A stretch of 38,140 nucleotides of DNA, taken from positions 1 to 38,140 of the forward strand of contig CAJBLF010000057.1 of NCBI GenBank assembly GCA_903953935.1, in the 5' to 3' direction. How positions within the stretch are numbered: position 1 is the first letter of the stretch; every line of letters begins with the position of its first letter. Below, piece after piece: positions 1 through 38,140 of the stretch. A program made the translations under genes and the position numbers. The DNA comes from an uncultured bacterium. Its GTDB lineage: Bacteria > Patescibacteriota > Gracilibacteria > Absconditabacterales > Absconditicoccaceae. Below the pieces are notes generated by a model that had not been told where the DNA came from, did not search any database, and saw only the letters and a program-made list of their open reading frames with translations.

Positions 1-549
1 CGTATCGAAGTCGGGTATGGACTCGAAGAAAAACTTCCGGATATCGTTTGTAACTGGATCCTCAAGGACGAAGTCCAACCAAACTTCAAAGATGAGAAAT
101 ATTATGAAGGCATCAGTGCTGCAGTTGACAAAATCATGTTCAGTATCACCGGTAAAGGCAGCTACCAAAAACAGGTAGCTATCGCGATGAAAGAGGAAAA
201 ACAGAACAACAACGCGCTCATATTCTTTGCGATTTTGGCATTTATTGCTGGTATCCTGGGGTATGCGCACTGGTCAGTTTCCGGCATCACCGGCGGCATT
301 GGCGCACCTATCGTCTGGTTCCTTGTATTCGGCGCAGTGTCGGTAACTATCGGCGTAATTGCTGTGATTATAGGAATCGTTGGAGGATTGATTGTTCACT
401 TCCTTATGTCCGCATTCTTTGGCGGAGGAGTATCCGGATCCGATTTTGGTGAAGGAGCACTCTTCGTAGGAGGAGGCGACGGTGGAGGCGGCGGAGGTGG
501 TTTCGGCGGCGGCAGTTTTGGCGGCGGCGGAGCATCCGGCGGATGGTAA
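1..549 (+). CDS. TPM-domain membrane protein, YgcG-like, 5' truncated by window edge
   Basis: The 5' end lies outside the window; frame 1 is open from base 1. The first residues (RIEVGYGLEEKLPD) match the core of the TPM domain (TLP18.3/Psb32/MOLO-1 family). Two hydrophobic segments follow (about residues 75-90 and 98-135 of the visible part), then a Gly-rich tail ending in GGASGGW, the usual architecture of YgcG-type proteins with an extracytoplasmic TPM domain and a Gly-rich C terminus. The role of this family is poorly defined; envelope or repair functions have been proposed. The gene is followed 42 bp later by a second TPM gene, probably in one operon. Despite about 50 glycines there is no UGA-Gly codon, unlike most of the window. 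Confidence 0.85.
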   Translation, partial: RIEVGYGLEEKLPDIVCNWILKDEVQPNFKDEKYYEGISAAVDKIMFSITGKGSYQKQVAIAMKEEKQNNNALIFFAILAFIAGILGYAHWSVSGITGGIGAPIVWFLVFGAVSVTIGVIAVIIGIVGGLIVHFLMSAFFGGGVSGSDFGEGALFVGGGDGGGGGGGFGGGSFGGGGASGGW

Positions 550-591
550 TCAATAATTATTAATTGAAAAAAACAAAACAAATCACAGAAA

Positions 592-1041
592 ATGGAAAAA
601 ACAGAATTTTTAACACAGGAAGAAAGAGATCTTATCGCAGCTGCAGTGAATACAGCAGAAGAAACGACAGCCGGTGAAATTCGCGTGGTTGTGGTATCCA
701 ACTCGAAGAAATACGAGGGCGATGTACGCAAGAATGCCGAAGAAGCTTTTCGCAAATATGGTTTGCAGAATACAAAAGACGGAACCGGTGTGCTCATATT
801 CCTTTCAGTGGAAGAGCGCAGGATCGAAATCTTGGCTGACAAAGGCATCAACGAAAAAGTGGCACAGTCCACCTGGGATGCTATGATCAATGGCCTGATT
901 ATTAAGATCCGTCAGAATGGTGCCTGTCAGGGTATCTGTGACGTGGTTGCTGAAGTCGGCAAATATTTAACGGAACATTTCCCCATCCAGCCGGATGATG
1001 TGAATGAACTGTCCAACGAAGTAATCGTTGAAACTAATTAA
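592..1041 (+). CDS. TPM-domain protein, soluble
   Basis: A 149-residue protein with a complete TPM domain: the AEETTAGEIRVVV segment near residue 25, GTGVLIFLSVEERRIEILAD in the middle and a C-terminal helix region. It lacks signal peptide and membrane segments, so it resembles the short cytoplasmic TPM proteins that often sit next to YgcG homologues. The start follows an A-rich leader containing AAACAAAACAAA and no Shine-Dalgarno sequence. It ends with TAA just before a strong terminator, so it is the last gene of the unit. All glycines use GGN codons; none uses UGA. The exact biochemical function is unknown. Confidence 0.85.
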   Translation: MEKTEFLTQEERDLIAAAVNTAEETTAGEIRVVVVSNSKKYEGDVRKNAEEAFRKYGLQNTKDGTGVLIFLSVEERRIEILADKGINEKVAQSTWDAMINGLIIKIRQNGACQGICDVVAEVGKYLTEHFPIQPDDVNELSNEVIVETN

Positions 1042-1064
1042 TCACTGAAAGAGTGGTTGGTGGA

Positions 1065-1094
1065 TACCCCAGGTCTGTCCTGGGGTGTTTTTTT
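1065..1094 (+). terminator. Rho-independent terminator after TPM genes
   Basis: A GC-rich 8-bp stem, ACCCCAGG paired with CCTGGGGT around a 5-nt loop, is followed by G and a run of seven T. Confidence 0.92.
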
Positions 1095-1105
1095 AATTTT
1101 TTCTT

Positions 1106-1122
1106 ATTGTAAAAAGTACATT
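1106..1122. promoter_or_regulatory. Putative NAD-regulon operator 1 (ATTGTA-N5-TACATT)
   Basis: A 17-bp inverted repeat with one mismatch to ATTGTA-N5-TACAAT. It lies 5 bp upstream of the -35 box of the candidate nadE promoter. Three further copies occur at 1213, 1300 and 4989, all upstream of NAD-biosynthesis genes. The binding protein is unknown. Confidence 0.5.
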
Positions 1123-1127
1123 TTCTC

Positions 1128-1155
1128 TTGCAATTGATAAAAAAAAGAGTATACT
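1128..1155 (+). promoter_or_regulatory. Candidate nadE promoter
   Basis: TTGCAA and TATACT are separated by 16 bp, the same spacing seen at the candidate dprA, dnaK, adk, 7080-gene and repeat-protein promoters in this window. The predicted transcript would have a leader of about 180 nt containing two more operator-like palindromes. Confidence 0.5.
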
Positions 1156-1212
1156 ACTGACGATGAAGTAGAAAAGAGATGTTAATCTAAATTATTTTTT
1201 TACCCATTACTT

Positions 1213-1229
1213 ATTGTAAATATTACAAT
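1213..1229. promoter_or_regulatory. Putative NAD-regulon operator 2
   Basis: ATTGTAAATATTACAAT is a perfect inverted repeat with 7-bp arms around ATA. It forms part of the 87-bp tandem repeat upstream of nadE. Confidence 0.55.
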
Positions 1230-1299
1230 TAATGGTTGTGTAATAATGATGGAGTAAGAAAAGATAAAGTAATCCAAATTATTTTTTTATCTATCTCTT

Positions 1300-1316
1300 A
1301 TTGTACTTAATACAAT
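1300..1316. promoter_or_regulatory. Putative NAD-regulon operator 3
   Basis: ATTGTACTTAATACAAT is an inverted repeat with 6-bp arms and a 5-bp spacer, ending 24 bp upstream of the nadE start codon. It has the same length and arms as the site at 4989. Confidence 0.55.
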
Positions 1317-1340
1317 TATTTACTTTGTAACCACTCTAAT

Positions 1341-2972
1341 ATGAAAATCTGAATTGCACAAATCAATACCAAACTCTGAGATATTGAAAGAAATACTCAG
1401 AAGATAGAGGATACTATCAGACAGATCGGTAACCAAGCTGATGTGATAGTGTTTCCTGAGATGGCTATAACCTGATATCCGCTCAATGATTTATTGGATG
1501 ATGAGGAATTGGTCAAAAGACAAAAAGAGGTGATTTACAAAATTAGAGATCTTGTTAGTCAAACCAATGAAAATCTTAAGGTAATTCTTGGATGTATCGA
1601 TTACAATGAATCTGAAGTCTTGCCTTCAGGAGAGATGAAAAAATACAACGCTGCAGCGATCATAGGAAAAGATGTTCAAATGTATCACAAGAGATTATTA
1701 CCAAATTACGATGTCTTTTTTGAACAGAGATATTTTGCTCCAGGAACAGAATGACTCACGTTCAAAATAGCAAAAGATCTTAAATGAGCAATGACCATCT
1801 GCGAAGATATACGAGATGATAATTATGAGGTCAAACCAGTACAGGAATATGCAAACAAAGATGTGGATGTTATATTTAATATTTCAAGTTCTCCTTATGG
1901 TGTCGGAAAAATGAAAAAAAGATTGAATTTGTTGAGAAAACATGCAGAAAGTGTTTGAGCACATATGGTCTATGTCAATCAGGTAGGGGGTCAGGATGAA
2001 CTTGTATTTGATGGAGCAAGCATGGTGATGACGCCAGATGGATGTCTCCAACATGTAAGCAAAAGATTTCAGGAAGATATAAGTATAGTCGATACGAACA
2101 AAATGTGTCACGATTATAGTTATGATGCACTTACAGAAGATCAATTCAAATACAGTAATATGATAGATGCTATGAAGTTATGACTCAAGGATTATCTCGC
2201 AAAGACAGGAATTCAGGATGTTGTGATAGGAGTTTCTGGTGGTATAGACTCAGCATTAAGTCTCTATATTTTATCTCAGGTACTTCCTCCAGAACGTATT
2301 CATGCCATCTATATGCCTACCAAATACAATAGTGATGAATCATATACATTATCCCAACAGCTTGCAGACAATTTAGGTGTACACTTACAGGTTGGAGAAA
2401 TTAATGATCTTGTAAAAAGTTTCGAGACATTTGGAGAAGAAAAATTGGGAAAGAAACCTGAATGAATCACTCACGAAAACATCCAAGCACGTATCAGAGG
2501 AATGATCCTTATGAATATTGCCAACGACGTAAAGGGTATGGTTATCAACAATTCTAACAAGACAGAATTAGCTATGGGATATGGAACGCTCTATGGCGAT
2601 CTGATAGGATGATTGTCATTGATAGGAGATCTCAACAAAAGAGAAGTATATGAAATGGCACAATATATCAATTCACACAACTACAAAGAAAGTATTCCTT
2701 CAGGTATTATTACAAGAAAGGCATCTGCAGAATTAGCTGAATGACAAGTTGATCCCTTCGATTATATGAAAGTATCCGATGCTATAGAAGAGTTGCAATT
2801 TGGAGCAAGTGTACAAGATGTAGCTGAAAAATATCATTTGGATATCGAAGAAGTCAAAGCTATGAGAAAAAGAATCAAAATAAATGAATTCAAAATCAGA
2901 CAAGCACCGCCAGTCATTAAGCTCAAAGAAAGATCTGTTGGAATAGGAAGATTATATCCTATAGTAGAATAA
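1341..2972 (+). CDS. nadE: Glutamine-dependent NAD+ synthetase
   Basis: A 543-residue two-domain enzyme that converts deamido-NAD to NAD using ammonia from glutamine. The N-terminal nitrilase-type amidase domain starts MKIGIAQINTKLGD and shows the catalytic triad E40 (FPEMAITGYPL), K117 (YHKRLLP) and C154 (TICEDIR). The C-terminal synthetase domain carries the ATP-binding P-loop SGGIDS (residues 299-304), NNSNKTE and the C-terminal PPVIKLKERSVGIGRLYP segment. About ten glycines are encoded by UGA, so under the standard code the gene looks shattered. The ATG at 1341 gives the canonical family N terminus. It is the first gene of the NAD cluster and follows tandem operator-like palindromes. Confidence 0.96.
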
Positions 2973-2997
2973 ACAAAAAAAGATGTCAGCAAAGTTC

Positions 2998-3092
2998 CTC
3001 CTTTACTGAAAGGAGGTGTCCGAAGGACGGAGGATTTCCAACACAAAATCTCCCACCGCAAGCGGTCCCCCCTCTTTCGATAAAGAGGGAAT
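2998..3092. repeat. Palindrome-rich intergenic repeat element
   Basis: The stretch folds into consecutive hairpins: CCTCCTTT/AAAGGAGG, GTCC/GGAC, CCGC/GCGG and CCCTCTTT/AAAGAGGG. The left part, with AAAGGAGG, a C/G-rich middle and GGAGGATTT, closely resembles 32491-32523 inside the RecB-like nuclease gene, so it is a dispersed element. It lies between nadE and nadK and may also act as a weak terminator or a processing site. Confidence 0.6.
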
Positions 3093-3129
3093 ATAAAGAA
3101 GTAATCATTTATTATCTAACCATATAATC

Positions 3130-3933
3130 ATGCAAGAAACGTTATTATATTATCCTATTCTGGATACCAATAGACCCAAAGCTCAGGCGCTTCAAGGACA
3201 GATAGAAAGCTGACTCTATAATAATCTCATTACGGATGATGAAGAGAAGGCTAATGCATATCTTGTCTGATGATGAGATGGATTTATGCTCGATACGGTA
3301 AAAAAGAAATATGATTTTACAAAACATCCAGAAGACAATAAATTATTTTTCTGAATCAATTGTTGAACATTAGGATTCTTATTAAACGATATGTCTGTAT
3401 TAGACGATTTGCCTATGCATCATAATGAAATTGAAACCATAAAAACTCATATGATGAAAGTGGAGGTGAACAAGACCAACGCAGAGAAAGAAATTTTGTA
3501 TGCGCTCAACGATCTAGTTGTCTGAGGAAATATATTGGATTATTATAAATTTCAAATCACTTCACAACAGCTCACCAAAAAATTTCATGGGACGGGAGTG
3601 ATGATGTCTACAGCATTGGGAAGTTCAGCATATTGGCTCAATAACTGAGGTCCACTTATGCCAGTAGAAAGCACCTTATGGTGAGTAAGTGGATTAGCGT
3701 CATTGCCTTTTGGATATTCTATAATCAAACCACAACCGGTTACTATTTCCATTAAAGGCAGGAGTCCTGCTATGGTAGGTATTGATGGATATTGAGGAAA
3801 GATAGATAATGTAGAAAATATAACTATAAGCCCCACTTCACATTATGCGAGATTAGCGTTTCTCAAAGATACATCATTTGATAGTAAAAGAATGCTCCTT
3901 GCAGAACAAAAGTTATTGAGAGATGATTTTTAA
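3130..3933 (+). CDS. nadK: NAD kinase
   Basis: A 267-residue ATP-NAD kinase (PpnK family) that phosphorylates NAD to NADP. Diagnostic motifs read through UGA-Gly codons: GGGDGFMLDT (the GGDGT-like motif with the catalytic Asp), the Gly-rich GINCGTLGFL and, in the C-terminal beta-sandwich domain, TGVMMSTALGSSAYWL (conserved T-S-x-G-S-x-A-Y motif). The length fits the family. It lies 157 bp after nadE, separated by a palindromic repeat, and 39 bp before nadM copy 1, so the three are probably co-transcribed. Confidence 0.95.
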
Positions 3934-3972
3934 ACGATAAATTTAGACTTTTATTATGTAATAGTATGGAAG

Positions 3973-4893
3973 ATGGAAAAAAAGATAGGGCTCTTTATTA
4001 CTCGTTGCCAACCTGGTTTTCATGACTGACATATCGATAGTATAAAGGAAGCGTTGCAAGCGTGAATGGACAAAATAATCATCTGAGTCTGATCCGCAGA
4101 TAAAGAATTTACCAAAGATAATCCGTTCACCTATGACGAAAGAAAATATATGATTGAGGTTTCTTTGAAAGAATATATTCCAAATCTTGACATTGAAATT
4201 TATCCTATACCTCACTCCAATGATGGTGAACAATGGAAAAATTACATACTAAAAAATTTACCCGAGTTTGATTATGTTGTCAGTTCTAATCCTATGGTTT
4301 GGGAATGATTTAAGGATGCCAATAAGTTATTTTTTCAGACGAGTGTAACTACCACTACGAGATCATCTATCATAAGAAACAAAATATCTATGTGAGATTA
4401 TCAATATCTTTACCAAGTACTATCAAAAAAAGTTGTAGAATATTTACAAGAAATAAAAGCATTTGAGAGATTAAAAGATATTTTCAAAGATGAAAGAGTG
4501 ACCCCAAATATTGTTACTGATGCGGTGTTTTGTGATGAAGAATGAAAATTAGTTTTGATACAGAGAAACAATCCTCCACTATGAATAGCACTACCCGGTT
4601 GATTTGTAAACTACTGAGAAAGCACATGCGACGCTTGTATTAGAAAAGCCAAAGAAGAAACCTGAGCAGAGGTAAAGATAAAAAGGCTCATATGAATATA
4701 TGATAATCTCTCTAGAGATCCTCGTGACCATAATATTAGTGCAGTATACGAAGTAGAAGTTGTAGGAAATATAGTAGACCGAACAAAGGGAAATAAGGTA
4801 GTCAAAAAAGTAGATATCAAAGATTTAGATCAGATTGATTTTGCTTTCCCTGATCATAAAAAAATGATTGAAGATACACTTATACCATCCTAA
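3973..4893 (+). CDS. nadM: Bifunctional NMN adenylyltransferase/Nudix hydrolase (NadM-Nudix), copy 1
   Basis: 306 residues. The N-terminal nucleotidyltransferase domain begins GLFITRCQPGFHDGHIDSI, with an intact HxGH motif (HDGH), and contains SSIIRNKI, resembling the family's second substrate-binding SxxxIR motif. From about residue 180 a Nudix domain follows. Its Nudix box starts at LPGGFVNYGE and ends IRKAKEETGA; the Glu usual after the first Arg (REUxEE) is Lys. NadM-Nudix fusions make NAD from NMN and hydrolyse ADP-ribose-type by-products. The start at 3973 was chosen because it gives the normal N-terminal strand; ATG 3966 is out of frame. It is paralogous to the next gene, with a shared segment of about 50 bp identical at the 3' end. 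Confidence 0.92.
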
Positions 4894-4988
4894 TAGTGAT
4901 GATTGTTTTCTAAGGGTATGTATATTCTGTATTCATGCCTAAAGATGAAAATACAATGTATCAGTGTTTGTTTTTTTACACAATTGTT

Positions 4989-5005
4989 ATTGTATAATAT
5001 ACAAT
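4989..5005. promoter_or_regulatory. Putative NAD-regulon operator 4, overlapping a TATAAT box
   Basis: ATTGTATAATATACAAT has the same 6-5-6 layout as the palindromes before nadE. It contains TATAAT (4993-4998), so a bound protein would block a promoter for the second nadM copy. It starts 60 bp upstream of that ATG. Confidence 0.55.
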
Positions 5006-5048
5006 ATCATAAACTAAAAAGTAATTTTAATTATTAACCAATATATTG

Positions 5049-5999
5049 ATGACACAAGAAAAAAAATTATCTGATATTAATCAGACGTGATTGTTTATTA
5101 CTCGTGCTCAACCATGATTGCATGCAGGACAAATTGATGGTATCAGACAGGCAATTGCACAGTGAATAAATAAAATTATTATCTGAGTATGATCTGCCAA
5201 TAAGGAATTCACGAGTGAAAATCCCTTTACCTATCAGGAAAGAAAAACAATGATAGAGCTTAGTGCACAGGCGATTTTACAAAATATCGAGGTAGAGATT
5301 CTACCTGTTCCTGATCTCTGAGACAATGAACAATGGAAAAATTATATTTTCAAAAACGCACCAGAGTTTCAATACATAGTGACGGGAAATGCCTGGGTAC
5401 AAGAGATATTTAAAGATACTGATAAGAAAATTATACCACTTGAAATAAGAGAGTTTGTAAAATGATCTACGATAAGATGACAGTTGGCAAGTAATAATAT
5501 GAGTGAATTAGAAAAGGTATTGCCCGCAACAGTTATACAGTATTTACAAGAAATAAATGCGGTTCAAAGACTCAAAGACATCTTTAGTAAAGAAAGAAAA
5601 ACGCCAAGCTTAGTAGTTGATGTTGTACTATTGGATGAACAATGAAGATTGATATTGATCCAAAGAAAAAACTTTCCTGAGTGACCAGCATTGCCGGGAT
5701 GATTCGTTGATTATGGGGAGACCTTAAAATCTGCAGCAATCAGAGAGGCAAAAGAAGAGATATCATTGGATATAGAGATAGAAAGATCATTATGAATGCG
5801 AGATGAACCAAATAGAGATCCTCGTGCACACAATGTAAGTCATGCATTTATGGGAAAAATTATTGGGGGAGAGTTACAAGCAGCAGACGATGCAAAATCG
5901 ATATTAAAAGTAGATATCAAAGATTTAGATCAGATTGATTTTGCTTTCCCTGATCACAAAGAGATGATATTGGAAGCATTAAAAAAAACTACTCGATAA
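5049..5999 (+). CDS. NadM-Nudix paralogue, copy 2, with altered HxGH motif
   Basis: 316 residues with the same two-domain layout as the preceding gene. The nucleotidyltransferase motif reads [16 protein letters not shown]: the second His of HxGH is Gln, a position important for adenylyl transfer in this superfamily. The second substrate motif (GSTIRGQL) is better preserved than in copy 1. The Nudix box is ALPGGFVDYGE...[10 protein letters not shown]: REUxEE is intact, but the following Gly is Ser. Adenylyltransferase activity may therefore be weakened or lost while the Nudix catalytic Glu residues remain. The gene has its own upstream operator-like palindrome and TATAAT box. The 3' segment 5906-5956 is identical to 4806-4856 in copy 1. 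Confidence 0.88.
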
Positions 6000-6010
6000 T
6001 ATTCGAGTAG
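5981..6010 (-). terminator. Terminator for the minus-strand gene at 6038-6814
   Basis: On the minus strand an 8-bp stem CTACTCGA/TCGAGTAG is followed by eight T. It overlaps the last codons of the plus-strand nadM copy 2, so the two genes converge with almost no spacer. Confidence 0.85.
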
Positions 6011-6037
6011 CCGCATTGGTGGGTGATATTATGCATC

Positions 6038-6814
6038 TTACCTTTTCTTGGTCTTCTTGCTGAAATCCAAGGACAGGGTAATGGTGTCGCTAATATGGAT
6101 TCCCATGGTGACAGAAAAGTTGGTAACCTTTTTTACATTGAAAGAGTTGAAACCGGCCAATGCTTTTTCTGCATATAGCCATATCTCTTCTTTGTTTTTC
6201 TGGCTGAATTGCTCTTGCATTGCCTGCATTACCTTATGATAGGTTAACAATTCGAGACCGCTTGTGGCGCCAGGTTTTTTGATATTACTTGCATTCATAA
6301 ATGCTTTGAAAGCAAGATATTCAACCAATTCGGAAATCCGGTTTTGGTCCATGAACTGACTCTTGATAAGAGGAAGTATCTTGGGGAGATGCTGGCCAGA
6401 AAGAGTAAATGCCAGAGTGATGGCAGGAACATCCTGTGTATCAGGCAGACTGATGTTGAGCATGACTGACAATTCGCCGGAGTTTTTCTTGGCAGTTGTT
6501 TTAAATCCCAGGATCATTTCAATACTGCATGCCGGTAATTCAGCGATAGGAGGAACTTCATCCTCGCCGAATATGTCTGCCAGATCTTTGTCTGCAAGAT
6601 TGAGATCCAAGCCACATTGGTCTGCTGTACCGGCCGCAAGGCCCAAAGATTTTAAGAGGGCATTAAGGTCTCCGCCAGCTTGAGCATTTTCATCAAGCAG
6701 TTGTTCCAAATTGATGTTTCCTTTTACTTGCAATTTGCCTGCCATAATAAAGGCCTTAGCAATACCGATAAACATCATCATTTTCATTCCCGTAACATTT
6801 CCAGGTGTAAACAT
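6038..6814 (-). CDS. Hypothetical protein, 258 aa, no UGA-Gly
   Basis: I do not recognise a family. The N terminus (MFTPGNVTGMKMMMFIGIAKAFIMAG) is hydrophobic and could be a membrane anchor or the start of a helical domain. The middle is acidic (about residues 65-90), and the C-terminal 70 residues mix helices with beta-type segments, ending KKTKKR. Three Met in a row and GGC/GGT glycine codons give it a composition unlike most neighbours, and no glycine uses UGA. The A-rich upstream leader (CCAAAAACAAAAAAAATA on the minus strand) resembles those of the 592 and 7080 genes. It is transcribed divergently from the 7080 gene, with a paired-palindrome element between them. Confidence 0.8.
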   Translation of the reverse strand: MFTPGNVTGMKMMMFIGIAKAFIMAGKLQVKGNINLEQLLDENAQAGGDLNALLKSLGLAAGTADQCGLDLNLADKDLADIFGEDEVPPIAELPACSIEMILGFKTTAKKNSGELSVMLNISLPDTQDVPAITLAFTLSGQHLPKILPLIKSQFMDQNRISELVEYLAFKAFMNASNIKKPGATSGLELLTYHKVMQAMQEQFSQKNKEEIWLYAEKALAGFNSFNVKKVTNFSVTMGIHISDTITLSLDFSKKTKKR

Positions 6815-6948
6815 AAGATTGTGTTTTTAGTGATTATTTTTTTTGTTTTTGGTAATAATCTAGGTATATATATTTTAAAAGAAAAGTCAAGTAAATTATG
6901 GTGTTAAATAATGGTTGTAGCTGTATTGTATAAAGTGTTTTTGCTCAT

Positions 6949-7020
6949 CGCACCCGGGTGCAATAGTTAGAAAGTAGCTTCAGCACCCACAAACAAATAT
7001 CCGCACCCGGGTGCTAACTA
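6949..7020 (+). repeat. Paired-palindrome element, copy A
   Basis: Two identical 12-bp palindromes GCACCCGGGTGC (6950-6961 and 7003-7014) start 53 bp apart. After the first comes AATAGTTAGAAAGTAGCTT; after the second, TAACTAG, which can pair with the AGTTA side. An extra half-site, CAGCACCC, lies at 6981. The element ends about 5 bp before the -35 box of the 7080-gene promoter. The same arrangement recurs at 16260 and, inverted, at 37283. Confidence 0.85.
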
Positions 7021-7024
7021 GGTA

Positions 7025-7052
7025 TTGACATTTAATATAAAATATATATAAA
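7025..7052 (+). promoter_or_regulatory. Candidate promoter of the 7080 gene
   Basis: TTGACA and TATAAA are separated by 16 bp. The 25 bp at 7024-7048 are identical to 34062-34086 upstream of the glycosyltransferase gene. It lies directly downstream of paired-palindrome element A. Confidence 0.7.
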
Positions 7053-7079
7053 CATAAAACAAAACAAAAAATTCAGACA

Positions 7080-7565
7080 ATGAAAAACATGAATACATTC
7101 CTCATGGAGACAGGAACCTTACGGACAAGTGATGGCGTAGGATTTAATGCAAGTCTTGAACTATCTATACAGGCAGCCAATTGTTCCACAATTGAATCGG
7201 ATGAAACGGTCCAGAAAATAATTTCTGAGGATCAAAACTACCTCAGGATCTTGTACCAGTTTCAGCACGAATTGCGCTTGTTTGCAATACAGCATCCGAT
7301 TAACGGAATACGACCACTCCTGGATGTCAAAATGAAGACCTTATTGGAAATGTTTGCAGAGATCTTTGAAGTAAAAATCATGAGGTCAGAACTGCAATCC
7401 GACTATTTCAGGCAAATGGCAGAAACACATCAGCCAAGACAATGTCAGAGGTGCTTCGAACCAGAAATAGTTCCGATTTCACCATTGTTTTCACCGACAT
7501 TTCCAAGGTTCTCAATGATATCGGGTTGCTCGTTTTTGCCGCTATTACCACCACTGTTTTTTTAG
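7080..7565 (+). CDS. Hypothetical protein, 161 aa, no UGA-Gly
   Basis: No recognised family. Residues 1-120 are mostly helical and polar (SDETVQKIISEDQNYLRILY, then a stretch around MKTLLEMFAEIFEVK). The last 35 residues are rich in Pro, Phe and Leu (PISPLFSPTFPRF, LPLLPPLFF), which is odd for a soluble protein. A second frame from 7442 reads more naturally there (DFTIVFTDISKVLNDIGLLVF), so a frameshift near 7430-7440 is possible; however, the terminator at 7602 fits the end of the listed frame. It has a clear promoter and an A-rich leader without Shine-Dalgarno sequence. Glycine codons are GGN only. Confidence 0.6.
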   Translation: MKNMNTFLMETGTLRTSDGVGFNASLELSIQAANCSTIESDETVQKIISEDQNYLRILYQFQHELRLFAIQHPINGIRPLLDVKMKTLLEMFAEIFEVKIMRSELQSDYFRQMAETHQPRQCQRCFEPEIVPISPLFSPTFPRFSMISGCSFLPLLPPLFF

Positions 7566-7601
7566 GCAGTAAAAAAACTATTCCATCAACAATGAATGAA
7601 T

Positions 7602-7628
7602 CGTCCAGTATACTTGGACGTTTTTTTT
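7602..7628 (+). terminator. Rho-independent terminator after the 7080 gene
   Basis: Stem CGTCCA/TGGACG with a 7-nt loop, followed by eight T. Confidence 0.88.
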
Positions 7629-7643
7629 ATAAGAAAACATATA

Positions 7644-9083
7644 CTAATGTTGGATTTTTTTTTCTTTGATATATAAGCCATACGCGATAGCGAAGAGTGC
7701 CATAAATGGATAGACAATCATCCTATCTACGAAGCTCTGAAGTACTATTCCTTCGATACTCAATCACAATATACCCACACCAAATGCGAACACGATTGTT
7801 CCATAGAGTTTTCTTTTTTTTGTCATTTTATCATCGGACCTTTTCTCTTCCTCATATGATTTGTAGGCAATCCAATGAAGATAACCATAGAGTGCCAATC
7901 GTCACAAAAATCACAATAGACCATATTCCAACCATATTTGCAGATACTGATTTTCTGGGTTATATGCTTTGATGCCGTCTACTTGATGAGATGCTGGTCA
8001 GGCTGTTCCCGCTCATTGTCATCGAAGTGGCTTTTCTCAGATTTTTTGTAAAGCTTCTACCACGAGTCTAAAATGTCCGGTATTGGAAAACTCTCTCGTG
8101 ATAATTTGTTTTTGTCAGAAATACGTCACTAAACCAAAAAATAAAAACAGTGGAACAAATCATCGCAGTGCCATCTTTCGATATTTTCTTGGAAATTGTA
8201 AGAAGACTAAGATAATGGTCTGAAGTATCCAAACTGCTCGAGCAGCTCTGGAAAACGTAGACATGATGGCGAGTCCATACATTGTTCATCGTCAAATTTT
8301 ATCTCTCAATGGTTTATTTTTAAATGCCAAGACAAAAAATAATGGTCGAAATGCGATAAGGAAAAATCCTCGGCTGATAGGTCTTTCAAAGAGAAATTGG
8401 TTGCGTGTGTATCCACTATCAAATTGTGTATAGTACGCTGCAGGTGGTGCAATACCGACATCGCCTTCATAATTCCATTGGTTATATCATGCAAATTTCA
8501 AGAGATTGGGAATTAGCCAAAGTATGCCTCGCCATATAAGACTTCCTACCAATAAGGTCTTCATTATTCTAGTATATCGTTTGACAAGATTGATTTCTCT
8601 CGCTCCAAAAAACAACAAACTTATTGCAAAAAAAACTATAAAAATCAGGAATCCTATCATGCTATATCTGATGGACATGATCCGTGTGCCGACTCCGGTA
8701 TGATTGATAAATACAGATATCAAGAAGCTTACTACGACAGTTGCGATAAAAACGATGACAAAGTTTTTGAGGGGAAAAGATTCAAAAAATTCTTCGAAAT
8801 GTTTGCCATATCGGAAATTGGAATTATTTCCATAGGTAGAAATCGGCGTTAAACTTCTTTCAGAATTTTTTGCGCCTATTCTATGCTTCCAAAAATATCG
8901 TCCCAAAAATCCAAGTAATCCGATGATGATAATCTCTTTCCACATTCGGATAAATTTTCGGATAGTTCAGTCCAATCATAGTTTGTAGGTGACAAAGGTC
9001 TGGAGAAAGAATTGGAGCAATAACCCGATAAAAAATATTTTTGCTACGAGCGTAAGTGCTTTGATAACTCTGTTTTCATTCAT
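7644..9083 (-). CDS. O-antigen ligase/polymerase-like membrane protein (Wzy/WaaL family)
   Basis: 479 residues with about ten hydrophobic segments. The diagnostic part is the large loop near residues 330-385: GHFRLVVEALQKIGEKPLRG, GAGTAGPAS and YNPENQYLQIWLEYGLLG, the usual pattern of the O-antigen ligase/Wzy_C superfamily, with the conserved Arg after the loop start and the NQYLQ motif. Such proteins polymerise or ligate surface polysaccharide at the outer face of the cytoplasmic membrane. The ATG at 9083 opens the first membrane segment (VIKALTLVAKIFFIGLLL). A run of UGA-Gly codons lies in the loop. It sits downstream of mraY on the same strand; the substrate is unknown. Confidence 0.85.
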
Positions 9084-9099
9084 AATTCTAGGACTAAAT

Positions 9100-9201
9100 A
9101 ATTAAAATATGGAAATATTGAAATATGGAAACGTTGAAGGATAAAGTAAGAAATATTTCCATTTTTCCACCTTTACACTTTTCAATATATGTTTTTTTAT
9201 T
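9100..9201. repeat. AT-rich inverted-repeat spacer between mraY and the polymerase gene
   Basis: ATATGGAAATATTGAAATATGGAAA on the left is mirrored by AATATTTCCATTTTTCCA and TTTTCAATAT on the right. It could form a long imperfect hairpin and resembles other AT-rich intergenic inverted repeats in the window. Confidence 0.45.
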
Positions 9202-10275
9202 TTAGTTTATTATTGTCTTGCTTACTTGATAGAATAATATGATAACGGTGATAGCTGCAAGGATGCCCTGAATAAATCGAGCTTTCATAACAATGGTCGT
9301 TTCATTGATGCCTTTTTTTTCAAAAAGATGATGAAGCGGCGCAACCAAAAAAAGCTTTTTTTTGAAATATTTTTTCCAGAATATTTGGAGAAAACTTGAG
9401 AGTAAATCAACGATAAAGAGTAAGAAGAGTAGGAGAAAAGGAATAAAAATACCAGTTCTCATGTTGAGAAAATAGAGGAGGGAAGCAATGAGTCCTCATA
9501 GTGCAAATGCTCAGCTATCTCACATAAATACCTTGGCGGGATGGATATTATAGAACATAAATGCTACTAGGATTGCAACTACGATAGCGATCACGGTAGT
9601 TGCTATATATGTTTGATTAAAGAAGAGCATAACAGCAAGGACAAAGAGAATGATGGTCATGAGTCCTCACGCGAGTCAATCGAGTCCATCGGTGATATTT
9701 ATGGCATTGACGATTGCGATAGTTGCGAAGAAGGTAAGTATCGGATAAAATAATCAGAGAGATATTTTGCCGGCAATAGGTCGGAGGTTGATATAATCGA
9801 TACCCAATCTGCTATAAAACCATCGACTGATAAAGGCAGAAAAAACAACCATACCGATAAGTTTTGCTTTTGCACTGAGTCATTTTACGGCACCATGTCA
9901 CTTGATATTGAGAAAATCATCAACCAATCCTATCAGTCCCATACTAAAGAAACCAAAGAGAATGATATAGGTCTCTTGTCTATTGAATAAACTATTGTTG
10001 ATAAATCCATAGTCTTTCAACACAAAAGAAAGTCCTATCATCAAAAGCATTACTATCAAAAAAATACCTCATCACATAGTGGGGGTCCCTTGTTTGTGTT
10101 CATGAAGTTGAGTAAATATTTTGGATTTTTCTCAAGTTACTGCTGCTTCACGGATAGTCTTTCCAATCTTATATTTTCTGAGTACATGAATGTAGATAGG
10201 ATAGAGAATCCAAGAAATGAAAAATGCAATCAGCGCAAACATGATGATATTGTTTAATTTGACTAACATAAGCAT
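9202..10275 (-). CDS. mraY: Phospho-N-acetylmuramoyl-pentapeptide transferase
   Basis: 357 residues with about ten membrane segments. The enzyme transfers phospho-MurNAc-pentapeptide from UDP to undecaprenyl phosphate, giving lipid I. Motifs: HKQGTPTMGGG near residue 60, LGLVDDFLNIKG-type Asp pair (GLVDDFLNI), the catalytic segment NAINITDGLDGLAGG, KVFMGDSGAFALGG and the C-terminal PLHHLFEKKGINETTIVMKARF. Several of these glycines are UGA codons. A second in-frame ATG at 10269 is an equally possible start. It is divergent from dprA and followed by the polymerase-like gene, but it is not in the usual mra/dcw cluster. Confidence 0.95.
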
Positions 10276-10399
10276 TCACAGAACATAAAAATATCGAGTA
10301 GAAAAAAGCATAGCCAAACGTAGGGTATATTTCAAGCATAAATGTCAATTGATATATTGTCAATTATATTTTTGACAAAGCGAAAATATCAATCAAATA

Positions 10400-10427
10400 T
10401 TGAAATATATCACTGTATGTATATACT
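10400..10427 (+). promoter_or_regulatory. Candidate dprA promoter
   Basis: TTGAAA, 16 bp, TATACT; 34 bp upstream of the dprA start codon. Confidence 0.5.
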
Positions 10428-10461
10428 CTGTAAGAAAGTTTTTTAGTAGAAAAAGGTAGTC

Positions 10462-11457
10462 ATGCACCACGAGGCGATACTATATTCTCTAGATAAAAAA
10501 ATTCCTTTCTCTCAAATTTCTGATATTAGTGAATATGATATCACAAAATATTCCAAGCTCGAAGAATGGATGAGAGAAAACAATGTCTGAGCAATGACAG
10601 ATTCAGGATGAGATTTTCATTTCAAATTACTTCCTATTAGACCCAGAGTACATATTATATATTATCTCGGAGATCTTTCTTTGCTCAACAAAAAAATCAT
10701 CGGTATCGTGGGTCCTAGGATGATGTCTCTCTATGGAAAGCAGGTTATGGAACGTGTGTTTGATGAGATGACTGGGTATGATATAGTGACTATTTCTGGC
10801 ATGGCTGATGGGGTAGATCAATTGTGTCACACACTTTCTTCTAAGCAAAACATTCCGACTATTGCAGTTCTCGGATGAGGAATTGGTCGATATCTCAAGA
10901 GACCAGAACGCATGATTATAGAAAAAATTATAGCAGCTGGTGGCTTAATACTCTCCGAATATAAGCTTGGAGAACAACCGACGAAGTATACATTTCCGCA
11001 GAGAAATCGCTTGATTGCTTGATTAGCAGACATGGTATTTCTCCCGGAAGCTGGAGAAAAATCATGAAGTCTAATCACTGTCGATGCTGCTCTAGCTATG
11101 AAGAAACCTGTATATGCGACACCGGGATCCATCTTCTCACCCACAAGCGTAGGTATTCTCCGTCGTATAGAAAAATGAGACGTAAAACCAATTATAGATC
11201 TTGCTAAATTTTTTAATGACCATTTTATTTCCAAAAACATTTCCCCCAGGATTTCTTCTACATATATACTCACCGAGCAAGAACAATGACTCTTGCGTGC
11301 ACTTTCTCATGATCAAGGAACACATATTCAAGACATAGCAATCGCTACATGATGAGTTCTCGAGGAGAGTATATCACTGATTACGATGTTAGAGATAAAG
11401 GGTTTAGTTAGTCAGTACGAGCCAGGAAAGTATATACTAAACAATCTTTCAAGCTAA
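10462..11457 (+). CDS. dprA: DNA processing protein DprA (natural transformation)
   Basis: 331 residues. The central Rossmann-like domain has the DprA/Smf signatures: IGIVGPRMMSLYG, ISGMADGVDQLCH, TIAVLGGGIGRYLKRPERM, FPQRNRLIAGLADMVFLPEA and GSLITVDAALAMKKPVYATPG. An N-terminal helical region precedes it, and a C-terminal winged-helix-like part (ALSHDQGTHIQDIAIATGGVLEESISLITMLEIKGLV) follows. DprA loads RecA on incoming single-stranded DNA. The common IxGSR/IVGSR motif reads IVGPR. The gene directly downstream is pilin-like, consistent with a competence function. Confidence 0.95.
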
Positions 11458-11550
11458 AGAGTAATCACTAATTTGATATTGAAATCACTCTACCATTTGT
11501 TATCTTTACACCAATAGATTACTGATTTTTTATCTTTTATACTCACAAAA

Positions 11551-12123
11551 ATGTTTTCAAAAACAAACAAAAAGGGGTTCACTTTGGTGGAAATGCTTAT
11601 CGTGATAGTTATCATAGGTGTGCTTGCAGCAGCGTTGATTCCGAGACTTACTAGTGCAAGATGAAGAGCAAACGATGTGGCACGTAAAGCATCACTTCAG
11701 CAGATAGCTACCGCATTGGTATCTTATCAGATAGATAAAGGAAAATTTCCTACAACTGGTGGAAAGTTAACTTCAATATCTGGAGAACTCACAGCAGGAT
11801 GACTTTCAAGTATACCAACAGACCCAAATACAGCGAGAGAATTTTCTGGTGTTGCCAATATATTAATTAATGACTGAGAGTTCGGATATACACCGATTCA
11901 TAAAAATGGACAACCAGCAAATGGTTTTGTTTTGATGGCAGGTACTGACACTGAAGCATGAGCAAATTGGGTATATACAGGAGAGGATATTAATGATGAT
12001 TCGGACTATAGTAGCATAATATTGTGTAAATCTATTAACAAGGGTGCTACAAATGCTAATAATAATGGGGTTTGTACATATCAGTCTACAGGGGATTATC
12101 TTAGGTATATCGTACTTTACTAA
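11551..12123 (+). CDS. Type IV pilin-like / pseudopilin protein
   Basis: 190 residues. A short, positively charged leader (MFSKTNKKG) is followed by the prepilin peptidase site G|FTLVEM and the hydrophobic helix LIVIVIIGVLAAALIP. The Glu at mature position 5 is present. The body resembles GspG/PilA pseudopilins: ARKASLQQIATALVSYQIDKGKFPT, then a C-terminal domain with two Cys (ILCK and GVCTY) that could form a disulfide loop. It would be assembled into a pilus or secretion pseudopilus, plausibly for DNA uptake given dprA next to it. A TATACT box ends 7 bp before the ATG, which would give a leaderless transcript. No assembly ATPase or peptidase gene is in the window. Confidence 0.92.
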
Positions 12124-12143
12124 TTATCAATATATCACATAAT

Positions 12144-12176
12144 AAAAAAAACCTGCACATCGTGTGGGTTTTTTTG
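12144..12176. terminator. Bidirectional terminator between the pilin gene and murB
   Basis: A-run, imperfect stem AACCTGCACA / TGTGGGTT with loop TCG, then seven T. It serves the converging pilin and murB transcripts. Confidence 0.75.
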
Positions 12177-12215
12177 TTATTGTAAGATAATATAAGCAAA
12201 CAAAGTGAGTTTTCT

Positions 12216-13301
12216 TTACATAATAATCACCTCTGGTTCTAGCTTTACTCAGAAGAGCTGAAATACTTTTTGCTGGATAGCTTGAGCGAATGCTCGTATT
12301 GCTGGTCCACTTGCCCCACCTCTATTGACTATAATGAGCGCGTGTTTTTCATAGGTACCGACAGATCATTCAGTCCTGCCCTTGTACCCTGCAAGCTCAA
12401 TCAACTGTCCTGCAGAAAGCTTTATTAATTTTCAATTTTTAATTTCTAATTTTCAATTAATGGTTTCTAATGTTCAGGTAGTCGTTAAGACCTCATTTCA
12501 TTTTAGCTGGGGGTACTTCACTACTAAGCTTTCAAACTGTTCTTTTTCTATGACAGGATTTTTAAAGAAACTTCAAGCAGTACCTATTTTTGTTCGGTCA
12601 GGTAATTTTCCCTCTCTGATAGTGATGATGATTTTTGCCACTTCTTGAGCGCTAATAGTTGTAGGATTTTTTTCTGCGAGAGTAATATGTTCTTGGATAT
12701 CTTTGTATTGGATGTTAGGTACATACTCAGAAGATTGCTTTTGGAAAACAAAGGTCACGGCGGTGATGATGATGGTATCTTTCAACTCATGCTTAAATAT
12801 ACTATCACGATAAGCGAATGCACACTGACTATTGCTTCGTGTTTTTTTTTCTTTGGTCGCGATATCTATTCATTCTACGGCAGAGATAATATCTTTTGCT
12901 TCTTTACCATAAGCACCGATATTGCCTACAGGAGCAGATCATACGTTTCCTGGGATGCTGACTAAATTTTCTCCTCAGACATATCATTGCTGTAAACTTC
13001 GCATCATGATTTCATGTCGATTTTCTCCTGCTCACACCTGCACATATACCATATTTCCTTCTTCTTTCACTATATTTTTTCCTAACAATGAAACTTTCAC
13101 TACCAATCATTCATAGTCTTTCGTGAAGAGGATATTGGCACCTCCCCCTAGAATTAGACGTGGTTGTGTAGCAAAAACATCCGTTGAAATCAGATCAAAG
13201 ATATCTTGTTCGTTTTTTACTTCCACAAAAAAATCTGCTTGTACATCCACAGCAAACGTATTGTAGGGTTTGAGTGAAATATGCTTGTGGATATCTATCA
13301 T
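12216..13301 (-). CDS. murB: UDP-N-acetylenolpyruvoylglucosamine reductase
   Basis: 361 residues. The FAD enzyme makes UDP-MurNAc. Motifs in order: HISLKPYNTFAVDVQAD, LILGGGANILF (FAD binding), SIPGNVGSAPVGNIGAYG, CAFAYRDSIFK, GSFFKNP with the catalytic Ser, and SAGQLIELAGYKG...VGTYEKHALIIVNRGGASG with FGVKLEPEV at the end. It looks like a type I MurB. About 30 residues between KGNEVLTTTG and KLSAGQLIE are unusual: they read as two near-repeats (NGKLEIKNGKLIK) encoded by AT-rich DNA that resembles intergenic repeats here. Several UGA-Gly codons. Confidence 0.95.
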
Positions 13302-13389
13302 ACGAGAAAATAAAAAAGTAAATCACCTACAGTATACTATTTTGAATCGAAATTTCTAATGCAACATAGATTTCATGATTCCACAATGG

Positions 13390-13902
13390 TTACATGGTGT
13401 TTGCTAGTGCATCATACGTTTCCTGTATTTCTGAGAGGTCTAAATAGATTTCCATAAACAGGGTGCAGAAAGAATCTACCTTGTAGGTATGTTGATGTCT
13501 ATCATGTTCATTGACGAAGGTTTTGGCTATAGATTTCATTTTGGTTTGAAGGGTATTGTAGGTGTCTTCAAACGCATCTAGGTTTGCTTGGATATCTTGT
13601 ATGTATTCATAGAGATCTCGTTTATGTATATGGTGTTTGTTGATGTCTTTCATATACTTCATTACGTGCTTTCTTTCTTGCAAAAAATACGCATCAAACG
13701 AAGCGATAAATGTTGATGCTTGCTCGTAGAGTGGATCTAGTTGCGTCATTCTCAGATTATATCAATGGATGTAGCGGATGATGCTTTCGGCAAAGTGGAT
13801 ATTTTTTACTGCTTCAACTGAGAGGGTATCTAGTCTTATATCATTGAGGATATCACCTATTTTTTTGGGTTCTCCATATCTTTTGTTGAAATCTTTTTGC
13901 AT
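13390..13902 (-). CDS. Hypothetical helical protein, 170 aa
   Basis: No recognised family. The start at 13902 (MQKDFNKRYGEPKKIGDIL) requires reading one UGA as Gly at 13772-13774. It is charged and alpha-helical throughout, with heptad-like stretches (YIQDIQANLDAFEDTYNTLQTKMK), and has no membrane segments or signal peptide, so a cytoplasmic coiled-coil protein is plausible. A hairpin with a T-run precedes it on the minus strand, separating it from rlmD. It lies 88 bp upstream of murB on the same strand. Confidence 0.75.
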
Positions 13903-13903
13903 A

Positions 13904-13931
13904 CAAAAAAACCGTAGATAAAAAACTACAG
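13904..13931 (-). terminator. Terminator between rlmD and the 13902 gene
   Basis: On the minus strand CTGTAG pairs with CTACGG (one G-U pair) across a short T-rich loop, followed by eight T just before the next start codon. Confidence 0.6.
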
Positions 13932-13952
13932 ATACCATAAATATTTAATATA

Positions 13953-15590
13953 TTAAGTCAATACTCAAATACATTCGATATGATGCGTTTGGGGAAACAT
14001 ATCTACAGGCTGAATTTCTTTTATGGTAAATCATCATTGGATAAGCAATTCAATGTCTCTGACCATAGTCACCGGATTACATGAAATATACAACAACTTA
14101 AAATCTGATTCTCTTTTGAGATCGCAAATCATTTGAACAACATTTTTATGGAGGCCATCTCTAGGCGGATCAATAATAACAAGCCCAAGGTTATTGAGTT
14201 TGTCTTTGATTTCAGGTGTTTGGGTAAATGCTTTTTCAGCGGGATTAGCCAAGAACGTTACCTTGTTTTCCAATCCGTTGATTTTGGCGTTGTATCGTGC
14301 ATCCGTGATAGCTTCTTCTACAATTTCTATCCCGACAAGCTTTTCACCTTTTCCCATCTTCAAAAAAGTGATACCTATGCTTCCTGTTCCACAATAGAGA
14401 TCCAGCACAGTTCCTTCTATATATCACACCATATTCATTGCTTGATTGAAAAGTTGTTGTGCTCAGAGCGTATTCGTCTGAAAAAACGAAAAAGGAGAAA
14501 CCCTAAAAGATATCTCTGCTGAAGATCAAGAATCGTTTTGGTGATTTTCATTGTCGATGGGAAGCGGATTCTTCGAGGCGTTTTTGAAGATAAGTTTTTC
14601 AAAAATGTGTCATTCTCATCGAAATGTTTTGGTTTCACAATCAGATGATTTGATGATATCGGCCAAGCCGTTGTTATAGGTGATGACAAGTGTATTAACT
14701 TTCTCATGCAAGATCGTATCGTTCTTGATAGTTTCGAGAAAGGATTCCCATTGTGCTGTGGTGTTTGCTGTGAGATTATGGTCAGCAACTGCAAGATTGA
14801 TAAGCATCTGATCAGTGTTGGTACCTTCTCTGATAACGATATGTCTAAAAAATCCTTGATGCGTCATCTGATCATACGCGGGGAGTCCAGACGTTTTGCA
14901 GAGTTCCTTGATATGATGAAATAACATATTCGCTTCATCAGAGATGAGTGCACATGCGTCGATATCAACTATTTTACTAAATTCTCCTTGTTTATGGAAT
15001 CACACACTCCAGTCCGATAAGACGGTAACTTCTTTTTTCTTTCCCTCTTCCAATGGTTCCATTTTTCCATCTTTCAATGTATTAGTTATATATTTACCAA
15101 AACTAAACTCTATTTTGTTTCTATAGTTTCTTTCTTGTGGGGATCATATGATAGAGAGAATCTGGAGATCAGGTAATTTTCTTTTGATCTTGGTAAATGC
15201 ATCATTGACGATATCTTCCTTGAGTTGTAATTGGTTTTTGTAACTCAACATCTGCCATTTACATCCACCACATCCAACTTTATATAATTCAGGATTTAGA
15301 GTTCAGGGTTCAGAATTGTTAGATTTTTTATTTTCATTTTGCATTCAGGAAAAGAAGTGAGGACAAAAAACCTCTCCATCTACTATTTTGGGATCAAGTT
15401 CTTGAATACGAGTGATATGTGCTTCCACATAATCCTTTCTCTGTTTTACAATTCTCAAATCTACAATACTTCCAGGCAAAGCACCTCATTTGATCAGGAT
15501 TCTTTTTCCATCACTCATTCTTGCAAGTCCTATTCATCCATATCATATTTTATCTATCTTCACTCTTGTGAGTACTTTTGCCATAGGCAT
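13953..15590 (-). CDS. rlmD: 23S rRNA (uracil-C5)-methyltransferase, RlmD/TrmA family
   Basis: 545 residues. An N-terminal TRAM-like domain (MPMAKVLTRVKIDKIGYGGIGLAR) is followed by cysteines typical of the 4Fe-4S cluster (CPHF...GCGGC) and the C-terminal SAM domain: SFFQTNTLGAQQLF, VLDLYCGTGSIGI, IIDPPRDG and the catalytic-Cys motif YISCNP. The family methylates uridine C5 in 23S rRNA or tRNA; the TRAM plus Fe-S layout favours RlmD, but RlmCD or TrmA-type specificity cannot be excluded. Two low-complexity insertions are unusual: one of about 23 residues splits the cysteine cluster, and one of about 25 precedes SFFQTNT. The start is 11 bp after the adk stop, so the two form an operon. Confidence 0.9.
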
Positions 15591-15601
15591 ATAGTTAGTA
15601 A

Positions 15602-16174
15602 TTAAAGTCCTAATTTACTCTTCAATATTGCTTGGATTTCTTCAATGGAACCGTTGGCATCTATCGTAATCACCTTACCTAAGGCTTCGAAATGTTTGAT
15701 AACATTCATGGTTTCGTGGATAAAAATATCTATCCTTTGTTCAATGACTTCTGGAGTATCATCAGTACGTCACTCGATTTGTGCTCTCTTCATCATTCTT
15801 TCAAGAGCTATATCCTTGGAAAGTTCGAGATGAACGATGACAAAATCTCTTTTCATTTGTTCCATTTTTTTGCTGAAATATTCAGCCTGTTCGATCATTC
15901 TAGGAAAGCCATCTACGATAAGACGCTTATTGTTTTGTTCAACTATTTTGAGGCTCGTATGTATGAGGTCGTGGGTGATAAAATTATCAATCATTTTTCA
16001 TGTGTTTACTATATTTCTGATATAATTACCGATCATATTGTCACTAGACATCAATGATCTGAGAGTTTGTCACATCTCGAAGTAGAGATGATTGGGTAAC
16101 TCTTTGAGGAGTACTTTCGCTTGCGTTCATTTACCGCATCCTTGGATGCCGAGGAAAACCAAATCCTTATCCAT
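15602..16174 (-). CDS. adk: Adenylate kinase
   Basis: 190 residues; interconverts ATP + AMP and 2 ADP. The P-loop GIQGCGKGTQ uses UGA for one of its glycines. Further motifs: FEMGQTLRS (AMP binding), LIVDGFPR and RAQIEWRTDDTPEVIEQRI around the short lid, with RTDD supplying catalytic Arg/Asp. The lid is of the short, zinc-free type. In many bacteria adk sits in the spc ribosomal operon upstream of infA; here it is downstream of the rpsI terminator with its own candidate promoter and a paired-palindrome element. Confidence 0.95.
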
Positions 16175-16217
16175 ATCTTCTTATAATAAAAAAATAAAAA
16201 AAATATTACCTATCCAC

Positions 16218-16245
16218 ATACTATGTATATCTTGCTTATTTTCAA
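16218..16245 (-). promoter_or_regulatory. Candidate adk promoter
   Basis: On the minus strand TTGAAA and TAGTAT are 16 bp apart. The -35 box lies 15 bp from paired-palindrome element B. Confidence 0.5.
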
Positions 16246-16259
16246 CTGTTTAGCAGTTT

Positions 16260-16331
16260 CGCACCCGGGTGCAATAGTTACAAAGTAACTTCATACCTGA
16301 AGTAACTACGTCTCCACCCGGGTGCGAACTA
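16260..16331 (+). repeat. Paired-palindrome element, copy B
   Basis: GCACCCGGGTGC at 16261-16272 and CCACCCGGGTGC at 16314-16325 start 53 bp apart, as in copy A. The segment after the first palindrome (AATAGTTACAAAGTAACTT) is nearly that of copy A, and the segment after the second is GAACTAC. An additional inverted repeat, AGTAACTTCA/TGAAGTAACT, fills the centre. It lies between the rpsI terminator and the adk promoter. Confidence 0.85.
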
Positions 16332-16345
16332 CAAAATCAACAAAC

Positions 16346-16368
16346 AAAAAAACTCTTTTTCCAAAGAG
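16346..16368 (-). terminator. Terminator of the ribosomal operon after rpsI
   Basis: On the minus strand CTCTTT/AAAGAG with a 4-nt loop precedes seven T. It lies 32 bp after the rpsI stop codon. Confidence 0.82.
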
Positions 16369-16399
16369 TCGTTTTGTATATATAAGGTCGTTTGATATG

Positions 16400-16822
16400 T
16401 TACCTCTTTGACCGTGTTGGTCCTTTTCTCGCCTTTTTCAAACCTGGTTTCTTTCTTTCCTTGATTCTAGGATCTCTTTTGAGTAGTCCATAAGGTTTCA
16501 AAGTAAGTCTGAGGTCTGGATTCCATTCAATCAATGCTCTTGCAAATCCCAACTTGATAGCGTCAGCTTGTCCTGATATTCCACCTCCACTGACGACAAT
16601 TTCAGCGTCAAATTTTTTGAGGTAATCAACACCTAGGGTATTGAGTGGAGAAAGAGCAGCCTCAAGAAGATAGATATTTCCTCCGAAATAATCTGCCAAC
16701 GGTTTTTGTGATCCGTTAGAAGTTTTGATGGTGAAGTTACCACCTCCATTTCCAAAAAGTTTAACAACAGCTGTTGTTTCTTTTCTTCTTCCTATAGCAT
16801 AGGTATATTCTTTGTTCGCCAT
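16400..16822 (-). CDS. rpsI: Ribosomal protein uS9
   Basis: 140 residues. Complete S9: YAIGRRKETTAVVKLF at the N terminus, GGGISGQADAIKLGFARALIE in the middle and the C-terminal tail RDPRIKERKKPGLKKARKGPTRSKR that reaches the P-site tRNA. Last gene of the minus-strand ribosomal block, 55 bp after rplM and followed by a terminator. All glycines here use GGN. Confidence 0.98.
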   Translation of the reverse strand: MANKEYTYAIGRRKETTAVVKLFGNGGGNFTIKTSNGSQKPLADYFGGNIYLLEAALSPLNTLGVDYLKKFDAEIVVSGGGISGQADAIKLGFARALIEWNPDLRLTLKPYGLLKRDPRIKERKKPGLKKARKGPTRSKR

Positions 16823-16877
16823 TATTTATAGATAAGGTATGATAAAATGTACATTGATAGAGAGTAGAGTAGTGTTG

Positions 16878-17333
16878 TTATTTGACTACAGTAGGCTTGA
16901 AATGATCATATTTGGTAGTAGTTCCTTTTTCAAGTTTCATTCTTTTAATTCTTTTGTCTCTAAGTTTGTTTTTAGAAAGCATCCCTCTAACTACGAAAGT
17001 AAGTAATCTTTCAGGATTCTTTTTCATCACAAGTTCTCGAGTGATTGTTTTTAGATTTCCTTTGTATCCACTATATGCATACATAAGATTATCTTGAAGT
17101 TTCTTTCCTGTTACTTTAACTTTGTCGATATTCTCTACGAGGACAAAATCTCCTGCATCCCAGAAATCAGAATAATATGCCTTGTGTTTTCCCAAGAGCA
17201 ATTTTGCTATATCTACAGCCAATCTTCAAAGGACCTTTCCTGTAGCATCGATTCTCCATCGTTTTCTGTTTTTTTCCATATCAGCCGGTTTGACTCGGAG
17301 GGTCTTATTAAGGTCTTTTTTTGTAAATTCCAT
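16878..17333 (-). CDS. rplM: Ribosomal protein uL13
   Basis: 151 residues. Typical L13: WRIDATGKVLGRLAVDIAKLLLGKHK, DFVLVENIDKVKVTGKK, and the VVRGMLSKNKLRDKRIKRMKLE region. The ATG at 17333 was taken; an in-frame ATG two codons upstream (17339) is also possible. As usual it is paired with rpsI. One UGA-Gly interrupts the N-terminal part. Confidence 0.96.
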
Positions 17334-17380
17334 GATCATTATTTCAAATAACTAAATGATTTTTTTGTAAGATATGAGAT

Positions 17381-17767
17381 CTAAAGCAGCTTAAGTAATA
17401 TTTTTTGTACACCATCACCTACTCTAAATCATAATTTGTAATCAGCTACAAAACTTGATGTAGATCCTGATTCCATATATTTGGGTAAGAGGATGTTCAA
17501 TACTTTTTTTCCTTCAGCTTCACCAAAAATAATAGATTTGATGTATCTTATGCTCTCTCTCCTTGCATCAGCAGCTGGAAGTTTTTTATTCATACTTACA
17601 AGCTTAGCGAAAAAAGAATCAATCTCAGACTTGAGTACTTTAGCTCTTTTTGGTGTAGTAGTTGTCTTCCCATTTTTGATGAGATTAGTTAACAACTGTC
17701 TGATATATACGTCTCTTTTTTTAGCTCATGTATGTAATTCGAGCATTTTATTATCCTTATGTCTCAT
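17381..17767 (-). CDS. rplQ: Ribosomal protein bL17
   Basis: 128 residues starting MRHKDNKMLELHTGAKKRD, then the conserved LLTNLIKNGKTTTTPKRAKVLKSEIDSFFAK. UGA encodes two glycines (HTGAKK and KLGFRVGD). It follows rpoA by 47 bp, the classical rpoA-rplQ order, and precedes rplM. Confidence 0.96.
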
Positions 17768-17814
17768 GATAACAAACTAATTATTTAAAAGATAATTCTA
17801 AATGTACCATTTGC

Positions 17815-18810
17815 TTAGCCAATAAGTGCTTTATCGATATTTGCCAATGCACTATTGATTTCATCAATTGCTTTTCTACCGACTCATTTCATAAGTAGAA
17901 GTTCGCCTTTCTTTTTCTTTTCAAGATCCTCTACATACAAGATATTGTTCTTGATCAATGCGTTTCTTGTTCTTTCGCTGAGTGGAAGCGCATCAATTGG
18001 CATAGTCTTGATGTTGGTCTCTTCATGAAACTTGTCTTGTACTCTATCTAAGTCTTCCAAATCTACTAGGAATGATCTATCGATATATACGTTATCAAAA
18101 ATGAATAACTTAGCATATGATGCCAATACTTCTCAAGCAAACATCATAATCTCTTTTGGAGAGATACCTTTGAATCGTGATTTGATTTCTATGACTAAGA
18201 GGTCTTTAGTAGATCAGGTAAAATCTTCAATAACTTCTTCTACATCATACTTTATGTAATCAATAACTTTGAATTCATTATCTATCAAGAGCATATTTGC
18301 ATCTACATCTTCATCTTTTCTATCGCGAGATCTGAGGTAATCAATACTGTAGTATCCATATCATTTTTCTATTCTAATATCGATATTGAGTTCAAGTGAT
18401 GGGTCAGTGATTTCAAAGAGATCTACATCTTCATTGAGCAGTTCTATACCTGCTGGAAGCTTGATGTTGCTTGAAGTATAACTACCTATACCTGAGAATC
18501 TTTGTGATATCCATTGGATATTGTCCGCTTTCTCATCTACTTTGAAGCGAAGCGTTTTGAAGTTGAGCATCATGTCGATGACACTTTCTTTTACTCAATC
18601 TACTACATGATATTCATGATTTACTCATTTGATTTTTAATCCGGTAATAGCTCACCCGATACTGTATCATAAAATTATTCTTCTCAATGCATTTCCAAGT
18701 GTTTGTCCGAATCCTCTAGGCAGGTATTTTACCTCAAATTTGACGGTCCTATCGTCTACATTTGAGACAATGATTTTTGGAGCTCAGATGAATTTTTGTA
18801 TATCCAACAT
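17815..18810 (-). CDS. rpoA: RNA polymerase subunit alpha
   Basis: 331 residues, both domains present. The N-terminal assembly domain shows EVKYLPRGFGQTLGNALRRIIL (RGFGxTLGNxLRR) and SSNIKLPAGIELLN. The C-terminal domain has LPLSERTRNALIKNNILYVEDLEKKKKGELLLMKGVGRKAIDEIN, which normally contacts UP elements and activators. Nine glycines are UGA codons. It lies between rpsD and rplQ, as in most bacteria. Confidence 0.97.
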
Positions 18811-18861
18811 GCAGAGTAATAAAGAGTAAAAAATATTTTTTGTTTTATTATATACATACTA

Positions 18862-19482
18862 CTATGCTCTAGCGTAGAATTCGATAACCTTCAATAAATC
18901 AGCAGGTACACCAATCTCTCCAACTTGAGGGACATTTAATACTTCTACAACATTAGCTGCTTTATCTAGTTTTACCCATGAAGGTAGCTTGCCTTTATTT
19001 TCTGTAGCATTTTGGCTGTAAAGTGCAGAACTCTTTAATTTTTCTTTGAGGCTGATTTTATCGCCAATATTTACGAATGATGATGATATATTATGTTTCT
19101 TTCCATTTAATAGGAAGTGGCCATGATTGACCATTTGTCTTGCTTGCATCATAGTTTTTGCGAGACCTGATCTATATACTGTAGAATCTACTCTTCTTTC
19201 CAAAAATTGAAAAAGTGCAGTATCATGAGTGATATTTCTGTTTTTTGCATATTTTGCAGCGATATCCTTCACAATCCTTACAAATTGTCTTTCTGACAAC
19301 ATATACATTCTCTTAAGAACTTGCTTGTTTCTAAGCAATTTTCCATATTCAGAAGATCTTTGCATGTTCGCACCATGTTGGCCTGGCAGACTTCTATTCT
19401 TTTTTACATTATATTTTTTTGATCAGAATAGATCAACCTGTTCTCTCCTACATAATTTGAACTTAGGTCCTGTATATCTCAT
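18862..19482 (-). CDS. rpsD: Ribosomal protein uS4
   Basis: 206 residues. MRYTGPKFKLCRREQVDLFG at the N terminus (one UGA-Gly), then SLPGQHGANMQRSSEYGKLL and the S4 RNA-binding domain (LERRVDSTVYRSGLAKTMMQARQMVNHGHFLLNGKKHNISS). S4 nucleates the 30S 5' domain. A short AT-rich repeat fills the gap to rpsK. Confidence 0.97.
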
Positions 19483-19537
19483 TGAATGAATAATGAATAA
19501 TTAAAAATGAATAATGATGGTATATTTCTGAATTCAA
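19483..19537. repeat. AT-rich intergenic element between rpsK and rpsD
   Basis: AATGAATAATGAATAATT, then AATGAATAATGATGGTATA. Similar strings with ATGAATAATGTTGGTAT and CGAATAATATTGGTAT occur near 23401 and 32942. Confidence 0.55.
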
Positions 19538-19948
19538 TTAAATTCTCTTCTTTCTTCTTCATTTACATCCTCAGAATTGGATAGCGGTATCTTCCTTGAT
19601 ATAAGCGATATCGATAAGTCCTATCTCGTTGATAGCTTTGAAAATTCCATCTCTCGCAAGACCGACTCATCTAAAAACAACTCCTATCTCCTTGAGACCA
19701 ATTCCTTGAGCTTCCTTGAGTATTTGTTTCGTCAAAACCTCAGCAGCATATGGTGTGCTTTTTTTACTTCCTTTATACCCTAATTTTCCTGTTCCTCCAC
19801 CAATAACTTTATTCCCATTGGCATCTACCAAGCTAAGAATAGTATTGTTGTCAGTAGTTTGTACATGAAGTACTCAACTCTCCAACTTAAGGTCCTTTTT
19901 CTTTTTAGGAGTAGCGGTTTTTGCTTTTGCAGCTGTAGGTGTAGCCAT
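19538..19948 (-). CDS. rpsK: Ribosomal protein uS11
   Basis: 136 residues. A lysine-rich N-terminal extension (MATPTAAKAKTATPKKKKD) precedes the S11 fold: LHVQTTDNNTILSLVDANGNKVIGGGTGKLGYKGSKKSTPYAAEVLTKQI, and the basic end QFGGCKGRRKKRI. Two glycines near the end are UGA. Confidence 0.95.
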
Positions 19949-19959
19949 ATTCTAAACAA

Positions 19960-20038
19960 TAATAAATGATAAATGGTGACGTATTGAGAATCGAGATGTT
20001 GAGAGTTGGGAGATAATTCTCCACACTCCATATCTCCA
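19960..20038. repeat. Purine/pyrimidine-rich inverted repeat between rpsM and rpsK
   Basis: GAGATGTTGAGAGTTGGGAGA is followed by TCTCCACACTCCATATCTCC, giving an imperfect hairpin. Its wording (GGAGAGT, GATGTTGAGAG) resembles the larger inverted repeat at 25340-25535. Confidence 0.4.
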
Positions 20039-20413
20039 CTATTTCTTAAGTACTGGTCTTACTTTATTTCTTCCAAGAAGTTTTTTAGCTGTTTTTGCAT
20101 TTTTTCTTGTCAATTGTCCTCTAACAGGTAATCCGAGATTATGTCTCATACCTCTATAGCATTTAATTTCCTTAAGTCTTTTGATGGCAAATGCTATCTC
20201 CCTTTTGAGATCATTTTCAAGAACGTATTTTGCTATCTGTTCAAGGATTTTTTTCTGTTCATCTTCAGTAATATCCTTTACCTTTTTGAGGTAATTGATA
20301 CCAGCATTATCAAGTATAGTCTTGGATCTCTTGAGACCAATACCGTACAAAGAAGTGAGTCAGATCCAGATAGATTTATTTTCTGGTAAAACGTGTCACG
20401 ATAGTCTAAACAT
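20039..20413 (-). CDS. rpsM: Ribosomal protein uS13
   Basis: 124 residues: MFRLSGHVLPENKSIWIGLTSLYGIGLKRSKTIL with two UGA-Gly codons in the first 20 positions, GMRHNLGLPVRGQLTRKNAKTAKKLLGR at the C terminus. It follows rpmJ, the standard order. Confidence 0.97.
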
Positions 20414-20438
20414 GCGAGTATAAAACAAATAAATAAAA

Positions 20439-20555
20439 TTATCCTTGTCTTGCTTTGTGTCTAGGATTTTTCTTGCAGACAACATAGAGTATTCCCTTTC
20501 TTTTTACTATCTGGCAATACATACACCTTTTGTGGAGAGAGGATTTAACTTTCAT
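20439..20555 (-). CDS. rpmJ: Ribosomal protein bL36
   Basis: 38 residues: [21 protein letters not shown] then [15 protein letters not shown]. Three of the four zinc-ligand positions read as Cys, Cys and Cys, with the final His (PRHK). It lies between infA and rpsM as in most bacteria. Confidence 0.96.
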
Positions 20556-20584
20556 CTTAAGTCAGTAATACTAAATAAAGGTAA

Positions 20585-20818
20585 TTATTTTTTGTAATCA
20601 TTGTATCTAAAGATTATACGTCATTGTCACATATCATACTGATTGATTTCTAGTTTTACTCGATCTCAAGGGATGATAGAGATATTGGACTGGGTCATCC
20701 TTCATGATTTCTTGCAACGGACAAGCGTGTCTACTTCTTTGAGTTTTACCTTAAAAAATCATGCAGGCAATACCTCGAGGACTTCTCCATCTCGTTCCAA
20801 AACTCATTCTTTACCCAT
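20585..20818 (-). CDS. infA: Translation initiation factor IF-1
   Basis: 77 residues, S1/OB fold: MGKEGVLERDGEVLEVLPAG at the N terminus, then a FFKVKL strand, [27 protein letters not shown] at the end. Five glycines are UGA codons, which hides the whole gene under the standard code. The start overlaps the rplU stop by 8 bp, which suggests translational coupling. Confidence 0.95.
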
Positions 20819-21134
20819 TAATTTCGATCTTTTTAATGTCTAAAAGCGATTGATGTGGTCTAAATCCAATCGTTCTTTGGTATCTATTTTTTCTCTTAAA
20901 TTTGATAACTCTGATTTTGTCTCCCTTTTGATTTTTTGCTACGACACATTCAACTTTAGCTTTAGCGATATATGGAGCACCGACGATTACTTTTTCGCCT
21001 TTATCATCAAATGCTAAGAGCACAGTATCGATGGTCATCTTCGCACCTTCGTCCAAATCCACATTATCAACAGTGATAGTGTCTCCTTCTTGTACGATAT
21101 ATTGGTGTCCTTTGAGTTCTACAACAGCATACAT
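20811..21134 (-). CDS. rplU: Ribosomal protein bL21
   Basis: 107 residues: MYAVVELKGHQYIVQEGDTI, VLLAFDDKGEKVIVGAPYI, and the basic C-terminal KFKRKNRYQRTIGFRPHQS, which is the L21 signature. It overlaps infA by 8 bp. L21 in front of infA is not the arrangement of model bacteria, where rplU pairs with rpmA. Confidence 0.96.
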   Translation of the reverse strand: MYAVVELKGHQYIVQEGDTITVDNVDLDEGAKMTIDTVLLAFDDKGEKVIVGAPYIAKAKVECVVAKNQKGDKIRVIKFKRKNRYQRTIGFRPHQSLLDIKKIEING

Positions 21135-21195
21135 GACTAATTAAGAATTAATAATTAAAAACCTCGCTTCAACGTTTAATCGTTTAAACGATTTT

Positions 21196-21447
21196 TCATA
21201 ACTGGGCAAGTGTATTGTATTTTTTCTTATTTGTTCTATATGCATGAGAGACAATAGCTTTAAGTCTTCTATATCTTCTTGCACCAGGAAACTTATAGGA
21301 AACAAACTTTCTATATCGTTTGGTATTATAGTGCTTTTGCTTCTTAGCTTTGTCCAAGATATGAGACGCTCGGAGCTCTTTTTTGTAGAAAGAAATCATC
21401 CTTTCGTTGGTATTGAGATCTCAAGTTCTTCGAATAGTGAATCCCAT
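21196..21447 (-). CDS. rpsU: Probable ribosomal protein bS21
   Basis: 83 residues, very basic. MGFTIRRTGDLNTNERMISFYKKELRASHILDKAKKQKHYNTKRYRKF resembles the bS21 core (the segment in which a basic helix is followed by L-x-E-x-R-R-R-E-x-Y-x-K-P). The remaining 30 residues are an Arg/Lys/Tyr-rich extension. It lies just upstream of rplU in the ribosomal block. The assignment rests on size, charge, pattern and context and is less certain than its neighbours. The N terminus includes one UGA-Gly. Confidence 0.6.
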
Positions 21448-21504
21448 GAATAAAAAATTGATAAATAAAAAAAAGTTTTTAGCCGTGTGAATATATAACT
21501 ATTC

Positions 21505-21690
21505 CATCAAAATGCAAGACTTTTTTCAGAATTGTCTACTTCTTCAAGTAGAATCCGTCTTACTTAGCATTCATTTCGACGTCTAAACGGGTTGGCTCGG
21601 AGCTGGAATAGAATTCGCCTAAGCGAACAGGCCGTCACATAGTCGCCTAGGCGACTGGGTGGGTTCGTTATTGGCTACGAGTTTTTTTGT
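21505..21690. other. GC-rich structured segment, possible ncRNA or leader
   Basis: This stretch is clearly richer in GC than its surroundings and holds perfect hairpins: TCTACTT/AAGTAGA (tetraloop CTTC), TTCGC/GCGAA (CTAA) and AGTCGCC/GGCGACT. It has no coding potential and lies between tRNA-Leu and the rpsU-like gene. On the plus strand it ends in seven T (21682-21688). I looked for tmRNA, RNase P, SRP and 5S hallmarks and found none convincing. Confidence 0.4.
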
Positions 21691-21712
21691 CTGTGATATT
21701 AGTTATATAAGT

Positions 21713-21796
21713 TGCCCGGAGCCGGAATCGAACCGGCACGACATTTCTGTCGCAGGATTTTAAGTCCTGTGCGTCTACCAATTCCGCCATCCGGGC
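21713..21796 (-). tRNA. tRNA-Leu(UAA)
   Basis: 84 nt. The acceptor stem GCCCGGA closes with TCCGGGC and discriminator A. The anticodon loop CTTAAAA gives UAA. There is a long class II variable arm (CGACAGAAATGTCG). The T-loop is TTCGATT. CCA is not encoded. Confidence 0.96.
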
Positions 21797-21800
21797 AGAA

Positions 21801-21822
21801 AAAACAACCGCAAGGTTGTTTT
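21801..21822. terminator. Terminator after rplT
   Basis: AACAACC GCAA GGTTGTT palindrome with A-run on one side and T-run on the other; on the minus strand it follows the rplT stop and precedes tRNA-Leu. Confidence 0.75.
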
Positions 21823-22168
21823 ATTTTACGATTTCTGCATATACTTTGTCAAATACTTGAGGGAATGCGATCGCGATATTAGAAAGAACCTTTCTATCAA
21901 GAATGACATTCTTTTTTGTCATACTTCCGATGAAGGTGCTATATCTGTTGCCTTTTTCTTTTACAGCAGCAGAAAGTCTTTCGATTCGAAGTCTTCTGAA
22001 GTCTCTCTTCTTCTCTTTTCTACTTTTGTAAGCATGTTGTCATTGTTTTACCAATGCCAATCTTACTTGTTTATATACTTTGCTTCTTCATAGTCTAAAT
22101 CCCTTTGCTAATCTAATGAATTTCTTATGTCTTCTTTGTCTTTGAAGTCCATTGGTTACTCTTACCAT
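21821..22168 (-). CDS. rplT: Ribosomal protein bL20
   Basis: 115 residues: MVRVTNGLQRQRRHKKFIRLAKGF, then LGRSKVYKQVRLALVKQGQHAYKSRKEKKRDFRRL, and NRYSTFIGSMTKKNVILDRKVLSNIAI. Classical last gene of the infC-rpmI-rplT operon; 5 bp separate it from rpmI. L20 usually autoregulates this operon. Confidence 0.97.
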
Positions 22169-22173
22169 CTTAC

Positions 22174-22374
22174 TTATTGGTTATAAGGAAATAAAGTTTT
22201 TACTTTTTTTACATATGTTTTGGATAATGAAACTCAATATCCATCACTTTTATTATTGTCGCCTTTGTTGGTCAACAAATGATTGTTGCAAGCTTTTTTG
22301 AACAATACCTTTCAGGTTGCAGTAATCTTAAATCTTTTTTTTGCTCACGAATGAGTTTTTAGCCCTTTTCCCAT
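22174..22374 (-). CDS. rpmI: Ribosomal protein bL35
   Basis: 66 residues: MGKGLKTHSGAKKRFKITATGKVLFKKACNNHLL, the L35 pattern, with a C-terminal half more divergent than usual (GDNNKSDGYGVSLSKTYVKKVKTLFPYNQ). It starts 4 bp after the infC stop. Confidence 0.93.
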
Positions 22375-22378
22375 GATA

Positions 22379-22930
22379 TTATTTACTGAATAAAATGATA
22401 CTATATCCTTGTGCTTCTTGTTTTGGAGTCTCAAATTGAGATTTTCCGTACTCTGCCAAGTCGCCTTTTATTTTTACAAGTTTCTCTATCGCTTTGTTAG
22501 CATATATTTTTTCTCTTCACTTCAACTTAATAAAGAATTTTACATTATATCTCTCTTTCAAAAACTCAATTGCCTTTTTTATCTTTAATTGGAGATCGTT
22601 TTCTCCGATAGCATAGTTAAGTTTTATTTCTTTAAGAACAGTTGGTTTCATTGTTTTTCTTTTTTCTTTGTCGTCTTTTCCTTTTTGATACATATATTTA
22701 CCATAGTCTACCATCTTGACTGTTGATGTCATGGTTGTCTGATCGTACCTTATTTGTACTAAATCCATACCTTGTTCTTCTGCCATTTCAAGAGCTCTTT
22801 TTCTAGGAAATGTTCATACATTAGCTCAAGACTCATCCAAAACAATAATAGTGGGCGCCTTAATTTGTTCGTTAAGGTAAACCATAAATGTTCTATCCTT
22901 GTTAAAGGTATTGCTTGGTCTTGTATCCAT
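22379..22930 (-). CDS. infC: Translation initiation factor IF-3
   Basis: 183 residues. N-domain: VYLNEQIKAPTIIVLDESGANVGTFPRKRALEMAEEQGMDLVQI; C-domain: KEIKLNYAIGENDLQLKIKKAIEFLKERYNVKFFIKLKGRE. First gene of infC-rpmI-rplT. The ATG at 22930 gives a 15-residue N-terminal tail; ATG 22885 (MVYLNEQ) is an alternative start. Confidence 0.95.
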
Positions 22931-22961
22931 ACAGTAGTACAAAGGTAAAAAAACAAACATT

Positions 22962-23035
22962 CACTCCCGGCGGGATTTGAACCCGCGATCTTCACCGTGA
23001 GAGGGTGACGTCCTAGACCACTAGACTACGAGAGC
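22962..23035 (-). tRNA. tRNA-Glu(CUC)
   Basis: 74 nt. Acceptor GCTCTCG pairs with CGGGAGT (with G-U pairs), discriminator G. Anticodon loop CTCTCAC gives CUC. T-loop TTCAAAT. No encoded CCA. Confidence 0.93.
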
Positions 23036-23040
23036 ACTAC

Positions 23041-23125
23041 ATTAATTTCAAATTATGAATTACAAATTACTAATTATAAATTTAGAATTAATATATTGGT
23101 CATTAGTCATTGGTAATTATATATT
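23041..23125. repeat. AT-rich spacer with tandem words between tRNA-Glu and tRNA-Arg
   Basis: AATTATGAATTACAAATTACTAATTATAAATTTAGAATTAATATATTGG-type low-complexity sequence followed by GGTCATTAGTCATTGGTAATTA. It looks like the AT-rich intergenic repeats at 19483, 23401 and 32930. Confidence 0.4.
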
Positions 23126-23197
23126 TACCCCTGCCAAGAATCGAACTTGGATCCACAGCTTAGAAGGCTGTTGTTCTATCCATTGAACTACAGGAGC
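23126..23197 (-). tRNA. tRNA-Arg(UCU)
   Basis: 72 nt. Acceptor GCTCCTG pairs with CAGGGGT, discriminator A. Anticodon loop CTTCTAA gives UCU. T-loop TTCGATT. Confidence 0.94.
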
Positions 23198-23306
23198 ATA
23201 CTAGCTAAACCAAGGAAGGTACTCTATGTATATACAGTGTCGCTTGGCTAATTTTTCACTATGCTCGCTCTAGCAAAACACATGAAATCGTTTAATAAAA
23301 TAAGTT

Positions 23307-23389
23307 TGGGGAGAGTAGGATTTGAACCTACGTAGCCGTGAGGCGTCAGATTTACAGTCTGATGCAATTGACCGCTCTGCCATCTCCCC
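23307..23389 (-). tRNA. tRNA-Tyr(GUA)
   Basis: 83 nt, class II. Acceptor GGGGAGA/TCTCCCC, discriminator A. Anticodon loop CTGTAAA gives GUA. The variable arm (CGCCTCACGGC) has bacterial Tyr length. Confidence 0.95.
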
Positions 23390-23397
23390 ATACTTTA

Positions 23398-23492
23398 TCA
23401 CAATGAATAATTAATAATTAAGAATGAATAATGTTGGTATTTCTTTTTGATTTATTCAAATTTTTCATCATTCATTTTTCATCATTCATTAG
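23398..23492. repeat. AT-rich inverted-repeat element between tRNA-Tyr and tRNA-Ala
   Basis: AATGAATAATTAATAATTAAG and AATGAATAATGTTGGTAT on the left; CATCATTCATTTTTCATC and ATTCATTAG on the right. The same layout occurs at 32925-33056. Confidence 0.6.
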
Positions 23493-23500
23493 TTTAATGG

Positions 23501-23574
23501 TGGACCCTAGGGGAGTCGAACCCCTCGCCTCCTGCGTGCAAAGCAGGCGCTCTAGCCAAATGAGCTAAGGGCCC
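23501..23574 (-). tRNA. tRNA-Ala(UGC)
   Basis: 74 nt. Acceptor GGGCCCT pairs with AGGGTCC, discriminator A. Anticodon loop TTTGCAC gives UGC. T-loop TTCGACT. The usual Ala G3-U70 pair appears as G3 opposite T in this stem. Confidence 0.94.
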
Positions 23575-23664
23575 ATAAATGGGCAATAACATTTTTTTTT
23601 ATTGGAGTCGGGATGTGTAATTATCTCGAAACTGGATTGATGAATTGTGTACAAACACATGAGA

Positions 23665-23925
23665 TTACTGAGATAATGTTGTGGTTGCTTTGTCAAATCC
23701 TGTTAGATTTTCTGTAGGTGAACTAGTAGGTATCACACCAAAGAGAACTAAGAATCCGATGATCATAATACCGAAACCAAAGATAATGAATCAGTTTCTC
23801 GTGCCTCAAAGATTTTTTTCAAACCGAGAGACAGGTCCAAATATCTCATAGAGATATGAAGAAAAGTAGATGATAGATCAGCCCATTCATGCGATAAGCA
23901 ATCAGACGATAATTTGTTTTGCCAT
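23665..23925 (-). CDS. Small two-helix membrane protein, 86 aa
   Basis: No recognised family. Residues 1-25 (MAKQIIVGLLIAGMGGSIIYF) and 44-66 (GFIIFGFGIMIIGFLVLFGVIP) form two hydrophobic helices with a short charged loop (RFEKNLGGTRNG) and a polar C-terminal tail. Five glycines are UGA codons. It sits between tRNA-Ala and the UGA-decoding tRNA. Its size is that of a small secretion or respiratory subunit, but nothing specific supports that. Confidence 0.75.
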
Positions 23926-23948
23926 ATGTTTTAGTTGAAGTAGTAAGT

Positions 23949-24022
23949 AGCGGATAACGGGACTCGAACCCGTACGAACAGAGCTGAAGTCTGCTATGCT
24001 ACACCAATTACATCATATCCGC
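23949..24022 (-). tRNA. tRNA-Gly(UCA), the UGA-decoding suppressor of this code
   Basis: 74 nt. The anticodon stem GCAGA/TCTGT holds the loop CTTCAGC, so positions 34-36 read UCA, which pairs with UGA. The acceptor stem starts GCGGATA and closes TATCCGC, with discriminator U73. G1-C72, C2-G71 and U73 are the known bacterial glycyl-tRNA identity elements, while tRNA-Trp has G73. The T-arm is ACGGG TTCGAGT CCCGT. This is the tRNA expected for code 25 and explains the in-frame UGA-Gly codons throughout the window. Confidence 0.95.
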
Positions 24023-24193
24023 ACATCAGTAATTTAAGCAATAACGAAAAAATCTTCGTGGGATACATATATAGATATTTAACTCAAAATCAAGCGCTTT
24101 TTGTCATATTATGGCTATATTTATATTTTTGTTGGATCAAAATAGAGAAAAACGACGTTTTACCATGTATAGTAGAGATAGTATTGTCGTGTT

Positions 24194-24853
24194 CTAAAAC
24201 CTTTCAAAATATACATGCATATATCATAAATGGGTGAGTTTTTTGATGATATCATCAATGACTTCTGGCTTTCAACAGACGTAAAATTCAGTTGCAGGAT
24301 CAAACAACATAGTACTGATGTCTATTCTTCAGGTAGTATATCAAGGAAGTGATTCCTGTGAAAGATGTATTTCATAGTTCAATCCATGTATTTTTTTGAT
24401 TCTTTCTTCATAAAAAAGATCTTTTTTGGTGGACACAGAAAATAATAATTGTTTTTTTGTCGTACAATATTTTGCCATATTGATAAGAGGAACTATGCCT
24501 ACGCCTGTTCAAATAAAGACTTTTGGAAGTAGTGTGTCTTGGAGTACAAAATGTCCAGATATCCTACTAATAGTTATTTCGTCTGCGATATGGATTTTTT
24601 TGATTGCAGTAGCTCATCTTCCGGTATCGGAAAGTTTAATAGCAAAAATCAGCATGGTTTTTTCATTGTCTGTGTCTTGATCTACTATGGAATATACCCT
24701 CTGGAAGGGACCCTGATCATCCTCAAACAAAAACATCGCCCATTGTCCGGGAATAACATATGCCTCTGTATATGTTTCAATAGTAAGTTCTAGTACGTTA
24801 TCTGTTAGCATCTGACGATTGATGACTTTGGCCTTGATTCATTCTTGATTCAT
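24194..24853 (-). CDS. FAD/NAD(P)-binding oxidoreductase (ferredoxin-NADP reductase-like)
   Basis: 219 residues. An N-terminal FAD-binding beta-barrel (IPGQWAMFLFED, RVYSIVDQ as the RxYS-type flavin motif) and a C-terminal NAD(P)-binding domain (VFIGTGVGIVPLINMA and YVCGKPEVIDDII, the CGxP motif near the end). This is the FNR-like fold of flavodoxin/ferredoxin reductases and phenol hydroxylase-type reductases. No Fe-S domain is attached, so the partner (ferredoxin, rubredoxin or quinone) is unknown. The adjacent thioredoxin-like lipoprotein and the rubrerythrin further on may belong to the same redox theme. UGA encodes five or more glycines. Confidence 0.88.
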
Positions 24854-24875
24854 ATATTCAACAAGAGATAAAATA

Positions 24876-25211
24876 TTACGGAAGCGTACAGTTCGTTTTG
24901 TTTGCAAGTGTACTAAGTTCCTGGAATCCCTCCAATTGTGTTCCATCTTTAAATTCCCAGGTAGGAACTCATTTGAGCTGAGAACAACGTTCAAATTCCT
25001 TGGTACATTCTACATAGGTAATCTTGGTGAAGCTATCGCCAAAAGCTTCCTTTTGTTTTTGACAATGTTGACAGGTTAAGCTACCATATATGACTGCTCA
25101 TTGGTCAGTTAGACATTGAGCAAAAGTATCTAAATTTTTACTTGGAGTTTGTTGAGCACATCCTGCAAAAAATATCACAGCAAATATTCCTACAAAAGCA
25201 ATTTTTTTCAT
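24876..25211 (-). CDS. Thioredoxin-like lipoprotein
   Basis: 111 residues. A lipoprotein signal peptide (MKKIAFVGIFAVIFFAGC) ends at a lipobox Cys; the mature part begins AQQTPSKNLDTF. The redox motif CQHC follows YGSLT near residue 47, then KQKEAFGDSF and a cis-Pro segment GVPTWEF. It resembles the thioredoxin-like partners of VKOR-type disulfide systems (Y-G-x-x-C-x-x-C-x-x-x-K). Two further Cys (VECTKEFERC) could form a second disulfide. It would act outside the membrane in disulfide formation or reduction. It is 22 bp upstream of the oxidoreductase on the same strand, so probably co-transcribed. Confidence 0.88.
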
Positions 25212-25550
25212 ACTACTATATATAAGGGGTAAAATACAACCCAGGTACTATAATTTTTTGTCTAAAACTTTCAACCAAAAATGATTAATCCAGGAAGTTC
25301 TTTGCCTACAAAATTTGACAAAATGACGGGTAGGGAGTATAATAGGAAGTGAATCGGGCTATGGAGAATAGCGACATACATACATTCGGTGTTGAGACAT
25401 TGAGGATTGAAAGTTGAGTGTTTATTGTTTTGGTTTTTACTCTCCACATCTCCATCTTCCACTCTCCACCTTTCCATGTTTCCTTTGTCTCATTCTCCAC
25501 CCTCCATTCTTCACTCTCAACTTTCCAACATTTCGTTTTACCACTAACGT
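25212..25550. repeat. Intergenic region with a long purine/pyrimidine inverted repeat
   Basis: About 340 bp without a gene. From 25389 to 25416 the plus strand reads GTTGAGACATTGAGGATTGAAAGTTG-like words; from 25438 to 25535 it is pyrimidine-rich with repeated CTCCACATCTCCATC, CTCTCCACC, CTCCACCCTCC and finally CTCAACTTTCCAAC, which complements the left side (GAAAGTTGAG). It can form a long imperfect hairpin. No promoter is obvious before the ATPase gene. Confidence 0.55.
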
Positions 25551-28319
25551 ATGGAACAAATAAAAAAGCAGTATTATCAATTATCTATAGAAGCAACATT
25601 GTCTGATTTACAGACATCTTTTGATGGTCTCAAAAAAGAGGCGGTACCAACCAGAGAAAAAATTTATGGAAAAAACATATTAACCTGATTCAAAAAAGAA
25701 TCGTTTATACTCAAGATTTTTAAACAGTTCAAAGATATTCTGATTATCTTGCTTATCGTGAGTGATGCTATTTCGTTATATTTGCAAGATTTTAGAGGAG
25801 CAACAATTTTGACATTCATTATTTTGATCAATGCTCTCATCGGATATATTCAAGAGGCAAAGGCAGAAAAGATTATGGAATCACTTAAAAAAATGCTTCA
25901 CCCCAATGCTAAAGTCAAAAGGAATGGTATAATGATAGAAGAACTTGCTGAAGAGTTAGTACCTTGAGATATAGTATATATAGAAGAATGAGATAGTATT
26001 CCTGCTGATATTAGAATTATCCAAGAATCAGAATTTCAAACCAATGATTTTTCACTGACGTGAGAATCTAATCCTCAAAACAAATTCACGCATGAAATAA
26101 ATGGTGACGTATTGCTCTCCGAAAGAAATAATTGTGTCTGGATGGGAACAACTGTTGCAACATGATATGCATGGTGAGTTGTCTTCGCTACGGGAATGAA
26201 TACCGAGCTAGGAAGGATTGCAAATTTATCTCAAGAACAAACACCTGAAGATACACCACTTCAACTAGAGATGAAAAACATAGCAAAAAAACTTACGATA
26301 GGGACGCTAATTCTTTGAGTTGTATTGATGATTGTCGCAATTCTTTCTCACTTTACCCTCAATGAAGCATTTATTTTTGTTATAGGAATATCTGCATCCA
26401 TGATTCCCCAAGGACTTCCTGCACAGGTAAGTATAGCATTGTCACTGGCCGCATGAAGACTTGCAAAAAATAGAGCACTTGTCAAACAGTTAGCATCCGT
26501 AGAGACCTTGTGATGTGTAAATGTAATCTGCACAGATAAAACAGGAACAATTACCAAAAATGAAATGACTGTAAAACATATGTTGCTTTGATTCCATCTT
26601 TACGATATAGAAGGCGATGGCTATCAGCCCATAGGAAATATTTTAGATGCACAGACACATCATCCTATTGATACGGCATTTACTACTATACGAAAGCACT
26701 TTTTCAATACCTTGTTTCTCGCATCCAATGCCAAGATAAATATGCCTGATGAAGAGCATATGACGCGATATGCTATTGGTGATCCAACAGAAGCAGCACT
26801 TGTTAGTTTAGCACAAAAGGCATGATATAATACAGAAAGACTTGATCAGCTATATTCCCAACTTCATCAATATGGGTTCGATTCGGTGAGAAAAATGATG
26901 TCGTCAGTTCGTAAGATAGATGATAAAAAATATCTCTATGTGAAGTGATCTCCTGCCGCGATTATGGAAAGGTGTACACAGATATATGATGGAAAAGAAA
27001 TAAGAAATATAAGCGAGGAAGATAAAGATCAGATAAAAAAATATATAGAAGAAAGCTCAAGTAATGCTATGAGAAATCTTGCGTTTGCGTATAAACAAGT
27101 GGATACCTACGACTCATCACTGAAGTGGCAAGATATGGAAAATGAATTGATTTTTTTATGATGTGCAAGTATCATCGATCCACCAAGAGAAGAAGTTGCT
27201 GCTGCTGTCAAGTCTGCACATGAAGCAAAGATAAAGATTATCATGATTACCTGAGACTATGGATTGACTGCTGAAGCGATAGCTAAACGTATAGGATTAG
27301 ATGATGGAAAAAACATTATTATGGTTGCTGGAGACGAGCTTATTAAAATGTCAGATATCCAACTAGTACAGACACTAGAAAAACCAGTGCCGATTATTTT
27401 TTCAAGAACATCACCAGAAGATAAGCTAAGAATTGTAAATTTATTGAGAAAGACACACAATATAGTTGCTGTTACAGGTGATGGAATCAACGATGCGCCT
27501 GCACTCAAGAGTGCAAATATTTGAGTAGCTATGGGAAAGATAGGTACTGATGTAGCCAAGAATGCCTCAGAGATTGTTTTGCTTGATGATAGTTTTCATA
27601 CGCTTGTGTATGCAATCAGAGAAGGAAGAATTATATTTCAAAATCTTAAAAAAACAATCATTTCATGTATTACATCAAATGGCGGTGAGTTGTTTACCGT
27701 TTTACCAAGTCTAGCTATGAAAGCGTTGTTTGGACTTCCAATGGCAATTACACCATTTCAAATATTGGCCGTAGATATGATTGGAGAAATGTGACCACTG
27801 ACTGCGCTTGCACGAGATCCCGCACAAAAAGATTTGATGAAAGAATGACCGAGAAATGTAGCTGATCATGTTATCAATAAACCTGCTATTATAGATTTGA
27901 TCTTTTCTGGAATACTGATGTGAGGTGTAGCATTTTCAAATTATGTGTTGTACTTTATTACTCACGGATTTACGATTACTACGTTTTCAACGGCAACACC
28001 ATATTACGCGATGGCAACATCGGTGACCTACACAAGTATTTTGTTCTGTCAATTTGCGAATATCCTTTCTCGTAGAGCAGGTACAGATTCAGTATTTACC
28101 TCATACCTTCGATCAAATAAAAAATTATTAATTGCATTCTGAATATCTATTACCTGTATCATGGTATTGATTTATGCTCCTATCATTCACACCTATTTCG
28201 GATTTGGTTCTATGGATATCAAAGACCGATTATTTCCTATAGGATGAGGAATGGTATTCTTGCTTATCCGTGAATGACAAAAATATGGTAAGAGAAGAAA
28301 ATTAGCAAGGATAGGATAA
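25551..28319 (+). CDS. P-type cation-transporting ATPase (P2 type)
   Basis: 922 residues. N-terminal cation-ATPase domain (LQTSFDGLKKEAVPTREKIYGKN), actuator domain with LTGES (one glycine UGA), phosphorylation motif CTDKTGT near residue 328, nucleotide-binding KGSPAAIM, hinge [22 protein letters not shown] and six C-terminal membrane segments. It fits the Ca2+/Na+/K+-type P2 ATPases. In M4 the ion-site motif reads SMIPQGLPA, with Gln where most members have Glu (PEGL); M6 reads ILAVDMIGEMGPLTALA, with Asp retained. The transported ion cannot be told from sequence alone. A terminator follows. Confidence 0.94.
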
Positions 28320-28340
28320 ACATTAGAAAATAAAAAAAGT

Positions 28341-28363
28341 CTGATGAATATATCAGGTTTTTT
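28341..28363 (+). terminator. Terminator after the P-type ATPase gene
   Basis: CTGAT/ATCAG hairpin with an AT-rich loop followed by G and six T. Confidence 0.75.
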
Positions 28364-28471
28364 CTATTCATCAGGAGTCAGAATATATTCCTTTGAAAAT
28401 GGCATGCTCTTCGTTAGTATTAAAGATAACAAAACACATTCAGATCATTTTATTTTTTGGCCGTTATACTC

Positions 28472-29056
28472 ATGAGAAAAACATTAGAAAATCTTACCAA
28501 GGCTTTTGTTGGAGAATCACAAGCAAGAAATCGCTATGCAATTTATGCGAGTGTCGCAAGAAAAGAATGATTATTGCAAATAGCAGATATTTTCGAACAA
28601 ACAGCTGAACAAGAAAAAGAGCATGCATCACGATTCTTCAAAATGATCCAAGTCGTTAAGGCAAAGATGTGAGAAGATATGGATGAAGTGGTTATAGATA
28701 CTGGGGCTTTCGTAAAAGTAGGAACAACATTAGAAAATTTACAATACTCAATCAATGGAGAAAACCACGAACACGAAGTATTGTATCCTGAATTTGCTAA
28801 GATAGCTGAAGAAGAATGATTTCCAGAAATAGCTGCAAGAATCCTTGCTATTTCTCACGCAGAAGAACATCACGAAGCAAGATATCAAGCGGTACGTGAA
28901 CAATTAGCTGCAGGTACTTTAGCTGCAAAAGCTGAAGATATAGAATGGATGTGCACAAAATGTGGCTATGTCCACAAAGGAAAATTTCCTCCAGCAAAAT
29001 GTCCATCATGTGATCACGAATCGAATTATTATATCGTGAAGACAGAGAAATACTAA
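28472..29056 (+). CDS. Rubrerythrin
   Basis: 194 residues. The ferritin-like diiron domain shows GESQARNRYAIYASVARKEG, EQEKEHASRFFK (ExxH) and SHAEEHHEARYQ (the second ExxH). The C-terminal rubredoxin domain has CTKCGYVHKG and PAKCPSCDHE, two CxxC pairs. The protein reduces peroxide in anaerobes, taking electrons from rubredoxin-type donors, and would protect an oxygen-sensitive cell. The start gives the family's MRKTLENLTKAF. TATACT ends 1 bp before the ATG. Confidence 0.97.
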
Positions 29057-29091
29057 AATATCATTATTACTTTCGTAGAAATGACCAACCA

Positions 29092-29116
29092 AAAAAAAGT
29101 CCTCACGCAGAGGACT
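29092..29116. terminator. Bidirectional terminator between rubrerythrin and the LtaS-GDPD gene
   Basis: A-run, stem AGTCCTC ACGCA GAGGACT, T-run; it suits both converging genes. Confidence 0.9.
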
Positions 29117-29134
29117 TTTTATGTAGTGTTTTTT

Positions 29135-31597
29135 TTATTGTCCGAGATATATATCTGATCGCTGTTTTATTGCTGATACGGTATCTGTCATGATCATACG
29201 TACTCATTCACGATAGAGTTTTTTTACATCACCAGTGGTATTTACCGTGTAGACGACCAATCTTTTTCCGATATCATCAACCTCCTGTGGAGTAGTTTCT
29301 TTTATCAGTGATTGAGGCATAAGGTAATATGGATGATTCATATTTGGAAGGGTATCAAGATCAGTAAGATTGAAAGTATCCCATCAGGCAGTTATATTTT
29401 TATATGATCATAAGATATACGTTGCTTCTTTATCGTAGCTAGTGAAAATAACTCTATCATTCATACTAAGCTTTTGAATACTCTTGATAGCAGCAGTGGT
29501 TTGTTGTTCTGCATCTTTTTGGTTGTAGACCTTTATTTCTACAAAATAATAATCAAATAGCCCCTTGATCTTATTCATCATTTCTTCTAGAGTCATAATC
29601 GGTTCTCCATTTTTCACCTGACATTTTTTCTTAAGTTCTTCAAGTGTATACTCACTTACTTTACGTTTGGGACAAGTAGTTTCTGTAAGATATGGACCAT
29701 GTGCCACGATATTTTGTTTATCCTTGGTTTGAGAAATATCAAATTCTACCCCGTCCGCACCATCTTCTTTTGCTTTCAAAAATGCCTGTAAAGAATTTCC
29801 AGGTATCTCACCAAGTGACCATGATCATTGATGAGCAATGAGAGTCATACTGTGTTTACCAGAAAGTACGGTTCATGATCATTGTTCAAATGCGATATAC
29901 GACGAAAGATAATGGTAGATGAATTTGTTGCTGGTATGTATTTGAGAAATATCATTGAATGCCTTACCAGAACCTGGTCATCACACGATAGTGAATTTAT
30001 TACTGTTTTGGAAATAGCGACAGTAAACGATTCATCGATCTCTTTTTTTTGTAGGAGAAAATATATCATTGGCGAGTTTAGAAACCGTAATGAATCAATT
30101 GGCTACTAATTGTTTGAGTCCATAAAACATGTCAGTATGTTGGATAATATTGGTGTTTATTGTGCCAGGAGTGATGCCCGTTCCTACAATAGTTGCAAGT
30201 CATTTGGTATATCGATATGTTCACAGGGCATCTTTTTCTTTTGCTTCTAAAGGTTCCATTTTCCTATGGTCACTCACAATTACCAAGAGGCCATTGGTGA
30301 AAAAACCAGCTTTTTTGAGTTGGAGATAAAAGTAATAGAGACTCTTATCAGTATATCTAAGTGCATCAGTTTGATTTTGGCCATATGGAGTATTGTAGGG
30401 TTTATGAAATGAGATATTTTGTAAGACAATAAGATAAGGATCAGTTTGTCCTTTCATGATATTGAGTGTTTTATCGTAGAGGTCAGTATCAGGAGCTGCA
30501 TCAAAAACATATTTTTGTTTGTCAGTGAAAGCTTCTTCGCCAACAATTTTTTGGAATCCTATTGATGAAAGAAATGATTGTTGGTTGAGGAAATCAAGAT
30601 TTACGGAACTAATAAAATTGGTAGCATATCATTGGGTAGTGAAAAATGTCGGTAATGAATCCGTATACGTAGTGTATCCAGAATATGCTGATACTCGTGA
30701 TCCGATAAATTTCAGTGGTTCTATTCCAAGAAAAAATCAGATATGTGCGGTGTCCGAAGTACATCCATTAGTGATGAAGTTGGTGAAGGTGATACCTTGT
30801 TTTTGTATGAGATCGAAGTAGGGAAGATTATCATGAACTCATCCAACTCTGAGCGAATCTATAGGTGACAAGGATTCAGCAAACACAACAATGATATTTG
30901 GTTTCTTATTCAATCATCTTTTTTTGCCAAAAAACTTCTGGTAGGTGTCAGGAATGTTGTATTCAGAAAGATTGCCTATATTTTGAGTGAATGCAGTAAA
31001 ATTTATAGAGATGATATTGTCAGGAAGTGAGGTGAATCATCCAGGAGAATACAAGCTTACACCAAAAGAAGCAAGCGCGAAGAGGAAAAAATATACCGCC
31101 AAGTATACTTTATTATTTTTTTTGAATGTATTGTTTTGGACAACAAAGAACGTGATGATGGATAAGATAGAGACTACAACTACTATACTGACTATCATTC
31201 ACGAGAAATCTCACAATGAAGGGTTTATGAATTGACTCATATCCAAGATAGATATCCTACTTTGAAAAAAATACATAGTGAAGATGTCGAGCACAAAAAG
31301 GAGAAATATACCAGAAATAATAATGTTGGTAATGATCTTGATCATTGTCTTTTTGATAAGTGCATTGATCCCGACTAATCCCAAGAGAATCATACATACA
31401 AGAAAATCACTGACGAAATATCAGAGATAATGGCCTATTGTGGCTCAGAATGTTGGCTCCTTAAATGTTTCTGAATATGCTAAATAAATGAAAACTTGTT
31501 TTATAAACAAACAAAAAAATGAGAGTACTACAATAGTTCTCCCAAAAAATGGTGATGTACGTAAAGATGTGTATAATGACAATGTTATTTTTTTCAT
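29135..31597 (-). CDS. LtaS-like sulfatase-fold protein fused to a glycerophosphodiester phosphodiesterase domain
   Basis: 820 residues in one frame once UGA is Gly. Residues 1-185: about five membrane helices. Residues 230-500: LTA synthase/phosphoglycerol transferase-like domain, VVFAESLSP (metal-binding E241), ITNGCTSDTAH with candidate nucleophile T280, NISFHKPY and VIVSDHRKM (D-H pair). Residues 584-815: GDPD domain, MTLIAHQGS, GNSLQAFLKAKEDGADGVEFDISQTKD, VAHGP and C-terminal RLVVYTVNTTG and MIMTDTVSA. Catalytic signatures deviate: HR is HQ and PEN is PGN. LtaS enzymes transfer glycerophosphate from phosphatidylglycerol; GDPD cleaves glycerophosphodiesters. An outward-facing synthase and hydrolase in one chain suggests glycerophosphate polymer remodelling, but this is inference. 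Confidence 0.85.
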
Positions 31598-31672
31598 ATA
31601 TTGTTTTTGTTTTTTGAAATACAAAAATCACTGAAAATAGTGTATGTATTTAGACGAAGTTTACAACCATAA

Positions 31673-32920
31673 TTATGTGATATTTCCTCCTCTCAGTGTT
31701 CGATTGCTATTCTTTTGAACCGTATCACCAAGTTGCTCTAGAGACAATGTATGTTCTTTGATGAGTTTCTGTAATTTAAATCTATCTACCTCCATTGCTT
31801 CATCCAAAACTCATATCTCAAGTAGGACTTTTTTTAATGCATCTTTATCAATGATACTGATGCTTTCTGCTGGTGAGGCAGATATCTTGTGAGTATTTCA
31901 AAATAATTTTAACAGATTGTTTTTCTCCAGATATTCGACCAACAAGATCTTAATAAGCTCTTTATCGTTTTTTGCTTGTGATTCTTGTTGTGATAATGCA
32001 ACGTATTCATCGACCAATCATTTGACCGTTTTTTCTCAGAGTTCACCACCTACGACTTCATCGTCAAACTTCAGATGTGCTCGTAGTGGACAGAGCGAAT
32101 AGTATTCGCAGTATTTGCAATAATTATTTTCTTTTGGTTCAAAACATTTTTTATTTCCCATATTATAATGGAATTTTTTATCTTCAATATCAACTATCGT
32201 ATCAGCATATTTTTTCGTGACGGTGGTCAAAAGTTCAGGAGTAATCTCTCGTTCATCCATCAAATCGAAATGAAGATAGTGAAGTCTGGCTTTTATTGTT
32301 TTGAAGTACTTAGCATAATTCTGTTGGACCCCAAGGCCATATAAGGTCAATTGTTCTCTATATTCTTCTTTACTTTCTGGGGGTAAATTTTTATTGGTTT
32401 TATAATCGTTGATGATAAAGGTCTCTCATTCTTTATCGAGTCTATCGATAAATCCACGAAATTTTATTCAATTTTTGTTCTCCTTTTCTTGAAAGGAGGG
32501 GGACCCGGAGGGTGGAGGATTTAAATCAAAAATAATTGACGCTTCTGTCGCTACAACACTGATTCATGCAAAAGGACTATACTTGTCATAGTAATTTGCA
32601 ACATAATGAATTCCTCTACGAATATAGTCTTCCAGTGTTTGTTGTCATTTTAATTGTAATTCTTTTTCTTTGGTTGCTTCTTTAACTTCACTATCCCACT
32701 GGTCTTTGAATTTTATCAAAAGATCATCCTTGCTCGGGATTGTAAATACATTTATCTGATTATACAACCATTCCAATGTTGCATGAACGCTATGTCCGAG
32801 AATAAGATCCGGACTCGATTCAAATTCTTTTTCCTGGATTTTATCGACGTATTTGTATTGATATTTGCGTGGGCATTGGAGGAATGTTTGGGTTTGTGAA
32901 AATGAATAGATGGACATCAA
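31673..32920 (-). CDS. PD-(D/E)XK nuclease, RecB/Cas4-like, with probable Fe-S cluster
   Basis: 415 residues. The N terminus, SFSQTQTFLQCPRKYQYKYVDKI, is the start of the PD-(D/E)XK superfamily domain found in AddB/RecB and Cas4. HATLEWLYNQI follows. The catalytic core reads GFIDRLDKEGETFIINDYKTNK. One Cys (QCPRKY) and the cluster CKYCEYYSLCPLR supply four Fe-S ligands. The last 110 residues (after VVGGELG) are helical and less usual. There is no helicase domain and no CRISPR array nearby, so a repair or DNA-processing role is likelier. An insertion around residues 135-153 (PPPSGSPSFQEKENKNG) matches DNA of an intergenic repeat. Confidence 0.9.
32470..32530. repeat. Intergenic-type repeat inside the nuclease gene
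   Basis: TTCTTGAAAGGAGGGGGAC, then CCGGAGGGTGGAGGATTT. The same word order (CTGAAAGGAGGTGTCC, GAAGGACGGAGGATTT) occurs at 3006-3040 between nadE and nadK. Here it is read through in frame as PPPSGSPSFQEK. Confidence 0.65.
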
Positions 32921-32924
32921 AACT

Positions 32925-33056
32925 AATTAATAATTAAAAATGAATAACGAATAATATTGGTATCGCTAGAAAAGACTATTGTAAGAAAACGATAGTTTGT
33001 GATGTAACAAAAATCCAAAATCATTCATCATTAATTATTCATCGTTCATTAGTTAT
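32925..33056. repeat. AT-rich inverted-repeat element
   Basis: Left arm AATTAATAATTAAAAATGAA then TAACGAATAATATTGGTATC; right arm CATCATTAATTATTCATC then GTTCATTAG. It has the same build as 23398-23492, and fills the gap between the nuclease and the next gene. Confidence 0.6.
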
Positions 33057-33099
33057 TTTATATTTTTTCAAAATGACTTTACAAGTTCTTCACATGAAA

Positions 33100-33966
33100 T
33101 TATTTTTCTTTATCTAATGTCTTGCTAATTTCTTCTTGTGTTTGTGTAGCTATCTCATGAGGAAATCTTTTGGTAAAAAATGGGTTATCCAAATATGTCT
33201 TTCCTGTTTTTTTTGCCCATTTTTTATAGCCTTGTACAAGATCATCGAACGCATGTTGATCAAAAACCAATTCAAGATCAAAGGGGAGTGGGGAATTTGT
33301 TTTTCTGTCGCTAAATACAGAGTCATAGGTGCCCAATTGAGCTTTCCCAGAATGAAGTAGCTTTTTGATATCCTCTTTAGAGAACTCAAAACCTATGAGT
33401 TTTTTATACGCTTCTTCTTGGATGAATTCATCTGTTATATTGTGGATACTAGTGTGGATAGCTTTTTCTTGCCAAAATAATTGGTGTGTGCTTCAGAGCT
33501 CTTTCGTGTTGTTTTCACTGAACATTTTTGCTTCTTCTTCTGAAAGAACTCTAAAAAGTGTTATATGTTCAGGCAATGTTTCTGTAACAAAATCATTGAT
33601 AGGTATTTTGTTTTTTCATGGAGATAGTGGATATACAAAGAACTCATTTTTTTTCATGGAAGCAGCAGTTCCTAGCGGTATAAGAACATTATTATATACC
33701 ATAAAATCAACGTGATAGAAGTGTCGATCGTTGCTTGTTTTGTTAGTTTTTTTGAGAGCAACAATCCACCTAACGGCTCATTCAGGAAGTGTGCACCATT
33801 GCATATGCATATCACGGATATCTGTTGAGGAATGTATTTGGTTTATAGAATAGGAGAATCTACCAAAGTCTCCAGAGAGTGAATCTATTACTTCAGGAAG
33901 TATATCTATGATTTTTTTTCTGATATCTATCTCATTGATTTCTTTTGTCTCAAATGTGTTTATCAT
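33100..33966 (-). CDS. Hypothetical protein, 288 aa
   Basis: No family recognised. It starts MINTFETKEINEIDIRKKIIDILPEVIDSL and is mixed alpha/beta with no membrane segment or signal peptide. A run of readable strands lies at residues 60-110 (GAVRWIVALKKTNK, HFYHVDFMVYNNVLIPLG), and the C-terminal third is helical and charged (YKKWAKKTGKTYLDNPFFTKRFPHE). UGA-Gly occurs at three positions. It is transcribed divergently from the glycosyltransferase gene. Confidence 0.82.
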
Positions 33967-34062
33967 GGAATTATAATAATATAAACATTATATATTGTAT
34001 TCACGATTGTTTTTTTGTCAAATACGGTTAAATAAGCATATTACCAATACAAAAACATGACA

Positions 34063-34090
34063 TTGACATTTAATATAAAATATATAGAAA
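34063..34090 (+). promoter_or_regulatory. Candidate promoter of the glycosyltransferase gene
   Basis: TTGACA with a 16-bp spacer and TAGAAA. Bases 34062-34086 are identical to 7024-7048. The ATG at 34057 therefore lies inside the promoter and is unlikely to be the start. Confidence 0.55.
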
Positions 34091-34091
34091 A

Positions 34092-34118
34092 ATGTGATTT
34101 ATATCACATGTTTTTTTT
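34092..34118 (+). promoter_or_regulatory. CRP-like palindrome / hairpin with T-run before the glycosyltransferase gene
   Basis: ATGTGATTTATATCACAT is a 7-bp stem with a 4-nt loop, followed by G and eight T, directly before the ATG at 34120. As DNA it contains TGTGA-N6-TCACA, the CRP-type consensus. As RNA it is a small intrinsic terminator or attenuator. Confidence 0.55.
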
Positions 34119-34119
34119 A

Positions 34120-35010
34120 ATGGAAAAGGATCAAGCGATTGTACAACCACGCGTATCGGTTATTATGCCTGCATACAATAGAGACACTACAATACATGCA
34201 GCATTGGTGTCAGCACTTCAGCAGAACTATCCAAATATGGAATTCGTTGTCGTCAATGATGGATCACAAGACAACACTCAGAAAATTGTTGAAACACTTC
34301 AACAACAAGATCCAAGAATCGTATTGGTCAACAATTCAAGTAATTTTTGAATTTCCAGATCTCGCAATATCGGAATGGAACATTCGACATGAGATATTTT
34401 TGCAGTACTGGACTCTGATGATATATGGTTTAGAGAAGATAAGATAGGTGTACAGGTCAAATTTCTCCAAGACCATCCCAATGTTTGAATCTTATGAACT
34501 AACGCTATAGTCAAAAACAAAGGGAAATATTCCTATACTAAAGAACGTTTGACGGACAAAGATATCAGAGCAAACAGTATTAGGGGGACACAATTTACCC
34601 ACTCGACTATGGTCTATCCCAAAGAGGTATATGAAGCAATCGGTGGATATAATCCCAAAATAAAATATGCTGATGATCGTGAGTTTCAATTGAGAGCAGG
34701 TAAATATTTTGAGTTCGCTAATCTTCCTGAATATATGCTACTCTATAATTCACATGATGATAATGTGAGTCATCAACATCGACTAAGACAACAAATGGAA
34801 AGCTTACGGTTGTCTTTGAGATATAGTCCACACTATCCTAATGCGTTGCCATGAATAACAAAAAAAGTCATAGGCGGAGCATATCAGATAACAACAAAAA
34901 CATTAGATGCTATGATACCCTGATCTAAGGATCGAATAAAGACTATGATAAAAGGAAAGCAAGAGATACCTTGAGACTTACCAATGCATATGAATCGAGA
35001 TATAGAGTAA
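34120..35010 (+). CDS. Family 2 glycosyltransferase
   Basis: 296 residues. The GT-A fold begins RVSVIMPAYNRDTTIHAALVSAL, with VVVNDGSQDNT (nucleotide-sugar binding), GISRSRNIGMEHS and AVLDSDDIW (the DxD metal motif as DSDD). Toward the C-terminal half come TQFTHSTMVYPKEVYEAIGGYN and ADDREFQLRAGKYF, with the ED-like catalytic region as DDRE. It would add a sugar to a surface glycan or lipid on the cytoplasmic side. The start at 34120 was preferred because an earlier in-frame ATG lies in the promoter. A polar, basic tail of about 60 residues closes the protein. Several UGA-Gly codons. Confidence 0.92.
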
Positions 35011-35051
35011 GTAAGGTGCCCGAGTACTATGTGTCTAAATAAATAGTTACA

Positions 35052-37181
35052 TTAAAAACCATCACTTCACGCATCACTTCAGCTATCTGAATCATAGCCA
35101 GGATCAGTATCGGTATCAGCATTGTCAGAATCATTATCATTAGAATCAGTATCGGGATCGGGATCGGTATTGTCAGCGTTATTATCATTGGAATCAGTAT
35201 CAGGATCATTGTTGTTGGTCTCAGAATCTTCATGTTCCAAAGTCTCTGATATGTCACCAGCGGTATTGTCAGTAGTTTCTATGAGATTATCCACTCAATA
35301 TGTAGTATCTGAATTTGACATAAGATCAAGCATGACTCAGAGCATCATATTTCATCATCGCATAAATAGCATATCCAATTGTCCATCAACCAAAAGATCT
35401 ATAAACATATTAAATGGCATTGCATCTGAAGTAAGATTGTTGTTTGCCAAATATCCTTGATAAGAATCAGAAAGTTCAGTTATAGACTGATTGATGTCTT
35501 TATTGTTTACTTTTCTTTTCTTGAGCATCTCAAAGAGAGAAAGTGCTACATTATTGAGATCTGTATTGTTTGAATAGTTTATATTTTTCGATTGTTCGTC
35601 TAATAGTGTATGATTTCTGATATAGAGATATTCTTTGATAATTTTCTCAGTTTCTTCAGGAGATTTTCATTTAGTGAGAGTAAATAATCTAAATGCTAGA
35701 TTATTTCAATCTGACGTATAAGAGAATTGTATGGTCTTGTGGTCATCCAATAAAGTATGGTTTCTGACATCAAGATATTCTTTGATAATTTTTTCAGTTT
35801 CTTCAGGAGATTTTCCTTGAGTGTTGCTGAATATATTAAGTGCAAGCATATTTAAATCCGAAGTATGTGTATAGGAAATATTTCCTGATCTACTTTGCAA
35901 TAGCTCGTGGTTTCTGATACTAAGATATTCATTAATGGTTTTTTCTATGTCTTCAGGAGATTTTCACTTGGTCATACTAAACAATCTAAACGATAATGTA
36001 TTCAAATCCGAAGTATGTGGATAGTAAATATTTCCTGATCTACTTTGCAATAACTCATGATTTCTGATATAGAGATATTCTTTGATAATTTTCTCAGTTT
36101 CTTCAGGAGATTTTCATTGAGTTAATCTGAAGATATTGAAGGTAATGTTATTCATGTCAGCATTTTTAGTATACGAAATATTCTCTGAGTTGTCTTTTAA
36201 TAGTTCATGATCTCTGATAGTAAAATATTCTTTGATGATGTTCTCAGTTTCTTCAGGAGATTTTCATTGAACCATCTTAAAGATGTTGAATGTAAGACTA
36301 TTCATATCCGCATTTTTAGAATACGAAATATTCGCTGAGTTGTCTTTCAATAGTTCATGATTTCTGATGGCAAGGTATTCATCGATAATTTTTTGGGCTT
36401 CTTCAGGAGATTTTCCTTGGGTCAATCTAAAAATATTCATTACCAGATTGTTCATGTCTGCATTCCTTGAATATGAAATATTTCTTGATTGTTCACTCAA
36501 TGATTCATTGTTTCTGATAGCAAGATACTCATTGATGATTTTTCTTTCTGGAAGAAGTTCTAATCATCATTCTGATATTTTATAGAGTCATCCATTGATC
36601 TCTGTATATGCTCATATTTTTCTATTGATCTCATCTAGTTCTCGCAACAAATCATGTTCTCTTTTTGCTATGGGAGTGATTTTTGAGGGAAGCTGCTGGA
36701 CAGTATTTGCTACGGTATATTCATCCAGATTTGCACCATTCATTCAATTTTTCTTTCAGAAAGTATCTATGTGTTTTTGTATTTTTTTTCTTCAAAATAT
36801 TTTTAATGGATTCTTTTTCATTGCCAACAATTTTTTATAGTGTTCAGCTCTTCTTAAGGTATTTTCTAATTTGATTTTTTCATCTTTTGTAGATCAGAGC
36901 TCTTGGGATAGATTTCATTTTTTTTCAAGTAAATCTTTTACCAATGACGGATCGAATTCATCAATCGATCATTCTTTTTTGAGTTGAACGATGTCTTCAT
37001 CAGATATTTCTGATGCTTCTTGATTTTCAAGATTTCTCAAGAAATCATATTTTTTTTCTAGTTTATCAACTACATCTTGCCTCAATTTTTCCTTAGCTTC
37101 TTTTCTAGTTTGAAGGGTAGTTTTTTTGTTATTGCTTGAAGAAAGTTTTTCTTCGTTGGAAGTTAATTTTGTTTTGACCAT
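35052..37181 (-). CDS. 50-residue tandem-repeat protein with Asp-rich tail
   Basis: 709 residues. Residues 1-225 are charged and coiled-coil-like (LEKKYDFLRNLENQEASEISDEDIV). From about 225 to 580 at least six copies of a 50-residue unit follow, with consensus RNHELL-x4-NISYxxxxDxNxL-x3-IF-x2-TxGKSPEExExIIxEYL. A hydrophobic stretch (DLLVDGQLDMLFMRGGNMMLGVMLDLM) comes next. The last 60 residues are almost only Asp, Asn, Ser and Thr (DPDTDSNDNNADNTD-type), resembling calcium-binding repeats. No signal peptide is visible. Its function is unknown; a large surface or interaction protein is possible. The equivalent GKSPEE glycine is GGA in two repeats and UGA in four. Confidence 0.88.
35640..36520 (-). 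repeat. Tandem 150-bp coding repeats
   Basis: The landmark CTTCAGGAGA-TTTTC recurs at 35654, 35801, 35951, 36101, 36251 and 36401, that is every 150 bp (147 once). It encodes the GKSPEE motif of the repeat protein. Confidence 0.92.
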
Positions 37182-37215
37182 AAGATGCTTTATGAATGTA
37201 AAAACCAATTAAGTA

Positions 37216-37243
37216 TATTATATATATTTTAGTTAATATGTCA
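37216..37243 (-). promoter_or_regulatory. Promoter of the repeat-protein gene
   Basis: On the minus strand a perfect TTGACA, 16-bp spacer and perfect TATAAT; the start codon is 35 bp downstream of the -10 box. Confidence 0.75.
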
Positions 37244-37282
37244 AATTTAAGAAAAGGAAATATATAGAGAATAATGGTTTAT

Positions 37283-37353
37283 CGCACCCGGGTGCGAAAC
37301 TGAGTTTATATAGGTAAAAAGCTACTTTAGTAATTATTACACCCGGGTGCGAT
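37283..37353 (-). repeat. Paired-palindrome element, copy C
   Basis: GCACCCGGGTGC at 37284-37295 and ACACCCGGGTGC at 37339-37350 start 55 bp apart. Read on the minus strand, the segment after the first palindrome (AATAATTACTAAAGTAGCTT) matches that of copies A and B. It lies between the divergent promoters of the repeat protein and dnaK, 40-45 bp from each -35 box. Confidence 0.82.
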
Positions 37354-37395
37354 TGATAACCATAGCACCTAAGTAAAAATACTGCTCAAAATCTC

Positions 37396-37434
37396 TTGCA
37401 TTTTTTTGTAGCATGATTATACTATACGTGCTAC
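37396..37434 (+). promoter_or_regulatory. Candidate dnaK promoter with overlapping inverted repeat
   Basis: TTGCAT, 16 bp, TATACT (37418-37423). GTAGCATG (37408-37415) and CGTGCTAC (37427-37434) form an inverted repeat with one mismatch that encloses the -10 box, a plausible repressor site. No CIRCE element is present. Confidence 0.55.
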
Positions 37435-37493
37435 ATTTTTTTTGTGGCATCAAAAAGTTACAAATCTTTTTTACATATTTACTATTACAAACA

Positions 37494-38140
37494 ATGGCAA
37501 AAATTATCGGAATCGATCTCGGAACAACCAACTCTTGTGTGTCCTACATGCTAGGTGACAAATCTGAAGTGATTGCAAACGCTGAAGGAAAAAGAACAAC
37601 TCCTTCTGTCGTATATATCAAGGGTGACGAATTGCTCGTCGGAGATCTTGCAAAAAGAAAGGCTATTTTGGAGCCTAAAAACGTTATCTACGAAGTGAAG
37701 AGATTCATTGGTAGAAAGTACAAAGAAGTTGTCGGTAAAGAAAATCTTCCCTACGAAATCAAAGAAGCAAAAGATGGAGGAGTGCTTATCGTCATCGATG
37801 GAAAAGAATATAAACCTGAACAAATTTCAGCGTTTATTCTTCAAAAACTCAAGGAAGATGCTGAGAAATTTCTCGGTACTCCTATCACGCAAGCAGTTAT
37901 CACAACGCCTGCATATTTCAATGATAGCCAAAGAAATGCAACCAAAGCTTCTGGTGAAATCGCTGGATTGAAAGTGGAAAGAATTATCAACGAACCAACA
38001 GCTGCTTCATTAGCCTATGGAGAAGGAAAAAACAAAGATGAAAAAATCGTCGTCTTTGATCTAGGATGAGGAACATTTGATGTTACTATTCTTGAAATCT
38101 GAGCTGATTGAACATTCCAAGTACTTTCGACATCAGGAGA
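37494..38140 (+). CDS. dnaK: Chaperone DnaK (Hsp70), 3' truncated by window edge
   Basis: The first 215 residues of the ATPase domain: [19 protein letters not shown] (phosphate 1 motif), [39 protein letters not shown] and [21 protein letters not shown] (phosphate 2 motif). The latter is where UGA-Gly codons first appear (38067, then 38100 and 38109); the upstream 190 residues use only GGN. DnaK folds and refolds proteins with DnaJ and GrpE; neither partner is in the window. A 70-bp leader separates the candidate -10 box from the ATG. Confidence 0.98.

Follow-up and report, generated by a model that had tools for sequence, protein, structure and literature searches.

Among described systems, the TIRYTs and TIRtrons (Di Nocera et al. 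2013, PMC3733652) are anatomically nearest to the elements reported here, and REPIN/RAYT systems are similar to them in working. TIRYTs are RAYT-like tyrosine transposases with inverted, partly double-palindromic, non-GTAG flanking repeats, which sometimes overlap the gene ends (5'ov/3'ov) and also occur as dispersed single, dimeric and grouped copies (PMC3733652). A GGGGWSAS motif is present in the majority of TIRYT repeat cases (PMC3733652, PMC6006769). REPIN/RAYT systems (PMC3116915) share many traits with our elements: inverted doublets of a short palindromic repeat, near-constant length, extragenic location, singlets besides doublets, clusters by the RAYT gene and a separate repeat class for each RAYT. 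The E. coli TnpA-REP and REP/BIME system (PDB 4er8; PMC8266576) shares the HUH and single-tyrosine enzyme family and BIME-like inverted pairs; its REPs are imperfect hairpins with a GTAG foot and a bulge, whereas ours are perfect palindromes with no foot. In the open-licence papers searched, we found no report of REP/RAYT repeats in SR1 or other Patescibacteria.

The window, the whole stretch of 38,140 nucleotides that was analysed, belongs to a genome (G000) of 1.297 Mb in 65 contigs that is 96% complete. TGA is apparently read as an amino acid in G000: translation table 4 opens long ORFs. For this reason, and because GTDB lists the relatives that share these elements as 'candidate division SR1' MAGs, we used NCBI code 25 (TGA=Gly) and took gene context from simple code-25 gene calling. 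The three elements of the window and the features near them are as follows.

6950..7014, + strand: element 1, palindromes 6950-6961 and 7003-7014, middle of 41 bp, with divergent genes 6038-6814(-) and 7080-7565(+) on either side.
15602..16174, - strand: adk (adenylate kinase; Pfam ADK, E 1.4e-26), neighbour of element 2.
16261..16325, + strand: element 2, palindromes 16261-16272 and 16314-16325 (1 mismatch), middle of 41 bp, with an rpsI-like gene, 16400-16822(-), on one side and adk on the other.
37284..37350, - strand (that on which the conserved middle reads): element 3, palindromes 37284-37295 and 37339-37350 (1 mismatch), middle of 43 bp, upstream of dnaK and of the divergent gene 35052-37208(-).
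37364..37386, + strand: inverted repeat of CIRCE-like type (AGCA-N15-TGCT), upstream of dnaK and distinct from element 3.
37410..37432, + strand: second CIRCE-like AGCA-N15-TGCT repeat, overlapping the putative dnaK -10 region.
37494..38140, + strand: 5' part of dnaK, assigned by its protein sequence, neighbour of element 3; the gene runs off the window.

A first-pass annotation had described three paired palindromes, and these are real. We counted six GCACCCGGGTGC-type sites at <=2 mismatches (6950, 7003, 16261, 16314, 37284 and 37339) against 0.11 expected by chance (100 dinucleotide shuffles, largest 1). Four of the six are exact, and those at 16314 (CCACCCGGGTGC) and 37339 (ACACCCGGGTGC) carry one mismatch each. 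Two such palindromes 53-55 bp apart make up each unit of 65-67 bp; the start-to-start distances of 53, 53 and 55 bp are as first reported. The conserved inner sequence noticed then is likewise genuine, except that copy 3 has it in opposite-strand orientation. The motif AAAGTAGCTT singled out there is present and belongs to a roughly dyad-symmetric centre. Genome-wide, G000 has 32 sites at <=1 mismatch, and the control, the reversed pattern, has a single one.

We gathered about 60 distinct pairs from G000-G005, that is, six of the nine species of the genus. Their spacing centres sharply on one value: 50 bp in 1 pair, 53 in 6, 54 in 6, 55 in 44, 56 in 2 and 57 in 1 (n=60). The typical unit is ~67 bp long and places perfect GC-rich palindromes around an AT-rich, roughly dyad-symmetric middle. 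The palindrome consensus is TTNNCACCCGGGTGNNAA, flanked on both sides by conserved AA/TT; its third position differs (CACCC, CTCCC or CGCCC), usually in step throughout an element or genome, and the palindromes by class are CACCCGGGTG, TCCCCGGGGA/CTCCCGGGAG and CGCCCGGGCG. The element centre is symmetric (AAAT.RGCT...AGCY.ATTT), and middles are otherwise variable. Palindromes also occur singly, and triple palindromes in G002 are compatible with one element lying beside or within another. One such run, upstream of dnaK in G002 (C60, L161:2382-2500), has three consecutive palindromes and two different middles; its shared central palindrome has CTCCC in the left half and GGGTG in the right. Elsewhere, in G000 (C32, L020:2942-3408), two single palindromes 455 bp apart each lie a few nucleotides past the TAA stop of a similar-looking coding sequence, possibly a duplicated gene plus palindrome.

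Beyond the genus, a class-wide search found convincing pairs only in G013, a complete genome of another genus; the other class-wide matches were mostly GC-rich sequence without the paired architecture. A pattern scan of GTDB showed SR1 genomes with the 53-56 spacing and a shared centre, and we took its matches in high-GC genomes to be mostly chance. The plasmid collection searched for the elements gave no match.

Nearly all pairs are extragenic. Among the 60, 37 lie between tandem genes, 12 between divergent and 6 between convergent genes, and 5 overlap an ORF call, the overlapped ORFs being the RAYT itself, short ORFs or probable N-terminal extensions (a 191-aa ORF in L129 is uncertain). The elements combine a constant architecture with an extragenic location, as the first-pass annotation's alternative of a mobile REP-like element would have it. 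A few exact CACCCGGGTG cores do lie inside G000 genes (L026:5944, L031:3061, L032:333/719 and L033:3008); they have no 55-bp partner, can be read as His/Ala-Pro-Gly(-Gly) codons, and are either coding coincidences or old insertions.

That mobile alternative gained further ground from RAYT genes embedded in the repeats of other species. The RAYT genes of G001 (C14:6007-6498) and G005 (C37:13534-14142) are framed by repeats on either side, and the 3' end of each coding sequence reads through a palindrome (SHPGA / SGHPGED). A family-wide Pfam search for Y1_Tnp matched G001 C14:6034-6390 (2.7e-8) and G005 C37:13711-14067 (9.6e-7), the same genes already seen between repeat copies. Their translations are 61% identical, and both contain PNHFH and YVENNPLKHG. 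Against NCBIfam NF047646 (REP_Tyr_transpos), the G001 and G005 proteins gave E values of 2.4e-19 and 6.4e-17. The four RAYTs score 69.7, 61.8, 54.2 and 67.9 bits (E 1e-14 to 1e-19), all below the curated 80-bit cut-off; NF047646 is, though sub-threshold, their sole strong family match. The best PDB match of RAYT P0001 is 4er8, E. coli TnpA-REP (E 1e-4), whose catalytic Y115 aligns to Tyr124 of P0001 by hand count on the alignment. The HUH motif (PNHFH) and this tyrosine are conserved in the RAYTs. An AlphaFold model of the RAYT (pLDDT 44) was too low in confidence and was left out of the argument.

Different RAYTs go with different palindromes. A second RAYT of G005, a paralogue, has its own class: palindromes of the TCCCCGGGG type bound it on either side, and a GCTCCCGGGAGC / GCTCCTGGGAGC pair lies downstream. 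The RAYT of G013 is bounded on one side by GCGCCCGGGCAC and on the other by a GTGCCCGGGCGC/GCGCCCGGGCGC pair 54 bp apart; the G013 genome holds 13 GCCCGGGC sites. The association of RAYT and palindrome therefore recurs in three genomes and three palindrome classes. These parallel enzyme/palindrome pairs are material for specificity tests.

The copies in G005 fit a mobile origin. This RAYT-bearing genome has dispersed copies, evidently recent, whose middles are 91-98% identical and whose flanks differ, although no clean empty-site pair was found; copies 14185/14992 have flanks in common and reflect a segmental duplication. In the other genomes, middle identity between copies is <=79%. We consider it likely that the elements are non-autonomous REPIN/TIR-like miniature repeats mobilised by a Y1 (HUH) tyrosine transposase of the RAYT type. 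If this enzyme works as in TnpA-REP and IS200/IS605, it would bind the palindromic ends when these fold up as single strands in the course of replication, cut the unit and copy it into other intergenic sites; the RAYT would be the maker of the copies, and the strand chemistry is likewise presumed. Most likely, judging from the sequences, this is mobile DNA of a known type that has taken a new form in a new host (SR1/Absconditabacteria), rather than a proven gene switch.

The form differs from that of each system compared. As in TIRYTs, the SR1 RAYTs are bounded by non-GTAG inverted repeats that are also found elsewhere in the genome. Unlike TIRYTs and TIRtrons, the SR1 elements have a paired 55-bp architecture and lack GGGGWSAS, which none of the palindrome classes read (CACCC, CTCCC and CGCCC) contains, and they occur in a phylum not described in PMC3733652. 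Compared with REPINs, they have no GTAG/CGTC tag, their 12-bp palindromes are perfect and loop-less, and the spacer shows no compensatory changes. GT[AG]G stands immediately before the palindrome in just 2 of 240 flanks and recurs only near the element centre. We did not file the elements as REPINs because both the foot tag and a compensatory spacer were tested for and not found. Copies number in the tens rather than the hundreds of REPINs (Bertels and Rainey 2011), and in the SR1 hosts TGA apparently encodes Gly.

Searches with Pfam Y1_Tnp and a two-sequence model did not find a RAYT in G000, G002, G003 or G006-G008, and G004 has just a Y1 transposase weakly resembling RAYT. With no RAYT detected in several element-bearing genomes, copy number is not a simple function of whether a RAYT is there. 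In G000, of which 4% is missing, neither Pfam (E<=0.001) nor the two-sequence model (E<=0.1) detected a RAYT, and for this reason its copies are probably immobile remnants, inherited vertically. Three situations occur within the genus: some species have the enzyme together with fresh copies, some have copies but no enzyme that could be detected, and in some no pairs were found. Streamlined SR1 genomes would be an extreme case for the question of why RAYT-repeat partnerships persist.

Could the elements have acquired a host role? RAYT-derived repeats might have come to serve chromosome organisation, supercoiling, transcript ends or the tuning of neighbours, a reading that is compatible with a RAYT origin and would explain why elements are retained after RAYT loss. 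Several orthologous loci carry the element in more than one species: dnaK, hflX, topA, the divergent T2SSE-type ATPase/LCP genes, a beta-helix gene and a 366-aa gene. Middles and flanks have diverged at these loci and the palindromes are nearly perfect, among species whose rpsI proteins are just ~74% identical (DnaK identity within the genus is 92-97%). The G000 palindromes, too, are kept perfect with no RAYT detected. This suggests retention longer than inert insertions would predict, and selection on the palindromes at shared loci is possible, as is a regulatory role at some of them. Against a general host role, each locus checked retains the element in some species only. The dnaK element is present in G000, G001, G002 and G004 (4/9 genomes) and missing there in the other species; in G001, G002 and G004 it holds the same place, 9-10 bp from CATAGCACC of the first CIRCE-like repeat. 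The adk element occurs in 1/9 genomes, G000, and none of the other eight genomes of the genus has a CCCGGG palindrome beside rpsI. Such a pattern fits old insertions that were inherited and lost. We regard an acquired host role as unlikely. The fuller proposal, that these are tagless RAYT-borne doublets of Absconditabacteria whose palindrome changes with the transposase and which, after its loss, persist at orthologous loci as DNA sites that the host uses, a domesticated system in a reduced genome of 1.3 Mb, seems to us rather doubtful.

The first-pass annotation had also proposed a paired operator whose two sites share one face of the helix. Here a homodimeric regulator would bind the TTNNCACCCGGGTGNNAA palindromes, bridge the two sites and control nearby genes. 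The symmetry of the site, the AA/TT conserved just outside the palindrome on both sides, the symmetric middles without base-pair covariation and the conservation at the orthologous loci named above would all suit such a regulator. However, the supposed five helical turns did not hold up: with 10.5 bp per turn, the modal 55 bp amounts to 5.2 turns. The neighbours have no single pathway in common. They include adenylate kinase, a PBP, a class I tRNA synthetase, thymidylate synthase (thyA), a beta-CASP nuclease, topoisomerase I (topA), HflX, DnaJ, a ComM-like ATPase, an LCP protein, a T2SSE-type ATPase, SecD and surface proteins. Downstream start codons lie at widely varying distances, from about 0 to >500 bp, and 17 of the 37 tandem copies lie <=15 nt from the upstream stop codon, besides the six between convergent genes. 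Recent dispersed copies and palindromes embedded in RAYT genes also speak against an operator, as does dnaK, which has its own CIRCE-like repeats in related genomes and the element in just four of nine. Hence, we consider a paired operator very improbable.

A single HrcA/CIRCE-type regulon was likewise set aside. The elements do resemble the CIRCE/HrcA operator in a half-site (TTAGCAC) and in their presence near dnaK, and HrcA exists in the genus. However, they lack the N9 spacer and stand at many non-chaperone genes; the neighbours (adk, PBP, class I tRNA synthetase, thyA, hflX, topA, secD, dnaJ, ComM-like) are unrelated, and the CIRCE-like repeats at dnaK are separate. These two repeats have similar sequence in related genomes, and HrcA (PF01628) was detected in 9/9 genomes of the genus.

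The covariation check proposed for the elements gave a divided answer. Palindrome ends co-vary (inner-inner 35/55 against 25.4 expected, p=0.0002, within genomes), but middle arms do not: per-position pairing equals the column-shuffle expectation, with no compensatory change, and total pairing is 529 against 562 in a partner-swapped control (p=0.99). A whole-unit RNA or ssDNA hairpin was accordingly rejected as the conserved structure. An RNA terminator or stabilising hairpin in transcripts is highly improbable: the two palindromes of a unit could pair as a 12-bp stem, their inner ends co-vary and many tandem copies hug a stop codon, but no consistent T tract forms part of the element, copies also lie between divergent genes, the middle arms lack compensatory change and palindromes occur singly. 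The missing T tract and the divergent copies also led us to reject a plain transcription terminator. Integron attC sites or gene cassettes, prompted by stop-adjacent copies and ~400-bp pairs, were dropped: no motif of attC type was observed, nothing but AT-rich DNA lies between the paired copies, and the linked enzyme is a Y1 transposase.

Two further repeats came to light in G005. One family, GTAGGGGCG...TCGCCCGGGCGT...CGCCCCTAC, is present in four copies (L221, L222, L223 and L224, each at ~position 800-870); one end carries GTAG and the opposite end CTAC, and the family resembles a 'double-foot' REP. A short AAGGACAAAAGTAGGACAA repeat often lies beside G005 elements (L142:13363-13380 and 14160-14177; left flanks of L135 and L132), and the related AGGACAAAAGT is present in G000 and G001.
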